Positions 1 to 64,000 of a DNA stretch of 64,000 bases are shown one piece after another. The position numbers and the translations under genes were made by a program. Numbering within the stretch: the first letter of the stretch is position 1; each line of letters opens with the position of its first letter. Origin of the DNA: Haloplanus natans DSM 17983 (GTDB taxonomy: Archaea > Halobacteriota > Halobacteria > Halobacteriales > Haloferacaceae); assembly GCF_000427685.1 (NCBI RefSeq), contig NZ_KE386573.1:2030938-2094937 (forward strand), read 5' to 3'. The notes under the pieces were generated by a model that did no database searches, was not told the origin of the DNA, and saw only the letters and a list, made by a program, of their open reading frames with translations.

Positions 1-979
1 AGCGGTCGGCTATTTCCCGCACCTCAGCCACGTCGTCCGGCCGCACCTCGTAACACATCCGTTCTTGGGATTCGGCGAGCAGGATCTCCAGGGCGGACAT
101 GTTGGGTTCGCGCTGGTGGACCCGATCGAGTTCGATTTCGGCGCCCAACCCACCCTTGGCGACGAGTTCGCTGGAGGCGCCGCCCAGTCCCGCGGCGCCG
201 AGGTCGCGGGCCGCGCGGATCAGATCCGCGTCGACCAGCGCCTCGTTGGCCTCGATCAGGAGCTTCTCCGTGTACGGGTCGCCCACCTGCACCGCGGGGC
301 GATCCTCGGTTTCGGCGTCCTCGCTCAGGTCCTCGCTGGCGAAGGAGGCGCCGCCGAGGCCGTCGCGGCCGGTGGCGTTGCCGACGAGCACGAGTTTGTT
401 GCCCGGCGTCTTCGCCTCGGCGGTGACGAGACGCTCCTCGTTCACGATGCCGACACAGGCGACGTTCACCAGCGGGTTGCCCTCGTAGCCGTCGTGGAAC
501 TCGACGCTGCCACCGACCGTCGGGACGCCGATGGCGTTGCCGTAGTCGGCGATACCCTCGACGACGCCGTCGAAGAGATAGCGGGAGTGCTCGCGGTCGA
601 AGCCGCCGAAATAAAGCGAGTCGGTCAGCGCGATGGGGTAGGCACCCATCGAGAGGATGTCGCGGACGATGCCGCCGACACCGGTCGCCGCGCCGTCGTA
701 CGGGTCGACGTAGGACGGGTGGTTGTGGCTCTCGATGCCCATCGCGACGTACGTCTCCTCGCCGTCGCCGTGGGTGGGGAGGGAGACGACGGCGGCGTCG
801 TCACCGGGGCCGACGACCACCTGGTCGGCCTCGCTGTCGAACGCCGACAGGAGCGGTCGGGACGACCGATAGGCGCAATGTTCGCTCCAGAGGTTCTCGA
901 ACAGCGCCGCCTCGGCGGGCGTGGGGTCCCGCCCGAGTTCGGCGGCGACGAGGTCGTGGTCCGTATCGGACAGGCTCAT
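1..979 (-). CDS. purL: Phosphoribosylformylglycinamidine synthase subunit PurL (C-terminus outside window)
   Basis: The reading frame is open from an ATG at 979 to the window edge, about 326 codons, so the C-terminal part lies outside. PurL is the large catalytic subunit of FGAM synthase in de novo purine synthesis; it uses ATP and ammonia passed from PurQ. The start [19 protein letters not shown], the [13 protein letters not shown] block and the [13 protein letters not shown] block are hallmarks of the AIRS-like ATP-binding half, followed by the [10 protein letters not shown]-type glycine-rich segment (here [15 protein letters not shown]). It is divergent from the PHP gene, with about 100 bp between the starts. 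No frameshift is seen in the visible part. Confidence 0.93.
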
Positions 980-1053
980 TCACCTCCGTCTTTCGCGCTG
1001 GCGGAGTAATGTTTTTCCATCGGGGCCCGCGCCCGCCCCGAAGGATCGGCGCC

Positions 1054-1061
1054 CTTTTTAT
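1054..1061 (+). promoter_or_regulatory. BoxA (TATA) of the PHP-asparagine synthase operon
   Basis: A CTTTTTAT block lies about 26 nt before the GTG at 1084, the spacing expected for an archaeal TATA box and a leaderless transcript. This supports GTG 1084 over the upstream ATG at 1009. Confidence 0.5.
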
Positions 1062-1083
1062 CGCCCGTGCCGACCGTACGCGT

Positions 1084-1767
1084 GTGTTATCGGTCGAGTT
1101 GCACACGCACTCGTCGCTGTCCCACGACGGTCGGGACCCGGTCGACCACCTGCTCGAACAGGCGGCGTCGGTCGGGCTTGACGCCATCGCCGTCACCGAC
1201 CACGACGAGATCGACGCTAGCCTCGACGCCGTCGAGATGGCTCCCGGCTACGGCTTAGTGGGCATCCCCGGCATGGAGATCACGACCGCCGCCGGCCACG
1301 TCCTCGCCCTCGGCGTCGAGGAGTTGATTCCGGCCAACCTCTCCTTCGAGGAGACGCTCGACCGCATCCACGCGGGGGGCGGCATCGCCGTCGTCCCCCA
1401 CCCGTTCCAGTCCTCCCGCCACGGCGTCGCGCCACACATCTCGGCCGCAACGCTCGCCAGCGCCGACGCCATCGAAGTGTACAACTCCCGCCTCCTCACC
1501 GGTCGCTCGAACCGCAAGGCCGAGCGCTTCGCCGCCTTCCACGACCTCCCTATGACCGCCGGCAGCGACGCCCACATCGCCGAGATGGTTGGACAGGCGG
1601 TCACGGAAGTCGACGCCGACGAGCGCACGGCCGAGAGCATCCTCGACGCTATCGCCGACGGCCGGACGAGCGTCGTCGGCCGCCGCACCCCGTGGCGAAT
1701 CAGCTTCCGACAGGCTGCCGGCGGGGCGAAACGCCGACTCGTCCGCGCGCTCGGCGACCTGCTGTGA
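1084..1767 (+). CDS. PHP-domain metal-dependent phosphoesterase
   Basis: A 227-residue protein of the PHP family. The opening VELHTHSSLSHDG carries the metal-binding His-x-His pair. Further motifs are VTDHDEID, the GMEIT segment, VVPHPFQ and the late GSDAHIAEMVG block, all standard PHP metal ligands. Small archaeal PHP proteins hydrolyse phosphoester substrates (trpH/YciV-like nucleotidase activity is known for relatives), but the substrate here cannot be read from sequence. An upstream ATG at 1009 would add an Arg/Pro-rich tail unlike the family and would place the BoxA inside the gene, so the GTG start is preferred. Its stop overlaps the GTG start of the next gene (GTGA), indicating translational coupling. 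Confidence 0.85.
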   Translation: MLSVELHTHSSLSHDGRDPVDHLLEQAASVGLDAIAVTDHDEIDASLDAVEMAPGYGLVGIPGMEITTAAGHVLALGVEELIPANLSFEETLDRIHAGGGIAVVPHPFQSSRHGVAPHISAATLASADAIEVYNSRLLTGRSNRKAERFAAFHDLPMTAGSDAHIAEMVGQAVTEVDADERTAESILDAIADGRTSVVGRRTPWRISFRQAAGGAKRRLVRALGDLL

Positions 1768-2870
1768 CCCGGCTTCGCGGCGCCGACGCCGAGACCGTTC
1801 GCCGTGCCCTCGACGCCGACGACCCTCTTCCCGGCACGGCCGGCTTCGCCGGCTTCGTGAACCGAGGTGCCTCGCGCCTCGCCCCTGACGGCTTCCTCGT
1901 CCGCGACGTACTCGGCCGACAACCGATCTTCGGCGCCCCCGACGACTGGGGGTTCGCGCCCGACGGCGTGGCCGGCGACCCGACGCCGGTCCCCGCGGGC
2001 CACATCCGCGAACCCGACGGCACCGACCGCCGCGTCTGGTCGCTCCCCGACCCACCCGCCGCGAACGACGACGTGGCCGCCGTCGAAACGGTTCGCCACG
2101 CCATCGACGACGCGCTGGCCGGCCTCGACGACGACGGCCTCGCCGTTGCCTTCTCCGGGGGCGTCGACTCCGCGCTCGTCGCCGCGGGCACTCCGAACGC
2201 ACCCTGCTACGTCGTCGGCTTCCCCGACGCACACGACGTGAGTGCGGCACGGGGGGCCGCCGCGGCGATGGGCCGGGAGCTTCGCGTCGTCTCCCTCGAC
2301 CACGCCGACCTAGAGCGGGCCGTCCCCGAGGTGGTCGCCGCTACGGGCCGGACGAACGCGATGGACGTGACCATCGCCCTCCCGCTCTATCTCGTCGCGG
2401 AGCGCGTGGCCGCCGACGGCTACGACCGCCTCGCGTTGGGTCAGGGCGCCGACGAACTGTTCGGCGGCTACGCGAAGGTGGTCGACCCGGCCGACGACGA
2501 CCGGGTGGCCGCGACGACCGTTCGCGGCGCGACACGGGAGATGCTCGGGAGCCTGCCCGATCAACTCGAACGCGACACACTGACCCTCCGGGCGGCGGGC
2601 GTCGACCCCGTTGTCCCCCTACTCGCGGACGGCGTGGTCGAGGCGGCGCTCCCGCTTCCCGGCCATCTGCTCGCGACGGCCGACGAACGCAAAGTCGCGC
2701 TCCGGCGCGCGGCCGCCGACCGGCTTCCCGCGTCGGTCGTCGACGCCGACAAGAAGGCCGTCCAGTACGGCAGCCTGGTCTCCCGCGAACTCGACCGCCT
2801 CGCGAGACGGGCGGGGTTCAAGCGGCGGATGGACCGCCACGTCGACCGATATATCGAGTCGCTCGTCTAA
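1764..2870 (+). CDS. Asparagine-synthase-like PP-loop ATPase
   Basis: A 368-residue protein with the asparagine synthase C-terminal fold. The PP-loop SGGVDSALVA (residues 131-140) binds ATP. LGQGADELFGGYAK is the second nucleotide/aspartate-site block, and DADKKAVQYGSLVSREL near the end matches the family's KK...YGS region. The N-terminal 100 residues are a shortened relic of the glutaminase domain (GTAGFAGFVNRGASR...RDVLGRQPIF) without the N-terminal catalytic Cys, so ammonia rather than glutamine is the likely nitrogen donor, or the substrate differs. The GTG start overlaps the stop of the PHP gene, so the two are co-translated. Its 3' end overlaps the convergent NUDIX gene by 4 bp. Confidence 0.82.
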   Translation: MTRLRGADAETVRRALDADDPLPGTAGFAGFVNRGASRLAPDGFLVRDVLGRQPIFGAPDDWGFAPDGVAGDPTPVPAGHIREPDGTDRRVWSLPDPPAANDDVAAVETVRHAIDDALAGLDDDGLAVAFSGGVDSALVAAGTPNAPCYVVGFPDAHDVSAARGAAAAMGRELRVVSLDHADLERAVPEVVAATGRTNAMDVTIALPLYLVAERVAADGYDRLALGQGADELFGGYAKVVDPADDDRVAATTVRGATREMLGSLPDQLERDTLTLRAAGVDPVVPLLADGVVEAALPLPGHLLATADERKVALRRAAADRLPASVVDADKKAVQYGSLVSRELDRLARRAGFKRRMDRHVDRYIESLV

Positions 2871-3331
2871 CGCCCGGCCGTCTCGATGGCCTCGATGCCC
2901 AGTTGCTCCACGTCGGGGTCCACGTCGGCACCGCGCAAGGCGGCCGGATCGTACCACGCCCACGCGTCCGGCCCCGGTTCGCCGGGAGCAGGGTCGATTT
3001 CCCGGTGCTCGACCGTCGCGTAGTAGACGTGGTCGATGTGCTGGTGGCCCACCTCGCCGTCACAGACGTTCACGTCCGCGAGCATCAGGTGTCGCGGGCG
3101 CGGGATGGCCCGCGCCGTCTCGGAGCGCACGTCGTCGCCCTCGGTCAGAAGCGTCGGCTCCAACCCCGTCTCCTCCCGGGCCTCCCGGAGCGCCGCCTCG
3201 TGGGGGAGTTCGCCCCGGTCGACGTGCCCGCCAGGCGGGAGCCGAATTCCGAGTCCGGGATGGTCGTGCAGCGCCGTCGCGCCGTCGGCGACGAGATACA
3301 CCGTCGCGGTGAAATGTCGTGTCGTCTCCAT
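2867..3331 (-). CDS. NUDIX hydrolase
   Basis: A 154-residue NUDIX protein. The NUDIX box runs GGHVDRGELPHEAALREA then REETGL, with the REXXEE-type core present as REAREETG, which binds Mg2+ for hydrolysis of a nucleoside diphosphate linked to another moiety. The start is set at METTRHFTATVYLV because the open frame upstream to 3418 is Arg-rich and has no family similarity. It is convergent with the asparagine-synthase-like gene and overlaps it by 4 bp. The substrate is unknown. Haloarchaea carry many such paralogs. Confidence 0.85.
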   Translation of the reverse strand: METTRHFTATVYLVADGATALHDHPGLGIRLPPGGHVDRGELPHEAALREAREETGLEPTLLTEGDDVRSETARAIPRPRHLMLADVNVCDGEVGHQHIDHVYYATVEHREIDPAPGEPGPDAWAWYDPAALRGADVDPDVEQLGIEAIETAGR

Positions 3332-3419
3332 GGGCGACGGTTGGCCGCCGGGCGTATCGGCTTTCCGACGCGCACCTTTTTCACGTCGGGGTCGGATGCT
3401 CCGCCCGGTTCCCTCCACC

Positions 3420-3571
3420 GTGAGTCACGTGCGCATTACGGACGACCAGCTGGACCGCACCGTTCCCGTCGAGTCGACGATCGGGACGGGAGAGACGACC
3501 TCTCGGGCGACGAAGCGAGGATCGTGCTCCCACCCGAGGTGCCGGTGACGATCGAACGCGGCGAGTCGTGA
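3420..3571 (+). pseudogene. Possible small haloarchaeal gene with a frameshift
   Basis: A GTG at 3420 opens a frame reading VSHVRITDDQLDRTVPVES and ending at a TGA at 3546-3548. From about 3500 the neighbouring frame reads DDLSGDEARIVLPPEVPV and ends with ERGES and TGA at 3569-3571. Both halves have haloarchaeal character (acidic, VLPPEV-type strand) and would join into one protein of about 50 residues if one base were lost or gained near 3500. I do not recognise the family, so this is tentative. It could equally be non-coding. Confidence 0.3.
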
Positions 3572-3578
3572 AAAGCGG

Positions 3579-4562
3579 TCAGGGAACCTGAATCTGCTCT
3601 TCGGCTTCGAGCAGTTCGTGGTAGCGGTTACGGATGGTCACTTCGGAGATGTTGGCGACTTCCGACACTTCGCTCTGGGTCACCTTCTCGTTGGTGAGGA
3701 GCGCGGCGGCGTAGATGGCGGCGGCCGCGAGGCCGACGGGGCTTTTGCCGCTGTGGACGCCTTGATCTTTCGCCGTCTTCAGCAGGTCGCGCGCGCGCCG
3801 TTCGGACTCGTCGGAGAGGTCGAGTTCGGAGGCGAAGCGGGGGACGTACTGCTCGGGGTCGGCGGGCTGGATCTCGAGGCCGAGTTCGCGGACGACGTAG
3901 CGGTACGTCCGGGCGATTTCGTCCTTGTCGACGCGTGAGACGGTGGCGATTTCGTCGAGGCTCCGGGGCGTGCCGGCCTGCCGGGCCGCGGCGTAGAGGG
4001 CGCTCGTGGCGACGCCCTCGATGGAGCGGCCGGGGAGCAGGTCGTCCGAGAGGGCGCGTCGATAGATGACACTCGCCGTCTCGCGGACGTTCTCGGGGAG
4101 GCCGAGCGCGGAGGCCATCCGGTCGATTTCGCCGAGCGCCTGCTTCAGGTTGCGCTCCTTCGAGTCCCGGGTTCGGAAGCGCTCGTTCCAGGTGCGCAGA
4201 CGCTGCATCTTCTCGCGCTGGCGCGAGGAGAGCGTCTTGCCGTAGGCGTCCTTGTCCTGCCAGCCGATGTTGGTCGACAACCCCTTGTCGTGCATCATCT
4301 GGGTCGTCGGCGCGCCGACCCGCGATTTCTGGTCTTTCTCCTTCGAGTCGAAGGCGCGCCACTCGGGGCCGTGGTCGATCTCGTCTTCCTCGACCACGAG
4401 TCCGCAGTCGGCACATACCGTCTCGCCGTGCTCGGTGTCGGTGGCGAGTTGTCCGTCACACTCCGGACAGCGGAGCTGTTCGCCGTCCTCGGCGTTCGTC
4501 TCGTCCTCGTCCTCGCGCGCGCGCGAGCGTTCAGTCGTGTAACCGCGTACGCTATCGGTCAT
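3579..4562 (-). CDS. tfb: Transcription initiation factor IIB (TFB)
   Basis: A 327-residue TFB, the factor that joins TBP-DNA to RNA polymerase. The N-terminal zinc ribbon is CPECDGQL ... CADCGLVV (residues about 32-55), followed by the B-reader/B-linker region with EWRAFDSKEKDQKSRVGAP and the conserved LSTNIGW. Two cyclin repeats follow (about 125-215 and 220-320), with KSPVGLAAAAIYAAAL in the second and an ISEVTIRNRYHEL recognition helix that reads BRE. The length is normal for full TFBs. Haloarchaea have several TFB paralogs with different regulons, and which one this is cannot be told. It is a single-gene unit with its own AT-rich promoter. Confidence 0.95.
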   Translation of the reverse strand: MTDSVRGYTTERSRAREDEDETNAEDGEQLRCPECDGQLATDTEHGETVCADCGLVVEEDEIDHGPEWRAFDSKEKDQKSRVGAPTTQMMHDKGLSTNIGWQDKDAYGKTLSSRQREKMQRLRTWNERFRTRDSKERNLKQALGEIDRMASALGLPENVRETASVIYRRALSDDLLPGRSIEGVATSALYAAARQAGTPRSLDEIATVSRVDKDEIARTYRYVVRELGLEIQPADPEQYVPRFASELDLSDESERRARDLLKTAKDQGVHSGKSPVGLAAAAIYAAALLTNEKVTQSEVSEVANISEVTIRNRYHELLEAEEQIQVP

Positions 4563-4613
4563 TGGTTTGTATCAGTGAGCAGAACGGCTCTATACAGGGT
4601 GTGAGCGCGGCCG

Positions 4614-4626
4614 AATATTTAAATAT
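4614..4626 (-). promoter_or_regulatory. BoxA of tfb
   Basis: AATATTTAAATAT lies 52-64 nt upstream of the tfb ATG, in otherwise GC-rich DNA. It fits an archaeal TATA box with a 5' leader of about 30 nt. Confidence 0.5.
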
Positions 4627-4811
4627 GTCGGCTTCGGGTGAGGCGGTTGCTCGACTCCCGGCCGCCGTGGCGATCCGTCGCTCGCGCCGAACCGACCGGC
4701 CACGACAGGTCGAACTGCGCCGCCGCCGCAAGCGACCGCCGAACAACGTCGGTAAATCGTCGTTACGACTGCGGGAGGTTGATGACGGTCGGTTCCGTAG
4801 GTCGAACTCAC

Positions 4812-5903
4812 ATGACATCTCCGCTTCCGACGACGGTCATCAGCGGCCCGCTGGGCGCCGGCAAGACGACGCTGGTCAACCGCCTCCTGAACGATCCGGG
4901 TGACCGCCGTATCGCCGTCCTCGTCAACGACATGGGTGAGGTGAACGTCGACGCCGAACTGCTGTCGGCGGAGACCGACGACGGCGTGATCGACCTCTCG
5001 AACGGCTGTATCTGCTGTCGCCTCGGGGACGACCTCGTGACGGAGACGACTCGACTGGCCGAGGAGCGGTCCGTCGATTATCTCGTCATCGAGGCTTCGG
5101 GTATCAGCGAACCGATTCCCATCGCCCGGACGCTGACCGAAGGCACCGACGGAACCGGACCGCCCGAGAACGTCCGCCTCGACACCACCGTTTCGGTGAT
5201 CGACGCCTACGGCTTCTGGAAGGCGTTCGACCCGGCCGAGTCGCTCCCGGACGCGGCGCCCGCTCCCGAACGCCCGCTAACCGAGGTGCTCGTCGACCAG
5301 ATCGAGTTCTGTGACGTGCTCCTGTTGAACAAGTGTGACATGGTTCCGGACGGGGAACTCGACGCCGTCGAGGCGGCGATCAGGGAGCTCCAGCCTCGGG
5401 CGGAGCTTCGTCGGACGACCTACGCCGAGGTCGATCCGGGTACGGTTCTCGGGACCGGCCTGTTCGACTTCGAGGCGGCCCGACGACGGCAGGGGTGGAA
5501 GCGAGCACTCGCCGAGGCCGAGGACGACGGTCACGACCACGGCGACCGGCCCGCGGCCGCTGCCCACGGCGTCGGGTCGTTCGTCTACCGTCGGGAGCGG
5601 CCGTTCGATGCCGACCGCTTCGACGCTTGGCTCGACGAGTGGGAAGGCGACGTGGTCCGGCTGAAAGGGTTCGCGTGGGTTGCGAGCCGCCCCGAAACCG
5701 TCCTCGGCGTGAGCCAGGCGGGCCCCGCCGTTCAGGCCGGGCCGATCGGCGAGTGGGGCACGGACGACCCCACGACACGGCTCGTGATCATCGGTCGCCA
5801 CCTCGACACCGACGCGATCACGGCCGCCCTCGACGACTGCTTGGCCGACGGATCCGCCGAAGCGGACGGGGCCGAGGCCGATCCGTTCCCTCGAAAAGCC
5901 TAG
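4812..5903 (+). CDS. CobW/COG0523 family metal-chaperone GTPase
   Basis: A 363-residue G3E GTPase. Walker A is GPLGAGKTT (residues 12-20). The metal-binding CxCC motif is GCICCRL (Cys66, 68, 69), the base-specificity motif is NKCD, and a short His-rich stretch (DGHDHGD) precedes the CobW C-terminal domain. Such proteins deliver Zn2+ or Co2+ to client enzymes. The ATG at 4812 starts MTSPLPTTVISGPLGAGKT, the family's usual beginning; the longer frame from 4638 is not similar to the family. The stop overlaps the convergent 50-residue gene. Confidence 0.88.
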   Translation: MTSPLPTTVISGPLGAGKTTLVNRLLNDPGDRRIAVLVNDMGEVNVDAELLSAETDDGVIDLSNGCICCRLGDDLVTETTRLAEERSVDYLVIEASGISEPIPIARTLTEGTDGTGPPENVRLDTTVSVIDAYGFWKAFDPAESLPDAAPAPERPLTEVLVDQIEFCDVLLLNKCDMVPDGELDAVEAAIRELQPRAELRRTTYAEVDPGTVLGTGLFDFEAARRRQGWKRALAEAEDDGHDHGDRPAAAAHGVGSFVYRRERPFDADRFDAWLDEWEGDVVRLKGFAWVASRPETVLGVSQAGPAVQAGPIGEWGTDDPTTRLVIIGRHLDTDAITAALDDCLADGSAEADGAEADPFPRKA

Positions 5904-6052
5904 ATGCCCACGTCCTCGCGGAGGTCGTCCCAGGACTCGTGGAAACCGTAGGTCGACTCCGAGGTCCCGCCGACCGTCGACTGGTACGTCTCGTCGTACG
6001 ACAGCAACTGCGTCCAGCCGTCGTGGTAGCGATAACTACAGTACTGACACAT
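5900..6052 (-). CDS. Small 50-residue Cys-x-x-Cys protein
   Basis: A short frame, ATG at 6052 to TAG at 5902-5900, encodes a 50-residue protein that begins MCQYCSYRYHDGW and ends WDDLREDVGI. It is rich in Tyr, Trp, His and acidic residues, unlike a random antisense frame. The CxxC pair at residues 2 and 5 may bind a metal or form part of an intermolecular zinc site. Its 3' end overlaps the stop of the CobW metal chaperone by 3 bp on the opposite strand. I recognise no named family. Its amino acid composition and clean start are the only support. Confidence 0.5.
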   Translation of the reverse strand: MCQYCSYRYHDGWTQLLSYDETYQSTVGGTSESTYGFHESWDDLREDVGI

Positions 6053-6113
6053 GGATCGGGGTAGTCACGACGCCGGTATAGCTCTGTCGTGAAAAAACGG
6101 ATCGGGGTTCGCC

Positions 6114-7277
6114 CTACGGCTCTAGCAGCACCTTCGTGACGCCCTCTTCGCGGTTGTCGAAGGCCTCGTACATTTCGGGGGCCTCGTCGAGACCGACGCG
6201 GTGGGAGACGACCCAACTCGGATCGGCCCGACCCTCGATGATCAGGTCGCGAAGCTCGCGGTTGTACGACTTGACGTTACACTGGCCGGTACCGAGTGCC
6301 TGTCCCTTCTCGAAGAGGAGGCCGAAGTCGATGCCGAGACGGCCCTGTGCGGCCATGTCGTCCGGTGCGCCGGGGTCCTCGGGCACGTAGAGCCCGGGGA
6401 TACCGAGTTCACCCGTCGGTTTCACCGTCCGAATGAGATTGTTGATGACGACGGCGGGATTCTCGCGGGCGGGATCGTAGGCGGAGTCCGCCTGCTTCTC
6501 CGGATCGACCGCTTGGTAGCCGACCGCGTCGACGCCCTTGTCGACGCCGCCGCCGTGCAGGTCCTTGATCTGCTCGACGGGGTCGCCCTCCTCGAAGTTG
6601 ATCGGCGTCGCGTCGCAGTGCTCCTCGGCGAGGTCCAGCCGGGAGGGCACGCGGTCGACGACGTAAATCTCGGCCGCGCCCTTGATTTTCGCGCTATAGG
6701 CGGCCATCAGGCCGACCGGACCGGCGCCGTACACCGCCACGGAGTCGCCCGGTTCGAGGTTGGCGAGTTCGGTGCCGTGCCATCCCGTCGGGAAGATGTC
6801 CGCCAGTAGCGCGAACGCATCTTCGTGTGCGTCGCCCTCCGGGAGTTTCAGCGCGTTGAAGTCGGCGTAGGGGATTCGGAGTTTCTCGGCCTGACCCCCC
6901 TTGTACGGGCCCATGGCGACGTAGCCGTACGCGCCGCCGGCGAAGCCGGGGTTGACGTTCGTACAGAAGCCGGTGTAGCCGTCCTCGCAGTTCTCACAGA
7001 AGCCACAGGCGACGTTGAACGGGGCGACGACGCGGTCGCCGACTTCGAGATCCGACACCGCCTCGCCGACTTCGCTGACGACCCCCATGTTCTCGTGCCC
7101 GAAGACGATTCCCGGCTCCGCGGCCGTCCGTCCCTCGTACATGTGGAGGTCGGAGCCACAGATACAGGTCGTCGTGATGTCGATGAGGACGTCGTTGGGG
7201 TGTTCGATCTCCGGTTCGTCGACTTCCTCGACTGCGACTTCGTGTGGTCCTTTGTAGACGACAGCGTTCATTGACAT
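6114..7277 (-). CDS. Zinc-dependent alcohol dehydrogenase, glutathione-independent formaldehyde dehydrogenase type
   Basis: A 387-residue medium-chain dehydrogenase. Catalytic zinc ligands are Cys40 (CICGSD) and His61 (GHENMG). The structural zinc loop has Cys91, 94, 97 and 105 (CGFCENCEDGYTGFC). The NAD(P)-binding Rossmann motif is YGAGPVGLMAA. The long insert after the structural zinc and the GPYKGGQAE segment match the Pseudomonas-type formaldehyde dismutase/dehydrogenase subgroup, which oxidises aldehydes with bound or free NAD. It lies 3 nt downstream of the HbpS/GlcG-like gene and is probably translated from the same mRNA. Substrate specificity is inferred from the subgroup only. Confidence 0.85.
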   Translation of the reverse strand: MSMNAVVYKGPHEVAVEEVDEPEIEHPNDVLIDITTTCICGSDLHMYEGRTAAEPGIVFGHENMGVVSEVGEAVSDLEVGDRVVAPFNVACGFCENCEDGYTGFCTNVNPGFAGGAYGYVAMGPYKGGQAEKLRIPYADFNALKLPEGDAHEDAFALLADIFPTGWHGTELANLEPGDSVAVYGAGPVGLMAAYSAKIKGAAEIYVVDRVPSRLDLAEEHCDATPINFEEGDPVEQIKDLHGGGVDKGVDAVGYQAVDPEKQADSAYDPARENPAVVINNLIRTVKPTGELGIPGLYVPEDPGAPDDMAAQGRLGIDFGLLFEKGQALGTGQCNVKSYNRELRDLIIEGRADPSWVVSHRVGLDEAPEMYEAFDNREEGVTKVLLEP

Positions 7278-7280
7278 TGG

Positions 7281-7706
7281 TTACTCACCTCGGAGTTCTT
7301 CCCAGCGGCTCACGCCGGCTTGGGCGACTTCCATATCCTGCTCGACGGCGCCGCCGGAGACGCCGAACGCGCCGACCACGTCCCCCGACTCGTCAAACAG
7401 CGGGTAGCCACCGCCGAAAATGACGATCCGTCCCTCGTCGGTCGTCTGGAGCCCGTACAGGGAGTTGCCGGGTTCGGAGGGTTCGGCGAGTTCGTGCGTG
7501 GGCATATCTAGCGCGGCCGATGTATAGGCCTTGTTCCGCGAGATGGAGACGGACGCCAGCCACGCGTCGTCCATCCGATGCTGCGCGATGAGGTTCCCCT
7601 CGCTGTTCGCGACGGTGATGACCATCGGGTTGTCTATCTCCTCGGCCTTCCGCTCCGCCGCGTCGATCAACTGTTTTGCAGTATCGAGAGTAATGGATTG
7701 AACCAT
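7281..7706 (-). CDS. HbpS/GlcG (DUF336) family protein
   Basis: A 141-residue single-domain protein of the HbpS/GlcG family. Recognisable features are LDTAKQLIDAAERKAEE at the start, the central ITVANSEGNLIAQHRMDDA, SRNKAYTSAAL, and the glycine-rich end GGGYPLFDESGDVVGAFGVSG. Family members form octamers. Some bind haem or cobalamin, and others sit in glycolate or propanediol operons. It is the first gene of a two-gene operon with the formaldehyde-dehydrogenase-type enzyme (gap of 3 nt), so a role in aldehyde or cofactor handling is plausible but inferred. Upstream DNA is AT-rich and probably holds the promoter. Confidence 0.82.
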   Translation of the reverse strand: MVQSITLDTAKQLIDAAERKAEEIDNPMVITVANSEGNLIAQHRMDDAWLASVSISRNKAYTSAALDMPTHELAEPSEPGNSLYGLQTTDEGRIVIFGGGYPLFDESGDVVGAFGVSGGAVEQDMEVAQAGVSRWEELRGE

Positions 7707-8118
7707 TGCGAGTAGGAAACTGCTTCCCCACGCAAATAAATATTTTCACTTACACAGTTCGATAACGACATTGTTGTATGACGAGTGATAGAAATTAAGA
7801 AAGTAGGCCCCTCAGAGCTTGCTGATGGGCTAATTTATATGTAGTTGGTAGAATATATCCGACGAACTGTTGATAGTTGACTGGCGAACGTAAACAAAAT
7901 ATATTACAACTTGTGCGCCCCCCAGAGGGGCGTTCGAAGCCGCTGACACCCCTGTTTTCGGCTCACCGCTACAAGTCGAGTCGGCCGTTATCCCAGCTCC
8001 GGCCGGCGCTGTCGCCGCAGGTATTCGTAGGCGGAGGCCAGTCCGGTCGTCGCCGGCGGGTGAACGGTGGCTTGGCCGGATCGAAACCCTTAGTGCCGGC
8101 CCGGAAGTCCCCTGCAAC
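7707..8118. other. Intergenic region between the HbpS-like gene and gatC
   Basis: This 412 bp stretch contains no convincing gene. Bases 7735-7910 are strikingly AT-rich, with several TATA-like blocks (TTTATATG near 7834, AAATATATT near 7898). These could serve the leftward HbpS-like operon and possibly a rightward transcript. From 7910 to 8118 it is GC-rich and leads into gatC. Confidence 0.4.
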
Positions 8119-8397
8119 ATGAGCGAGACGCCCGTCGACCCCGACGAGGTGCGCCACGTCGCGGACCTCGCCCGGATCGACCTCGACGAGGACGAGGTGG
8201 ACCGATTCACCGTGCAGTTCGCCGACATCCTCTCTTATTTCGACGCGCTGGACGACGTGCCCGAAGTCGAGGCTGAGGCCGACCTGGTGAACGTCATGCG
8301 CGAAGACGAGGTTCGAGAGGGGCTGACCCAGGAAGAGGCGCTCCGGAACGCCCCGGAGAGCGAGGACGGCTACTTCAAAGGGCCGAGCGTCTCATGA
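8119..8397 (+). CDS. gatC: Asp-tRNA(Asn)/Glu-tRNA(Gln) amidotransferase subunit C
   Basis: A 92-residue GatC, the small linker subunit wrapping GatA and GatB. The pattern VRHVADLARIDLDEDEV, followed by FADILSYFDALDDVP and a C-terminal VMREDEV...EALRNAPESEDGYFKGPSV, is diagnostic of the family. The complex converts misacylated Glu-tRNA(Gln) or Asp-tRNA(Asn) to Gln- or Asn-tRNA. Its TGA overlaps the ATG of gatA (ATGA), so the two are translationally coupled. gatB is not in the window, as is usual in haloarchaea where it lies apart. Confidence 0.93.
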   Translation: MSETPVDPDEVRHVADLARIDLDEDEVDRFTVQFADILSYFDALDDVPEVEAEADLVNVMREDEVREGLTQEEALRNAPESEDGYFKGPSVS

Positions 8398-9665
8398 GCC
8401 TCGACGCGTTCATCACCGAGACCACCATCGAGGGCGACGACGACGGCCCACTGGCGGGTCGAACCGTCGCCGTCAAGGACAACATCTCGACCGAGGGCGT
8501 CCGGACCACCTGTGGCTCCGCGATGCTCGAGGAGTACGTGCCGCCGTACGACGCCACGGTCGTCGAACGCCTGAAGGCGGCGGGCGCGTCCGTCGTCGGC
8601 AAGACGAATATGGACGAGTTCGGGATGGGGACCACGACGGAGACGTCGGCGTTCGGCCCGACCAAGAACCCGGTCGACGAGTCCCGCGTCCCCGGCGGCT
8701 CTTCGGGCGGGAGCGCAGCCGCCGTCGCCGCCGGTGAGGCCGATTTCGCCCTCGGGAGCGACACCGGGGGATCGATCCGCTGTCCCGCCGCCTTCTGTGG
8801 CGTCGTCGGCATCAAGCCAACCTACGGCCTGGTCTCCCGGTACGGCCTCGTCGCCTACGCCAACTCGCTGGAACAGATCGGGCCGCTCGCGCCGACCGTC
8901 GAGGGGGCCGCCGAGGTACTGGAGGTCATCGCCGGGCCCGACGAGTGCGACGCGACCACCCGCGAGGAGGGTGCCGACGCCGCCTACGCCGACGCCGCCG
9001 ACGGGGACGTCGAGGGACTCACGGTCGGCGTTCCGACCGAACTGATCGAGGGCGCCGACGAACGCGTCGTCGAGACGTTCGAGGACGCCCTCGCCGGCCT
9101 CGAAGCCCAGGGAGCCGAGACCCACGAAGTGAGCCTCCCCTCGGTCGAACGCGCCGTGCAGGCGTACTACGTCATCGCCATGTCGGAGGCGTCCTCGAAC
9201 CTCGCGCGCTTCGACGGCGTGCGCTACGGGCCGAAGACGGAGACGGAGGGCAACTGGAACGAGGCGTTCGCACAGGTCCGCGAGGCGGGCTTCGGCGACG
9301 AGGTGAAACGCCGCGTCCTCCTCGGCACTTACGCGCTCTCCGCGGGCTATCACGACAAGTACTACGCGAAGGCACAGGATGCCCGTGCGTGGCTCAAGCG
9401 GGACTTCGACGAGGCGCTGTCCGAAGCGGACGTGCTGGCGTCGCCGACGATGCCCGTCCTCCCGTTCGAACTCGGCGAGAGCCTCGACGACCCGCTGCAG
9501 ATGTATCTCGCGGACGCCAACACGGTGCCGGTGAATCTCGCGAACCTGCCCGCTATCTCGGTGCCCGCGGGCGAGGCGGACGGCCTCCCGGTCGGTCTCC
9601 AGTTGATCGGCGGCGCGTTCGACGAGCGGACGCTCGTCCGTGCCGCGAGCGCCGTCGAAGCCTGA
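8394..9665 (+). CDS. gatA: Asp-tRNA(Asn)/Glu-tRNA(Gln) amidotransferase subunit A
   Basis: A 423-residue amidase-signature enzyme that hydrolyses glutamine and supplies ammonia to GatB. The Ser-cisSer-Lys triad is visible: Lys in TVAVKDNIS, cis-Ser in GGSSGGSAAAVAAGE, and the nucleophile Ser in GSDTGGSIRCPAAF. The length is somewhat short against bacterial GatA (about 480) but typical for haloarchaea. It starts within the gatC stop codon. No downstream gene is co-directional for the next several kb. Confidence 0.95.
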   Translation: MSLDAFITETTIEGDDDGPLAGRTVAVKDNISTEGVRTTCGSAMLEEYVPPYDATVVERLKAAGASVVGKTNMDEFGMGTTTETSAFGPTKNPVDESRVPGGSSGGSAAAVAAGEADFALGSDTGGSIRCPAAFCGVVGIKPTYGLVSRYGLVAYANSLEQIGPLAPTVEGAAEVLEVIAGPDECDATTREEGADAAYADAADGDVEGLTVGVPTELIEGADERVVETFEDALAGLEAQGAETHEVSLPSVERAVQAYYVIAMSEASSNLARFDGVRYGPKTETEGNWNEAFAQVREAGFGDEVKRRVLLGTYALSAGYHDKYYAKAQDARAWLKRDFDEALSEADVLASPTMPVLPFELGESLDDPLQMYLADANTVPVNLANLPAISVPAGEADGLPVGLQLIGGAFDERTLVRAASAVEA

Positions 9666-10218
9666 TACTGCCGGCTGTACTGGTTCGAGTCACGGCACGA
9701 ACGGACCACAAATCGAATCTTACGGGGGAGTTGGTAGGAGGTTCGAGGGTCACACGCGAGAGGCGTCTCGATTCGACCGGCGGCGCGTTCCCCCCGGAAC
9801 CGCGCCAACTCAGCTACCCGAAACGACGAAACGTCGTACCGGTGCCGAATCGAGTCGCCCACCCCCATCGGGGCACAGCACGGACATAACGTTACGCCCC
9901 GAGTTCTCAAAGATGATATTCGAAGGCGGCGCCGCGACCGGGCGGCGGATCGAAGACCGACTCGGAAACGGCCATCGATACCGTGGTTGGGGTGGAAATA
10001 TACGCCGCGGGGCAACGGATGTGTGGCTCACAGTACGTCCCCCAGGTCGTACGGACACGCGGCCGATCCTCCCCACCCGTTGGCCCCCAGTCGGCCGATT
10101 CGTCGCTGGCGGCGCGGACCGCCACGACCGGTCGTCGCGTCCGTGAATAGGGGCGATTCGGTATATAAAATCGATCCGCCGGTCTCGGCAGTGATAGCCG
10201 AGCGCCCGTCGGATCGGC
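9666..10218. other. Gene-free region between gatA and trkH
   Basis: About 550 bp between two convergent transcription units (gatA rightward, trkH leftward). Open frames exist on both strands but have arginine/proline-rich, frame-shadow composition and no recognisable domain. I see no RNA gene, repeat or element. A short run TATATAAA near 10161 could be a promoter without an obvious product. Confidence 0.4.
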
Positions 10219-11820
10219 CTACTGGCGCCAGTACTCCGGCGTGAGACAGACCAGTACCGGGAGGATTTCGAGACGGCCGAGCCACATCAGACCGATCATG
10301 AACAGCTTCGACGTGGCCGAGAAGTCGAGGTAGCCGCCCATCGGGCCGACGAGGCCGAACCCCGGGCCGACGTTGCCGAGGGTGGCCGTGACGGCGCTCA
10401 TCGCCTCCAGCACCGACAGCGAGAGGCCGATCCGCTCGGCGTCGAGAAAGAGCAGGGCCGTCCCGACGAAAAACATGACCAGATAGAGGACGGTGAAGGC
10501 GTAGATGCCTCGGATCGCCCGTTCGTCGACCGTCCGGCCAGCGAGGCGGACGGGGCGCACCGCCTCGGGATGGGCCGTCGTGAACAGCTCACGCCGGATC
10601 GATTTGAGGATGACGTACCACCGGACGACCTTGATCCCCCCGCCGGTCGAGCCGGCCGAACCGCCGACGAACATGGCAAAGAGGAGGAGATACTGTGCGG
10701 ACGGCCCCCACGCGTTGAAGTCGATGCTGGCGTAGCCCGTCGTGGTCACGAGCGAGACGATCTGGAAGACGGCGTGTCGCAGCGCCGGTTCGGCGTTGCC
10801 GATCAGCGTCGCCCGAACCCCGGCGAGATACGTCGAGTCGTAGGTCGCCTCCGGCGGGACGAACGTCGCCATGCCGTTCCCGACGAACAGGAGCGCGGCG
10901 ACCAGTCCCGTGAGCACGGCCATCACGCCGACGTAAAACCGGAACTCCGTGTCGCCGGGGAGCCGTTTCGGCTCGCCCGTCAACGCGTGCCAGAACAGCG
11001 CGAAGTTCGTCCCCGCGGCGATCATGAAGGGGACGATCAGCCACTGAACGGCCGCGGAGAAGGCCTCGATACTCCTGGCTTCGGGCGAGAACCCGCCGGT
11101 CGGCATCGTCGTCAGCCCGTGCGAGACGGCGTTGTACGCGTCCATCGCCGGCGCCATCCCGCCGAGGTGGAGCGCGTAGAGCAGGAGAATCTCCAGGACG
11201 GTGAACCCGAGATACGCGCCCCAGAGCGCCCGCGCCGTCTCCGCGATTCGGGGTGTGAGTTTCTCGATACCCGGTCCCGGCGCCTCGGCGTCGATCAACT
11301 GCGCGCCGCCGACCGAGAGTTCGGGAAGGATGGCCACCGCGAGGACGACGATTCCCATCCCGCCGAGCCACTGGGTGAGTTGGCGCCAGAGCATGATCCC
11401 GTGGCCGTGGGCGTCGAGCGAGATAGTACCGAGAACCGTCGCGCCCGTCGTGGTGAAGCCGCTCATGCTCTCGAACAGCGCGTTCGCGGGGTTCGCGAGC
11501 GTCGACGCGGGCGCCGTCGCCGGGACGAACCCCGGCAGACCGTACGCCTCGATCAGGTACGGGAGGGCGCCGATCAGCGAGACGGCGAGCCACGTCGCGC
11601 TGACCATCAGAAATCCCTCGCGAGCGCCGATATCGGGGTCGGGACGCAGGCGTTCTAGCCCGCCGCCGACGGCGACAGTCACGAGCATCGTCACGAGAAA
11701 GGGGACGACCGATTCGCCGTAGACGACGGCGACAGCCAGCGGAATCGCCAGCGGGACGGCGAGATATTTCAGCACGCTCCCGACGAGACTGAGGCTCGCC
11801 CGGTAGTCGACACGGACCAT
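10219..11820 (-). CDS. trkH: TrkH-family potassium uptake membrane subunit
   Basis: A 533-residue polytopic membrane protein of the TrkH/KtrB superfamily, the K+-conducting subunit. The four pore-loop regions can be picked out: SGFTTTGATV, THGLTTMPTGGFSPEA (read as SHGLTTMPTGGFS), a TTTGYASIDF block, and a final ATLGNVGPGFG. Each carries the selectivity glycine. About ten membrane helices are visible. The gene follows trkA by 56 bp on the same strand. K+ uptake is essential in salt-in haloarchaea. The ending ...LPVLVCLTPEYWRQ is typical of TrkH C-termini. Confidence 0.93.
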   Translation of the reverse strand: MVRVDYRASLSLVGSVLKYLAVPLAIPLAVAVVYGESVVPFLVTMLVTVAVGGGLERLRPDPDIGAREGFLMVSATWLAVSLIGALPYLIEAYGLPGFVPATAPASTLANPANALFESMSGFTTTGATVLGTISLDAHGHGIMLWRQLTQWLGGMGIVVLAVAILPELSVGGAQLIDAEAPGPGIEKLTPRIAETARALWGAYLGFTVLEILLLYALHLGGMAPAMDAYNAVSHGLTTMPTGGFSPEARSIEAFSAAVQWLIVPFMIAAGTNFALFWHALTGEPKRLPGDTEFRFYVGVMAVLTGLVAALLFVGNGMATFVPPEATYDSTYLAGVRATLIGNAEPALRHAVFQIVSLVTTTGYASIDFNAWGPSAQYLLLFAMFVGGSAGSTGGGIKVVRWYVILKSIRRELFTTAHPEAVRPVRLAGRTVDERAIRGIYAFTVLYLVMFFVGTALLFLDAERIGLSLSVLEAMSAVTATLGNVGPGFGLVGPMGGYLDFSATSKLFMIGLMWLGRLEILPVLVCLTPEYWRQ

Positions 11821-11876
11821 CGAAACGTTCGATCCATCGGTGGTTGACGGAGCGGCTTTAAACTGCTGACATCCGC

Positions 11877-13214
11877 CTACAACTGCGGTGTCACCTCGTC
11901 GACCACGCAGGCGTCGAGGAAGGCGACGACGTGGTCGTCGGGTTCGATAACGGTGTCGCCACGCGGCGTGATGAACCGATCGCCGCGGGTGATGGCGCCG
12001 ATGACGACGCCGGCTGGCAAGTCGGCCACCGACTCGTGGATTGGCCGGCCCGCGAGGACGCTCTCCTCGTCGATTTCCACCTCGAGCACCTCGGCTCGGT
12101 CGCTCTCGATGATGGCGACGTTCTCCGCGCCGCCGTCGCGGGTGAAGCGAGTGATCTCCTCGGCCACCACCTCGCGTGGGTTGACGCCCACGTCGACGCC
12201 CACCGTCTCGAACAGTTCGACGTACTCCGAGGCGTCGATGACCGCCACTGTCCGGTCGACGCCGAGTCGCCGCGCCAGTAGGGAGACGAGGAGGTTCTTC
12301 TCGTCGGAGTCGAGCGCCGCGACGAGGAAGTCGGCGTCGCCGACGTGTTCGCGCTCGAGGAAGTCGATGTCGGTCGCGTCGTTCTCCATGACCATCGTGT
12401 TCGGGAGGTCCTCGGCGAGTTGCCGGGCGCGCTCGGCGTCCTGTTCGATCAGTCGCGGCTTGAACCCGCGCTCACCGAGTAGACGGGCGACGTGGTAGCC
12501 GATTTCGCTCCCGCCGACGATCACCACCTCCTCCGCCGTGCCCGGGGGCTCGTCCGGGGCGATGGTGGTCGCGAACCCGCGGACTGCCTGGGGGTTCCCG
12601 ATCACCACCACCCGGTCGCGCTCGTTGAGGACCGACTCCCCCCGTGGGATCTCCAAGTCGTCGTCGCGGAGGATGGCCGCGAACGTGAGTTCCTCGAACC
12701 GATCCGCCTCGGCGACGGTCTGGTTCGTCACGGGACTGCCCGTCGGAATCTCGAACTCAGCCATCTGGACCCGCCCACCGGCGAAGGAGTCCACGTCGCG
12801 GGCGGCCGGGATGCCGACCACGCGGACGATTGATTCGGCCGCCAGCAGGTTCGTACAGACGATGAAGTCGATGCCGAACGCGCGTTCGGAGCGCTCCCAC
12901 GTCCGGAGGTACTCCGTGTTCTTCACGCGCGCGACGGTGAACGCGTCGCTCACGGCGCGGGTCGTCGCACAGATGACGATGTTCGTCTCGTCGTCGTCGG
13001 TGCTCGCGATGACCATGTCGGCCTCGTCGACGCCCGCCTCCTCCAGCGTCGACAGCGACGTGCCGTCGCCCTGGACGGCCAGTACGTCCAGTGAGTACGT
13101 CAGTTCCTCGACCCGGTCGCCGTCTTCGTCCACCACGACGATGTCGTGGGTGCCGGCCAGGTCGGCTGCGATGCTCGACCCGACCTGCCCCGCCCCGACG
13201 ATGATCACGTGCAC
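11877..13214 (-). CDS. trkA: Trk system potassium uptake regulatory subunit TrkA
   Basis: A 445-residue cytosolic protein with two RCK (KTN) units. The first NAD-binding motif is IIVGAGQVGSSIA (residues 4-16), with an acidic ribose-binding strand end (VVDEDGD). The second is VVIVGGSEIGYHVA near residue 229. Each is followed by a TrkA-C (RCK_C) domain, the last ending VIEPDDHVVAFLD. It gates TrkH by binding nucleotides. It lies directly upstream of trkH in one operon, and 65 bp downstream of the SRPBCC gene on the same strand. Confidence 0.93.
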   Translation of the reverse strand: MHVIIVGAGQVGSSIAADLAGTHDIVVVDEDGDRVEELTYSLDVLAVQGDGTSLSTLEEAGVDEADMVIASTDDDETNIVICATTRAVSDAFTVARVKNTEYLRTWERSERAFGIDFIVCTNLLAAESIVRVVGIPAARDVDSFAGGRVQMAEFEIPTGSPVTNQTVAEADRFEELTFAAILRDDDLEIPRGESVLNERDRVVVIGNPQAVRGFATTIAPDEPPGTAEEVVIVGGSEIGYHVARLLGERGFKPRLIEQDAERARQLAEDLPNTMVMENDATDIDFLEREHVGDADFLVAALDSDEKNLLVSLLARRLGVDRTVAVIDASEYVELFETVGVDVGVNPREVVAEEITRFTRDGGAENVAIIESDRAEVLEVEIDEESVLAGRPIHESVADLPAGVVIGAITRGDRFITPRGDTVIEPDDHVVAFLDACVVDEVTPQL

Positions 13215-13279
13215 GCCGGATCGCTCCTACCCATGCGCCCCTCTGCGGGCGCCCACCGTTTCACGATTTCGCTTACCTC

Positions 13280-14010
13280 CTACACTCCGCCCGGCACCTC
13301 GTGGACGACGAGTTCCACCTCGCGGCACCGACCCTCGATATCCGCGACGATGCGCTCGACGACGCGTTCGGCCTCCTCGACGAGGATGGGTTTTATTTTT
13401 CCGACCACCCAGTCCAGCGAGACGAACCGCGGGAGATCGAGCATACCGCCGCCGACGGAGTCGGGGTCGAACTCGACTTCGAGGTGGACGCGACACGCCA
13501 CCTCGGCGTCCGCGGGCAGCCCCGGGGGCACCGAATCGAGGGGTTCGACCCGCCAGTTCCCGTAGGCGTCGAGGTCCTTGGTCACCCGCCAGTCGAGGCG
13601 GGCCGGCGAGTCGGCGTCCGTCACTTCCGTGTGGGCGGTGTAGGAGAGTTTCCACCACGCGAAACGCAGGCGGTAGCGCGTCCCCGGCGACCCGTCGCCG
13701 TCGGCTGTGACGCCCGTCAGATACTTCGAATACCGGGCGTAGCGCGGAAAGTCCACGAGGAAGTCGTACACCTCGTCGGGCGGGAGGCAGACGACAGTGC
13801 TGACGTGGATGCGGTCCACGGGGAGTCGTTGGCCCGGATCGTGGTAAGCGTTCCGCGCCGTTCTCGCCTGGTCCGGATCTTCGGCCGCGGCCGCGTCGCC
13901 AAAGACCGACGCGGCGCCGAGGGCGACGTACCGAGGAAGGCGGCGGGAAACCAGCCGAGCGGCCCTCTCGTGAGGAGGACGACCGGCATCCCGAGCAGCG
14001 CGTAGAGCAC
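13280..14010 (-). pseudogene. SRPBCC (START-like) family protein, frameshifted near its N-terminus
   Basis: The C-terminal 190 residues are a clear SRPBCC/polyketide-cyclase-like ligand-binding domain: VDRIHVSTVVCLPPDEVYDF, FPRYARYSKYLTGV, RYRLRFAWWKLSY, DWRVTKDLDAYGNWRVEPL. In this frame the sequence before RRLPRYVALGAASVF is Arg-rich and implausible. The adjacent frame instead reads VLYALLGMPVVLLTRGPLGW from a GTG at 14010, a natural membrane-anchor start. The two halves overlap around 13930-13960, implying a one-base indel there (true mutation or sequencing error). A continuous but odd frame also exists from 14107. Function is unknown. It sits between dabA and trkA on the same strand. Confidence 0.6.
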
Positions 14011-14179
14011 GCGTTCGGACTCCCGCGTCGTGGTCGGTGCTGATCCGCGGGACGCAACTCGGCCTCGCGGGGTCGATGGCGACGCTTCGCGGTACGCTCG
14101 CCGTCATCGACGCCCCGGAGACGGGGTAACCGGCGGCGTTGCGGGCGCGGTAGAACGGAGCCGCCGACGGTCGAGACCG

Positions 14180-16591
14180 TCAGTCGTCGGCGACGGGCGC
14201 CGCCGGTTCCGGGCTGGCTTCCGGGCGGTCCGAAATCGGCGTCCACGCGAGGTCGCCCGCGTAGTGGAACGCGCGGTGGTCCTGCTCCGGGTCGACGACG
14301 GTCAGCGAGAGCCAGCCGTTGTCGAGGAGGCCGGCCACGTTCGCGTGGTCGGCCAGCGTATCGGTGACGCGGTCGACCGGCGCGTGGATCACCGTCGAGA
14401 GGCGGAGCGGCTGATGGTAGGGTTCGTCGGCCACGCTCCACAGCGACTGGCGCGGAAGGCCAGTCAGCAGGTCGCCGCCGTTGCCCTGGTAGACGCCGAC
14501 GTTGCCGACGGGGTTCTGGGTCACCTTCGACCCGCTCCCGTAGGCCGCGTTGTCGACTGTCGCGAAGTAGTACTGCGCGTTGATCCACTGGGTGACGACC
14601 ATCGGCCCGGTCAGGATGGCTTCGAGGGCGTCGCCGTCGGGGTCGGTCCGCCAGTCGTAGGAGTGGAGAAAGGTCCGGCCGTCCAGATCCAGGTCGTCGG
14701 TGAGCGCGCGCGGGCCGACGACGAAGCCGGCGTTGCCGGCCAGCCCCCACTCGGGGCGTGTCTCGGCCCAGTCGGCGGCGCGGCGCTCGGTTTCGTGGAC
14801 GGCCGCGTCGGCGTCCGCGCCCATGTCGCCCGCACGTTCGGCGGCCGCCCCGGCGCGGGCCGTCGCGAGGTCCGCGCGGAGTTGTTCGATGTCGTCGGCG
14901 TGTGTCTCGGGAACGTCGCCGGCGTACAGTTCGATTTCGTCGGTCGTCGTGTTGTGCTCGGCGGCGACGAAGACGGTGTCCGCGGGCACGTCGATGTCGC
15001 GGTCACGGAGGTGCGTTTTGACCGCCTCGTCGTTGCAGATGGCGGCGAGGACGCGGGCGTTCGGCCCCCCGGCCGAACCGGCGCAGGCGCCACAGTCGAG
15101 GCTGGAGTCGAACGGGTTGTTCGCCGTCTCACTGGCGTGGCCGGTGAAGACGACGATACGGGCGAACGCCTCCCAGCCCATGCAGTCGAAGGCCGTCGCG
15201 GCGTAGTCGACCTTCTCCTCGAGCGTGAGGCCCTCGCGGAGTTCGGTGACGGCATCGGGGTTGTAATCGACCGTCGGCGCGCAGAACTCGTGAGTGTCTG
15301 GAATCCGGTCGCCGATAGCGTCGCGAAGGTCGTGGACACGCCCGGGAATCAGCGTCCGCGCGGCCAGGGTGGCCCCGTAGCCCGCGCCCGCGCCCTCGAC
15401 GAAGCTGAACGCCGTCGCGGCGTTGGCTTTGAGGCGTTTCACCGCCGTCGTCCCGGCGTCGAGCGCGGCGTGCCAGCGGTCGTGGGTGTCGCACTCGCCG
15501 TCGGTCGTCGTCGGCCGCTCCGAGATGCGGTGGTCGGCGTCGAGGATTGGCGGACAGGCGTCGACGGTCACGTCCGAATCGTAGCCGGCGTAGCGCATCG
15601 GCACGCCGAAGAAGCCGGCGTAGCCGTGGGTTTCGTAGTCGCCAGCGGCTTCGACGTGGCGACGGATGATTTCCGAGCGCGTGTCGATACAGAAGACGAG
15701 TTGGGCGTCCGGGCGGCCGTCGTCCGCCTCCGTGACCGACGCGCTCGCGTCGGTGAGGGCGTCGACCAGTTCGTCGCGGTAGGTCGCCTCCCACGCCGTC
15801 AGCCACACCTCTGGGAGCGGGACGGCGCCGTCGGAAGCGTCCGTGCCCTCGGCCTCGTCTACGGACGCAACGAGGGGCGCGTCGAACTGGTCGACAAGCG
15901 CCAGACGGACCGCCAGATAGCCCGAGAGCGTGATCGGATACGCCGACTGCCAGGCGTCGTCGTCGGCCGCGCGGCGTTTCAGAAAGCCCGTCCATCCGGG
16001 GAGCGCGGCTAGCTGGAACTCGAAGATGTCCTGCCACTCGCCGACCGGCTTCGCGTCGAGGTAGTCGCGGATGGCGTCGACGGGGCGGTCGGGAAGGGCG
16101 GCGATGGCGTCGCCATTTGGAACCTCGTCGTCGTGGGGCGCGACGGTGCGAAACGCCGCGTAGAACCCCCGCTCGCGGTTCGGCATGGGCCACTCCGCGC
16201 GCCCTTGGTCCATGAAGGCCGCCAGCCACTTCGTCAGGACGGCGTCGACCCGGTCGGTGGCCGTCGTCGCGTCGGGCGTCTCGGCCGGCGACTCGGCGGC
16301 CAGCCGGTCGAGCGACGCCTCGGGGTCGGCATCGTAGCCGTGCGCGGTCAGTTCGGCCGCGAGCAGTTCCGGATCGATCCGCCCGTCCGCCAGCGCGTGA
16401 CGGAAGACGTCAGCGCTCGGGTAGCCGTCGCCGCCGAGCAGCCGTTCGGCGTCGGCGACGGCCTCGTGGAACGGCCGGTCCTCGAAGCCGGCGAGCGGGT
16501 TGGCCGTGACGAACGAGTGGAGCGGCCAGACGGAGCCGACCGCGTCGGCTGCCGCGTCGATACTCTCCTCGATGGCGGGGTCAGTACTCAT
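14180..16591 (-). CDS. dabA: DabA, inorganic carbon uptake subunit (DUF2309/UPF0753)
   Basis: An 803-residue DUF2309 protein. In bacteria DabA is the cytoplasmic, zinc-containing, carbonic-anhydrase-like half of the DAB dissolved-inorganic-carbon pump. Opening motifs are VWPLHSFVTANPLAGFEDRPF. The beta-carbonic-anhydrase-like site is FCIDTRSEIIRRH (Cys301, Asp303, Arg305), with His485 (TGHASETANNPF) and Cys500 (SLDCGACAGSAGGPNAR). The C-x-D and H-14x-C spacings equal those I recall for the Halothiobacillus enzyme (C351/D353 and H524/C539). All putative ligands are therefore present. Its start overlaps the end of dabB by 11 bp. Confidence 0.9.
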   Translation of the reverse strand: MSTDPAIEESIDAAADAVGSVWPLHSFVTANPLAGFEDRPFHEAVADAERLLGGDGYPSADVFRHALADGRIDPELLAAELTAHGYDADPEASLDRLAAESPAETPDATTATDRVDAVLTKWLAAFMDQGRAEWPMPNRERGFYAAFRTVAPHDDEVPNGDAIAALPDRPVDAIRDYLDAKPVGEWQDIFEFQLAALPGWTGFLKRRAADDDAWQSAYPITLSGYLAVRLALVDQFDAPLVASVDEAEGTDASDGAVPLPEVWLTAWEATYRDELVDALTDASASVTEADDGRPDAQLVFCIDTRSEIIRRHVEAAGDYETHGYAGFFGVPMRYAGYDSDVTVDACPPILDADHRISERPTTTDGECDTHDRWHAALDAGTTAVKRLKANAATAFSFVEGAGAGYGATLAARTLIPGRVHDLRDAIGDRIPDTHEFCAPTVDYNPDAVTELREGLTLEEKVDYAATAFDCMGWEAFARIVVFTGHASETANNPFDSSLDCGACAGSAGGPNARVLAAICNDEAVKTHLRDRDIDVPADTVFVAAEHNTTTDEIELYAGDVPETHADDIEQLRADLATARAGAAAERAGDMGADADAAVHETERRAADWAETRPEWGLAGNAGFVVGPRALTDDLDLDGRTFLHSYDWRTDPDGDALEAILTGPMVVTQWINAQYYFATVDNAAYGSGSKVTQNPVGNVGVYQGNGGDLLTGLPRQSLWSVADEPYHQPLRLSTVIHAPVDRVTDTLADHANVAGLLDNGWLSLTVVDPEQDHRAFHYAGDLAWTPISDRPEASPEPAAPVADD

Positions 16592-18050
16592 CGTATTCCT
16601 CCGTAGTGGTCAACAGCGTGTCAGATGCCGGGTGGCTAGCGTTCAACAGCGCGACGTACAGGCGAGTGCTGTGTCGGTAGACGCCGCTCTCGACGGCAAG
16701 ATACGCGGCGACAAAGGCTGCGGCGACGAGTCCGTGAACGGGCGTCAATGCTGCGTGCTGGCCGACCGCGGGGAGGCCGGCCAGTGCGCCCTCGATCAGA
16801 CGGTAGATGCCCGCGTAGACGGCGAGCGCGGGGAGGGCGACCAGCGGAACCCCGCCGTAGCGAACCGCGGCCGGCAGATCGGCCCGCACCACGACGCCGC
16901 GGGCGGCCTGCAGAACCGTCAGGACGACCAGCAGCGTGAGCAGGAGGCCGCTCCCCTCGCCTTTGCCCGTGAGGGTGGCGAACAGAGCGCCGCCCGCGAG
17001 CGCGGTGAGGGCGACGACGGCGAGGCCGAGGGGACCCGTTCCGTCCCCAGTCGTCCCCGTTGGACTCCCGTGTTCTACCCGGCTCCCCGACGCGAGGAAC
17101 TGGTACGCCTTGTAGAACCCGTGCAGAATCAGGTGGGTGACGGCGGCGCTGAAAAAGCCCAGCCCGGCCTGCACGATCATGAATCCCATCTGGCCGACGG
17201 TCGAGCAGCCGAGTTTGCTCTTGATATCCGGCCGAACGGTTTTCAGGAACTTTCCGAGCAGCGCGCTCGTCGCGCCAACGAGGACGACGGCGAGCATGAC
17301 GCCGGCGTCGACGGTGACGACCGGCGCGAACCGGGTTAGGAGGATGCCGCCGGCGTTGACGAAGCCGGCGTGCATCAGTGCCGAGGCGGGCGTCGGCGCC
17401 GTCATCGACGAGAGCAGCCACGTGTGGAAGGGGACGAGCGCCGACTGGATCATCGCCGCCAGCAGGAGCGCGCCGGCGGCGGCGAGCACGGCCGGCGACG
17501 AGTCGACGGCCGACGCGACGCCGGAGACGGTCGTTACCCCGGTGTCCCACCACAGGATCAGGAGGGCAACGGCGAGCGACGCGCTACTCCCGAGGAAGTA
17601 CCGGCGAGCAAGCGAGGCCGCCGCCTCCGCCTGGGGCCAGCCGTTCGCGTGACCGATCAGGCCCGCCATCACCAGCCCCATCGCGAGCCACGCGATTCCG
17701 AACAGGGCGAGGTGGTCGGCCGCGACCAGCACCATCACGATCAGGGTGAACGCGAACACGCGTCCGAAGAACTGATCGACGGCCCACTCGCCCGCCATGT
17801 AGCGCCGCGAGTAACTGTGGACGATGCCGCTGAAGAAGGTGACTGTCACCCACATCACGGTGGTCAGCCCGTCGACAGCGAGCCCCGGGAGCGCCCACGG
17901 CTCGCCGCTCCGGAACTGGGCGACGAACGCGACGAGGCTCGCGAGCCACAGGAGCCACACGAGTCGCGTCAGCGTCCGGGGCACGCGTGACGCCGTCTCG
18001 GTCGGTGTCGGAAGCTGTCCTACGATCGTCGTCTGCGTTTGATCCGTCAT
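16581..18050 (-). CDS. dabB: DabB, proton/cation-conducting membrane subunit (NuoL/MrpA-like)
   Basis: A 489-residue polytopic protein of the NADH-dehydrogenase ND5/NuoL/MrpA antiporter family. Typical blocks are GIVHSYSRRYMAGE, SALVPFHTWLLSSMTAPTPA (the proton-channel helix with conserved His and Pro), ALMHAGFVNAGG, LGCSTVGQMGFMIVQAGLG and HLILHGFYKAYQFLASGS. No other complex I or Mrp subunit is adjacent. Pairing with DUF2309 is the hallmark of DabB, which couples an ion gradient to carbon uptake by DabA. The coupling ion (H+ or Na+) in this halophile is unknown. An AT-rich promoter region lies upstream (about 18110-18180). Confidence 0.88.
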   Translation of the reverse strand: MTDQTQTTIVGQLPTPTETASRVPRTLTRLVWLLWLASLVAFVAQFRSGEPWALPGLAVDGLTTVMWVTVTFFSGIVHSYSRRYMAGEWAVDQFFGRVFAFTLIVMVLVAADHLALFGIAWLAMGLVMAGLIGHANGWPQAEAAASLARRYFLGSSASLAVALLILWWDTGVTTVSGVASAVDSSPAVLAAAGALLLAAMIQSALVPFHTWLLSSMTAPTPASALMHAGFVNAGGILLTRFAPVVTVDAGVMLAVVLVGATSALLGKFLKTVRPDIKSKLGCSTVGQMGFMIVQAGLGFFSAAVTHLILHGFYKAYQFLASGSRVEHGSPTGTTGDGTGPLGLAVVALTALAGGALFATLTGKGEGSGLLLTLLVVLTVLQAARGVVVRADLPAAVRYGGVPLVALPALAVYAGIYRLIEGALAGLPAVGQHAALTPVHGLVAAAFVAAYLAVESGVYRHSTRLYVALLNASHPASDTLLTTTEEYDEY

Positions 18051-18281
18051 CGGTTGATCCGTTCACGACCGCAATGATTCCGGTCGCCTTCACCCACTAC
18101 TGCGAACGTACTGCCTATTAATACTATCTATATTACCAAATCGTTCTCGGAAAGGAGTATCATAGAACATTATGGTTATATTCGTGCGATTGATTGACAC
18201 GGGACGAGCGACGGCTCGCCACAGGGGGAGTCGTCTCCCGGTGGTGTATCGACCGGAGCGTTCGCGAATCCAGTCTAGAAA

Positions 18282-18289
18282 AACTATAT
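18282..18289 (+). promoter_or_regulatory. BoxA of the amidohydrolase gene
   Basis: The AACTATAT block is centred about 28 nt before the ATG at 18314. The spacing supports that start and a nearly leaderless mRNA. Confidence 0.45.
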
Positions 18290-18313
18290 CGGTATCCGGT
18301 GTACGACTCGGGT

Positions 18314-19330
18314 ATGGAAGAGCTCGCAGGGACCGTTCTCGTCGGGGAGTCGTTCGAGCCGATCCGTGGCCGCGTCGTACTCGACGAGGGTCGGATCGAG
18401 GCCGTCGAAGAGACGAATACGTCGTCGACGGACATCGTGTTGCCGGCCTTCGTCAACGCTCACACCCACCTCGGCGACTCCGTGGCGAAGGAGGCCGCCG
18501 TTGGCCTCTCGCTCGACGAGGCAGTCGCCCCGCCGAACAGCCTGAAACATCGCCGACTGGCGGCGGCCAACCGGTCCGAACTCGTGACGGCGATGCGCCG
18601 AACGCTTCGGTTCATGGAGCGTACGGGCACCGTCTCCACCCTGGATTTCCGCGAGTCGGGGGTGGTCGGCGCTCGCGCGCTGCGCGAAGCCGCACGCACG
18701 GTGACCGTCGAGCCGTTCGTCTTCGGGAGCGGGGATCCGTCCGTCCTCGAGGTGGCCGACGGGTACGGGGCGAGCGGGGCGAACGACGCCGACTTCGCCG
18801 ACGAGCGTGCCGCGGCCGGGGAGGCCGGCGTCCCCTTCGCTATCCACGCCGGCGAACCGGACGCGACGGACATCCACCCCGCGCTGAATCTGGACCCGGA
18901 CCTGCTCGTCCACATGGTCCACGCCGAGGACGAGCACCTCGAACGCGTCGCTGCGGAGTCGGTGCCGGTCGCTATCTGTCCGCGTGCGAACACCGTCTTG
19001 GGTGTCGGACGAGCACCCGTCCGGGAGTTGCTCGATCACACCACCGTCGCGCTCGGGACGGACAACGTCATGTTGAACCCGCCGTCGATGTTTCGGGAGA
19101 TGGCCTACACCGCGAGGGAGTTCGACGTGACCGCCCGGGAGGTGCTCCGGATGGCGACGACGGCCGGTGCGGACATCGCCGGCCTCGACTGCGGCGTGAT
19201 CGCTCCCGGGCGCCGGGCGGCGCTGCTCGTGGTGGACGGCGACTCCGACAATCTGTGTGGGTCGGCCGATCCGGTGGCGGCAGTCGTTCGGCGCGCGACC
19301 GGCCTCGATGTCGAACGCGTGGTGTGTTAG
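18314..19330 (+). CDS. Amidohydrolase-superfamily deaminase-like enzyme
   Basis: A 338-residue TIM-barrel amidohydrolase. The metal-binding NAHTHLGDS follows a short beta-sandwich start. Later ligands are AIHAGE, the HMVHAEDEHL segment, and the catalytic Asp in ALGTDNVMLNPPS. Family members deaminate or hydrolyse cyclic amides and nucleobases (cytosine or guanine deaminase, chlorohydrolase type). The exact substrate is not evident. The chosen ATG gives the usual start (MEELAGTVLVGES). The ORF extends upstream to 18194 but would swallow the promoter. The gene is convergent with the Lrp regulator, overlapping by 4 bp. Confidence 0.83.
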   Translation: MEELAGTVLVGESFEPIRGRVVLDEGRIEAVEETNTSSTDIVLPAFVNAHTHLGDSVAKEAAVGLSLDEAVAPPNSLKHRRLAAANRSELVTAMRRTLRFMERTGTVSTLDFRESGVVGARALREAARTVTVEPFVFGSGDPSVLEVADGYGASGANDADFADERAAAGEAGVPFAIHAGEPDATDIHPALNLDPDLLVHMVHAEDEHLERVAAESVPVAICPRANTVLGVGRAPVRELLDHTTVALGTDNVMLNPPSMFREMAYTAREFDVTAREVLRMATTAGADIAGLDCGVIAPGRRAALLVVDGDSDNLCGSADPVAAVVRRATGLDVERVVC

Positions 19331-19797
19331 CCCTCGGACTCGTCGAACTTGCCGAACGGCGTCGTCTCGTGGCTCCGAACGAGGACTTCGTCGGCGACGG
19401 TGAGCCCCATCTCGAGGAGTTCCTGGGCGACCGGCGTGATGTCGTCGTCCGACTCGCCGACGACGGTCACGAGCAGGTTCTGCTCGCCCGTGACCAGTTC
19501 CTGCACCGAGACGACGCCGTCGATGTCCAGTATCTCCGGGATGATCCCTCCCCGTTCCGGAATCGAGGCGGTGCAGTACAGTAGCATGCGGAGCGGATAG
19601 CCCGACTGCTGGTAGTCCACCTCGGCGCTGTATCCCTTGATCACGCCGTCGGATTCGAGCCGCTGGATGCGCTTGCGGACGGTGCTGTCGGAGGTGCCGG
19701 TGCGCTCCGCGATGTCCCCGGACGACGTGTTCCGGGCGTCTTCCTGCAGCGCGTACAGAATCGCCCGGTCCACGTCGTCGATGTCCGCATCGTTCAT
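19327..19797 (-). CDS. Lrp/AsnC family transcriptional regulator
   Basis: A 156-residue feast/famine regulator. The N-terminal winged HTH is DIDDVDRAILYALQEDARN ... ERTGTSDSTVRKRIQRLESDGVIKGY. A C-terminal AsnC/RAM effector domain has strands around SIPERGGIIPEILDIDGVV, with ITPVAQELLEMGLTV after it. The start is at MNDADIDDVD (19797); the longer frame adds an unsupported eight-residue tail. Such regulators sense amino acids or small effectors. It may control the convergent amidohydrolase gene, but no operator can be shown. Confidence 0.88.
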   Translation of the reverse strand: MNDADIDDVDRAILYALQEDARNTSSGDIAERTGTSDSTVRKRIQRLESDGVIKGYSAEVDYQQSGYPLRMLLYCTASIPERGGIIPEILDIDGVVSVQELVTGEQNLLVTVVGESDDDITPVAQELLEMGLTVADEVLVRSHETTPFGKFDESEG

Positions 19798-20043
19798 ACC
19801 CGTACGTCTGCCCCTGCACACTTTATTCGTACGTTGCCCCGGATTGCCGCCGTGGGAGTTGAGACTACAGCGGGATTAGCGGGGCTGTGATGCGTGGTTT
19901 CGGCCGAATCGATGAGCAGAAACTGATTCGGATCGCTTTCTGAACGGCCGTTATTGTTGGATGGTCAATTTATTCGGGGTGTTTCCGAGACCGCGGGTAG
20001 TGTAGCCACTCAGACACCGCGCTACCACGGGGAGAAATCCTCG
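19798..20043. other. Spacer before the transposase relic
   Basis: About 245 bp with no gene. GC content falls toward 19950. One end of the adjacent insertion sequence should lie here, but I could not find matching inverted repeats with the far side (about 21715-21850). Confidence 0.3.
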
Positions 20044-21714
20044 CTATCCGATTCCGGTTTCCTTCTTCAACAGCGCCAGTGTATTGTCAGCTGTCACGAT
20101 CGGCGAGTGTTCGTACTCACCAGTCAACTCAACCTGCACGAGCAGATCGACAGCTCGCCAGATCGAGTACAACAGGCAGGCAAATGCGAAGTAGAAGAAG
20201 CGAAGCCCGAAATCCTTCGACGTCGTCGCCGCCATGAACCGCTTGATCGATCTGTAGCCGCTCTCGATCTCCCACCTGTAGCCATACTCCGTGAGGTGCC
20301 CGCTCCCCCGATTCGTCATGAACACCGAATACTGCCGGTGATCGTCATGCTCGGAGTCCTCTTTCCGCCGGTAGATCAGCGTCGTCTCGTGCCACTCGTT
20401 CTTCCCGAGGTGGAGCTTTCGGCCGGTCTCGTATCGGTCCTGGTCGCGCTGAAGCAACCGCTTCGCCTGAGCCTTCTCGCTTCTGCATCCGCTTGGGAAC
20501 GACATACGACAGGCCACGCTGGCTGAGCATCTCCAGGACGTGCTGACTATCGAACTCTCGGTCCATCAGCACGTTATCGACGTGAACGAGGTCCTCAGCC
20601 GAATCCACCAAGTCCTCGACGATTTCTAGTCGTGTCTCTCCCTTTCGGACGGGACGCGCGTCCAGCACGATCGGCACTGCATTCCCTACTAATTGGACGG
20701 TGGCACTGATAGGCGTGCTCGTCGGTCTTCTCCTTCGTGCCGATGATTTCGTCTTCGTGCCCCGTTCTATCACCGGTGAAGGTGTCAGCTTCGGTGACAT
20801 CGATTGCGACGATCCCGGCTTGGAAGAACTCCTCTGTCTCCGCGACTTCGCTCAGGAGCCTGTTGACGGCCTGTCGATACATCTCACGGATCTCTGATAC
20901 CGAGAGATCGCGAATATGCTCTCGACGGACGTGCCCTAGGTGTCCGATCCCGAGTCGACTCATAGAGGAAACTACGAGCCCCCTCATTGGCCGCGAGGCG
21001 CTCGCGAAGTCCGAGATACGTCTGTAAGTCCCAGTAGGCGTTCTCGTGGATCTCACAGCCCTCACCTCGATCCAGTGAGAATGCCGGGAAGACAACGCGA
21101 CTGACGTGCCCCGTAATCGTTGCCGTTTCATCGAGAACAGCTTGATCGTGTGGGTCCGATTCGTCCTCTTCGTCACCGTGAGATGGAAGACATCGTTCTG
21201 GCTCGCGCGGGACGGCGACATCTGCGTTCTGGGCTTTAATAAGTATGGTCCGCGCAGCTGTCTCGACTGTACTGCGAAGCCCGGCAGTGAACCGTTCGTG
21301 CCAGCTGCGCCACAGCGTCGACTGGTTCGGGACACTTTCTAAGCCTAACTGCTCGCAGAGTACCGGGCGACACTCAAGATACTCGATCAGCGCTGTCTCG
21401 TGGTCCCACCCGTGGCATTCTTTCAAGATGAAGACGCGAAAGAGGGTATCCATCCCGTAGCGAGTTGACTCTGCGTACCGGTCGTGCGTGTCGAATCGGA
21501 AATACGCTAGCGAGAGTAGCCGGCCGGAGTTCTCGACCGACCCGTGGCTGTCGTGTCTGAACCAGGTCTGCGAGACAATTCTGATATCCGATTCCAGCCC
21601 ATCTAGCGAGCTTCGCTCGTACAGCGGCGTCGAATCGTACACTGGCCAATCAGCGTGTGGTCGGTCGGCGATCCGTCGAAAGACGGTTCTGCGAGACTCA
21701 CGAGTTGCAGCCAC
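20044..21714 (-). pseudogene. IS4-superfamily DDE transposase, inactivated by at least three frameshifts
   Basis: Read right to left, the protein starts MAATRESRRTVFRRIADRP at 21714. It shifts frame near 20938 (after STRDRTP, into LGHVRREHIRDLSVSEIREM), near 20705 (after KTDEHAYQ, into ATVQLVGNAVPIVLDARPV) and near 20475 (after SYVVPKRMQ, into EKAQAKRLLQRDQ), ending LALLKKETGIG. All DDE landmarks survive in pieces: DVTEAD, the NVLMDREFDS strand, and the YGYRWEIESGYRSIKRF block with the catalytic Glu and the Y-R-E-K signature. It cannot make a full transposase. I could not define terminal inverted repeats or target duplications. High-copy relatives occur on haloarchaeal plasmids. Confidence 0.85.
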
Positions 21715-22019
21715 TACGAGACACTGAACACGACTCGCTGAAAAACGCCGCTCTGTCGATGGGCTGTAATCGATGAACTCATCGGTCCTCGCTCACCGGC
21801 TGAAAACATCTCAATATGACTTCCGAACCCGTTCAACATCCTCCATGACCGCCTAGATTAGTACAAGCGGACTGGCGATGAGAAACACGTCGAAGTATTC
21901 GAGAAGATGACCAGCTAGATGGAATGGCTTATTAATGAATTTCTCCGTGTCGTCCAATAGGGACCGGTAGTCGAGTACTCCTAACCAACCGATTTTGGCA
22001 GTGTTCTCGAAATTGCAGA

Positions 22020-22285
22020 GTTTCGAGGCGAAAGCCCACGAGTTCAGTCGTGGGATGAAGCCGACAGCCGGCAAAACGTTGATTGTACCGGCGCTCGTCG
22101 GTTGTAATGCCGAGTCCGGGGTACGGATACGCACTCCGCGCGGAGGTAGATGAAGCCCACTATCCCGGCCGGGGGCCGTACTGGCACGGCCCACAACCCC
22201 ACCGCCTACGAGTGGGGAACCTCCCACCGTGGACTGCCCGGTCTGTGACCAGGAACCCCACGGCTTTAGTCGTGGGAGGATGTCA
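22020..22285 (+). mobile_element. Probable IS200/IS605 (TnpB-type) relic or miniature derivative
   Basis: Two short hairpins of the kind that cap haloarchaeal IS200/IS605/IS1341 elements lie 200 bp apart: CCCACGA-6nt-TCGTGGG (22035-22054, preceded by GAGGCGAAAG) and CCCACG-8nt-CGTGGG (22257-22276, followed by AGGATGTCA). Between them is a third, CCCCAC-9nt-GTGGGG (22197-22217). The DNA between them reads as a possible TnpB tail (NPTAYEWGTSHRGLPGL then stop at about 22249), but no transposase domain remains. The similarity to known ends is from memory. Confidence 0.45.
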
Positions 22286-22512
22286 GCAAGGGGGTGCTTC
22301 CCGTAACTACGATGCACCGATGCGACTTGGTTCCGAAGGTAATGCCCGGCTTCGGCCGACTGGTGCAGACGTACGCGGACCTACTCAGGTCCGCCCCGAT
22401 TCTTCGTTCGAAACACAGAGCATGAACTCATCACACGAAGGTATTCGATTCAAACGTCATTTCGGCCCGCGAGAAGTTATTAGCCAATTCTGATAGCTGA
22501 AAGAGCAAAAGC

Positions 22513-22546
22513 AGGTCCGGGCCGGGGAGCAACTCCCGGTGGACCT
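22513..22546 (+). other. Stable hairpin of unknown role
   Basis: AGGTCC and GGACCT enclose a second stem CC(G)GGGAG / CTCCCGG with a three-base loop CAA. It could form in RNA or cruciform DNA. It is about 490 bp upstream of the aCPSF1-like gene and is not followed by a T-run. Confidence 0.35.
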
Positions 22547-23039
22547 CCAAGCTGGTCGTTCCCACGTATGGCGTCCGTGGGGCCCACGGTGTGCCTGCGG
22601 ATCGATTCACCGGTGGCGGTCTGTGCGTGCCCTCAGCCGCGATGGCCTCATCGGGCGATATCCCCGAATCTCGGCACACTCTTGCGGCTCCGAAAGGTTA
22701 TGACACCCTCTCGTACATCTTTGGAGCGCTTAATCGTTGGGATTTCTGCTCCCGACAGCTGATCTGGCGCCCCGAGAGAGGGGTCGGAAAAGGTTTATAC
22801 TGCCCCTCGGGTAGTCTCAATCGAACGATTTCATCCGTTCGCACGCTGGAGAGTGCGCTGTATCGGTTTCCCCTATCTCGGCACCGCAAACGTATCGGAG
22901 GAGTACCGGTCAGCGTGCATGTCTCCCGTCACTCGAAAATATATGCTCATGGAGTCCACCCGTCAACCGCCATCCCGGTCGGGAGACGGCCGTATCCGTC
23001 GCACAGTGTCCCGTTCACCGTTCGTACTCTCGCCAAAAT

Positions 23040-24956
23040 ATGAGTTCTGACGACGACAGCCCGTTGGATACCGTTCGCGCCCAGGTAGAGGCAGAGATCC
23101 CGGACGACCTGAACGTCTCACGAGTAACGTATGAAGGGCCAGAACTCGTCATCTACACCGAAACGCCCCGAAAGTTCGCCGAGCGGGAGGGATTGATCGG
23201 GACGTTGGCGAGCACCGTTCGAAAACGAATCACCGTCCGACCGGCTGCGGGAACACAGGCAAGTCCGGCCGAAGCAAAACCCCAAATTCTAGATCTCATC
23301 CCGGAGGATGCGGGCATCACGAACCTGCAGTTCTATCCGACGACGGGAGAGGTCCTGATCGAAGCAGAAAAGCCCGGACTCGTCATCGGCCGTCGTGCGA
23401 GCACGCTTCGAGAGATCACGCAGGAAGTCGGGTGGACCCCCGAAGTCCTCCGCACGCCGCCGATGGAGTCGTCGACGGTCGATAACGTCCGGAACTTCCT
23501 GATCGAGGAGCGCGACGAGCGTCGTGAGTTTCTCGAACGCGTCGGCGATCAAATCCACCGCGAACCGACACACGACACCGAGTGGGTTCGCGTCACGACA
23601 CTCGGCTGTTGTCGCGAGGTTGGCCGAGCGAGTTTCATCCTCAGTACCCCCGAAACGCGGATTCTCGTCGACTGCGGTGACAAACCCGGGGCAGAAGGCG
23701 AGGTTCCATATCTCCAGATTCCGGAGGCCAATCCGATCCCAGACCTCGACGCAGTCGTCCTGACTCACGCCCATCTCGACCACAGCGCCTTGCTCCCGCT
23801 CCTGTTCAAATACGGATACGACGGGCCCGTGTACACGACCCAAGCTACTCGTGACCTGATGGGCCTGCTCCAACTCGACTATCTCGACGTTGCAGCCAAA
23901 GAGGGGCGAACCCCACCGTACGAGAGCGCGATGGTTCGTAAGGAACTCAAGCACACGATCACCGTCGACTACGGCAACGTCACCGACATCGCGCCGGACA
24001 TCAAACTCACGTTCCACAACGCCGGCCACATCCTCGGAAGCGCAGTCGCACACTTCCACGTCGGCGAGGGCTTCCACAACGTCGTCTTCTCGGGCGACGT
24101 TCACTACACGGATACCCGACTGTTCAACGGCGCTTCGAACGATTTCCCTCGCGTGGAGACGCTCATCATGGAGTCGACGTACGGACGACGCAACGATTAT
24201 CAGACGGATCAGGAAGACAGCGAGCGCAAGCTCATCCAGTTGATCAACGACACGTACGAGCAGGACGGGAAAGTCGTCATACCAGCGTTCGCCGTCGGTC
24301 GATCGCAGGAACTCATGCTCGTCCTCGAGGAAGCGATGCGAGAGGGGAGGCTCCCCACGATGCCGATCTATCTCGACGGCATGATTCGCGAGGCGACGGC
24401 GATTCACACGGCCTATCCCGAGTTCCTCCGAGACGGACTGCGACAGCGCATTCTGCACGACGACGAAAACCCGTTTCTCGCCGACCAGTTCCAACAGGTC
24501 GACGGTGGCCAGGAGATGCGAGAGGACATCGCCGGTGGCGAGCCCTGCATCATCCTCTCGACGTCCGGGATGGTGACGGGCGGCCCGATCATGTCGTGGC
24601 TGGAACTGCTTGGGGGAGACCCACAGAACACGCTCGTCTTCGTCGGCTATCAGGCACAGGGGACGCTCGGACGGCGAATCCAGAGCGGCCGTCGGGAGAT
24701 TCCGTTTAGCGACCGGGGGAGTCGCAGCGAACAGCTGACGCTACGCTTCGACGTGGAATCCGTCAGCGGCTTTTCGGGGCACGCAGACCGGAACGGGCTC
24801 GAGAAGTTCGTGGAGACGATGCATCCCCGGCCGGAAGAGATCCTCTGTGTTCACGGGGACGAATCGTCGACGGACCAGCTCTCGTCCGGTCTGTACCAGA
24901 AATTCGACATCCGAACGTACGCGCCGAAAAATATGGAAACGTTCCGATTCGATTGA
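23040..24956 (+). CDS. aCPSF1-like beta-CASP ribonuclease (FttA family), likely second copy
   Basis: A 638-residue protein with the complete archaeal CPSF1 layout: two N-terminal KH domains (about 1-70 and 75-145), metallo-beta-lactamase fold with LTHAHLDHSALLP (His243, His245, Asp247, His248), HNAGHILGSA, SGDVHYTDTR, then the beta-CASP insert and GFSGHADRNGLEKF plus CVHGDESST. aCPSF1/FttA is the archaeal transcription-termination and 3'-processing endo/exonuclease. The second KH has GRRA where family members carry GxxG, so its RNA contact may be changed. Its location in an IS-rich, decaying region and this change suggest an accessory paralog. The core copy would be elsewhere. Confidence 0.85.
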   Translation: MSSDDDSPLDTVRAQVEAEIPDDLNVSRVTYEGPELVIYTETPRKFAEREGLIGTLASTVRKRITVRPAAGTQASPAEAKPQILDLIPEDAGITNLQFYPTTGEVLIEAEKPGLVIGRRASTLREITQEVGWTPEVLRTPPMESSTVDNVRNFLIEERDERREFLERVGDQIHREPTHDTEWVRVTTLGCCREVGRASFILSTPETRILVDCGDKPGAEGEVPYLQIPEANPIPDLDAVVLTHAHLDHSALLPLLFKYGYDGPVYTTQATRDLMGLLQLDYLDVAAKEGRTPPYESAMVRKELKHTITVDYGNVTDIAPDIKLTFHNAGHILGSAVAHFHVGEGFHNVVFSGDVHYTDTRLFNGASNDFPRVETLIMESTYGRRNDYQTDQEDSERKLIQLINDTYEQDGKVVIPAFAVGRSQELMLVLEEAMREGRLPTMPIYLDGMIREATAIHTAYPEFLRDGLRQRILHDDENPFLADQFQQVDGGQEMREDIAGGEPCIILSTSGMVTGGPIMSWLELLGGDPQNTLVFVGYQAQGTLGRRIQSGRREIPFSDRGSRSEQLTLRFDVESVSGFSGHADRNGLEKFVETMHPRPEEILCVHGDESSTDQLSSGLYQKFDIRTYAPKNMETFRFD

Positions 24957-25231
24957 GGTACCCGTGTATTAGGCACGAGGGGATCGAGCGTCCCACGGTT
25001 GATTGGCCACTCCTTGGGGCAGATCATGCGAAACCTATTTATTCCAGACGGAGCAATTCTTTCCATACTAAGGGCTCCGTCCCGTCCTTTCTTCGCTCGC
25101 CCATCGGTTCGCCGCCACTGCGGGGGCGTCCATCGATGGCACTGCTCCGAGATGCGCCGTGCCGGATGTCGACCGTCGGCGGTGGCCCTGGGTCTCTCCG
25201 ACGGGGTCGGGTACGACCCACGACACCATCC
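24957..25231. other. Intergenic region before the zinc-ribbon gene
   Basis: About 275 bp with no gene. A TATTTATT block near 25036 is a possible BoxA for the rightward zinc-ribbon/DUF7504 operon, implying a leader of about 170 nt or a second closer promoter. Confidence 0.35.
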
Positions 25232-25441
25232 ATGAACGAAACAGATATGCCCTGCGCGGACTGTGGCACGGAACTCGTTGAACAGACAGTACACGTACGG
25301 GATCTCCCCGTCTCGACAAACTGGCAAGGACCGGTTCGGATCGCTCACTGTCCAGCCTGTGAGGCCCGATACTACCCGGGGCAGACAGTATCCCAGCTTA
25401 CGGAATCTGCGAGCAATCCTCGTCCGCGTGGGGAGAGCTGA
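25232..25441 (+). CDS. Small zinc-ribbon protein (CPxCG-like)
   Basis: A 69-residue protein with two Cys pairs, CADCGTEL (residues 7-10 of the motif region) and HCPACEARYYPGQ, the pattern of the small CPxCG zinc-ribbon proteins abundant in haloarchaea. It starts MNETDMPCADCG. It is followed after 3 nt by the DUF7504 gene, so the two are almost certainly one operon. A pure structural or nucleic-acid/protein docking role is likely for such proteins, but no specific function can be stated. Confidence 0.75.
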   Translation: MNETDMPCADCGTELVEQTVHVRDLPVSTNWQGPVRIAHCPACEARYYPGQTVSQLTESASNPRPRGES

Positions 25442-25444
25442 CTG

Positions 25445-26134
25445 ATGGGCGAAAACGCCGACAGTGTCGTCGACAGAGAGGCCGTGCAGGTCGATCCGCT
25501 TCCAGAGAACCTCCGTGGCGGATCGACCGTCTTCGTCGCCAGTGCCGGTGCTCCATCCCAGTACGCCGTGGGTCTCCGTATCCTCTGTGCGCAGGGGACA
25601 GCAGAGGATACGGCCTTCGTCGTCACGACGACGGAGAGCGCCGATCGGACCATCGAAGCCTATGACACCCTCGGTGTCGATTCGGAGCGACCGTCGCTCC
25701 GGATCGTCGACACGGTCTCCGTACAGCAGTCCGTCTCGGCGGTCTACGACGAGATACCGGTCGTTTTCACGCCCTCGGCGAGTGACCTCGAACGGTTGGT
25801 GATGGCCCTCTCGAATCTCGTCGATACGACACCGCCGACGAGAGGGGCGCGTCACCTCGTCGTCCGTTCTCTCACACCGATTCTCGCAGCGTCGTCCGTC
25901 GATCAGCTGAGTACGGTGCTCGACCGAATCACTGGCCTTCGCTCGGAGACCGGGCTCGCCCTCCTCGGGATCGACTACACCGCTCACGACGAAGCGACGA
26001 TGACGGCGATTGCAGATCTGGTCGACGGCGTGCTCTGGGTTACCCAGCCCGCTCCGGACCGCCTCGCCTTCGACTATCAGCCGACTGGAAGTCGTCACGG
26101 CAAATTCGCTCCCGGCGGTGAGACGGGTGACTAA
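25445..26134 (+). CDS. DUF7504-type RecA/KaiC-like protein without a functional P-loop
   Basis: A 229-residue protein with the alternating strand-helix pattern of KaiC/RecA ATPases. Strand 1 and the loop read TVFVASAGAPSQYAVGL, where KaiC-like proteins have a GKT/S P-loop, so nucleotide binding is doubtful. A second strand is LVVRSLTPILAA and another ALLGIDYTAHDE, followed by ADLVDGVLWV. I assign it to haloarchaeal DUF7504 by pattern memory. A longer relative with zinc ribbons is at 51198-52025 in the chemotaxis cluster. It lies 3 nt after the zinc-ribbon gene and overlaps the next gene. Confidence 0.65.
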   Translation: MGENADSVVDREAVQVDPLPENLRGGSTVFVASAGAPSQYAVGLRILCAQGTAEDTAFVVTTTESADRTIEAYDTLGVDSERPSLRIVDTVSVQQSVSAVYDEIPVVFTPSASDLERLVMALSNLVDTTPPTRGARHLVVRSLTPILAASSVDQLSTVLDRITGLRSETGLALLGIDYTAHDEATMTAIADLVDGVLWVTQPAPDRLAFDYQPTGSRHGKFAPGGETGD

Positions 26135-26417
26135 GGGCGACAGTGGCCTTCCACCGGAGTGGACCGAACGGCACGATAAAACACGGTATGGCGCCGCAGT
26201 AATGGAGTATCAGCACGAAACAACTGATGAAACGGCATTTGTCCTCTCGATAACATCGAGGACGGACACCGGGGAATTCGCACTACGGCTATCGACGATC
26301 GATCCAGCGTCGACGCACGTTCGACACGACTACCCCGTCGACGAGTACGACACAGTAGAAGAGGCCGCTGAGGGCGCGGAGTCGTTTGTCGAGACGCTCT
26401 CGCAGCGGTTACAGTAG
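26127..26417 (+). CDS. Small haloarchaeal protein of unknown function
   Basis: A 96-residue protein if started at the GTG at 26127, which overlaps the stop of the DUF7504 gene by 8 bp. This reads MTKGDSGLPPEWTERHDKTR, and the LPPEW... opening is common in haloarchaeal small proteins, so I prefer it to the ATG at 26202 (71 residues). The rest alternates strand-forming stretches (TAFVLSITSR, GEFALRLSTI) with a C-terminal acidic helix EEAAEGAESFVETLSQRLQ. No family is recognised. It ends the zinc-ribbon/DUF7504 operon. Confidence 0.6.
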   Translation: MTKGDSGLPPEWTERHDKTRYGAAVMEYQHETTDETAFVLSITSRTDTGEFALRLSTIDPASTHVRHDYPVDEYDTVEEAAEGAESFVETLSQRLQ

Positions 26418-26739
26418 CGTTTGTAAGTCATTGCACGTCATTCATAGGGAGCGTCGGAAGTCATCAGAGGTTCTCGCCGGACCGTTCCGGCGAGAATCTA
26501 TCGACCGTGACGATAATCTGGCTCCGTTGAAACCTCAGCGGTTGACACAAATGGCGTGCTGAGTAGAGAGGTTCTATTCAGCAGACCAACCGTCTACATT
26601 TTACTCGGTTAGTGGTGATTCGATTTCTGGAGGGGTCAAGCATCTCTATCAAACACTGGATGTTCGACTTTGGCTAATCTAGCAAAGTCGAATGAATGCT
26701 ATTGTAGGTCTACGAATTCAGTTGAGAATCACTGAGACT
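26418..26739. other. AT-rich convergent intergenic region
   Basis: About 320 bp between a rightward operon and the leftward permease. It contains one strong hairpin (26471-26496) and otherwise AT-rich, gene-free DNA. Confidence 0.5.
26471..26496 (+). terminator. Perfect 11-bp hairpin, probable terminator or repeat element
   Basis: TTCTCGCCGGA and its exact complement TCCGGCGAGAA flank a CCGT loop. It is 54 bp after the 26127-26417 gene and downstream of the convergent permease as well. Its core resembles the centre of the palindrome at 38892-38973, so it may be a dispersed repeat rather than a simple terminator. Confidence 0.45.
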
Positions 26740-28071
26740 TCACGACTTCCGGTGACTCTCTTCCTCCACGCTTTTAACAGCCCATTCAAACTTCTCCCGC
26801 TCGATGTAGAGGAATTCTAGAAAAATCAAAGCGATGAAAATTCCGACGATTGAGACGAGAATATGGAACTCCGTGGTGTAGAGGTGATAGAGCACAAGCG
26901 GGAGAGCGACTACCGTTCCTAGGAAACCGATCAGGGGGATACTCCTGCGGATTCCGGCTTCCTTGGCGAGGCGGAGTGCGGTATAGTTGGCGGCGCTGTC
27001 TGCTATGAGGAAGGCTATGGACCCGAATTCGACTATCTGTTTCAGACTACCAACCGCTGTAAGAACTGCGGTCAACCCTCCTATAACGAGGAGTGCGTAC
27101 GTAGGGATGTCCTTCTTGTTCCTGAACGAGAAAAGCCGCGGAAGTTCGTTCTCGGTTGCGATACGGTGTGCGAGCCGTGACGACCCGAATAATGTGGCGT
27201 TGATACCCGATCCTGTGCTCTGGATTGCGATAACTACGACCACCACGAAACCGATACTGCCGAGGAACGGCACAACCGCCTTTGCTAGGGCGTACTCTCC
27301 GTATTTCTGCACCATCGTGGGTGTGAGGTGGAGAGTGGCCATAAAAGATACCGAGACGTAAATGACAATGGCAGTAACAATCGAAATGTACATTCCACGG
27401 CGAAGGTTTTTGGTAGCATTCTCGATCTCATTATAGTCATAAGTCAGGAGTTGGAATCCTTCGTAGGACACGAAGATGATTGCGAATCCGGTTATCGGGC
27501 TAATCGGGCCCTTATTGAAGAAACTGGCAAAATCCGGGAAATCTCCCTGGAATGCCAGTACGCCGAGAACCGCGATCCCGAGCAAAAACGCGGCCTTGAT
27601 GTATACCAGGATGTCCTGAAGGAATCCCGACTCCCGCACTCCCACTAGGTTTATACCAATGAGAGACGCCACGACACCCACCGATATCGCAGGACGTGCA
27701 AACCAAGAGAGACCGACATTCAGTACATCTTCAAGAAGCCCCACCGAGTACGCCCCGAAAGCGAACGCGTACATGGCCATAGTCCCGACGTAACCAGTGA
27801 TCAGAACCCAACCGAAGAATCCTGCTATGTGGGTGTTGTCAACAACGTGTTCAATGAATGAGAACGCACCCCCATTCTCCCCGAAATAAACCGTGAGCTC
27901 GATGTACGAGTAGGCGGTCAAAAGCGTGATACCGCCAGCGAGGATGTAAGATATCGGGACAGCGTTACCGGCTTGCTGCATCGCAACCCCAAGAGCAGCG
28001 AATATACCGCCGGAAACCATCCCGCCCACACCCATCGCCACCACCTCCTTCAGCCCGAGATTTTCGACCAT
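26740..28071 (-). CDS. APC-superfamily amino acid permease
   Basis: A 443-residue membrane protein with about 12 helices. The first helix carries the family's unwound glycine motif VGGMVSGGIFAALGVA, followed by AGNAVPISYILAGGITLLTAYSYIELTVYFGENGG, the standard APC helix 1-2 region. Later blocks are FVSYEGFQLLTYDYNEI and a long run of helices. APC carriers take up amino acids or polyamines by ion coupling; the substrate cannot be deduced. The gene is noticeably more AT-rich than the core genes of the window, which together with its setting suggests lateral acquisition. It is a single-gene unit. Confidence 0.85.
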   Translation of the reverse strand: MVENLGLKEVVAMGVGGMVSGGIFAALGVAMQQAGNAVPISYILAGGITLLTAYSYIELTVYFGENGGAFSFIEHVVDNTHIAGFFGWVLITGYVGTMAMYAFAFGAYSVGLLEDVLNVGLSWFARPAISVGVVASLIGINLVGVRESGFLQDILVYIKAAFLLGIAVLGVLAFQGDFPDFASFFNKGPISPITGFAIIFVSYEGFQLLTYDYNEIENATKNLRRGMYISIVTAIVIYVSVSFMATLHLTPTMVQKYGEYALAKAVVPFLGSIGFVVVVVIAIQSTGSGINATLFGSSRLAHRIATENELPRLFSFRNKKDIPTYALLVIGGLTAVLTAVGSLKQIVEFGSIAFLIADSAANYTALRLAKEAGIRRSIPLIGFLGTVVALPLVLYHLYTTEFHILVSIVGIFIALIFLEFLYIEREKFEWAVKSVEEESHRKS

Positions 28072-28194
28072 ACTCGGAGAATGTCTTACTCTGTTCGGTA
28101 AAAGTTTGATATGGTTCTACAATTTGGATGATTCCGTCAGCCAAGTTCTCCTGACCGACTCGCGCTGTGTATTCAGCACTATCGTAACGAGTTA

Positions 28195-28605
28195 TCAACA
28201 GAACCGATGCTCCCTCTCACACGGCGCGTCGGTGACGATCCGTTCATGATCGAAGCCCATCTCGGGGAGATTTTCGGGATCGAACGTCTCGACTCTGGAG
28301 GCCTCCTCGCGAGGTGTCGGTGTTTGCTCACCGAGAGGTGTACAGCGATAGGCGACACTCACGTTCCCGCGTTCGTCTCGGTCGAGATCATCGTAGAGAC
28401 CGACGAACGCCCCGACCGAGACATCGAGGCCGACCTCCTCTTTCGTTTCACGGGCACACGCTTCTCGCGCGGTTTCGTTCCGCTCGACGAGCCCACCGGG
28501 TAGCACCCACGATCCTTCGAACGGGGGATGATTTCGTTCGAGGAGGAGAACGTCTCCGTCGAGTTCGACGACTGCGTCTGTAGTCAGGGCACGAACCTCG
28601 ACCAT
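28195..28605 (-). CDS. NUDIX hydrolase
   Basis: A 136-residue NUDIX protein. The box is GGLVERNETAREACARETKEEVGL, in which the catalytic RETKEEVG matches REXXEEXG exactly. The preceding PPFEGSWVLPGG is typical of ADP-ribose pyrophosphatase/MutT-like members. It starts MVEVRALTTDAVVELDGDVL, and the ending CEREHRFC is unremarkable. It is divergent from the amphi-Trp gene. Substrate unknown. Confidence 0.87.
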   Translation of the reverse strand: MVEVRALTTDAVVELDGDVLLLERNHPPFEGSWVLPGGLVERNETAREACARETKEEVGLDVSVGAFVGLYDDLDRDERGNVSVAYRCTPLGEQTPTPREEASRVETFDPENLPEMGFDHERIVTDAPCEREHRFC

Positions 28606-28741
28606 GCGAGACGATCAGGGAACGGACCCCAAAGAATCCGTGACCCGTTTCCGAGCGTTGTAGTGGACGGCATGCCGACTCGGATTCCCACGAGACGGGA
28701 ATGCCGAATGTGCTATTTCCGGTCGGGGAACACGAGTTGAA

Positions 28742-28987
28742 ATGATGCCTGAAGAACAGCTCTTCAAGACCGAAGACGTGCACACCCGATCGGAGATCGC
28801 ACAGACGCTCACCGCGGCCGCGGAACAGATCGAGTCCGGAACGGTGGAGCTAACGAGCGCGACACAGGAGCAGTCGGTATCGATTCCGGACGAGCCGACG
28901 CTCGAAGTGGAGCTAGAGCGACTGACGGACTCGGAAACGGGCGAGCAACGATACGAACTCGAGTACGAACTTCGCTGGACGGAGTGA
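28742..28987 (+). CDS. amphi-Trp domain protein
   Basis: An 81-residue (or 80, from the second ATG) acidic protein. It matches the small amphi-Trp domain family: ...EDVHTRSEIAQTLTAAAEQI, a Val/Thr-rich central strand with a bend (SVSIPDEPTLEVELERLTD), and the final beta strand YELEYELRW. The invariant late Trp is present. Such proteins are common in haloarchaea, often near stress or chaperone genes, and have no established function. No downstream co-directional gene is close. Confidence 0.72.
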   Translation: MMPEEQLFKTEDVHTRSEIAQTLTAAAEQIESGTVELTSATQEQSVSIPDEPTLEVELERLTDSETGEQRYELEYELRWTE

Positions 28988-29053
28988 TCGGCTTCTCGGC
29001 CACGTGAACACGCCCTCGTACGATCTATTGCTCCCTCCGATCGGGATCCCGAG

Positions 29054-30451
29054 TCAATCGTCCGTCGCAGGAACCCCGTCGACGGTGTCGTCCCCGGCGG
29101 GGCCGTCAGCAGCGTCACCGCGTGGGAAGTTGTCGATCGTATCGGCACGGAAGGCCGTCTCGTCGAACGCGTAGTCGCCGTCGAGGAACTCGAGTAGCGT
29201 CCGCGTGTCTCGCATGGCATTTTTGAGGCAGGTCGAGGCACCCGGCGACGGCGTGATGTTGAAGATGATGTCGTCGCCGATGATCTTCGCCTCGCCCATG
29301 TCGAGGGATTTTTGGCTCGTATCGACGATCTGTGGTCGAACGCCGCCGTAGCCGGTCGCCCGTTCGAGATCCTCGAGTTCGACGTTCGGCACGACCTTCC
29401 GGACGTTCGGGAGGAACTGACGTGGACCGACCTCCGGAAGGTCGTACACGAGATTTCGCAGGACGTAGGGAAGGAGTACTCGATCAGAGAGGATGTTGGC
29501 GTAGCTGAGCGCCGCCGCCGCGTTCAGTCCGAATACGTCGAGGAAGTCCGACACCGTCGAGAGGCGTCCGCGTTCGAGCGTCGGAACGAGCTTCGCGGTC
29601 GGGCCGAACCGCGTCACGCTCGGATCGTGGACGTCCGCGTCGCCGTGAACCGCAGCGAAGGGCAGTTTCTTCATCTGCAGGGTGTACACCTTCCCGTTCA
29701 GGAGGTCGTCGGCGAGGAAGAAGCTCCCGGCGACGGGGAGCAACACCTTGTCCCCCCCGTAGCCGAGCTCTTTCGCAATCTGGAGGCTGTGGGAACCGGC
29801 GGCGACGACGGCCGCCTCACAGTCGAAGCGGCCGTCCGTCGTGTCGATGGTGTAGCCATCGAGCGTCGGCGTCACGTCCGTGACTTCCGTGCCGGTGTAG
29901 ACGTCAACGTGGGGTTCTTCGGAGGCACGGTCGACGAACGATGTCGTGGTCCGACCGTAGTCGACGACGTAGCCATCCGGCGTCTGGAGTGCGAGGAGAT
30001 CGACTTCTGGATCGCGCCCCTCGACGACGTTCGGTTCGATTTCCGCGATCTCCTCGCGTTCGATCGGCTGCAGTTTGGGAAAGAGGTCGCCGAACCCCTC
30101 CTCGTCGTACCGCCGTTCGAGTTCCGACACCTCTTCGTCGCCGACCGCGAGGACCATCTTGCTCCGCCGGGCGTGCATCTCGTCATCGGGGTCGTGGGCC
30201 TCCAGGTAGCCCGCGAGCAACTCCGCCCCCTCTTTCACGTCTTTCGCCTTCTCGAGCGTGTAGTTGGTCTCGATATCACCGAAATGGAGCGTCTGGGAGT
30301 TGTTCGTGTGGTGGGAGTTGATCGCCGCAATCTCCGACTCCTTCTCGATCAACGCGATCGAGTCGATATTCGTGAACTTCGCGGTCGTGTACAACAGCGA
30401 CGCGCCACTGATTCCACCGCCGACGATGACCAGATCGTATTTCCCTGCCAT
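29054..30451 (-). CDS. FAD-dependent oxidoreductase, malate:quinone-oxidoreductase-like
   Basis: A 465-residue flavoprotein. The N-terminal dinucleotide-binding fold is YDLVIVGGGISGASLLYTTA (residues 5-24), followed by SIALIEKESEIAAINSHHTN with the conserved Asn-Ser region seen in MQO. The C-terminal half has GYGGVRPQIVD and FNITPSPGASTCLKNAM, matching the MQO signature. MQO oxidises malate with quinone as acceptor at the membrane. Related haloarchaeal enzymes act on other 2-hydroxy acids, so substrate assignment is tentative. It is in the accessory region but intact, with haloarchaeal GC content. The acidic tail after residue 440 is not conserved. Confidence 0.78.
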   Translation of the reverse strand: MAGKYDLVIVGGGISGASLLYTTAKFTNIDSIALIEKESEIAAINSHHTNNSQTLHFGDIETNYTLEKAKDVKEGAELLAGYLEAHDPDDEMHARRSKMVLAVGDEEVSELERRYDEEGFGDLFPKLQPIEREEIAEIEPNVVEGRDPEVDLLALQTPDGYVVDYGRTTTSFVDRASEEPHVDVYTGTEVTDVTPTLDGYTIDTTDGRFDCEAAVVAAGSHSLQIAKELGYGGDKVLLPVAGSFFLADDLLNGKVYTLQMKKLPFAAVHGDADVHDPSVTRFGPTAKLVPTLERGRLSTVSDFLDVFGLNAAAALSYANILSDRVLLPYVLRNLVYDLPEVGPRQFLPNVRKVVPNVELEDLERATGYGGVRPQIVDTSQKSLDMGEAKIIGDDIIFNITPSPGASTCLKNAMRDTRTLLEFLDGDYAFDETAFRADTIDNFPRGDAADGPAGDDTVDGVPATDD

Positions 30452-30602
30452 GGCTGTTCCGTGGTGACTACGTCCACGGTAAGAGTCCAGACTAATAACT
30501 CATTATTTTCTCTGATTTGAGGTCGACAATTAACGAGAAGAGGTATCGACAGTACGTCTCATCGAACCGGGGTCCAGAACCTCATTCCTCGTAGCAGGGT
30601 AG

Positions 30603-31550
30603 CTACCACCGATGGAGTGCACGCGACCCGTGATTCCACGACAGAATGCCGAGAAACGTCGCGACGCCCGACAGCGCGGCGAGTCCACCCGCAAAGAACA
30701 CCCACTCGATACCGAACTGGCCCATCACCCAGCCACCGACCAACGGAGCGAGGACGCTCCCTGGTTTCCAGACGAGTGACCGGACCCCGAAGCTACTCGT
30801 GATGCCCTCGCCTTTCCCCTCGTCCGCGAACAGCGCCATGCTCGCCGGTTCTCGAAACGCGTCCGCGATCCCGAGAAGAGCGTTGAGAACCAGCGCCACT
30901 ACGACGGCGCTGGTGATCTCCCCGGCCATCGGAACGGAGAGCGTGAGCAGGCCATCGAACGACGGAGCGAACGGAAACGCGAGCGCAATCAACCCGTACG
31001 CGCCACCGCCGAGAAAGACGAACAGCGCCCGACCCTGTCGATCCGAGAAGCGCCCGGCGATGGGCTGACAGAGCATATTCGTCAGCTTCTCCGCTGCAAG
31101 GACTGCACCAACGACGACGGTACCGGACGCCAGCCCGCCTTGGGCCGCCGACACACCGACGAAGATCGGCACCCAATTCCGAACGAGCGACACGGCCACG
31201 GCGTACTGAGCGCGAAAGCTGGTGAGTGTCACGATCCGGCGATTCACCGCGAGATCGGTAAACGCAAAGCCCGTGACAGTGTTTTCGTCGCCGTCGACGA
31301 ACAGCCAGACGCTTCCGGCGGCGATGATCAGGAGGATCGCCAGCAGCCCAAACAGGATATCGAACCCGGTGAGCGCGAAGAGGATGCGGGCGCCGATTGT
31401 CCCCGCGATACCGGCGGCCATCCGGAAGGCGTTGTACTTCCCGATGAGATTGGCGCGCCCGTCGCTGGGTGCGAGTTCGCCAACCAAGGCGAGGCTCAAC
31501 AGGCCCGTGCCGGTGAGACCGAGTCCTTGGAGGAATCGGTCGGCCCGGTG
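30603..31550 (-). pseudogene. MFS transporter, 5' end deleted
   Basis: From about residue 15 on, this reads as the C-terminal two thirds of an MFS carrier: DRFLQGLGLTGTGLLSLALV, GELAPSDGRANLIGKYNAFR, GIAGTIGARILFAL, and a second half with CQPIAGRFSDRQGRALFVF (the MFS inter-domain loop motif). The first three or so helices are missing. At about 31536-31550 the gene is joined, out of frame, to the N-terminal part of an nhaP-type antiporter on the same strand, so the apparent start MGTVLSHWF is antiporter DNA read in another frame. It is almost certainly non-functional. Confidence 0.8.
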
Positions 31551-31945
31551 GCGATAAGGAGCGAACCAATGAGAAAGGACAGTTCCCACGACGCGTCCAG
31601 AGCCAGTCGGACGGCTATCGCCGTGCCGAGAAGGGCGATACCCGCCCCGAGAGTGATCAGTCGGAAGGCCTCATGAGGGGTCTGTCGCAGTTTCGAGAGC
31701 TTCAGATGGAATGCACCCTCGAAGACGATGATCGCGACCGAGAGACCGACGATGGCCGAGAGCGGTTCAGGGCCACCGAAAACATCGAGACCGACGATGT
31801 CGAGGCCCTCGGGACCGACGAGAATGCCGGCGAGAATGAGAAAGAGGACGCTCGGGATTTCCAGCCGGTCGGCTAACACCTGGGCGGCGACACCCAGCCC
31901 TAAGATGGTCACGACGAGGGGAATCAAACCGGACCCGGTACTCAC
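31496..31945 (-). pseudogene. NhaP-type Na+/H+ antiporter, 3' part deleted
   Basis: The GTG at 31945 begins VSTGSGLIPLVVTILGLGVA, then QVLADRLEIPSVLFLILAGI and LVGPEGLDIVGL. These are the first four membrane segments of a CPA1 (NhaP) exchanger, ending ELSFLIGSLLIATGP. After ATGP, where family members continue with VITPILEVVP-type sequence, only a short frame-shifted tail follows (TDSSKDSV...) from the joined MFS gene. About two thirds of the antiporter is lost. The ORF also extends upstream beyond 31945 without family similarity. Confidence 0.8.
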
Positions 31946-32329
31946 AGGGATCGCACCTATCTGGACGGGACCACTCCCGGTATAAAACTGCCGTGAAGTC
32001 TCCGTCCAGCGATTCGAGCAAGGATCCAGAGGATGTATCGAAAATCGACAATTTGTTTGTGTTTTTGATAACGGTGTCTTGACGGACTCCTGACCGCGAG
32101 ACAGTCGTCGACGACGCCGAGTTCGGTAGTCCAAATCCACGGGTATATACGCCCAGGCAGTCAGTTACCACATAGCCGAAACACGCGTTGTCCCCGAGAA
32201 GGTCGTGTACTCTGGACACGTCGACGAACGGTCCGATCCGGACGGGGCGTCGAAGCCAGAGTCACACCGGCTCTCCTTCACCAGGCGGACTTTGACGAGT
32301 TCTGGGATCGCTCTGATCGGACCCCAACT
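31946..32329. other. Intergenic region before the RNase J gene
   Basis: About 380 bp that carries the promoter for the leftward antiporter relic and for the rightward RNase J gene. The segment 32030-32070 is AT-rich (TTTGTTTGTGTTTTTGATAA region) and 32130-32155 contains TATATACG. No gene or repeat is evident. Confidence 0.4.
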
Positions 32330-33673
32330 ATGGAAATCGAAATCGCAACTATCGGTGGCTACGAGGAAGTCGGCCGCCAGATGACGGCCGTCCGTGCCGG
32401 CGACGACATCGTCGTCTTCGACATGGGCCTCAATCTTTCTCAAGTACTGGTTCACGACAACCTCCAGACGGAGGAGATGCATTCGCTCGACCTGATCGAC
32501 ATGGGTGCCATCCCGGACGACCGGGTGATGAGTGACCTCGATGGCGACGTGCAGGCTATCGTTCCGACGCACGGCCACCTCGATCACATCGGCGCCATCA
32601 GCAAACTGGCACATCGCTACGACGCCCCTATCGTCGCTGCGCCCTTTACGCTCGAACTCGTCAAAGAGGAGATTCAAGACGAGAGCAAATTCCTCGTCGA
32701 GAACGAACTCATCGAGATGGACGCCGGCGAGACGATGCCCATCGGCGACCGGTGTAAACTCGAGTTCGTCAACGTCACGCACTCGATCATCAACGCGATC
32801 AATCCCGTCCTCCACACGCCCGAGGGAGCCATCGTCTACGGACTCGACAAGCGGATGGACCACACGCCGGTCATCGGCGACCCCATCGACATGAAGCGGT
32901 TTCGCGAGATCGGCCGCGAGGGGGAGGGCGTCCTCTGCTACATCGAGGACTGCACGAACGCGAACAAGAAGGGACGAACGCCGAGCGAAGCCGTCGCCCG
33001 AGAGCAACTCCACGACGTCATCCAGAGTCTCGAAGACTACGACGGCGGGATCGTCGCGACGACGTTCTCGAGCCACATCGCTCGCGTTACGAGCCTCGTC
33101 GAATTCGCCGAGGAGATCGGTCGCCAGCCCGTCCTTCTCGGGCGCTCGATGGAGAAATACTCCGGCACGGCCGAGCGCATCGGTGCGGCGAGCTTCCCGG
33201 ACGACTTGGGGATGTACGGCCACCGCAAGTCAGTCGACCGCGCGTTCAACCGAATCATGGACGAGGGCAAGGAGAATTTCCTCCCAGTCGTCACGGGCCA
33301 CCAGGGTGAACCCCGAGCGATGCTCACCCGGATGGGTCGCGGCGAGACTCCCTACGAACTCGACGACGGCGACAAGGTCATCTTCTCCGCTCGCGTGATT
33401 CCGGAGCCGACGAACGAAGGCCAGCGCTACCAGTCCGAGAAGCTGCTCGGGATGCAAGGGGCGCGGATCTACGACGACGTCCACGTCTCCGGCCACCTGC
33501 GTCAGGAGGGTCACTACGAGATGCTGGACGCGCTCCAACCACAGCACGTCATCCCTGCCCATCAGGACATGCAGGGCTTCTCCGGCTACGTCGACCTCGC
33601 TTCAAAACAGGGCTACAAGCTGGGTCGTGATCTCCACGTCACCTCGAACGGGAACATCCTCCAGTTGGTCTAA
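32330..33673 (+). CDS. Archaeal RNase J (metallo-beta-lactamase/beta-CASP)
   Basis: A 447-residue exonuclease of the archaeal RNase J group (5'-3' exoribonuclease in studied archaea). Motifs: [40 protein letters not shown] (His81, His83, Asp85, His86), [39 protein letters not shown], and the C-terminal [19 protein letters not shown] and [10 protein letters not shown]. No KH domain is present. It lies in the same accessory region as the aCPSF1-like gene and may be an additional copy. The gene itself is intact. hisI follows 66 bp downstream. Confidence 0.9.
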
Positions 33674-33739
33674 CTTCCCGCGAACCCATCAACTCGCAAA
33701 ATAACAACTGGTTCCCCGAGTCCGTCGTCTCGTGAGAAT

Positions 33740-34117
33740 ATGCAAGACGAACGCCTCGACGTCGAACTCGACTTCGGCGAAGATGGCCGAATTCCTGCGA
33801 TTGCACAGGACGCCAAGACGGGTGATGTGCTGATGCTCGCGTACGTGTCCCCGGAGGCGCTCGCCGCAACCCAGAACACGGGGCTTGCTCACTACTACTC
33901 TCGGAGTCGCGACGAACTCTGGCAGAAGGGCGGCTCCAGTGGACACGTCCAACGGGTCAAAGAAATCCGCGTCGACTGTGATGGTGATGCACTGCTCTAT
34001 CGAATCGACTAGGAAGGTGGAGCATGTCACACGGGCTATCGCTCCTGCTTCTATCGGACGATCGAAGGCGAGACCGTCGGCGAGAAAGTCTTTGATCCGG
34101 ACGATGTCTACGAATAA
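33740..34117 (+). pseudogene. hisI: Phosphoribosyl-AMP cyclohydrolase with in-frame TAG at codon 91
   Basis: HisI converts PR-AMP to ProFAR in histidine synthesis, a zinc/magnesium enzyme. The frame from 33740 runs ...[21 protein letters not shown]...[23 protein letters not shown] then TAG (34010-34012), and continues in the same frame [20 protein letters not shown] to TAA at 34117. The TAG replaces the conserved Gln between the first zinc Cys (Cys80) and the other two (Cys96, Cys103); the 16- and 7-residue spacing matches known HisI (C93/C109/C116). A CAG-to-TAG transition is the simplest cause. As it stands only an inactive 90-residue fragment would be made. Confidence 0.88.
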
Positions 34118-34136
34118 CGGTTCTGTCGGTGCGAAA

Positions 34137-34211
34137 TAGCAGGAGGTGGATTTGAACCACCGATCTCCAGGTCATGAGCCTGGTGGAATCTCCGAGCTAT
34201 CCTATCCCGCT
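34137..34211 (-). tRNA. tRNA-Met (CAT), divergent initiator type
   Basis: The reverse strand folds as a 75-nt tRNA: acceptor AGCGGGA / TCCTGCT with A1:U72 as in archaeal initiators, D-arm GGATAGCTCGGAGATTCC, anticodon stem CCAGG / CCTGG with loop CTCATGA (anticodon CAT), variable AGATC and T-arm GGTGG-TTCAAAT-CCACC. Discriminator A; CCA is not encoded and no intron is seen. The backbone is that of the haloarchaeal initiator tRNA. It differs from the form I remember by A29:U41 in place of G:C (breaking the three consecutive G:C pairs), G37 in place of A37, and G4:U69. Confidence 0.9.
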
Positions 34212-34268
34212 ACATACCCCTCTGTGAAAGTCGCGGATAAGCGTTGAGAAGTCGTCTTCGTGTGGGAA

Positions 34269-34451
34269 TTAGTCCCTCGATTTGTCGCCCAGCTGCGTCC
34301 ATCGCCAAACAATCTCGCCGGATATAGCTGTGTATTCACCTTTCGAACGGGCGCCACAATTCTCACACACCAGTGTGAAAATTCCATACTCGTCGGTCTC
34401 GACCTCCTGTTGGGTACTGCAGTCGGGGCAGGTTACAGTCGAGTCAGCCAT
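34269..34451 (-). CDS. Small zinc-ribbon protein
   Basis: A 60-residue protein with two Cys pairs, CPDCSTQQEVE and CENCGARS, forming a four-Cys zinc ribbon, and a C-terminal strand EYTAISGEIVWRW. It starts MADSTVTCPDCS. No domain beyond the ribbon is visible and the role is unknown. It is downstream of the frameshifted PEBP gene on the same strand by 14 bp, so they may have shared a transcript. Confidence 0.7.
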   Translation of the reverse strand: MADSTVTCPDCSTQQEVETDEYGIFTLVCENCGARSKGEYTAISGEIVWRWTQLGDKSRD

Positions 34452-34465
34452 TGTCAGCAGCGCAC

Positions 34466-34916
34466 CTATGGAGCAACCGTTCCCTCGAGCTTGGTTTTAT
34501 CGAGAATATCCCCGACGACCCCGTCAACGAGATCGTCTTTCTCAGTTGTAGACGGCAGTCCGAGCGTCGTTTCGAGGGCGTAGAGCCGAAATCGGTAGGT
34601 CTGTTCTTGTCCAGTTGGGTTGGGTCCACCGTATCCGTGTTCTGCAAAATCATTCTGTCCTTCTGTCGCCTGCTCTGGAGCCCACCCTTCGGGAATCTCG
34701 GTCAGAGTGGGGGGAATATCCCACACGAGCCAGTGATTCCAGATCTCCTTCCTCGAAGAACGGGGATTCGGACTATCCACGATCAACACCAACGAAGCGG
34801 TTCCCGCTGGAATACCGTCGATGTCAAGTGGCGGATTGACGTTCTCCGCCGCGTATCCGTAGCGATCTGGTATCTCCATCCTCGAAGGCCGGACTCCGTA
34901 AGATCAGGTCCGTCAT
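34466..34916 (-). pseudogene. YbhB/PEBP-like (Raf kinase inhibitor-like) protein, frameshifted
   Basis: The PEBP family core is clear: IPDRYGYAAENVNPPLDI, SLVLIVDSPNP, WNHWLVWDIPP, HGYGGPNPTGQEQTYRFRLYAL. The normal start lies in another frame: ATG at 34916 reads MTDLILRSPAFEDG, and one extra base near 34874 moves it out of frame with EIPDRYGY. The ORF from the internal ATG (34879) loses only the first strand, so a shortened product is conceivable. The indel may be a sequencing error. Confidence 0.75.
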
Positions 34917-35639
34917 GCTCATCACCGTCTGGCGTATCGAACCCGATACGAAAGACATGTAGGAATGCTATGACCGACTGAAAAAGCTTCGTAAGCCGCT
35001 AAGAGCAATCACTGTACGAGACAGTAGAAATTCGATTACATATCAATTTCTTCGAGGGTTCAGCAGCTACATCACCGAGTTCACTAGTCTCAATTTGGGG
35101 GGGTAACGCTCTCGGACCGTCTCCGCGGAATTGTCGAGTTACCGCACGGCGATCGTGTAGTCGAACGGCCAGACGAGGACTTCACGTATCTCTCTTTGAC
35201 TGCTGTGCGGTACGAGATAATCGTGTTTTGGATGAGCGATATCGGTTTTCGTGTCATCTGTGACCTCTAGAGAATCGATTGTATCCTATCTGTCGTGGTT
35301 GACGTGGCTGAAGATCCTCGTCGAGAACCATAGTAGCGTTTGGAACTGTTTGCACACCTGATCGCCAGACGACATACGATCAGGTATGCCATGACTTACA
35401 AAGGCTACTATACCAACAGATCACGAGCGTACTCGTCACGTCGCTCGTCGATGATATCCTGTCGTTTCCCTCGATCAACTAGTTCGTCTTCGCTCATGTT
35501 CTCAAACTGTTACGGAACAATCTCGACGCTATCTGTCGTTTTCAATAGAGTACTATTCTCAACTACTGACGCACAGTGGAAGCTGAGACTTCGCTCAAAA
35601 GAAGATGTAACGCGTAGAGACGTGAGTACTCGAAAGTAG
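34917..35639. other. AT-rich gene-free stretch
   Basis: About 720 bp, with no convincing coding frame on either strand and AT content well above neighbours. The block TTTGGGGGGGT at 35094-35104 is the most notable run. It may be the remains of deleted genes between the PEBP relic and the toxin. No RNA or repeat could be identified. Confidence 0.4.
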
Positions 35640-35990
35640 CTACCATAATTCTTTGACGAGAGCAGTAGTCGCGTTATCGACGATATCATCCGTCAGACGA
35701 CCCTGCCAGAAATCGATGTCCTCGTGGCCGATCGATTGCACACTCCATGGAATGATCCGGCTCTCGTCTGGCGTACCGCCACGAAGCCAGCTCTCTTCGG
35801 GAATTTCGATGAGCCCATCCATCCATGATTTCGACGTCAGCGTGAGCGCGATATACTGCTCGCCGTGGAACGGACGACCTTCGTGGTTCGAAAGAATGAG
35901 CCAAGGCCGAGCGTCCTCGTTACCTTTGAACAGGTCATCGCCGTAGACGACGTCGCCACGTTCGAAAATCGGTGTCTCTTCGTTGGTCAC
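35640..35990 (-). CDS. PemK/MazF-like type II toxin
   Basis: A 116-residue PemK/MazF-fold protein started by GTG. The sequence FERGDVVYGDDLFKGNEDAR, RPWLILSNHEGRPFHGEQYI, and the late RIIPWSVQSIGHEDIDFW follow the haloarchaeal PemK-like family, in which PWLILSN is the second strand of the barrel. MazF-type proteins cut mRNA, normally held in check by a cognate antitoxin from the same operon. The toxin looks complete. It overlaps the upstream HTH gene in a GTGA arrangement, but that gene is frameshifted twice. Confidence 0.78.
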   Translation of the reverse strand: MTNEETPIFERGDVVYGDDLFKGNEDARPWLILSNHEGRPFHGEQYIALTLTSKSWMDGLIEIPEESWLRGGTPDESRIIPWSVQSIGHEDIDFWQGRLTDDIVDNATTALVKELW

Positions 35991-36341
35991 TGTTCATCCT
36001 CGACACTCGGAGTGACCCGCTGGGCGCGTGTTTGCGCCAAGACTCCTTGTCTTCTGTGCCGAGTTGCTCGTTGAACAGAGCAGTCGTCCGTTCGTAGCCG
36101 CTGTACCCCTCGAGTCGCTCGTCGTTGTCGGTTATCGCCCAGTACGCCGCCTTGTGTTCGACCAGACCGCAGTCTTTCAATCGTGAGAGTGCAGTGCTGA
36201 CCGCGCCCTCGTCGGTGCCAATCTGAGAGGCGATTTTGCGGGCCTTGAACGCCCGATTTTCATTGGCGGCGAGAAATCCAAGGACTTGATCAGGCACGGA
36301 GAGCTCTTCGTGTTCTCGAAAGTGTCTCGATCGATGGACAT
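35987..36341 (-). pseudogene. HTH (MarR/winged-helix) antitoxin-type gene, two frameshifts
   Basis: A reading from ATG 36341 begins MSIDRDTFEN, then frame is lost near 36310. The adjacent frame gives REHEELSVPDQVLGFLAANE, FKARKIASQIGTDEGAVST, ALSRLKDCGLVEHKAAYWAI and ERTTALFNEQLGTEDKESWR. A second shift near 36030 leads to RVTPSVEDEQ and a TGA that overlaps the toxin's GTG. Each shift is a one-base change in a short run. The encoded protein is the winged-helix partner normally found before PemK-like toxins in haloarchaea. If the shifts are real the antitoxin is broken; an internal start could still give the helix-turn-helix. Confidence 0.7.
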
Positions 36342-36511
36342 CGTTGAATGAAGGTACGTCATCCGCTGTAAAGAGCGTTAGGAGTGAAAGCAACGAAAAT
36401 ATCGAAATCACTGTTGCCACGAAGCGAGTTGCGGACCGTATGCATTGAGACTGCCAGCCTCTGCCGCCGGCTTCCGTATAGCGACATATGATTTATCGAC
36501 GGGGGCGGACG

Positions 36512-36517
36512 CTTTAA
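36512..36517 (+). promoter_or_regulatory. BoxA of the SRAP gene
   Basis: CTTTAA is centred about 27 nt before the ATG at 36542, the spacing for a leaderless mRNA in haloarchaea. Confidence 0.45.
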
Positions 36518-36541
36518 CCCGCTCCGGTCGAAGGACAGGGT

Positions 36542-37243
36542 ATGTGTGGGCGGTACACCCTCTTCACGCCGGCCGAAGCGTTGGCCGACCGATTCGGGAC
36601 GCGGACCCCGGATATCGAGCCCCGCTACAACTGCGCACCGGGACAGGACCTGCCGGTGGTGACCGGCACGGACCCCGATCGGTTCGCCCGCCAACGGTGG
36701 GGGTTAGTGCCCGAGTGGGCGGACGACGACACGAATCCGCCGATCAACGCCCGGGTGGAGACGATCACGGAGAAGCCAACGTTCGCCGAGGCGGTCGAAC
36801 ACCGGCGGTGCTTGGTGCCGGCGGACGGCTTCTACGAGTGGGTGAGCCGGGACGAGGGCAAGCGACCGTACCGGGTCGCGTTCGAGGACGACCGCCCGTT
36901 CGCGATGGCCGGGATCTGGTCGCGGTGGGAACCCCCGACGCGACAGACCGGACTGAGCGAGTTCGGGAGTGGTGGCGAGTCGGACGATTCCGAACCCATT
37001 CACTCCTTCGCCATCGTGACGACGGAGCCGAATGATCTGGTGAGCGACCTCCACCACCGGATGGCCGTCATCCTCGACCCGGACGAGGAGTCCACGTGGC
37101 TCCACGGATCGGTCGAGGCGGCACTCGACTGCTGTGAGCCGTCCCCCTCCGACGACCTGACCGCTTACCCGGTCTCGACGCGCGTCAACGACCCCCGGAA
37201 CGACGACCCGTCGCTGGTCGAACGGGTCGGCGAGGCGGCGTGA
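36542..37243 (+). CDS. SOS response-associated peptidase (SRAP; HMCES/YedK-like)
   Basis: A 233-residue SRAP protein, which forms a covalent thiazolidine cross-link with abasic sites in single-stranded DNA. Catalytic Cys2 directly follows Met1 (MCGRYTLFTP). Other active-site blocks are RYNCAPGQ, RWGLVPEWADD, NARVETITEKP (Asn69), CLVPADGFYEW (Glu99) and DLHHRMAVIL (His171). All key residues are intact. The ATG is the only start possible because Cys2 must be exposed. It is a single-gene unit just outside the decayed accessory region, upstream of the DUF5805/integrase pair. Confidence 0.93.
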   Translation: MCGRYTLFTPAEALADRFGTRTPDIEPRYNCAPGQDLPVVTGTDPDRFARQRWGLVPEWADDDTNPPINARVETITEKPTFAEAVEHRRCLVPADGFYEWVSRDEGKRPYRVAFEDDRPFAMAGIWSRWEPPTRQTGLSEFGSGGESDDSEPIHSFAIVTTEPNDLVSDLHHRMAVILDPDEESTWLHGSVEAALDCCEPSPSDDLTAYPVSTRVNDPRNDDPSLVERVGEAA

Positions 37244-37370
37244 ACGGGGAGTACCGGACCGTATTTATATTTGTGAACGAGTAACTACATCGATACGCAA
37301 AGCAGGTACGCACACACAAATAATGGGCATTTCGGGGTGCCAATTTGGTGCTACAATTCTAAATAAAGAC

Positions 37371-37376
37371 CTTTAT
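37371..37376 (+). promoter_or_regulatory. BoxA candidate for the DUF5805-integrase operon
   Basis: CTTTAT sits in an AT-rich stretch about 50 nt before the ATG at 37425, implying a leader of roughly 25 nt. Confidence 0.4.
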
Positions 37377-37424
37377 CCCCCTGTGTAGGACCACTTTGAA
37401 GTAATCGGCAGTCGAGGGACCGAT

Positions 37425-37799
37425 ATGGCAGACGACTCCGTTCCGGTGAAGACGTACGTGCCGCCGTACCAGAAGGAGCGCTGGCGCGAACACGCCGACC
37501 GCCTCGGCATGAGTCAAAGCGAGTTCGTCCGGACGATGGTACAGGCCGGCCGCCGCGACTTCGCCGTGCCCGAGCATCCCTCCGGCGAGAAACCCGACGA
37601 AGAGGTATCTTCGGGGCTCGAACCCCAGGTGAAAGACGCCCTCAGCGGGGAAGACCACCGTTCGTGGGACGACCTGCTCGAAGCGGTGACCGACGGCGTC
37701 GAGGGCCGACTGGAGGAGGCCCTAGAGTCGCTCCAGGAGGCAAACGCCGTTCAGTACAGCGGCCGCCACGGCGGCTACCGGCTGGTGGAGGAGTCGTGA
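37425..37799 (+). CDS. DUF5805 protein (ribbon-helix-helix-like), partner of the integrase
   Basis: A 124-residue protein. The N-terminal part, VPVKTYVPPYQKERWREHAD, RLGMSQSEFVRTMVQAGRRD, is a ribbon-helix-helix-like DNA-binding segment (Arc/MetJ type strand then two helices). The C-terminal part ends in an acidic helix and a small domain (VQYSGRHGGYRLVEES). I assign it to haloarchaeal DUF5805. Its stop codon overlaps the GTG of the tyrosine recombinase (GTGA), so the two are made together, suggesting that it directs or regulates that recombinase. Confidence 0.75.
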   Translation: MADDSVPVKTYVPPYQKERWREHADRLGMSQSEFVRTMVQAGRRDFAVPEHPSGEKPDEEVSSGLEPQVKDALSGEDHRSWDDLLEAVTDGVEGRLEEALESLQEANAVQYSGRHGGYRLVEES

Positions 37800-38818
37800 G
37801 CGACGTCGACGACCCCGTGGGCTACTTCCTGCAGGATATGACTTTCCACGGGAAGACCGACCGGACGCGAGCGGCCTACGAACGCGTCCTCCGAGATTTC
37901 GAGACCTTTCTCGCCGACGAGCGGGGGACCACTCCGGCAACAGCCGAACACCGGGACTGTATGGCCTGGATTCATCGCCTGCGTGGCACCGTCGCCGAGA
38001 GCACCGTCGCGACGTACGCCGCCTACCTCCACCGGTTCTACGCCTACATGGCCCAGGTCGGGACGTTCGACGCCAACCCGATGACCCTCGTTGCCGAGGA
38101 GATGGACGAACGCATCAACACCGATCCGACGCGTCGCGAAATCGCGATTCCCGAGATGCGCGACTTTCTCGCAGGGGTCACCCACCCTCTCGATCGCGCA
38201 CTCCTGGTGACGATGCTCAAGACGGGTATCCGGGTCGGAGAGCTCTGTAACCTCGATCTGCGAGATGTGTCGACTCCGGCGACCCGGGAGGCCCTCGACG
38301 TGTCGATCCGACCACAGCTCGACGGCCGCGGCGACGCCCTGTTCGTCGCGGCCGACCGCGCCGTCGGCGACGAAATCGAGGGCGAACGCCGGACCGCGGC
38401 CAACAAGCGCAAACGCGCGACGGTGATCCCGGTCGACGACGAGTTGCGGACGACACTGCGTCGCTGGCTCGCGATCAGACCCGACCCCGTCTCGCGGGCG
38501 GAGCCGTTGTTCGTGAACACGCGCGACGACTGGGGCGAGCGCGTCACCCCCCACGTCGTCCACCACACGGTGGAGTCACACGCACGCGAGCGGGGCTGGC
38601 ACCGCGACGGCGGCGGCGCCGAGGAGAACGTAACCCCCCACTACTTCCGGCATTTCTTCACGACCCACCTCCGGGACCGAACCGGTGACCGCGGCATCGT
38701 CAAATACCTTCGTGGCGACGTGGCGAGTGACATCATCGACACGTACACCCACGACTGGGGCGATCGGGTGCGCCGTACCTACGAAGACCACATCTACCAG
38801 CTGGCTCCGTCCGCGTGA
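37796..38818 (+). CDS. XerC/D-like tyrosine recombinase
   Basis: A 340-residue tyrosine recombinase with a complete active site: Arg146 (TGIRVGELC), His282-x-x-Arg285 (HYFRHFF), and nucleophile Tyr317 (DTYTHDW). An N-terminal SAM-like core-binding domain spans about 10-100 (KTDRTRAAYERVLRDFETFL...). These enzymes resolve chromosome dimers, or integrate and excise mobile DNA, at short inverted-repeat sites. The GTG at 37796 is within the DUF5805 stop, and an earlier frame start is not family-like. The long interrupted palindrome 74 bp downstream could be a substrate, but that is only a suggestion. Confidence 0.88.
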   Translation: MSDVDDPVGYFLQDMTFHGKTDRTRAAYERVLRDFETFLADERGTTPATAEHRDCMAWIHRLRGTVAESTVATYAAYLHRFYAYMAQVGTFDANPMTLVAEEMDERINTDPTRREIAIPEMRDFLAGVTHPLDRALLVTMLKTGIRVGELCNLDLRDVSTPATREALDVSIRPQLDGRGDALFVAADRAVGDEIEGERRTAANKRKRATVIPVDDELRTTLRRWLAIRPDPVSRAEPLFVNTRDDWGERVTPHVVHHTVESHARERGWHRDGGGAEENVTPHYFRHFFTTHLRDRTGDRGIVKYLRGDVASDIIDTYTHDWGDRVRRTYEDHIYQLAPSA

Positions 38819-38891
38819 ATCCTATAAATCGCATATTGCTATATCAAATGCGGGCGTGACCGCTCAGTCGAAGGCGGGGCCGGCCCGTCTC

Positions 38892-38973
38892 ATAGTGATC
38901 ATTGTAAGTCAGTACCGGTGGTTCGCCGACCCGTTCTGGCGAACCACCGGTAAACAGTTACAATAAACACTAT
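38892..38973. repeat. 82-bp interrupted palindrome between integrase and cupin genes
   Basis: Symmetric arms are ATAGTG-3-ATTGTAA-6-ACCGGTGGTTCGCC, a 10-base centre, then GGCGAACCACCGGT-6-TTACAAT-3-CACTAT. All 27 paired bases match, and the two unpaired spacers are equal in length on both sides. It lies between convergent genes and touches the cupin stop. It may be a bidirectional terminator, a protein-binding/recombination site, or a miniature mobile element. Confidence 0.7.
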
Positions 38974-39317
38974 CAGTCGCGGCCGGTCCAGAAGTCGAAC
39001 GAGCGCCCCGGTGCGAAGACATCGAGGCCGACGGCACGTTCCTCGCCCGTGTTCTCGACGCGGTGAGTCTCCCACGCGTCGAGGTGGACGGAGTCGTACT
39101 GCCCGAGGGTCACCCTGTCGTCGTCGGTCGAGACGGTCAGTTCCCCCTGTAGAACGAGACAGACCTGTTCGTTCTCGTGGTCGTGCATCGGCGAGGAGTG
39201 ACCGGGCGGCTTCTCGAACCACTCGAAGCTGAAGCGGTCGCTTCCGGCCATCGCCACCCGGCGCCAGCCGTCGTCCGGTTCGTACGTCTCCGCCTCGTCG
39301 AAGGATATCGGTTGCAC
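38973..39317 (-). CDS. Cupin-domain protein
   Basis: A 114-residue single cupin. The first motif is GHSSPMHDHENEQVCLVLQGE and the second is DSVHLDAWETHRVENTGEE, with metal-binding His-x-His...Glu and a late His. Small haloarchaeal cupins of this kind are metal-binding beta barrels of unknown substrate. It starts MQPISFDEAETYEP at 39317, and its stop abuts the large palindrome. It is divergent from thiR. Confidence 0.83.
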   Translation of the reverse strand: MQPISFDEAETYEPDDGWRRVAMAGSDRFSFEWFEKPPGHSSPMHDHENEQVCLVLQGELTVSTDDDRVTLGQYDSVHLDAWETHRVENTGEERAVGLDVFAPGRSFDFWTGRD

Positions 39318-39420
39318 GAGGGGGGCCTCGGCGTGTCCCGTCTAAAGCGTTGGGCCGACAGTATAAGGCCTGCCCACCCGAGTGAGGGCACATGACCCAC
39401 GGGCAGCGGACGGTGGAACC

Positions 39421-40344
39421 GTGACGGTGCAGTTGCCGAGCGAAATCGTCGTCGACCGCTTCTTGCCGACGGTGCGTTCGATGCTGGCGGCCGAGCTATC
39501 GGATCGCGGGTTCGCACAGCGGGAGATAGCCAGCCGTCTCGGCGTCTCACAGGCGGCGGTGAGCCAGTACCTTTCGGGAGATCGACACGTCGAGGAACGC
39601 TTCGCCGAGGAACCACGGCTGCAGGCGACGGTCGAGCGGATCGCCGAGGGGTTCGACGCCGGCACGATGGACGACTACGAGGCCCTCGCCGAACTGCTGG
39701 AACTCGTCCGGGCGTTCGAGGATCGGGGGCCGATCTGTGCGGTCCACGAGGAGGAGATGCCGGCACTTTCGGGCATGGGCTGTGATCTCTGCGTGCGCGG
39801 GCGCGATTCCGGGATACAGGCCGAACGCGAGGTGCTGTCGAACGTTCGTCGGGCGGTCCGGCAGTTCGCGAACGCCACGGGGGTCCCAGCACACGTCCCG
39901 AACGTGGGAACGAACGTGGCGATGGCGTTGCCGGACGCGGTCGACGAGACGGACGTGGCGGCCGTCCCCGGGCGCATCCACGCGATGCGGGGCGGCGTAA
40001 ACGTCCCCGCGAACCCCGAGTTCGGCGGGTCCCACCACGTGGCGACGACGCTTCTGGCGGCGACGGCCGCCGACCCGAGCGTTCGGGGGGCGGTCAACCT
40101 CGCGACGAGTGAGAACCTGCTAGCGGCGGTCCCGGCGGGGATGGAGGCCGTCGCCTTCGACGCGGCGTACGAGGACCGCCGCCGACGCCTCGACGCACTC
40201 TTCGAGTCGGGCGTGCCCCGGATCGTCTACCACGAGGGGGCCTTCGGTATCGAACCGATCACGTACGTCCTCGGGACGAGCGCCGTCGACGCCGTCGAGA
40301 CGGGGACGGCACTGGCCGCCCGCGCGAACGACGGACGAAACTGA
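39421..40344 (+). CDS. thiR: ThiR, HTH-ThiN transcriptional regulator
   Basis: A 307-residue regulator with an N-terminal Cro/CI-type HTH (FAQREIASRLGVSQAAVSQYL, about residues 28-48) and a short Cys-containing region (MGCDLC). The C-terminal half is a ThiN-like thiamine-phosphate-binding domain: VPAHVPNVGTNVAMALPDA, DVAAVPGRIHAMRGGVNVPA, FGGSHHVATTLLAA. In haloarchaea and methanogens ThiR represses thiamine biosynthesis genes when thiamine phosphate is bound. The GTG at 39421 begins with the conserved TVQLPSEIVVDRFLPT. The frame to 39382 is not family-like. Confidence 0.88.
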   Translation: MTVQLPSEIVVDRFLPTVRSMLAAELSDRGFAQREIASRLGVSQAAVSQYLSGDRHVEERFAEEPRLQATVERIAEGFDAGTMDDYEALAELLELVRAFEDRGPICAVHEEEMPALSGMGCDLCVRGRDSGIQAEREVLSNVRRAVRQFANATGVPAHVPNVGTNVAMALPDAVDETDVAAVPGRIHAMRGGVNVPANPEFGGSHHVATTLLAATAADPSVRGAVNLATSENLLAAVPAGMEAVAFDAAYEDRRRRLDALFESGVPRIVYHEGAFGIEPITYVLGTSAVDAVETGTALAARANDGRN

Positions 40345-40430
40345 CCGCCCGTACCGTATGCCGCAGTAGCGATCCGACGGCCACCCCTAAGTCTAAACGG
40401 CACGGGCACGAATATCTGCCAGAACAGCCG

Positions 40431-42655
40431 ATGGACGCGCCGATTCGGGTCCTGCTCGTCGACGACGTTGCCGACTTCGCCGCCATCGCTGCGGAACTGC
40501 TCGAGCGGGAGGACGACCGCCTCGACGTGACGACCGAGACGGATCCGTCCGCGAGTCTCGATCGGCTCGCCGAGTCGGCGTTCGACTGTCTCGTCAGCGA
40601 CTACCAAATGCCCGGAATGGACGGGCTCGAACTGCTCGGAGCGGTCCGCGAGCGGTGGCCGACGCTTCCTTTCGTCCTCTTTACCGGCAAGGGGAGCGAG
40701 GAAATCGCGAGCGAGGCCATCTCGGCCGGCGCGACGGACTACGTCCGGAAGGGGACGGCCACGGACCAGTACGCGCTCTTGGCAAACCGGATCGTTCAGG
40801 CCGTCTCGAAGCGTCGGAACCGCGCACGGGCGGATCGATTCGAGCAGCTCCAGAAACTCGCTCACGAAGTCAGCAAGGCGCTCGTTCGGGCCGACGACGG
40901 GACGGGCGCCGAGCGGACGGTCTGTGAACGACTCGCCGAAGCGAAGCCGTACGCCTGGGCGGCCATCGGGACGCCGACCGTCGACGGCGGTGTGGTCACG
41001 GACGTGGCCGTCCGATCGCTCGCCACCGCGGCCGACGGCGATAGGGTGGACGTGGCCCTCGACGCCGTGCCCGCGGTCGAAGTCGCCGCGACGGAGCGTG
41101 AACCCGCCGTCTCGACGGGTGCGGACGCGGCGGTGATCGCCGTCCCGCTCGAGTACGAATCGGATCGCTACGGCGTACTCGCGGTGAGGTCGGCGGGCGG
41201 CGCCCCGACCGACGCGTTCGAGCGCGACCTCCTCGCGGAACTCGGGGTCGACGTGGCCAGCGCGCTCCACACCCTCGCGGTCCGTGCCGACCTGTGCGAG
41301 TCGGAGGCGAAGTTTCGACGGTTGGTCGAGGGGAATCTCGTCGGCGTCTATCTCATCCAGCACGGCGAGTTCGAGTACGTCAACCCTCGGCTCGCGGCGA
41401 TGTTCGGCTACACCCAAGCGGAGTTGCTGTCGGGCGTGACGCCGTTCGACCTCGTGATCGAAGCGGACCAGGAGAAACTGCGGCGGAACATCGACCGCCG
41501 CATCGTGGGCGAGGTCGACGACCTCCGGTATACGCTCCGTGGGGAGCGCAGGGACGGCTCGAACATCGAGTTCGAGGTCCACGGCGGCCGAATCGACTAC
41601 CGCGGCGAACCGGCCATCGTGGGGACGCTCCTCGACGTGACCGAACGGAAGCGATACGAGCGCGAACTCGAGCGGTCGCGGGCCGAGTACCGGGAGCTGT
41701 TCGAGGCGTTTCCGGAAGCCGTCTTCGTCCGCACCGAAGGCGACACGTTTCAGGCCGTCAACGAAGCCGCGATCGACCGCCTCGGCTACACTCGCGACGA
41801 ACTCCTGTCGATGCGGCCGGCGGATATCGACCCGACGGCCGACGCCGAGAGCGAGGACGAACGGATCGAGGACTTCGAACAGGGTCGGATCGAGCGCTTC
41901 GACACCGTCCACGAGACGAAGTCGGGCGAGCGAATCCCGGTCGAGATCAACGCCACGCTCATTCCGTACCGCGGCGAAACGGCGATCCTGTCGACCGCGC
42001 GAGACGTGAGTGACCGCATCGAACGGGAACGGGAGCTAGAACGGCGGAACGACCGCCTCGAGGAACTCGCGAGCGTCGTCTCACACGACCTGCGAAACCC
42101 ACTCAACGTCGCCGCCGGCCGGATCGCGTGGGCGCGTGAGGAGTCCGACTCCCCCCACATCGACGACGCGGCCGCCGCGCTGGAGCGGATGGACGGCCTG
42201 ATCGACGACCTACTGACGCTCGCCGGCCACGGGCGACGGGATATCGACCCCGTTCCCCTAGAAATCGAGTCGTTCGTCAGCCGATGCTGGGCGAACGTGG
42301 CGACGGAGGACGCCGCCCTGAACGTGCGCGTCGAGGGGACGGTTCGGGCCGACGAGAGCCGACTCGGGCAGGCGTTCGAGAACCTGTTTCGGAACGCGGT
42401 GGAACACACGGCCGACGAACGCGACGACGTAACGATCACCGTCGGGAGCCTCCCGGACGGCTTCTACGTCGAAGACGACGGACCGGGCATCCCCGAGTCC
42501 GACCGCGAACGGATCTTCGAAGCCGGATACTCGACGAACCAGAACGGAACGGGTCTCGGCCTCGTCATCGTCCGCGACGCCGTCGAAGCCCACGGCTGGG
42601 AGCTAGCGGTCACCGAGAGCGAGACTGGTGGAGCCCGGTTCGAAATCACCGGCGT

Positions 42656-42683
<28 letters not shown>
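40431..42683 (+). CDS. Multi-domain sensor histidine kinase with N-terminal receiver
   Basis: A 750-residue cytoplasmic sensor kinase. An N-terminal receiver domain (1-125) has Asp10/11, phosphoacceptor Asp57 (SDYQMPGMDG) and a late Lys (DYVRKG). A GAF-like segment follows (about 140-285), then two PAS domains (about 290-405 and 415-530), a HisKA dimerisation domain with His552 (VSHDLRNPLN), and an HATPase domain ending with VEDDGPGIPESDRERIFEAG and GTGLGL. There is no transmembrane region. Receiver-first kinases of this design are frequent in haloarchaea. The input is unknown. The last 28 bp overlap the convergent halocyanin gene. Confidence 0.9.
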
Positions 42684-43288
<605 letters not shown>

Positions 43289-43400
43289 ACCGGGGGTTGC
43301 GGGCCATCCTACGAAAACCTGACTATCCCGACCGGCGGCGGGTTCCCACCGACGGGGAGCGATCCCACACGCTTACCAGGGTGTCGTGCGGACGGGGAGT

Positions 43401-43829
43401 ATGGTGAAACGACTGCTCGTCCCGATAGACGGATCCGATCCCGCAGACGCCGCCCTCGAGTTCGCCCTCGAGGAGTACCCCGACGCCGACATCACGCTAC
43501 TCTCAGTGATCGATCCGACGGACGTGGGCTATGGCTCCATCGAGGCGGCCCCGAGCACGTTCGAACACCTTCAGGAGAACGCAGAGGAGCGGACACAGAA
43601 CGTGCTCGACGAGGCGTCGAACCGTGCGGCCGAGTACGGAATAGACGTAACGACGGAGACGGTGATCGGGATGCCCTCCCGCGCCATCGTCGAGTGGGCG
43701 GAGAACAAAGACATGGACGGCATCGTCATCGGGAGTCACGGCCGAAAGGGTGTCACACGCGTCCTCCTCGGAAGCGTCGCAGAATCGGTGGTCCGGCGGT
43801 CGCCGGTGCCGGTGACGGTCGTCCGGTAG
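43401..43829 (+). CDS. Universal stress protein UspA family
   Basis: A 142-residue single UspA domain. MVKRLLVPIDGSDPADAALEF opens the fold. The ATP-binding end GIVIGSHGRKGVTRVLLGSV carries the G-2x-G-9x-G-S/T motif, then AESVVRRSPVPVTVVR, as in the ATP-binding subgroup. ATG 43401 is chosen over the frame start at 43386 because it gives the conserved opening. Role is stress-associated; no client can be inferred. It is a single-gene unit. Confidence 0.9.
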   Translation: MVKRLLVPIDGSDPADAALEFALEEYPDADITLLSVIDPTDVGYGSIEAAPSTFEHLQENAEERTQNVLDEASNRAAEYGIDVTTETVIGMPSRAIVEWAENKDMDGIVIGSHGRKGVTRVLLGSVAESVVRRSPVPVTVVR

Positions 43830-43845
43830 TCGGCTGTCGGCCGTA

Positions 43846-44445
43846 TCAGCCTTCGGTCGAGTCGACCGGCCCGCCGTCGGGCAGTTCACGGAAGGCAACG
43901 GTGAAGTCGGTGTCGTCGAACTCCTGGACGGCGGAGTCGAGATCGCGCTCGACGGCGTCCAGCCGGCGGGTCAGTTCGGCGTACTCGTCGCTCTCTTCGA
44001 GTTCGTGGGGGGTCTTCGCCGCTTCGAGGGTCACTTTCTTTTCGACGAGTTGGAACTTCTCCTGTAACTGGTCGTCGTACGAACTCCGGACGACCATTCG
44101 CTCGACGGTTTCGACGAGTTCGGGCTGATCGACGGGCTTGATGAGGTAGTCGTCGATGCCCATGTCGACGATGTCGAACCCCGGGTCGACCGCGGTTACC
44201 ATGACCACGCGCACGTCAAGGCCGCGGTCCTCGACGGCGTCGACAACCTCGTCGCCGGACAGCCCGGGCATCCGCCGGTCGAGCAACATCACGTCGATGT
44301 CGTCGTCGAGTTGCTCCAGTGCCTCGGTGCCGTCGTAGGCCGTCCGTGCCTCGGCGAACTCGTCGATCCAGTAGGCGTACAGATCCGCCAGCGACTGCTC
44401 GTCGTCGACGATGAGCACCGTCGCGTCTGAGAGCGTGGTCGTCAT
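43846..44445 (-). CDS. HalX-domain response regulator
   Basis: A 199-residue protein. An N-terminal CheY-like receiver (residues 8-122) has Asp14/15, phospho-Asp56 (LLDRRMPG), the switch Thr/Ser region (VMVTAVD) and Lys (YLIKPVD). It is followed by a HalX domain (about 128-185), a helical segment rich in charged residues (DQLQEKFQLVEKKVTLEA), found only in haloarchaea. HalX regulators have no known DNA-binding domain. It sits beside the che operon, on the opposite strand, and could be part of a phosphorelay. The partner kinase is not identified. Confidence 0.88.
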   Translation of the reverse strand: MTTTLSDATVLIVDDEQSLADLYAYWIDEFAEARTAYDGTEALEQLDDDIDVMLLDRRMPGLSGDEVVDAVEDRGLDVRVVMVTAVDPGFDIVDMGIDDYLIKPVDQPELVETVERMVVRSSYDDQLQEKFQLVEKKVTLEAAKTPHELEESDEYAELTRRLDAVERDLDSAVQEFDDTDFTVAFRELPDGGPVDSTEG

Positions 44446-44634
44446 GATCGGTCTCCGTGTTCGAATGGGGCGCGTGGACGGCCACGAGTCGTCACGACCG
44501 GAGGACCGTCTCGCCGGTGGGTCTTCGACTGTTCGGTTCGGTTCCCAACATATGAAGCTGTTGGCCGAATTATCGGTGCTGATACGAGTCCGCGTTGCCC
44601 GGCGGCACCGGCCGGTGCGACGCGGTCACGAGCA
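44446..44634. other. Spacer between HalX regulator and cheW
   Basis: About 190 bp. Rightward shadow frames exist, but nothing family-like. The leftward HalX gene must have its promoter here. Confidence 0.35.
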
Positions 44635-45066
44635 CTACGCATCGAGAACCGTCGGTCGGACCCAGATGACGAAGTCGTCGTCGCGCTTGATGACGCCACG
44701 AACGGCGTCGTCGTCGACGGGCGACGTTTCCACGTCGTCGCCCTCGACTTCGACGACCTGATCCACTTCGTCGACGATCCAGCCGACCGACTTGCCTTCG
44801 ACCGTCCGCTCGCGGTCGAACACGACGATCCGCTTGCGTTCTCCGTCACCGTCGATGCCGAACACCGCCTTCGGATCGACGATAGTCGTCGTCTTTCCAC
44901 GCAGATCCATCACGCCCTCGACGTGTGGTGCCGAGTTGGGGACGACGGTGAGTTCGTTCACGTCGACGATTTCGGCGACGTGAGCGATGTCGACCGCGTA
45001 CGACTCCGAGCCGAGTTCGAACTCGAGCAACTGGACGGTGCGGGTGCGAGCCGTCGCCTCGCTCAT
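44635..45066 (-). CDS. cheW: Chemotaxis coupling protein CheW
   Basis: A 143-residue CheW-domain adaptor joining CheA to the chemoreceptors. Features: VQLLEFELGSESYAVDIAHVAEIVDV, VPNSAPHVEGVMDLRGKTTTIVD (core), GWIVDEVDQVVEVE. The start MSEATARTRTVQLL at 45066 is preferred over the upstream ATG of the frame at 45123, which adds an unrelated tail. It is divergent from cheB, so the intergenic 240 bp contains two promoters. Confidence 0.93.
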   Translation of the reverse strand: MSEATARTRTVQLLEFELGSESYAVDIAHVAEIVDVNELTVVPNSAPHVEGVMDLRGKTTTIVDPKAVFGIDGDGERKRIVVFDRERTVEGKSVGWIVDEVDQVVEVEGDDVETSPVDDDAVRGVIKRDDDFVIWVRPTVLDA

Positions 45067-45185
45067 CGTTCCCCCTCCGCCCCGCATCCGTCCGGCCTCC
45101 CAACGCGTCTCTCCATATCTCACGGTCGGTCAAACGGAGGTTAAGCGTACTGGTCGCATTATCCGATTTGATAACCGTGCCGGTG

Positions 45186-45193
45186 TATTTATT
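45186..45193 (+). promoter_or_regulatory. BoxA candidate of the cheB-A-R operon
   Basis: TATTTATT lies about 115 nt upstream of the cheB ATG (45306). The expected start of transcription would be near 45217, leaving a leader of about 90 nt. Confidence 0.4.
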
Positions 45194-45305
45194 TCACTTC
45201 TACGGAAACGAACGATCGACTGATGTTCGGACGAACCCCCCCGGAAACCGACGGGCAGCGCCCGACCGCCGTGACGATCCGGTCACACAGCGGGGCGACC
45301 CGTCG

Positions 45306-46376
45306 ATGAGCGCATCGACGCCACGGGCGGTCGTCGTCGACGACTCACATTTCATGCGGACGATGCTCTCGGATATGCTCGAAAACGGGGGCGTGACCGT
45401 CGTCGACACCGCCGCCGACGGCGCGGAGGCAGTCGAGGCCGTCCTCGATCACGAGCCCGACGTGGTGACGATGGACTTACAGATGCCGGAGGTCGACGGG
45501 CTGGAGGCCGTCGAGCGGATCATGGCCGAGCGGCCGACGCCGATCCTCATGCTGAGCGCCCACACTGCCGACGGCGCCGACGTAACCTTCGAGGCGCTCG
45601 AAAAGGGCGCCGTCGACTTCTTCACCAAACCCGGCGGCGAGGTCAGCACCCGGATGTCGAGCAAGGAAGAGCAGCTAGTTCGCAAGGTGAAAGCCGTCGC
45701 CGGCGCCGACGTGAGCGGTGGCCGGTCGTCACGGCCGGGAGGGCGCTCCCGGTCGACGTCGACGACCGCCGCTGCCACCGACTACGAGGAGGGGGCAACG
45801 GTGGTGATCGCCTCCTCGACCGGTGGGCCGACGGTCGTCGAACGGGTCGTCGCGGGGCTGCCGCGTGCCGCCGACCTCCGGATCATCGTCGTCCAGCATA
45901 TGCCCGACGCGTTCACCGGACGGTTCGCCGACCGGCTCGACGCCGCGAGCGAGTACGACGTGCGCGAGGCCGAGGACGGCGCCCGCATCGGCGGCGGCGA
46001 GGCACTCGTCGCACCGGGCGGGAAACACCTCGTCGTCGCCGGCGCCGGCGGCGGTCGACTCCGGACCAAGCTGACCGAGGACCCGCCGGAACACGGCGTC
46101 CGGCCCGCCGCCGACGTGACGATGCGCTCGGCGGCCGAGACGGTTGACGGCCCGCTCGTCGGCGTCGTCCTCACCGGCATGGGCGCCGACGGCGCCGAGG
46201 GCGTGCAGGCCATCGCCGACGCCGGCGGCCACGTCATCGCCCAAGACGAGGCCTCGTCGGCGGTGTTCGGAATGCCGAAACGCGCGATCGAACTCGGCTG
46301 TGTCGACGACGTGCTGTCGGGCGACGACGTACCCGACGGGGTTCTCGACGCGACCAAACTGGAGGTTAACGCATGA
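45306..46376 (+). CDS. cheB: Chemotaxis response regulator protein-glutamate methylesterase CheB
   Basis: A 356-residue CheB: receiver domain with phospho-Asp57 (TMDLQMPEVDGLEAV) and Lys, then a Ser/Arg-rich linker, then the methylesterase/deamidase domain with IASSTGGPTVVERVV (catalytic Ser), VVQHMPDAF (His) and GMGADGAEGVQAI (Asp). It removes methyl groups from receptor glutamates and its receiver is activated by CheA. ATG 45306 is chosen because the longer frame lacks homology. Its stop overlaps the ATG of cheA by 4 bp. Confidence 0.95.
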   Translation: MSASTPRAVVVDDSHFMRTMLSDMLENGGVTVVDTAADGAEAVEAVLDHEPDVVTMDLQMPEVDGLEAVERIMAERPTPILMLSAHTADGADVTFEALEKGAVDFFTKPGGEVSTRMSSKEEQLVRKVKAVAGADVSGGRSSRPGGRSRSTSTTAAATDYEEGATVVIASSTGGPTVVERVVAGLPRAADLRIIVVQHMPDAFTGRFADRLDAASEYDVREAEDGARIGGGEALVAPGGKHLVVAGAGGGRLRTKLTEDPPEHGVRPAADVTMRSAAETVDGPLVGVVLTGMGADGAEGVQAIADAGGHVIAQDEASSAVFGMPKRAIELGCVDDVLSGDDVPDGVLDATKLEVNA

Positions 46377-48304
46377 CCGAAGAGTACGTCCAGGCGTTCG
46401 TCCACGAGAGCGAAGAGCAGTTGACCGACCTCAACAACTCCCTGCTGGCGCTGGAGTCGGACCCGGACGACCGCGAGGCCATGGACGACATCTTCCGGAC
46501 GGCCCACACCCTGAAGGGGAACTTCGGCGCGATGGGCTACGACGAGGCCAGCGACCTCGCCCACGCCATCGAGGACCTCCTCGACGAACTCCGAGAGGGT
46601 GACATGACGGTAACGCCCGAAGTGATGGATCTGGTGTTCGCAGGTGTCGACCGCCTCGAACTCGCCGTCGAATCCATCGACGCGGACGGCACCGTCGACG
46701 TCGAGACGGCCGACCTCGAGACGGATATCCGGACGGTCATCGAGGGCGGCGGCGCGACGGGTGCGGAAGACGGCGGTACCGACGCGGACGGGACGGACCA
46801 GGTCGACACCTTCGAGGTGACAGTCGAGGTAGGCGATTCGGAGATGAAAGGCGTCGACGGGATGCTCGTCCTCGAAGCCATCCGCGAGGAGTGTGATCTG
46901 GTCGACGCGACGCCCGACCCCGAGGCCATCGAGGACGGCGAGTACGAGGACGACTTCGCCCTCGTCGTCGCCTCGACGACTGCCGACGAACTCCGGGCGA
47001 CGCTCGATCGGGTCTCCGCCATCGAGGACGCCACGCTGTCACAGGCAGGGACGGAAACGTCCAAAGCGAACGACCCCGAGGACGAAAGCGAGGCCGACGA
47101 CGCGAGCACGGACGACGCCCAGCGGGCGAACGGCGAGAGCGAACCCGACGCCAGTAACGGCTCCTCCCGGGAAATCAGCTCCGTCCGGGTCGACGTCGAT
47201 CAGTTAGACGACCTGCACGGCCTCGTCGAGCAGTTGGTCACCAGCCGGATCAAGCTCCGCCGCGCCGTCGACGACGGCGACGTGGGGAGCGCGACGGACA
47301 CGCTCGGCGAACTCGACAAGATCACCGGCAACCTCCAGAACACGGTGATGGACATGCGGCTGATCCCGATGCGGAAGGTGATCAGCAAGTTCCCGCGGCT
47401 GGTTCGTGACCTCGCCCGCGAACAGGAAAAGGAGATCGACTTCCGGATGGAGGGTCAGGATATCGAACTCGACCGCACCATCCTGACCGAGATCAGCGAT
47501 CCGCTCATGCACATCCTCCGGAACGCGGTCGATCACGGCATCGAACCGCCCGCAGAACGGGAAGCGGCGGGGAAGGATCGCGAGGGGTCTATCGAGCTAC
47601 GGGCGAGCCGCGAACGCGACCACGTCACCGTCACCGTCGAGGACGACGGCCGCGGTCTGGACGTGGACGAACTCCGGCGGAAGGCGGCCGAGAAGGGGGT
47701 TCGGACCGAGGCCGAACTCGACTCGATGGAGGACTCCGAGGTGTACGATCTAGTCTTCCACCCGGGCTTCTCGACGGCCGACGAGGTGACCGACGTGAGC
47801 GGCCGAGGCGTCGGCATGGACGTGGTCCACAGCACGGTCAAACAGCTCGACGGCTCGGTGAACGTCGAGAGCGAGCACGGCGAGGGAACGAGTGTCACCC
47901 TGCGCCTGCCGGTGACCGTCGCCATCGTCAAGGTGCTGTTCATCGAAGTCGGGAGCGAGGAGTACGGCGTCCCGATCAAGAACATCGACGAGGTGAGCCG
48001 CATCCCCGAAGTCGAGACGATCAACGAGCAGCCGATGATCGAACACGACGAGGACATCTACCCGGTCGTCGACCTCGCCTCGGAGCTCGACGTACCCGGC
48101 GAGACGGCCAACGGTGACGGGATGCTCCTGCGCATCCGCAAGTCAGAGCGTCGGGCCGCGCTCCGCTGTGACGCCGTAAACAAACAGGAGGAAGTCGTGG
48201 TCAAGCCGCTCGAAGGCGTGTTGAGCGGCATCCCGGGACTCAGCGGGACGGCCGTCCTCGGCGACGGCAACATCGTCCCGATCCTCGACGTGGTGACGCT
48301 CTGA
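46373..48304 (+). CDS. cheA: Chemotaxis histidine kinase CheA
   Basis: A 643-residue CheA. The Hpt domain (1-110) has the phosphorylated His45 (AHTLKGNFGAMGY). A P2-like CheY/CheB docking region is followed by a long acidic, Ser/Asn-containing linker (about 215-260). Then come the dimerisation helices (DLHGLVEQLVTSRIKLRRA), the ATPase domain with LMHILRNAVDHGIE, VTVEDDGRGLD and GRGVGMDVVHSTVKQ, and the C-terminal CheW-like domain (KVLFIEVGSEEYGVPI). All motifs are intact. It overlaps cheB by 4 bp and is followed by cheR after 4 nt. Confidence 0.96.
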   Translation: MTEEYVQAFVHESEEQLTDLNNSLLALESDPDDREAMDDIFRTAHTLKGNFGAMGYDEASDLAHAIEDLLDELREGDMTVTPEVMDLVFAGVDRLELAVESIDADGTVDVETADLETDIRTVIEGGGATGAEDGGTDADGTDQVDTFEVTVEVGDSEMKGVDGMLVLEAIREECDLVDATPDPEAIEDGEYEDDFALVVASTTADELRATLDRVSAIEDATLSQAGTETSKANDPEDESEADDASTDDAQRANGESEPDASNGSSREISSVRVDVDQLDDLHGLVEQLVTSRIKLRRAVDDGDVGSATDTLGELDKITGNLQNTVMDMRLIPMRKVISKFPRLVRDLAREQEKEIDFRMEGQDIELDRTILTEISDPLMHILRNAVDHGIEPPAEREAAGKDREGSIELRASRERDHVTVTVEDDGRGLDVDELRRKAAEKGVRTEAELDSMEDSEVYDLVFHPGFSTADEVTDVSGRGVGMDVVHSTVKQLDGSVNVESEHGEGTSVTLRLPVTVAIVKVLFIEVGSEEYGVPIKNIDEVSRIPEVETINEQPMIEHDEDIYPVVDLASELDVPGETANGDGMLLRIRKSERRAALRCDAVNKQEEVVVKPLEGVLSGIPGLSGTAVLGDGNIVPILDVVTL

Positions 48305-48308
48305 ACCG

Positions 48309-49115
48309 ATGAGCGAGACAACCGACGCCTTCGACCGGCTGCTCGCCCACCTCGCGGCGGAACTGGACTTCGAGTCGTCGTACTACAACGAGTCGTATCT
48401 GGATCGCCGCATCTCCGCCCGGATGCGCCGGCGGGACGTGGAGGGCTACGACGAGTACCTCGACCTGGTGCGGTCCGATCCCGAGGAGCCGGGGGCGCTA
48501 CTCGACTCCCTCTCGATCAACGTCACCAGCTTCTATCGCAACCCCGAGGCGTGGGAGCCGATCCGGGACGCGCTACGGACGGTGACGGCCGGCCGCGGCC
48601 GGACGACGGTGTGGAGCGCCCCCTGTTCGGACGGGCGGGAGCCGTACTCGCTGGCGATGCTTGCCCTCGACGACGACGAGATTCGCACCCGCCGGCTCGA
48701 CATCGTGGGCACCGACATCAACGAAGACGTCCTCGAACGGGCGCGAGCGGGCGTCTACCGGACGACCAAGACACGGGACGTGGCAAGCGAACTCGAACCC
48801 CTCGACGACGCGGAGCGGTACGTGGACCGCGAGGACGACACCTTCGCCGTCCGCGACGAGGTGAAAGAGCTGGTGACGTTCGAACAGCACGACCTCATCG
48901 CGGACGAGCCGAAAGGGGGCGTTGATCTCGCGCTGTGTCGCAACCTTCTCATCTACATCAACACGGAGTCGAAGCGAGCGGTGGTCGATACGGTGCTCTC
49001 GTCGCTCCGCGAGGGCGGCTACCTCGTCATCGGGATGACGGAGACGCTACCACGAGGGAGCCGGGACGCGGTCGAAACGGTCGACAAACGGCGACGCGTC
49101 TACCGACGGACCTGA
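48309..49115 (+). CDS. cheR: Chemotaxis protein methyltransferase CheR
   Basis: A 268-residue CheR that methylates receptor glutamates with S-adenosylmethionine. Features: LDFESSYYNESYLDRRISAR (N-terminal domain), SINVTSFYRNPEAWE, the SAM motif TVWSAPCSDGREPYSLAML (where Cys-Ser-Asp-Gly-Arg-Glu-Pro-Tyr is the CheR signature), VGTDINEDVLERARAGVY, and DLALCRNLLIYINTESKR. The length is typical. It is followed by the HEAT gene after one nucleotide. Confidence 0.95.
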   Translation: MSETTDAFDRLLAHLAAELDFESSYYNESYLDRRISARMRRRDVEGYDEYLDLVRSDPEEPGALLDSLSINVTSFYRNPEAWEPIRDALRTVTAGRGRTTVWSAPCSDGREPYSLAMLALDDDEIRTRRLDIVGTDINEDVLERARAGVYRTTKTRDVASELEPLDDAERYVDREDDTFAVRDEVKELVTFEQHDLIADEPKGGVDLALCRNLLIYINTESKRAVVDTVLSSLREGGYLVIGMTETLPRGSRDAVETVDKRRRVYRRT

Positions 49116-49116
49116 C

Positions 49117-50322
49117 ATGTCGCTCTACCAGCTGGAGAAAGACCGCGACGTGGACGCCCTGCTGGATCACCTGAAGCTCAGCGACTCGGCGTCGATCCGG
49201 AAGCGAGCCGCCGAAATCCTGGGCGACGTGGTCGACGACGAGCCACAGGCGGTCGACGCGCTCGTCCGGACGGCCAAAAACGACGACGACGAGGCGGTCC
49301 GCGGCGCCGCTATCGACGCCCTCGACGCGATCGGAGGCGAGGCCATCGAGCGGCTGGTCGCGGAGATGGCCGGGGTCGATGCCGACGGCGCCGACTGGGT
49401 GCGCGCCGAGGCGTTCGTCGAGACGCTCTCGGCCGACCGCCCGGAGCTTCGGATGGCGGCCGCGAACGCGCTTCGCCGGCTGGGCGATGCGGGGGCGCTC
49501 CCGGCGCTGGTCGAGGCGCTCGAGGATCCCAACCCGCGAGTTCGTACCCGGGCCGCGCGGGCTTGCGGCGCCGTCGGGGACGAACGGGCGGCAAAGGCGC
49601 TCGGCGCCCGCCTCGACGACCCGGTCGGCCGGGTTCGCCGCGAGGCCGCCGACGCGCTGGCCTCCATCGGCGCCCTCTCCCCGCTGCTCGACGCCGTCGA
49701 CGACGAGAACGACGAGGTGCGCTACGCGGCGGTCATGGCGCTCGGCGGGTATCAGGGGTCGGCGGCCATCGATCCGCTCATCGGCGCGCTCGACGACGAC
49801 AGCGACGTGGTGCGGCGGGCGGCCGTCTTCTCCATCGTCGAGTTGCTCGCGGCCGCGCCGACGGAACAGAGCCACCGCATCCGTGAAACGGTCGTCGATC
49901 GGCTGGGCTCGGCCGACCGGAGCGTCGTCGATCCGCTCGTCGAATTGCTCGAAGAGAGCAACCAGCCACGGGAGCGGCGCAACGTCGCCTGGCTTCTCGG
50001 GCGCGTCGCCGACGACGAGGGGTACGCCGACGCCGTCGAGGCGCTGGTCGGCGCCCTCGACGCCGCCGACGGCACCACCGCGCAGTTCGCGGCGACCAGC
50101 CTCGTCCACCTCGACGGCGAGGCCGTCGAGGACGAACTCCTCGATCTGCTGGAGGATCCGGACCCCTCGGACGCGGCGCGGTCGAAGGCGGTGTTCGTCC
50201 TCGGCAAAGTCGGCGGCGAGCGTGCCCGCGACCGACTCGAGGCGCTTCTGGATCGCACCGGCGACGAGGAGGTCCGCAAACAGGCCTTCGCCGCCCTGTC
50301 GAAACTCGGAGGCCGTCGATGA
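49117..50322 (+). CDS. HEAT-repeat (PBS-lyase-like) chemotaxis-operon protein
   Basis: A 401-residue protein made of about ten HEAT/PBS-lyase repeats: IRKRAAEILGDVVDD, VRGAAIDALDAIGG, LRMAAANALRRLGDAGALPA, VRTRAARACGAVGD, VRREAADALASIGAL and VRYAAVMALGGYQG are typical repeat units. HEAT solenoids act as protein-protein scaffolds. In Halobacterium a homologous gene lies in the che region and interacts with CheF. The position here, between cheR and cheF1 with 1-4 bp coupling, supports the same role. No catalytic residues are seen. Confidence 0.85.
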   Translation: MSLYQLEKDRDVDALLDHLKLSDSASIRKRAAEILGDVVDDEPQAVDALVRTAKNDDDEAVRGAAIDALDAIGGEAIERLVAEMAGVDADGADWVRAEAFVETLSADRPELRMAAANALRRLGDAGALPALVEALEDPNPRVRTRAARACGAVGDERAAKALGARLDDPVGRVRREAADALASIGALSPLLDAVDDENDEVRYAAVMALGGYQGSAAIDPLIGALDDDSDVVRRAAVFSIVELLAAAPTEQSHRIRETVVDRLGSADRSVVDPLVELLEESNQPRERRNVAWLLGRVADDEGYADAVEALVGALDAADGTTAQFAATSLVHLDGEAVEDELLDLLEDPDPSDAARSKAVFVLGKVGGERARDRLEALLDRTGDEEVRKQAFAALSKLGGRR

Positions 50323-51185
50323 GCGAGGGCGAGCGGAAGGTGGTCGATACGCGCGGGAAGTTCACGCAGGTCGTCAAGGACGGCCGCGAACTGAACGACG
50401 CGGAGTGGTCCGGGGGGCGCATCCTGCTGTCGAACAGGCGGCTGATTCTCGCGGGCAACGGCGGCAAACGGACGATCCCCCTCCCGAAAATCGAGAGTCT
50501 GGAGGGGCGGACGGACGTGAACCAGCTGGTCGCGAAGGTGTCCGGCTACGTCAGCCTCCAGATCGCGGGCGGCGACGTGGTGCTCGTCTCCGCGGACGAC
50601 CCCGAGTCGTTCGAGCGGCTCCTGTACCGTGCCCTCCTGGATCGAAAGATCGTTCTCGCGCGCCACCCTGCGGTCGAGGGCGGCGTCGTCACCGACGCCG
50701 AGTGGGAGAAAGGCCGACTGAAAATCGAGGAGGGGGCCGTCGCCCTCGCCATCGCCGACGGCTCGTTCGTCGAAATCGACCTCGACGACATCGGGTCGAT
50801 GGAGGCCAACGAGCGGTCGGTCAGAGACGAGAAACGACGGGTGCTGGAGGTCGAACACAGCGAAGACGGGACGAGCGTCCAGACGTATCTCTCGGGGTCG
50901 ACGCGCCGGTGTGCGATCCTCGAGAGCCTCCTCCGGAAAGGGGAGAGCCGGAGCGAGATCGGTGTCGATCTTTCCGAGCGACAGAACGAGGTGTTGATGG
51001 CGCTGTATTCGGGAGTGTCGCCGTTCGAGATTCCCGACTTCCTCGGGATGGACGTCGACGAGGTAGAGGAGGTGTTCGACCGCCTGATCGAACTCGAAGT
51101 CGTCGAGGAGATACGGGTCCGGCGCGAAGTCGCGCTCAACGCTCGCGGGCGCAACATCGCCAGCGAGGCGATGAACGACCAATGA
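50319..51185 (+). CDS. cheF1: CheF-family archaellum/chemotaxis adaptor (DUF439), copy 1
   Basis: A 288-residue DUF439 protein. CheF proteins link CheY, CheC and CheD to the archaellum motor in haloarchaea and are needed for switching. The protein starts KVVDTRGKFTQVVKDG, has an N-terminal PH-like beta domain (WSGGRILLSNRRLILAGNG, RTIPLPKIESLEGR) and a C-terminal winged-helix region (LSERQNEVLMALYSGVSPFE, ELEVVEEIRVRREVALNARG). It overlaps the HEAT gene by 4 bp and ends the rightward che operon. A paralog on the opposite strand is cheF2. Confidence 0.87.
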   Translation: MSEGERKVVDTRGKFTQVVKDGRELNDAEWSGGRILLSNRRLILAGNGGKRTIPLPKIESLEGRTDVNQLVAKVSGYVSLQIAGGDVVLVSADDPESFERLLYRALLDRKIVLARHPAVEGGVVTDAEWEKGRLKIEEGAVALAIADGSFVEIDLDDIGSMEANERSVRDEKRRVLEVEHSEDGTSVQTYLSGSTRRCAILESLLRKGESRSEIGVDLSERQNEVLMALYSGVSPFEIPDFLGMDVDEVEEVFDRLIELEVVEEIRVRREVALNARGRNIASEAMNDQ

Positions 51186-51197
51186 GCGCGGCCGGGG

Positions 51198-52025
51198 TTA
51201 CCCGTTGGACTCGGCGACGAATACCGATCCCTCGGCCCGGATCGACAGGTCGAACGCTCCTTCGAGAACGTTGATGCTCGCCCGCTGTGTGTATCGCGGA
51301 TCGAGATGGCAGTGTGCGAGCGCACGCTCCCGTTCGAGCCGCGCGGAGAGGAGGTGGAGAAACCGGAACACCGTCCGCAGTTCGAACGTCTCGAGGAGGT
51401 CGGGGAGGATGTCGAACTCGACGGACAGCGTGCCGGCTGCCTGTCGCGCCCCGATCGCTCGCGAGAGCGTCTCGCCGACGCCGCTCAGATCAGGCCGGCC
51501 ATCGAGCATCAGGACTTCTATCGATCGAGCCGAGGGGTCGATATCGACCTCGGACAGCGGCTCCGTGACCGTCGTGACGACCGTCGTCGACGCTGGCCAC
51601 GACGGGAGCGCACGATCCAGAAGTCGGAGTCGGTCGGCCGGGTTCGCCGTGACGATCATCGCGTGGTCGCCGCGCGAGAGGAAATGCGTGCGAGCGTTGT
51701 CCGCCGCGTCGTCGGACGGGGCGATCACGAGAACGTTTCCGGTTCCGCCGACCGCATCGGCAACGTGGGCGCCGGCTTCGAGTTGTGACGCCGCGTGGCC
51801 GAACAGGTGAGACTTGAACGCGTCGACCGCGTCGTCGTCGTCGCCCGCGTAGGTCTCCCCCTGGGTCCCGCAGTGGGGACACCGCCACGCGACTCCCACG
51901 TCGTCGCGGCGGAGATTCGACTCCGCGTGGTCGAGGAGGTGGGCGCCGACCGCTTCGGCCGCGGCGTCACCGCTCGCGGTCCAGCAACCGAACGCACACC
52001 GCCGACACTGCCATCGGTAGACCAT
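51198..52025 (-). CDS. Zinc-ribbon plus RecA/KaiC-like (DUF7504-type) protein
   Basis: A 275-residue protein between two cheF genes. The N-terminal ~90 residues hold two zinc ribbons (CRRCAFGC ... HLLDHAE, and CPHCGTQ ... HLFGHAA). The C-terminal part has RecA/KaiC-like strands: NVLVIAPSDDAADNARTHFL, MIVTANPADRLRLLDRALP, IEVLMLDGRPDLSGVGETLS. The P-loop GKT is lost (APSDDAADNA), so it probably does not hydrolyse ATP. A shorter relative lies at 25445. Its strict position in the motility cluster suggests a role in signalling, but this is inference. Confidence 0.7.
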   Translation of the reverse strand: MVYRWQCRRCAFGCWTASGDAAAEAVGAHLLDHAESNLRRDDVGVAWRCPHCGTQGETYAGDDDDAVDAFKSHLFGHAASQLEAGAHVADAVGGTGNVLVIAPSDDAADNARTHFLSRGDHAMIVTANPADRLRLLDRALPSWPASTTVVTTVTEPLSEVDIDPSARSIEVLMLDGRPDLSGVGETLSRAIGARQAAGTLSVEFDILPDLLETFELRTVFRFLHLLSARLERERALAHCHLDPRYTQRASINVLEGAFDLSIRAEGSVFVAESNG

Positions 52026-52087
52026 CGACGGCTAGCTCACCACCGGTCGGCCGTCCCGTGCCGGCCGTAGCCGGGCGATTCGGATCG

Positions 52088-52957
52088 TCACGCGTTGACT
52101 TCCTCTAGCCGGCTGTTGACGACGACCCGCCCTTTCGGCGTCAGCGCCGTCCCGTCGTCGCCGTCGACGACGAGGCCTTTCTCACGGAGGCCGTTCAGCA
52201 CTATGGTCGTTTGGCTGGCGTCGGCGGCGACCACGTCGAGGGGGTCGACACCCTCCCCCGCGGAGTAGATGCCGACGAGGACCTGCACCTCCTCGTCGGA
52301 GAGGCTCACGTCCTGCAGGGATTCGACGATGTCGCTGTACTCCAGCCGGAAGTACCGACCGAGGAGGTTCATCACCCGTTCGGAGGGGAGGGCAACGACC
52401 GAAAGGAGAGCGGTCGTCCGCGGGACGTGTCGCACCGACAGCGCGGGTTTGGTCTCGCCGGCGAGCGTCCGCGTCTCCTTCTCGAAATCAGTCACCGTCG
52501 CCAGATCGATGGCGAAGTCGACGTTCGGGCCGGCGAAAGCGAGGGCGCCGTCGTCGACGGTGAGTTTCGCCTTGCGGATCGTCGAGTCGACGACCCGTCC
52601 CCCGCGCTCGGCGGGGTGTTCGACCGTCACCGTGCGCCCGTTCAGGTGCGCTTTGAACAGGACGGTCGCGAACTTCTCGACCGTGTCGCTCTCGGCCTCG
52701 ACGACGGCCATGCGTCGTCCTTCGTCGGTCCGGTAGGCGACGGTGATCGAGTCGCTGAAAAACGAGCGCATCTCCGGCGGGACGTGCCCGACCGCGATGT
52801 CGAACATCGTCGAGGTGGGTATCGTCACCTTGTGGTCGTCGCCGACGAGCACGAGCCGTTTTCGGCTCATCACGATACGCCCGCGAACCGGGTCCTCGCG
52901 ACTCATGTCGGTCACGAAGAAGCGGCCGACGAAGTCGGCGATGACGCGTTCAGACAT
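52088..52957 (-). CDS. cheF2: CheF-family archaellum/chemotaxis adaptor (DUF439), copy 2
   Basis: A 289-residue DUF439 protein similar in layout to cheF1: VIADFVGRFFVTDMSREDPV, GRIVMSRKRLVLVGDDHKVT, and the C-terminal wing YSDIVESLQDVSLSDEEVQV, LREKGLVVDGDDGTALTPKG. It directly follows arlJ with an 8-bp overlap, so it is translated as the last but one gene of the leftward archaellum operon. The two CheF paralogs are therefore on opposite strands, one tied to che, the other to arl, which mirrors their bridging function. Confidence 0.87.
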   Translation of the reverse strand: MSERVIADFVGRFFVTDMSREDPVRGRIVMSRKRLVLVGDDHKVTIPTSTMFDIAVGHVPPEMRSFFSDSITVAYRTDEGRRMAVVEAESDTVEKFATVLFKAHLNGRTVTVEHPAERGGRVVDSTIRKAKLTVDDGALAFAGPNVDFAIDLATVTDFEKETRTLAGETKPALSVRHVPRTTALLSVVALPSERVMNLLGRYFRLEYSDIVESLQDVSLSDEEVQVLVGIYSAGEGVDPLDVVAADASQTTIVLNGLREKGLVVDGDDGTALTPKGRVVVNSRLEEVNA

Positions 52958-54695
52958 TCAACAACCCCCCCACGACCGTCATGGTCAGCACGGCGACGGC
53001 ACAGCCGATCCAGGTCAGAGCGACGAAATGGAGGAGGGCGTTCGCCTTGTGGCCGCCATCGACAGTCCGGATGATGAGCGCGGAGAGGACGGCGTTGATC
53101 ATCACCACCCCGAGGAGGAGAAACTGGATGAGCGGGAGGTCGTACACCCCCGTGTGGATGAGTTTCCCCACGTCGAGCTGTGAGCTAGTCCCGAGTTCGA
53201 GCGACATCCCCGCGAGGATGTCGACGATTTTGAAGCCGATGAAGAAGGCAAAGGAGGAGGCGGCGGTGATCCCGTACAGCAGGCCGATCATCGTGACCGT
53301 CGCCTGCTGGCGCTGCTGTCTGAGCTGGTTGACGTGGTTCATGTTCTGACTGATGAGTTCGCCGAGCTGTTTCGGCTCGCCCCCCATCTGCCTACCGACG
53401 AGATACATCTCGCTGAACTTCTGAATCAGGTACGAGCGCGTGTTGGCGGTGAAATACTCCCACGCGCGGTCGGGTTCCAGCCGCATGTTCAGCCGCTTGA
53501 ACAGGTCGTCCACGTCCTCGGTGAGGGGGCCGAAATCCTTCTTCCGGAGCGTCTTGAGAACCGCGGTGGTCGTCGACTGCTTCGCCGTCTCGCTCGCGCC
53601 GAGCGCCCGGATGAAACTCGGGAACTCGTCGTCGCGGGATTTGATGCGCTCCTCGTGGAACCGGAAGGCGACGCCCGGAATCGCCAGCGGCGTGACGGGA
53701 ATGGCCATGTAGAGCGGGCGCGGGATCGAGGCGACGGGCAGGAGGTCGGTCAGACCGGGCACGCCGCCGAAGAGGTCGCCGACGACGAGGACGACGAGGA
53801 CGAGAGAGAGCACGCCGCCGGCGATCAAACTCCCGATCATCGACCACTCGCCCTCGGGGCGCACGTCGTCGGGGTAGTACCAGATCGGGTCGTACGGCGT
53901 TAGCGTTCGGATGACGAGGAAGAAGCCGGTCTGGACGAAGCCATAGAGGACGATGACGGCCCCGACGGTCATGGTCGGGTCCGTCCCCGTCAGGATGGGG
54001 AGGACGATGGCGAACACGAGCGCGAAGGTCATCGAGAGCACCATCGACAGGTAGAGGTCCTTCATGACTTCGAGGTTATCGAGCGTACTCTCGTACATCG
54101 TCACGTAGTTCTGGATCATCACCTGCTGCTCGCTGAGGAGGAACTCGCTGAGTTCCTGCCCGGCGTTGACGGTGTAGGCGAGGCGGTCGAAAAAATCCGC
54201 GAGGGGGTCGCTCGGGATGCGCCGGGCGCGGCGGCGACAGGCGTCGTCGAGACTCTGGTTCCACGTGTCGACCAGTTGGACGACGCGGTTGATCTCGTCG
54301 GCGAGAGCGCCGTACTCCTCCTCTTCGCCGAGTTTTCGGAACACCTCCATGCGGTCGATGTTCGTCGTCGACAGGACCGTCATATGCGTCATCAGGAGGT
54401 GGTACTGGTTCTCCATCTCGACGCGTTCCTGGCTGACCAGGAGTTTGGGGTAGGCCACCGCCGCAAAGAGGACGAGGCCGCCGAGGAGGGGAATGGGAAG
54501 CCGGATCGAAAGCGGGAGCGAGACGAGGACGGCGACGGCGACGGTGCCGGCGAAGAAAGCGACGGAGGGAAGCACGATGAGGGAGATGTACCGCGACATC
54601 TCCATGTCCATCCGCTCGTACGCCTCGACGATGGATGCGAGCGTCTCCGAAGAGGTGAGATCGGACCCGCCCTCCGCTGCTGGTTCGGACGCCAT
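52950..54695 (-). CDS. arlJ: Archaellum membrane platform protein ArlJ (FlaJ)
   Basis: A 581-residue polytopic membrane protein of the GspF/TadC platform family, which anchors ArlI in the membrane. It begins with an acidic stretch and a cytoplasmic helical pair, then helices ISLIVLPSVAFFAGTVAVAV and a second pair in the middle (ALVFAIVLPILTG, IVLYGFVQTGFFLVI), ending with a cluster of helices (AVLSALIIRTVDGG, AVLTMTVVGGLL). The start MASEPAAEGGSD at 54695 shares its A with the arlI stop. The longer frame to 55784 is the antisense-frame extension inside arlI and is discarded. Confidence 0.93.
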   Translation of the reverse strand: MASEPAAEGGSDLTSSETLASIVEAYERMDMEMSRYISLIVLPSVAFFAGTVAVAVLVSLPLSIRLPIPLLGGLVLFAAVAYPKLLVSQERVEMENQYHLLMTHMTVLSTTNIDRMEVFRKLGEEEEYGALADEINRVVQLVDTWNQSLDDACRRRARRIPSDPLADFFDRLAYTVNAGQELSEFLLSEQQVMIQNYVTMYESTLDNLEVMKDLYLSMVLSMTFALVFAIVLPILTGTDPTMTVGAVIVLYGFVQTGFFLVIRTLTPYDPIWYYPDDVRPEGEWSMIGSLIAGGVLSLVLVVLVVGDLFGGVPGLTDLLPVASIPRPLYMAIPVTPLAIPGVAFRFHEERIKSRDDEFPSFIRALGASETAKQSTTTAVLKTLRKKDFGPLTEDVDDLFKRLNMRLEPDRAWEYFTANTRSYLIQKFSEMYLVGRQMGGEPKQLGELISQNMNHVNQLRQQRQQATVTMIGLLYGITAASSFAFFIGFKIVDILAGMSLELGTSSQLDVGKLIHTGVYDLPLIQFLLLGVVMINAVLSALIIRTVDGGHKANALLHFVALTWIGCAVAVLTMTVVGGLLNV

Positions 54696-56368
54696 TATTT
54701 GTGTATATCGAACGGGAGGCCTTCGACGCCGTCGCGCTGGAACGACTTGATCGCCTCGTTGACCTCGTGGTAGCCGAGGATGTTCTCCTCGATCATGCGC
54801 TCGACAAGGCGGGCGCGGAAGTCGAGGTCGTCGTAGATGTCGCGCGTGTCGGCGTACCCAAGCAGGGTCGCGATCTGTTCTTCGAGGACGTAGGAGTTGT
54901 TCATCCCCTGGAAGACGATTTCGTCCTCCACGGGGTCCCAACTGAACACCTGCCGGGTGACGACGCCGTCCATCTCCTTGGAGTAGCCCTCGATCTCCTG
55001 GACGCTCGTCACCCGGCGGAGCACGTCGTCGCCCTGCTTGACGCGGTTCTGGAACAGCGCCACGTCGGCGTTGTCCATGAACGTCTCGGGGACGTTGATG
55101 GGGTCGCCGGTGAACCGCTGGATCATCGAGACGATGTCGCTGGCGTGGAAGGTGAGCATGACGGGGTGGCCGGTCTGGGCGGCCTGGAACGCCATCCGCC
55201 CCTCCTCGCCACGCACCTCTCCCACGACGATGTAGTCGGGGCGGGAGCGGAGGGCGGCGGCGACGAGGTCGAACATGTCCACGTCGGAGTTCTCCTCCGC
55301 GCCGCCCTCGCGGGTGAGCAACTGCTGCCAGGTGTCGTGGGGCGGGAGCACCTCGGCGGTGTCCTCGGCGGTGTAAATCTTCGAGTCCCGGGGGATGAAG
55401 GACATGATGGAGTTGAGCGTCGTCGTCTTCCCCGAGGCCGTCTCGCCGACGACGAAGACGGTCTGTTCGTTCTCCAGACAGAGCCACAGGTAGGCGACGA
55501 GTTCCGGGGAGAGGGTCCCCCACTTGGTGATCTGGTTGATCGAGAGCGGCGTCTCGTCGCCCTGCCGGATGGTGAGACTCGGCCCCTGCACGCTCACGTC
55601 GTCGGAGTAGATGACGTTCAGACGCGAACCGTCGGGGAGCGTCGAGTCGACGATCGGGTTGGAGTCCGAGACGGGGTCGCCGATGCGCTCGCCCATGCTC
55701 CGGATCCAGGAGTCGAACTGTTCGGGCGTGCCGAAGTCGACGGTGGTCTCGATCAGCCCGTAGGTGCCGTGATCGACGTAACACTGGTGTGGGCCGATGA
55801 CGTGAACGTCCTCGTTGGCGGGGTCGCGCATGACCGGTTCGAGGGGGCCGAGCCCCACGATGTCGCGGTTGAGCCGGTAGCGGATGTTCTCGTAGGTCTG
55901 CTCGCTGACGCGGTAGTTGCCGAGACCGAGGAAATCCAGCAGCTTGTCGATCCAGTACCGGAGGCCGCTCCGGTCGCGGTCGATGGTCGTCGTCTCCTGG
56001 AGGAGTTCCTCGATCCGGTCGTCGTACTCCGACTCCTCTTCGGGGACGGCCTTGCTGACGCTGCGATCGAGGAGTTCGTCGCGGATCTTCGAGAAGAGGC
56101 TCTGTTCGTCGCCCGAGAGCGACGGCTCGATCGCGTAGTATTTCATGTCCTGACCCAGGTCGCCGTAGATGTGACAGTAGATGGGACCGCCGATGGGGTA
56201 GAGGACGTTCGGCCGACTCGTCTCGTAGTCGCTCGTGGGTTCGTCGATGAGCAGGGGGAACTCGCCGGTGATCTGCTTGAACTTCTTGAGGTGATCGCGG
56301 AGGTGGGGCCGGTTGGCCGCGATCCGCTTGAGTTCGTCCGAGGGGGTGGCGGTTCCGAGTTCTGTCAT
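54695..56368 (-). CDS. arlI: Archaellum assembly/rotation ATPase ArlI (FlaI)
   Basis: A 557-residue secretion ATPase. Walker A is VGETASGKTTTLNSI, the Asp box region YTAEDTAEV, Walker B VGEVRGEEGRMAF, and the His box LTFHASD. It powers filament export and rotation. The N-terminal domain (YPIGGPIYCHIYGDLGQDMK, YRVSEQTYENIRYRLNRDIV) is characteristic of the archaellum branch. Its stop overlaps the ATG of arlJ by one base, and its start abuts the arlH stop (1-bp overlap at 56368). Confidence 0.95.
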   Translation of the reverse strand: MTELGTATPSDELKRIAANRPHLRDHLKKFKQITGEFPLLIDEPTSDYETSRPNVLYPIGGPIYCHIYGDLGQDMKYYAIEPSLSGDEQSLFSKIRDELLDRSVSKAVPEEESEYDDRIEELLQETTTIDRDRSGLRYWIDKLLDFLGLGNYRVSEQTYENIRYRLNRDIVGLGPLEPVMRDPANEDVHVIGPHQCYVDHGTYGLIETTVDFGTPEQFDSWIRSMGERIGDPVSDSNPIVDSTLPDGSRLNVIYSDDVSVQGPSLTIRQGDETPLSINQITKWGTLSPELVAYLWLCLENEQTVFVVGETASGKTTTLNSIMSFIPRDSKIYTAEDTAEVLPPHDTWQQLLTREGGAEENSDVDMFDLVAAALRSRPDYIVVGEVRGEEGRMAFQAAQTGHPVMLTFHASDIVSMIQRFTGDPINVPETFMDNADVALFQNRVKQGDDVLRRVTSVQEIEGYSKEMDGVVTRQVFSWDPVEDEIVFQGMNNSYVLEEQIATLLGYADTRDIYDDLDFRARLVERMIEENILGYHEVNEAIKSFQRDGVEGLPFDIHK

Positions 56369-57120
56369 TATGCGACGCTACGACTCTCGATGACGATCCC
56401 CGTCCCCGATCGGACGGAGTAGCCGATCGTGTCTCCGACCTGCTGTCCCATGCCCGCGAACCGCTTGACCGAGATCTGTCGGCGCACGTCGTTGCCGACC
56501 TCGACCATCTCGAGTTCGAGGAAGATGTCGGCGATGGAGCGGAAGGGACCGATCGCCTCCTCGTCGACCGTCGAGGGGTCGACGGTCAGGACGACGACTT
56601 TCCCCTGTGAGATCACGTCGCGGAAGAAGCCGATGATCTCCAGTGCCGCCTGCCGTTCGTCGTTCTGGCGCACCAGCGCCTCGAACTTCGGATCGTTTCG
56701 GAGGATGGCGTCGAACGTATCGATCACGATGACCTCCGAGTTCCACATCACGTCCGCGTTCATCAGACGGGTGAGCAGTTCCTTGCGCTCGCCGTCCCCC
56801 TCCTCCGAGAAGGTGCCGCCGGTGTCGAAGTCGGCGTGGAGAAAGAGGACGTTCTCGTCCAACAGGTGATCGACCATGTCGTACGACAGCGAGTGCATCT
56901 GGTCGATGAACCCGCGGGTGGTCAACTCAGTCGAGAGATACGTCACCGTATGTCCTTCCTCGCAGAAGCCGTACGTGAGCCGCTGGGACATGGCGCTTTT
57001 GCCCGCCCCGTAGTCGCCCTCGGCGAGGACGATGCTGCCGCGGGGAACGCCGCCGCCGAGTTCCTTGTTGAGGCGGTCGTGATCTTCCAGGCCGAGCGAC
57101 AGCAGATCGGAGGTGCTCAT
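56368..57120 (-). CDS. arlH: Archaellum protein ArlH (FlaH), RecA/KaiC-like
   Basis: A 250-residue RecA-fold protein that binds but hardly hydrolyses ATP and sits as a ring under ArlI/ArlJ. The P-loop [14 protein letters not shown] is intact. Walker B strand is [13 protein letters not shown], and [18 protein letters not shown] follows. The end [20 protein letters not shown] is a FlaH signature. Overlaps with both neighbours are 1-4 bp. Confidence 0.95.
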
Positions 57121-57563
57121 GTGCGGAACCTGAACACCTCCTCGTCGCCGTTGACGATCAGCTTCACCCGGTGATCGCCGGCCGAGAGGTCAGCCCCGCC
57201 GATTTCGAGACGGATGACGTTGCTCGGCTGCCACGTCTCGCCGTCGACGACGGTCACCGTGACGTTCGTCCGGTACCGGCCGTCGAGCAGTATCTCGATG
57301 AACCGCGAGTCGGGCGGGATATCGGAGGTTCCCGTGTTCTTCACCAGCAGCGTCACCGTCTTCGAGGAGTTGTTGTAGACGGGGCTGCCGGCGTCGCTGA
57401 TCACCTCGATGTCCGTCCGGACCTCCTCGGAGACTTCGAGGCTCTGGTCGTCGATGCCCTGGCTGAGCCGCGAGATACCCTGGGTGAAGGTGCCGGCGAC
57501 CCCCGCGGCGATGACGAGGCTGGCGATAAAGAGGATGAGGTGGGACGCGGAGACACTCGCCAT
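57117..57563 (-). CDS. arlG: Archaellum stator-associated protein ArlG (FlaG)
   Basis: A 148-residue protein. One N-terminal transmembrane helix ([20 protein letters not shown]) is followed by a beta-sandwich outside the membrane ([37 protein letters not shown]). ArlG and ArlF contact the S-layer and form the stator in Sulfolobus. It follows arlF directly and overlaps arlH by 4 bp. Confidence 0.92.
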
Positions 57564-58013
57564 TCAGAGCACCTCCGTCGCGGCCACGCCGGGACCGGTG
57601 ACGAGTTTGATCCGGTCGGGCTGGCTCGTGGCCGTCACTTCGAGGTGGAGACGCTCGCCGGGGAGCCACAGGGAGGTCGAGTTGTCGCCGCCGGCCCGGC
57701 GGACGGTGAAGTCGTCGCGATACGCGTTGTCGACCAGGAGGTCGACGGCGTCGACGTCGAGGGTGGTCGTCCCCTCGTTGACGGCCTCGACGGTCAGCGT
57801 GTCGGTGCCGGCGTCGTACGTGGCGTTGGTGAGCGTGAAGGCGGTGTTCTGACGTTCGAGGGCCTCCTCGTTCACCGCGGACTTCGCGTCGGTGACGCGC
57901 TCGAATCCGTTGGCCGAGGCGGTGTACGCCGACGAGAAAGCGAGGAAGATGCCGACGAAGACGATGGCCGCCGACCCGCTGACGCTAAAACCCAAAGGGG
58001 ACACCTCCGCCAC
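57564..58013 (-). CDS. arlF: Archaellum stator protein ArlF (FlaF)
   Basis: A 149-residue protein with one N-terminal helix (SGSAAIVFVGIFLAFSSAYT) and an extracellular beta-sandwich (AFTLTNATYDAGTDTLTVEA, NEGTTTLDVDAVDLLVDNAY). In characterised archaea FlaF binds S-layer glycoproteins. The ATG at 58013 lies inside the arlCE coding end, so the genes overlap by 29 bp in different frames, an arrangement consistent with translational coupling. It has one base between its stop and arlG's ATG. Confidence 0.9.
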   Translation of the reverse strand: MAEVSPLGFSVSGSAAIVFVGIFLAFSSAYTASANGFERVTDAKSAVNEEALERQNTAFTLTNATYDAGTDTLTVEAVNEGTTTLDVDAVDLLVDNAYRDDFTVRRAGGDNSTSLWLPGERLHLEVTATSQPDRIKLVTGPGVAATEVL

Positions 58014-59301
58014 CGCTCCAGCAGTCGAAGACGACCGAATCGGCGGTCGATCCGGTCAGTCGACTGATATACCGCAAACTGGCGACGTGGTGGTCGATGG
58101 AGAGCGTCGACGGGGCGCCGGTCACCTCCCGGTCCGCGTCGAGGTCACCGAAGCCGACGAGGAAATCGCGGAGTTCGTCCGCGGCACCCTCGCCGATCCA
58201 CTGGATACGGCGGTAGTACTCCACCGCCCGGGCCGCATCTTCCACGTCGCCCTCCTCGACGAGATACTCGAGCCACTCCATCACGAGGAGGTCACCGACG
58301 TAGCCCGAGGGCACCGTCTCGAGGTAGGGCTTCGACGTGCCCGACCCCTGCATCACGGTGTTAGCGGCGAACTGCAGGTCACCGGCGCCCGTCTCCTCGG
58401 GCGCGGGGGTCGCCGTGGCGCCGTCGGTAGCCATCGTCTCGGGCGTGGAGTCGGCGTCCGTGGTCGGAGGGTCGTCGGAGGCGACGTCCCCACCGTCGAC
58501 CACGCCGGGGCTCCGGTCGTCACCGTCGTCGGTCGCCTCACCGAAGTCGTCGCCGAGGTCACCGAAGTCGTCACCGTCGTCGGCCAACTCGTCGAAATCG
58601 TCGGCTGCGTCGCCGTTTGTCGCGTCGCCGTCGTCGTCCGCCCAGTCGGCCTCGCCGCTGTTGTACTCGTCTTTCAGTTCCTCGAACGATTTGCCGGAGT
58701 CGTCTGAATCGTCGTCGGCCATAGTATCCTCGGTGGTCGGGTCGTCGTCGTCGATAGCGCCGTCGAAGTCGCCGAAGTCGTCCTCGTCGCCCTCGTCGTC
58801 GAGGAAGTCGTCGTCGAAGAAATCCTCGGCCTCGGCGCCAGCGATGTCGTCGTCCAGATCCTCCGTCTCTTCGTCGTCGTCGTCGTCGAACAGGCCCAGC
58901 GATCCGCCACCGTCGTCGAAGCCGCTGCCACCGGCCTGCACGTCGTCGACGAAGGGGTTGACGCCGCGGGTGACCATCTCGTAGATATCGAGCAGTTTGC
59001 GGACGTTCTCCTCTACGTCCTCGACGGTGTTGCTGATCTCCTCGTTCTCGCTGCGGATGGTACTCACCGTCGAGGAGAGGCTGGCAACCTCGTTTTCCAT
59101 CTCGTCGATCCGGCCTTCCAGTTCGGCCGTCGCGGCACCGCCGTCGTCGCCGTCGTCGAATCCCAGCCCGTCGTCCCCGAAGTCGTCGCCGCCGAAGTCG
59201 TCGAGGTCGTCCTCTTCCTCGAAGAACATGTCGTCGTCGCCGCCGTCGGCATCGCTCTCGTCGTCGTCGTCACTGCCGAGAAACCGCTCTAGGAGCTCCA
59301 T
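57985..59301 (-). CDS. arlCE: Archaellum cytosolic ring protein ArlCE (FlaC-FlaE fusion)
   Basis: A 438-residue fusion. The N-terminal acidic patch is followed by a coiled coil (AATAELEGRIDEMENEVASL) and the FlaC motif (ENVRKLLDIYEMVTRGVNPF). Then comes a very long acidic, low-complexity spacer (about 120-300) and the C-terminal FlaD/E domain (GDLLVMEWLEYLVEEGDVED, YYRRIQWIGEGAADELRDFL). In Haloferax the ArlCE complex connects chemotaxis to the motor with CheF. No separate ArlD gene is in the window. The spacer DNA is a repetitive run of GAC/GAG-like triplets and could be unstable. Confidence 0.92.
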   Translation of the reverse strand: MELLERFLGSDDDDESDADGGDDDMFFEEEDDLDDFGGDDFGDDGLGFDDGDDGGAATAELEGRIDEMENEVASLSSTVSTIRSENEEISNTVEDVEENVRKLLDIYEMVTRGVNPFVDDVQAGGSGFDDGGGSLGLFDDDDDEETEDLDDDIAGAEAEDFFDDDFLDDEGDEDDFGDFDGAIDDDDPTTEDTMADDDSDDSGKSFEELKDEYNSGEADWADDDGDATNGDAADDFDELADDGDDFGDLGDDFGEATDDGDDRSPGVVDGGDVASDDPPTTDADSTPETMATDGATATPAPEETGAGDLQFAANTVMQGSGTSKPYLETVPSGYVGDLLVMEWLEYLVEEGDVEDAARAVEYYRRIQWIGEGAADELRDFLVGFGDLDADREVTGAPSTLSIDHHVASLRYISRLTGSTADSVVFDCWSGGGGVPFGF

Positions 59302-59481
59302 TCGGTTCCTCCCGTCGCCCGACGACTCGTCGAACCCATTCTATCGTGTCCACTATTACCGCGCCGTACTTTAATCGTTGTCCTTCAGTTATCAATTTTG
59401 ATATGCGTATGACGCGGGTCTGCCGTGTGTGTGCTCGCGGCGATACGGCCGCAGTCGAGCGATCGGGCCGATCGGTCGGTC
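59302..59481 (-). promoter_or_regulatory. Upstream region of arlCE (promoter of the arl operon)
   Basis: The 180 bp between cheD and arlCE contain AT-rich DNA on the leftward strand, including TTAAAGT and ATTGATAACTGAAGG-type blocks at 59375-59400. They sit 70-100 nt upstream of arlCE's ATG and are a candidate BoxA/BRE. Confidence 0.35.
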
Positions 59482-60003
59482 TCAGAGCCGACGTTCGTCA
59501 CCGGCGGATTTGATTCGGAGTTCGCCGGTGTCGCCGTAGAACCGGAGCGAGCGGCCGGCGTCGCCACCCACGTCCGTGGCGTCGACGGGGACGCCGAGTC
59601 GGTCGAGCGTCGCCCGTGTCACCGCGACGTTGCGCTCGCCGATGGGTTCGTCCTGACTGTCGAACTCGAACATGGCGCTCCCACCGGCGAGTTTCGCCCG
59701 CACTCGACCGGGGGTCGCCCCCTCGGCGGCCATCGCGGTCAGCAGGGCGTCGATGCCGGTGTCGGCGTACTTGGCGACGTTCGGCGGATCGTCGGGTGCC
59801 GTGGGGAGCATGACGTGGATCAGGCCGGCGACACCCGCCCGTTCGTCGTGGAGCGCGACGCCGAGACAGGAGCCGAGGCCACTCGTGGTCAGCACGGCCC
59901 CGTCGGTCGTGACCGCGAAGTCGGCGATGCCGACCCGCTTTCGGGTACGCGCTGCCGACGAGGAGCGTCGGTCCTCGGTCGGCGTCCCGCCGTACGTCTT
60001 CAT
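59482..60003 (-). CDS. cheD: Chemoreceptor glutamine deamidase CheD
   Basis: A 173-residue CheD. The catalytic motif is GLGSCLGVALHDE (Cys46) with His63 (LIHVMLPTAP), the family's Cys-His pair. It deamidates receptor glutamines and is controlled by CheC. A short acidic/basic N-terminal tail precedes the domain. It follows cheC by one nucleotide on the same strand. Confidence 0.93.
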   Translation of the reverse strand: MKTYGGTPTEDRRSSSAARTRKRVGIADFAVTTDGAVLTTSGLGSCLGVALHDERAGVAGLIHVMLPTAPDDPPNVAKYADTGIDALLTAMAAEGATPGRVRAKLAGGSAMFEFDSQDEPIGERNVAVTRATLDRLGVPVDATDVGGDAGRSLRFYGDTGELRIKSAGDERRL

Positions 60004-60004
60004 G

Positions 60005-61231
60005 TTAGAAGATCGATTCGCGGTTGGCTTCGAGTTGGTCGCTTCGCTCGACCAGCAGGGAGTCGAGGGCCTCCTTGAGTTTCTGTTCGTCGGGGATGGC
60101 GTATATCTCGCAGTTGAACTCGCCTTCCGGCGTGACGACCGTCGAGTCCATGAGGAAGGCGTACTCCTGTGACTGGCCGAGTCGACCCGCGATGGGGCTG
60201 AGAATCGCCGTTCCGAGGTCGTGAACCAGTTGGGGTGGCGTGTGGTCGATGCTCGTCTGCAGGACGTTCGCCCAGCCGTCGATGAACCCGCTGGTCATGA
60301 TGTTGCCCAGTTCCTGAATCGCGCTCTCACCCATGTCGCCGAGTGGCTCGTCGAGCTCCATCGGTACCGTCGCGTCGACGATGGTCCGCGCCGACGGCTC
60401 GTCGAACAGGATGGCGAGATAGCCGCCGGGTGTGCCTTTGAACTCCATCACGGTCCCGAGATACACCTCGTCGCGGGCCGTGTTCGGCACGTCCTCGATG
60501 GGGACGAAACTGAGCCGACTCACGTCCACGTCGGTCTCGATACCCGTCATCGAGGAGACGTTCTCGGCGGCGCGTTCGGCGCCCTGCCGGGTCATCTCGT
60601 CGAAGACGGTCAGTTTGTCCATCGGGATGGCGTTCTCGTGATCGTCGCTCGCTTCCAACATCTCCGCGAAGGCGCCGTACTCCGGCAGCATGTAGATGTA
60701 CGCGTCGACCCGTTCGTCGACGGCCGTCATCTGACTCTCGAAGACGAAGACGTGTTCCTCCTCGGCACGGTCGAGCGCACCGTTCGGCAACACGTCGGTG
60801 CCGTCGCGTTCGACGTACGTCGGGGGCGTCATGTCGACGCTCGTCGCCAAATAGTCGGCCCACCCGTCGACGAATCCACCCATCATGATGTTGCCGATCT
60901 CCTTGACGCCGCTCCGGGCCATCTCGTCGAAGGAGTCCTCGGCGGCGGCGCTCGCACCGGGAACGAGGACGTCGACGATGCTCGCGGCACTCGACCGGTC
61001 GAACGCGAGCGCCGTCTCGCCCGAGAGCCCACCGCCGAGGCCGATCTGCACGCCGACGAACTCCGTCCCACCGAAGACATCCTCCACGTCGCGTTTCGAC
61101 ATCAGCGTGACGTTAGTCACGTCGACGTGCGTCTCGATGCCAGTCATCTGGGTCAGCGACGCCGCGGCGTGTTCCGCCCCCTCCTGTGCGAGGCGGTTGT
61201 ACGTGCCGAGCGACTGGATATCCACCCGCAT
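60005..61231 (-). CDS. cheC: Chemotaxis protein CheC, duplicated-domain form
   Basis: A 408-residue protein composed of two CheC/CheX-like halves. Each half contains a conserved Glu-x-x-Asn helix: VKEIGNIMMGGFVDGWADYL in the first and IQELGNIMTSGFIDGWANVL in the second. CheC dephosphorylates CheY-P and binds CheD. Start MRVDIQSLGTYNRLAQEGAE is at 61231; the N-terminal frame extension to 61357 overlaps cheY and is not family-like. It follows cheY by 2 nt. Confidence 0.93.
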   Translation of the reverse strand: MRVDIQSLGTYNRLAQEGAEHAAASLTQMTGIETHVDVTNVTLMSKRDVEDVFGGTEFVGVQIGLGGGLSGETALAFDRSSAASIVDVLVPGASAAAEDSFDEMARSGVKEIGNIMMGGFVDGWADYLATSVDMTPPTYVERDGTDVLPNGALDRAEEEHVFVFESQMTAVDERVDAYIYMLPEYGAFAEMLEASDDHENAIPMDKLTVFDEMTRQGAERAAENVSSMTGIETDVDVSRLSFVPIEDVPNTARDEVYLGTVMEFKGTPGGYLAILFDEPSARTIVDATVPMELDEPLGDMGESAIQELGNIMTSGFIDGWANVLQTSIDHTPPQLVHDLGTAILSPIAGRLGQSQEYAFLMDSTVVTPEGEFNCEIYAIPDEQKLKEALDSLLVERSDQLEANRESIF

Positions 61232-61233
61232 CG

Positions 61234-61593
61234 TTAGGCCACGACGTCGTCGATGGCTTCGAGCACGTTCGGTTTCTGGAACGGTTTCGTGATGTAGCCG
61301 TCCGCCCCGGCCTTGACGGCGTTTTTCATCTTCTCCTCCTGCCCGACGCTCGTACACATGATGACGTTCGCGTCGGGATCGGACCCCGTGATCTCGCTCG
61401 TCGCTTCGATGCCGTCACGAATCGGCATCACGATGTCCATCATCACCAGATCGGGATCGTGCTCCCGGTAGAGTTCGACGGCCTCGACGCCGTTTTCGGC
61501 TTCACCGACGATCTCGAAGTTCTCTTCGAGGATCTCGCGCAGAAGATTGCGCATGAAGTCCGAGTCGTCGACGAGTAACACTTGCGGTGGCAT
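61234..61593 (-). CDS. cheY: Chemotaxis response regulator CheY
   Basis: A 119-residue single receiver. Asp9/Asp10 (VDDSDFMRN), phosphoacceptor Asp53 (MMDIVMPIRDG), Thr81 (MCTSVGQ) and Lys103 (YITKPFQKPN) are all in place. In archaea CheY-P acts on the archaellum motor through CheF and ArlCE instead of FliM. It is upstream of cheC by 2 nt and forms an operon with it and cheD. Confidence 0.95.
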   Translation of the reverse strand: MPPQVLLVDDSDFMRNLLREILEENFEIVGEAENGVEAVELYREHDPDLVMMDIVMPIRDGIEATSEITGSDPDANVIMCTSVGQEEKMKNAVKAGADGYITKPFQKPNVLEAIDDVVA

Positions 61594-61705
61594 CTGCCCG
61601 AAGGTTCACGACTCGACAAATAAAGACTCGGGCGCGATTCTCAGTGCTGATACGGAAGCAGGCGGGCGGTCTCGCGTGGGACGGTGGAGCGGCGACCTGC
61701 CGGCC

Positions 61706-62299
61706 CTATCGGTCTTCGGACAGCGCGACGGCTTGCTCGTCGGAGACGGCCTCGATGAGGTCGCCGATACTGTCGTCGCGATCGAGATCGTACCGCTTGA
61801 GCAGTCCCGTGAGCGTCCGGACCGGGTACCGAACCGAGACGTTGGCTTCGGCGAGTAGAATGCCGAGTACGTCCTCGACGGGCGTGCCGCCGCCGACGTG
61901 CTGTGCGTACCAGATCAACAGCGATTCGAAGCTGGTGACCACGTCGTTCGAGACGACCTGGTGGCGCCCCACGCCGTCGTCGAATTTGGCCGTGACGTGG
62001 AAGCCGTACTGGGCGTCGCTGGTCCGAAGGTAGTCTTCGAGCCACGCGTTGACATCCACTTCAGTGATCTCCGACCCGCCGTCGGCCTCGGATTCGTCGA
62101 CCGCCGGTTCCGACTCGCGGGCGCGGCGCTCGTCGGCACGGGCCTCGGTCGCCCCGTCGCTGGTCGGCCCGCTCCCGGTCGAGACGACGTAGCGGCCGTC
62201 GTCGAGTTCGTCCACGTTGTCGTGTCTGGTGAGGTCTAACTCCTCCTCGGTGAGCACCTTGCCGCGTTCCGAGACGGAATCGTCTGAATCCGATGGCAT
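61706..62299 (-). CDS. Conserved haloarchaeal protein of the motility cluster (DUF7500-like)
   Basis: A 197-residue protein. An acidic disordered N-terminus with KVLTEEELDLTRHDNVDELD, DGRYVVSTGSGP is followed, after an acidic linker, by a folded C-terminal half (VDVNAWLEDYLRTSDAQYGF, HQVVSNDVVTSFESLLIWYA). I assign it to haloarchaeal DUF7500 by memory of the opening, with doubt. It lies between the archaellin gene and cheY on the same strand. No catalytic motif is visible, and its role in motility is inferred from position. Confidence 0.6.
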   Translation of the reverse strand: MPSDSDDSVSERGKVLTEEELDLTRHDNVDELDDGRYVVSTGSGPTSDGATEARADERRARESEPAVDESEADGGSEITEVDVNAWLEDYLRTSDAQYGFHVTAKFDDGVGRHQVVSNDVVTSFESLLIWYAQHVGGGTPVEDVLGILLAEANVSVRYPVRTLTGLLKRYDLDRDDSIGDLIEAVSDEQAVALSEDR

Positions 62300-62374
62300 A
62301 CACTGGGCAGTGTTACCACTTTCTGGAGTGAAAACATAAAGATTCGGTGCGGCCCGAAGGGGAGCAGGTCGGCC

Positions 62375-63082
62375 TTAGAGTGCGACGGATTCCTCGCCTG
62401 CGAGCGACTGGGGCACCCGGATGCGGATGATGCTCGTCGCGCCGGATTCGGTGTTGACACGGAGCGTGACCGTGTCGCCGGGCTCCAGCGGTTCGTTGAC
62501 GAACGCGCCGTTGGTCGCCATCTCGGTCATGTTGAGCGTGACCACCAGACGGTCCGTGCGGCTGTTCAGGATGAGGCCGCTGTTGCCGTCGGACGCGTTG
62601 AGCGAGGTGTCGTCGTCCTGAAGCGCGCGGGTTCGGTCGTTTGGTCCGGCCGCACCGGTCCGATTGACCACCGATTCGTTGGTGAACGCGAACCGATCGG
62701 TGCCCTCCGGACCGACCAGTTCGAACGTCGTCGCGCTCATGTTGATGTCGCTTGCCCCCGGTGCTTTCTGAACCACCAAGGACACTTCGTTGACCCGCAA
62801 GGAGACGTTAGTATTGTTCCCGTCACTGTACGGAGTGGTCGACGACACGATCGTCTGGTTGAAGGAGTCGTACGCCGACACGTTCCCCGTCTTCGAAACC
62901 GGTTCGAGCCGGTCGGTGACCTGCGCACTGCTCTGTTGACCCGTCTGTTCTGACTGCGTCTGGAGGAAGCCGGCGGTGTTGATGAGGACGCCAGCCGCGA
63001 TCGCCGCGACCAGGACCATCGCGATGAACACGATGAGCGTCCCAATACCGACCTGACCCCTGTCAGTTCGTTCTTCGAACAT
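62375..63082 (-). CDS. arlA: Archaellin (flagellin), filament subunit
   Basis: A 235-residue archaellin. A class III (type IV pilin-like) signal peptide starts [20 protein letters not shown]; the prepilin peptidase ArlK would cut after the Gly in DRG, before QVGIG. The hydrophobic stretch that follows builds the filament core, while the outer domain has several N-glycosylation sequons (NQT, NVS, NMS, NES, NRT, NAS, NMT). Start at 63082 is set by the signal peptide. It is the only archaellin in the window, whereas many haloarchaea have two or more. Confidence 0.94.
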
Positions 63083-63146
63083 CGTTTGTTGTGTAACCCG
63101 GGGTCGTGGTGCCCACGGGCTCTGTTCTACCGTTCTCGAAATCACA

Positions 63147-63153
63147 CATAAAG
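63147..63153 (-). promoter_or_regulatory. BoxA candidate of the archaellin gene
   Basis: On the leftward strand, CTTTATG lies about 65-71 nt upstream of the ATG at 63082, giving a predicted leader of roughly 40 nt. Confidence 0.4.
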
Positions 63154-63230
63154 ATACGCTCCCGAATATCACTCGTGAAAACGAGGGTATGAGGCGGTTT
63201 TACAGCCGGAAATACCGAATCGATCGAGTA

Positions 63231-63512
63231 TCAGTCGTAGATGACGAGACTGTAGACGACGAAGATGAAGCCGAGCGACGAGAGGCCACTGTTGACCAGC
63301 AACAGGGAGCGAACGCCCTGGAAGTCGGTGACGAACGCGCTGATTGCAGTCGCGATGGCGGCGGCGGCGATGAGGCCGAAGCCGAGCGAGACGTGGATCA
63401 TCGCCCGTCGGGTTGTCTGGAGGTACGCTCTGATCGCCATGCCGACCATCGTCAATCCGGAGATGACTAGGATGGCCGTCGCGGCGAGATACAGGTATTC
63501 GACGAGGAGCAT
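63231..63512 (-). CDS. Small haloarchaeal membrane protein (DUF7521-like)
   Basis: A 93-residue protein with three predicted membrane helices: YLYLAATAILVISGLTMVGM, HVSLGFGLIAAAAIATAISA and SSLGFIFVVYSLVIYD, separated by short charged loops (RAYLQTTRRA). It begins MLLVEYLYLA. I link it to haloarchaeal DUF7521 by pattern memory. It is divergent from a winged-helix regulator, with about 150 bp between, a pairing that suggests the regulator and membrane protein work together. Confidence 0.7.
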   Translation of the reverse strand: MLLVEYLYLAATAILVISGLTMVGMAIRAYLQTTRRAMIHVSLGFGLIAAAAIATAISAFVTDFQGVRSLLLVNSGLSSLGFIFVVYSLVIYD

Positions 63513-63623
63513 GTGGGTTCGTCAATGAGCTTGCCACACCGAAGTATAAATCTGGTCGTGATATTCTCATCGCTGATACCCCCCGTCGACGGAGCGGCCG
63601 TCTTGCGTGCGTCCGACAGTACG

Positions 63624-63630
63624 TTTTATT
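63624..63630 (+). promoter_or_regulatory. BoxA of the winged-helix regulator gene
   Basis: TTTTATT is centred about 33 nt before ATG 63660, so transcription would start a few bases before the start codon. Confidence 0.45.
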
Positions 63631-63659
63631 GTGTTCCCCCGTATCTAAACTGATAACGA

Positions 63660-63995
63660 ATGGACGGGATCGAGATGTTGCGGGTTCTGGGCAACGAGTA
63701 CAACCCGCAAATACTGAGTTTCGCTCACGAACCGCGTTCGGCCCAGGAACTCAGCGACGAACTCGACGTACCGATCGCGACCTGCTATCGCCGGATCGAG
63801 GAACTGCAGGAAGCGGACTTGCTCGAACACCACGACCGCGTGTTGTCCGACGAGCGACGCCGGGTCAACGTCTATCGCCGAAACATCGAGGAGGTCGTCG
63901 TGAACTTCAGCGAAGGGGACGTCTCGGTGGAGGTCGAGGAGCGCCGGCGGGTCAAAAACCAGATCGACGAGGTCTGGCGGACGCTGTCGGAGTAG
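63660..63995 (+). CDS. Winged helix-turn-helix transcriptional regulator
   Basis: A 111-residue ArsR-like winged HTH: MLRVLGNEYNPQILSFAHEP, SAQELSDELDVPIATCYRRI (recognition helix), ELQEADLLEHHDRVLSDERR with the wing. A C-terminal acidic helix follows (VEVEERRRVKNQIDEVWRTL). No effector-binding domain is present. It is divergent from the small membrane protein at the edge of the motility cluster. Target genes are unknown. Confidence 0.85.
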   Translation: MDGIEMLRVLGNEYNPQILSFAHEPRSAQELSDELDVPIATCYRRIEELQEADLLEHHDRVLSDERRRVNVYRRNIEEVVVNFSEGDVSVEVEERRRVKNQIDEVWRTLSE

Positions 63996-64000
63996 GCACC

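Follow-up and report, generated by a model that had tools for sequence, protein, structure and literature searches.

A DAB-type inorganic carbon pump locus in the haloarchaeon Haloplanus natans, with a linked Lrp-family gene and a phased three-box operator

The window, by which we mean the whole 64,000-nucleotide stretch of Haloplanus natans DSM 17983 DNA that was analysed, carries a dabB-dabA gene pair, three evenly spaced boxes at the dabB promoter, and the gene of an Lrp/AsnC-family regulator, which at this locus is separated from dabB by an amidohydrolase-family gene (Table 1). An amidohydrolase gene is found at that place in just one dab locus in four or so, and we therefore regard it as a passenger and not a core part of the unit. 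The dabA-dabB pair occurs once in this genome. DabA matches the profile of the DabA family (PF10070) with 865 bits against a cut-off of 25, covering 747 of 747 positions, while DabB matches families of proton-conducting subunits (PF00361 and PF00662). Both the dabB-dabA order and the overlap of the genes are kept across bacteria and archaea. The initial annotation had the length of that overlap exactly right (11 bp, 16581-16591), and together with the GGAGG ahead of the dabA start codon it suggests that the two genes are translationally coupled. Every available sequence test likewise bears out its identification of a DAB-type pump in a haloarchaeon, although this is not the first such pump in the group, and the interval it gave (14180-18050) comprises the gene pair while stopping short of the conserved unit, which also takes in the Lrp gene and the triple operator. 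A DabA-DabB fusion, suggested by open frames of about 1370 aa in genomes G291 and G278, was rejected, as the extension is the upstream overlap read in another frame.

Table 1. Features of the dab locus, in positions of the window
Feature	Position	Strand	Remarks
dabA, beta-CA-like subunit, 803 aa	14180-16591	-	ATG start; PF10070 match
dabB, membrane subunit, 489 aa	16581-18050	-	ATG start; PF00361 and PF00662 matches
dabB/dabA overlap, 11 bp, ATGAGTACTGA	16581-16591	-	GGAGG just 5' of dabA ATG
Operator box III, AGGCAGTACGTTC	18104-18116	-	step of 30 bp from box II; here the weakest box
TATTAAT, TATA-like element	18117-18123	-	directly upstream of box III; putative promoter element
Operator box II, GAACGATTTGGTA	18134-18146	-	31 bp from box I
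Operator box I, AACCATAATGTTC	18165-18177	-	
Amidohydrolase-family gene, between lrp and dabB	18194-19330	+	real start probably near 18314
Lrp/AsnC-family regulator gene (lrp)	19327-19797	-	likely ATG at 19797 (mechanical ORF from 19821)

By sequence, DabA has a single relative in the PDB, Halothiobacillus neapolitanus DabA2 (chain 9rd0_A, E 3e-110). It is part of the DAB2 complex, of which a structure and mutants were described in 2026 (PMC13144422). Aligned with this chain, C351, D353, R355, H524 and C539 of DabA2 correspond to C301, D303, R305, H485 and C500 of DabA, so that the zinc ligands (C301, H485, C500) and the D303-R305 dyad are all in place. The residues that the initial annotation had named, Cys301-x-Asp303, His485 and Cys500, are the right ones, and the alignment it had proposed with a characterised DabA2 puts no other residue at any of these four positions. 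Glu399 matches Glu444 of the DabA2 membrane finger, and Leu617 matches Leu658, which stands in place of the usual transition-state residue of beta-carbonic anhydrases (beta-CAs). Across 61 haloarchaeal and 63 bacterial DabA, the zinc ligands, the Asp-Arg dyad and the Leu617 position are invariant; the finger position is Asp or Gly in 6 of the 63 bacterial rows and otherwise Glu. In DAB2, mutation of catalytic residues or of those along the proton path abolishes or impairs function (PMC13144422). The AlphaFold model of DabA is of middling confidence (mean pLDDT 77.6, active-site loops below 50), but predicts two long helices on either side of Glu399, as expected for the finger. A Foldseek search with this model gave no significant match, and no 9rd entry was among the matches listed (library to 2026-04-08).

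DabB belongs to a fold shared with complex I and Mrp subunits, and it is conceivable that it is a stray member of one of these, with DabA an unrelated neighbour; in a PDB comparison one NuoL indeed scores slightly above DabB2 (124 versus 121 bits). We regard this as extremely improbable, given the conserved order and overlap of the genes in both domains, NCBIfam NuoL and Mrp models that score DabB far below cut-off, and a phylogeny (IQ-TREE) in which it groups with DabB proteins (support 100/99), apart from the NuoL and an Mrp-like protein of the same genome. The initial annotation had named clustering of the membrane partner with Mrp or complex I as the result that would speak against its reading; the tree sets DabB apart, with an outgroup of these two rows only, the Mrp-like one with a doubtful N-terminus, and with S. 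aureus MpsA and H. neapolitanus DabB1 left out.

The central proton path of DabB is kept (S223, H227, K277, S283, H306, H310 and K314), and across 61 haloarchaeal and 52 bacterial DabB there is no variation at the positions of Ser256, His260, Lys310, Ser316, His339, His343 and Lys347, the residues that DAB2 needs for activity. Because residues needed for the DAB2 proton path are conserved in this way, H+ is favoured, on sequence grounds, as the driving ion of the haloarchaeal DAB. NuoL-type subunits have a terminal ion pair, which DAB2, the one DAB pump of solved structure, retains as Lys235/Asp185 with Arg182; in DabB here these three are replaced by Gln202 (in TM7), Ser156 and Leu153, respectively. 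Of the haloarchaeal DabB, 60 of 61 have a glutamine where DAB2 has Lys235, as do 11 of 52 bacterial DabB. These 11 and the haloarchaeal proteins form one clade (100/99), inside which the haloarchaeal proteins are monophyletic (100/98) and outside which DabB2 falls. The idea that the TM7 lysine was first lost within haloarchaea was rejected, since the 11 bacterial DabB of the same clade also have Gln. Retention of the terminal ion pair is not needed for function in DAB2, where alanine substitutions of these residues lower the growth yield by 30-60% (PMC13144422); as they do not abolish function, loss of the pair is compatible with a working pump. It is nevertheless a point against the explanation we prefer that DabB is without the terminal ion pairs that raise the output of DAB2.

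External Na+ is very high for haloarchaea, and sodium-coupled import would suit a cell in saturated NaCl; the pair might then be a sodium-coupled bicarbonate importer resembling MpsAB and not a proton-driven CO2 hydratase, a reading with which the missing ion-pair module would also agree. S. aureus MpsAB, a homolog of the same DabAB superfamily that we liken to the present pair by description, is argued to use sodium, with Na+/bicarbonate symport proposed (PMC13144422). We nonetheless think such an importer unlikely, as the zinc and dyad residues for hydration in DAB2 are all invariant, its proton-path residues are invariant as well, and DAB2 itself needs no sodium (PMC13144422).

A dabA gene (PF10070) is present in 214 of 341 haloarchaeal genomes (63%), and the pump itself is a known family common in haloarchaea. 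The initial annotation had noted that no RuBisCO gene lies nearby and that the pump need not mean autotrophy; the first point is strengthened by the lack of a RuBisCO large subunit anywhere in the genome, which is 99.8% complete, and the second is supported by that absence together with the presence of one PEP carboxylase. We infer that the role of the haloarchaeal DAB is to supply bicarbonate to the carboxylases of a heterotroph. The same genome encodes two beta-CAs, which leaves the need for a DAB pump less than obvious; moreover, any CO2/bicarbonate disequilibrium would be undone by a cytosolic carbonic anhydrase. Both points argue against the pump reading. Among haloarchaea, dabA is present in 32 of the 36 genomes that lack a beta-CA and in 182 of the 305 that have one (Fisher p 4e-4, relatedness ignored), and only 4 of the 341 have neither. 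This complementarity falls to p 0.047 when assessed within genera, and is therefore suggestive only. A beta-CA gene lies close to dab in 21 of 60 loci, which we count in favour of the explanation we prefer. Its orientation differs among them, and a beta-CA as a member of the dab operon everywhere was rejected on both grounds, the modest number of loci and the differing orientations.

In the first 40 loci sampled, from about 37 genera, the Lrp gene is without exception located 5' of dabB and reads in the same direction, as it does in every named haloarchaeal locus with sufficient upstream sequence, and it adjoins dab in all 60 haloarchaeal loci of the operator analysis. In sampled loci the protein shares 66-89% identity, in most cases more than DabA or DabB do. 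Its N-terminus contains an AsnC-type helix-turn-helix (PF13404 and PF13412), and Lrp/AsnC matches in the PDB extend over residues 10-121, running into the RAM domain region; the RAM effector domain (PF01037) is not among the 25 families listed for it at E 10, which together suggest a diverged sensor domain. With orthologs called at E < 1e-60, a threshold inside a clear gap of the score distribution, 209 of 214 dabA-positive haloarchaeal genomes have this Lrp, versus 1 of 127 dabA-negative ones. Of the five dabA-positive exceptions, one has a truncated copy beside dabB at a contig edge, in another dab sits at the end of a contig, two have dabA fragments only, and the last (G021), which has dab and most of the operator, truly lacks the ortholog over 1.1 kb of upstream sequence. 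Conversely, G129 has the Lrp and neither dab nor boxes; these last two genomes count against the pairing of the Lrp with the boxes. This Lrp is absent from all bacterial dab loci examined; among four bacterial plasmid dab loci inspected, three have a LysR gene close by, and that of Nocardia has a helix-turn-helix gene of unspecified type.

Motif discovery 5' of dabB in 60 haloarchaeal loci recovered boxes resembling AACCATAATGTTC and AACCAnTCTGTTC; they were present in 57-59 of the loci and scored ten times as high as shuffled sequence. The refined box is an imperfect palindrome, GAACAnnnTGTTC, present in three copies at steps of 30 or 31 bp (18104-18177 in the window). In all 60 loci the triple-box score lies above the 99th percentile of shuffled sequence, and in 59 it is higher than that of any shuffle, under a model trained on those same 60 loci; the spacing, which was not part of training, gives a median score with a single sharp peak, at 30 bp, over the range from 20 to 41 bp. 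The strict two-box pattern occurs once in the H. natans genome, at the dabB promoter, and the TATA-like element of most relatives, TTTAAT, is likewise directly upstream of the third box. Archaeal Lrp sites are clustered two or three helical turns apart, with the DNA wrapped (PMC2995911; PMC10201364). Steps of 30-31 bp match the three-turn spacing of such operators, and we therefore propose that the Lrp controls dabBA through the boxes, a pairing that we infer from linkage and geometry.

What this regulator would respond to is a separate matter from the pump. The effectors of characterised Lrp proteins are mostly amino acids (PMC10201364), and haloarchaeal genomes contain many Lrp paralogs, so that the Lrp and its boxes may belong to amino-acid or nitrogen control that includes dab among its targets. 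The signal would then be an amino acid derived from fixed bicarbonate, such as aspartate or glutamate, and not carbon itself. A near-perfect co-occurrence of this Lrp with dabA only, and the single box pair in the genome, argue instead for a dedicated local regulator, and we hold the amino-acid alternative to be possible, if on the improbable side.

On present evidence we consider it probable that the locus encodes a one-way CO2 hydratase, driven by the proton-motive force and serving carboxylases, with dabBA under control of the neighbouring Lrp through the three boxes. The NuoL-like DabB would conduct protons down the proton-motive force, through a channel that would be completed by the DabA finger helices, which bear Glu399 close to their tip, and this movement would open the buried zinc site of DabA for conversion of CO2 to bicarbonate in one direction. 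The bicarbonate would most likely go to anaplerotic or biosynthetic carboxylases, e.g. PEP carboxylase, with DAB output alongside or replacing that of ordinary beta-CAs. At the promoter, Lrp dimers on three boxes, three helical turns apart, may wrap the DNA, with repression the probable default and a putative carbon-shortage signal lifting it. As box III lies immediately downstream of the TATA-like element, repression would probably occur by blocking RNA polymerase. It is tempting to go further and speculate, with considerable doubt, that there is a haloarchaeal CO2-responsive regulon in which the Lrp, by its diverged sensor, reads inorganic carbon or an immediate fixation product and switches the pump, and in which the DabB subclade, when it couples ion flow, does without the lysine/acid switch found in complex I, Mrp and DAB2.

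DAB pumps have been studied almost only in CO2-fixing bacteria, and here are common in haloarchaea, including a RuBisCO-free host. A linked regulator with a simple operator offers a genetic handle, in Haloferax volcanii, on the need of heterotrophs for active CO2 hydration, and the TM7-lysine-free subclade amounts to a natural test of which charged residues in the NuoL fold coupling truly requires. In the open-licence literature we found no report of a dab-linked Lrp, of the triple operator or of the TM7-Gln subclade; the dedicated Lrp gene, the spaced three-box control site and a DabB without the ion-pair module look new. DABs as such have been reported in Euryarchaeota (PMC13144422), and the orthologous haloarchaeal pair of H. 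volcanii (HVO_2410/HVO_2411) was named dabAB in 2021 as a predicted carbon dioxide transporter, in a paper whose main text describes no regulator, operator or subclade (PMC8305020).

The closest characterised system, H. neapolitanus DAB2 (PDB 9rd0, 9rd8, 9rd9), shares with the present locus the two-gene dabB-dabA order, the zinc Cys2His site, the Asp-Arg dyad, a leucine replacing the beta-CA transition-state Gln/His, the finger Glu and the central Lys/His/Ser proton path. It differs in the length of DabB (551 aa, versus 489 here), at Lys235, Asp185, Arg182 and Ala703 (here Gln202, Ser156, Leu153 and Gly662), and in that the H. natans pair has an Lrp neighbour and a host genome without RuBisCO. 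On the regulatory side, the operator resembles those of Ss-LrpB and BarR in Sulfolobales, where regularly phased semi-palindromic boxes are wrapped by an Lrp oligomer, as would be the case here. It also resembles that of Pyrococcus furiosus LrpA, which represses by blocking RNA polymerase just downstream of TATA (PMC2995911), in that the predicted Lrp site borders the TATA-like element on its downstream side. Unlike all three, the dab operator uses the box GAACAnnnTGTTC, keeps 30-31-bp steps throughout, and has as its putative target a carbon pump and not amino-acid genes.

At four related dab loci (L065, L066, L077 and L140), a distant beta-carbonic-anhydrase-like gene (26-31% identical) lies about 2.3 kb upstream of dabA, on the same strand as and flanked by dabB and the Lrp/AsnC-family regulator gene lrp, an arrangement that suggests operons of the order lrp-CA-dabB-dabA (CA, carbonic anhydrase). 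At the Haloferax loci L120, L124 and L132, a CA gene follows immediately after dabA.

The dab genes of one related genome (G021, locus L177) have no Lrp ortholog within 1.1 kb upstream of dabB, and box III of the three putative operator boxes is intact there, together with the TATA-like element. Boxes I and II of this locus are eroded in appearance. Among dabA-negative haloarchaea, an orthologous Lrp (70% identical) is encoded solely in G129 (locus L176, 7623-8087), where a search for the triple boxes found none. Its neighbours, judged by eye, are an MFS-type transporter-like gene and a UspA-like gene.

The TrkH, TrkA and SRPBCC-family genes of the window (table) were not seen next to dab in any of the 40 relatives sampled. 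On visual inspection, a further set of ORF fragments resembles a transposase gene that has been broken up.

Additional features of the window
Feature	Position	Strand	Remark
TrkH and TrkA gene pair (potassium uptake)	10219-13214	-	downstream of dabA
SRPBCC-family gene, 275 aa	13280-14107	-	separates dabA from the TrkH/TrkA pair
Overlapping ORF fragments	20044-21714	-	transposase-like, judged by eye

Motif discovery detected a second conserved motif, approximately AAAGGTAAAGTGCCTTTG, upstream of lrp in 46 of the 60 haloarchaeal dab loci, about 30-40 bp ahead of the lrp start; it is not evident in the window's own lrp upstream stretch (19797-19840). This motif is unlike the boxes upstream of dabB, and may be a site of autoregulation or of some other kind.
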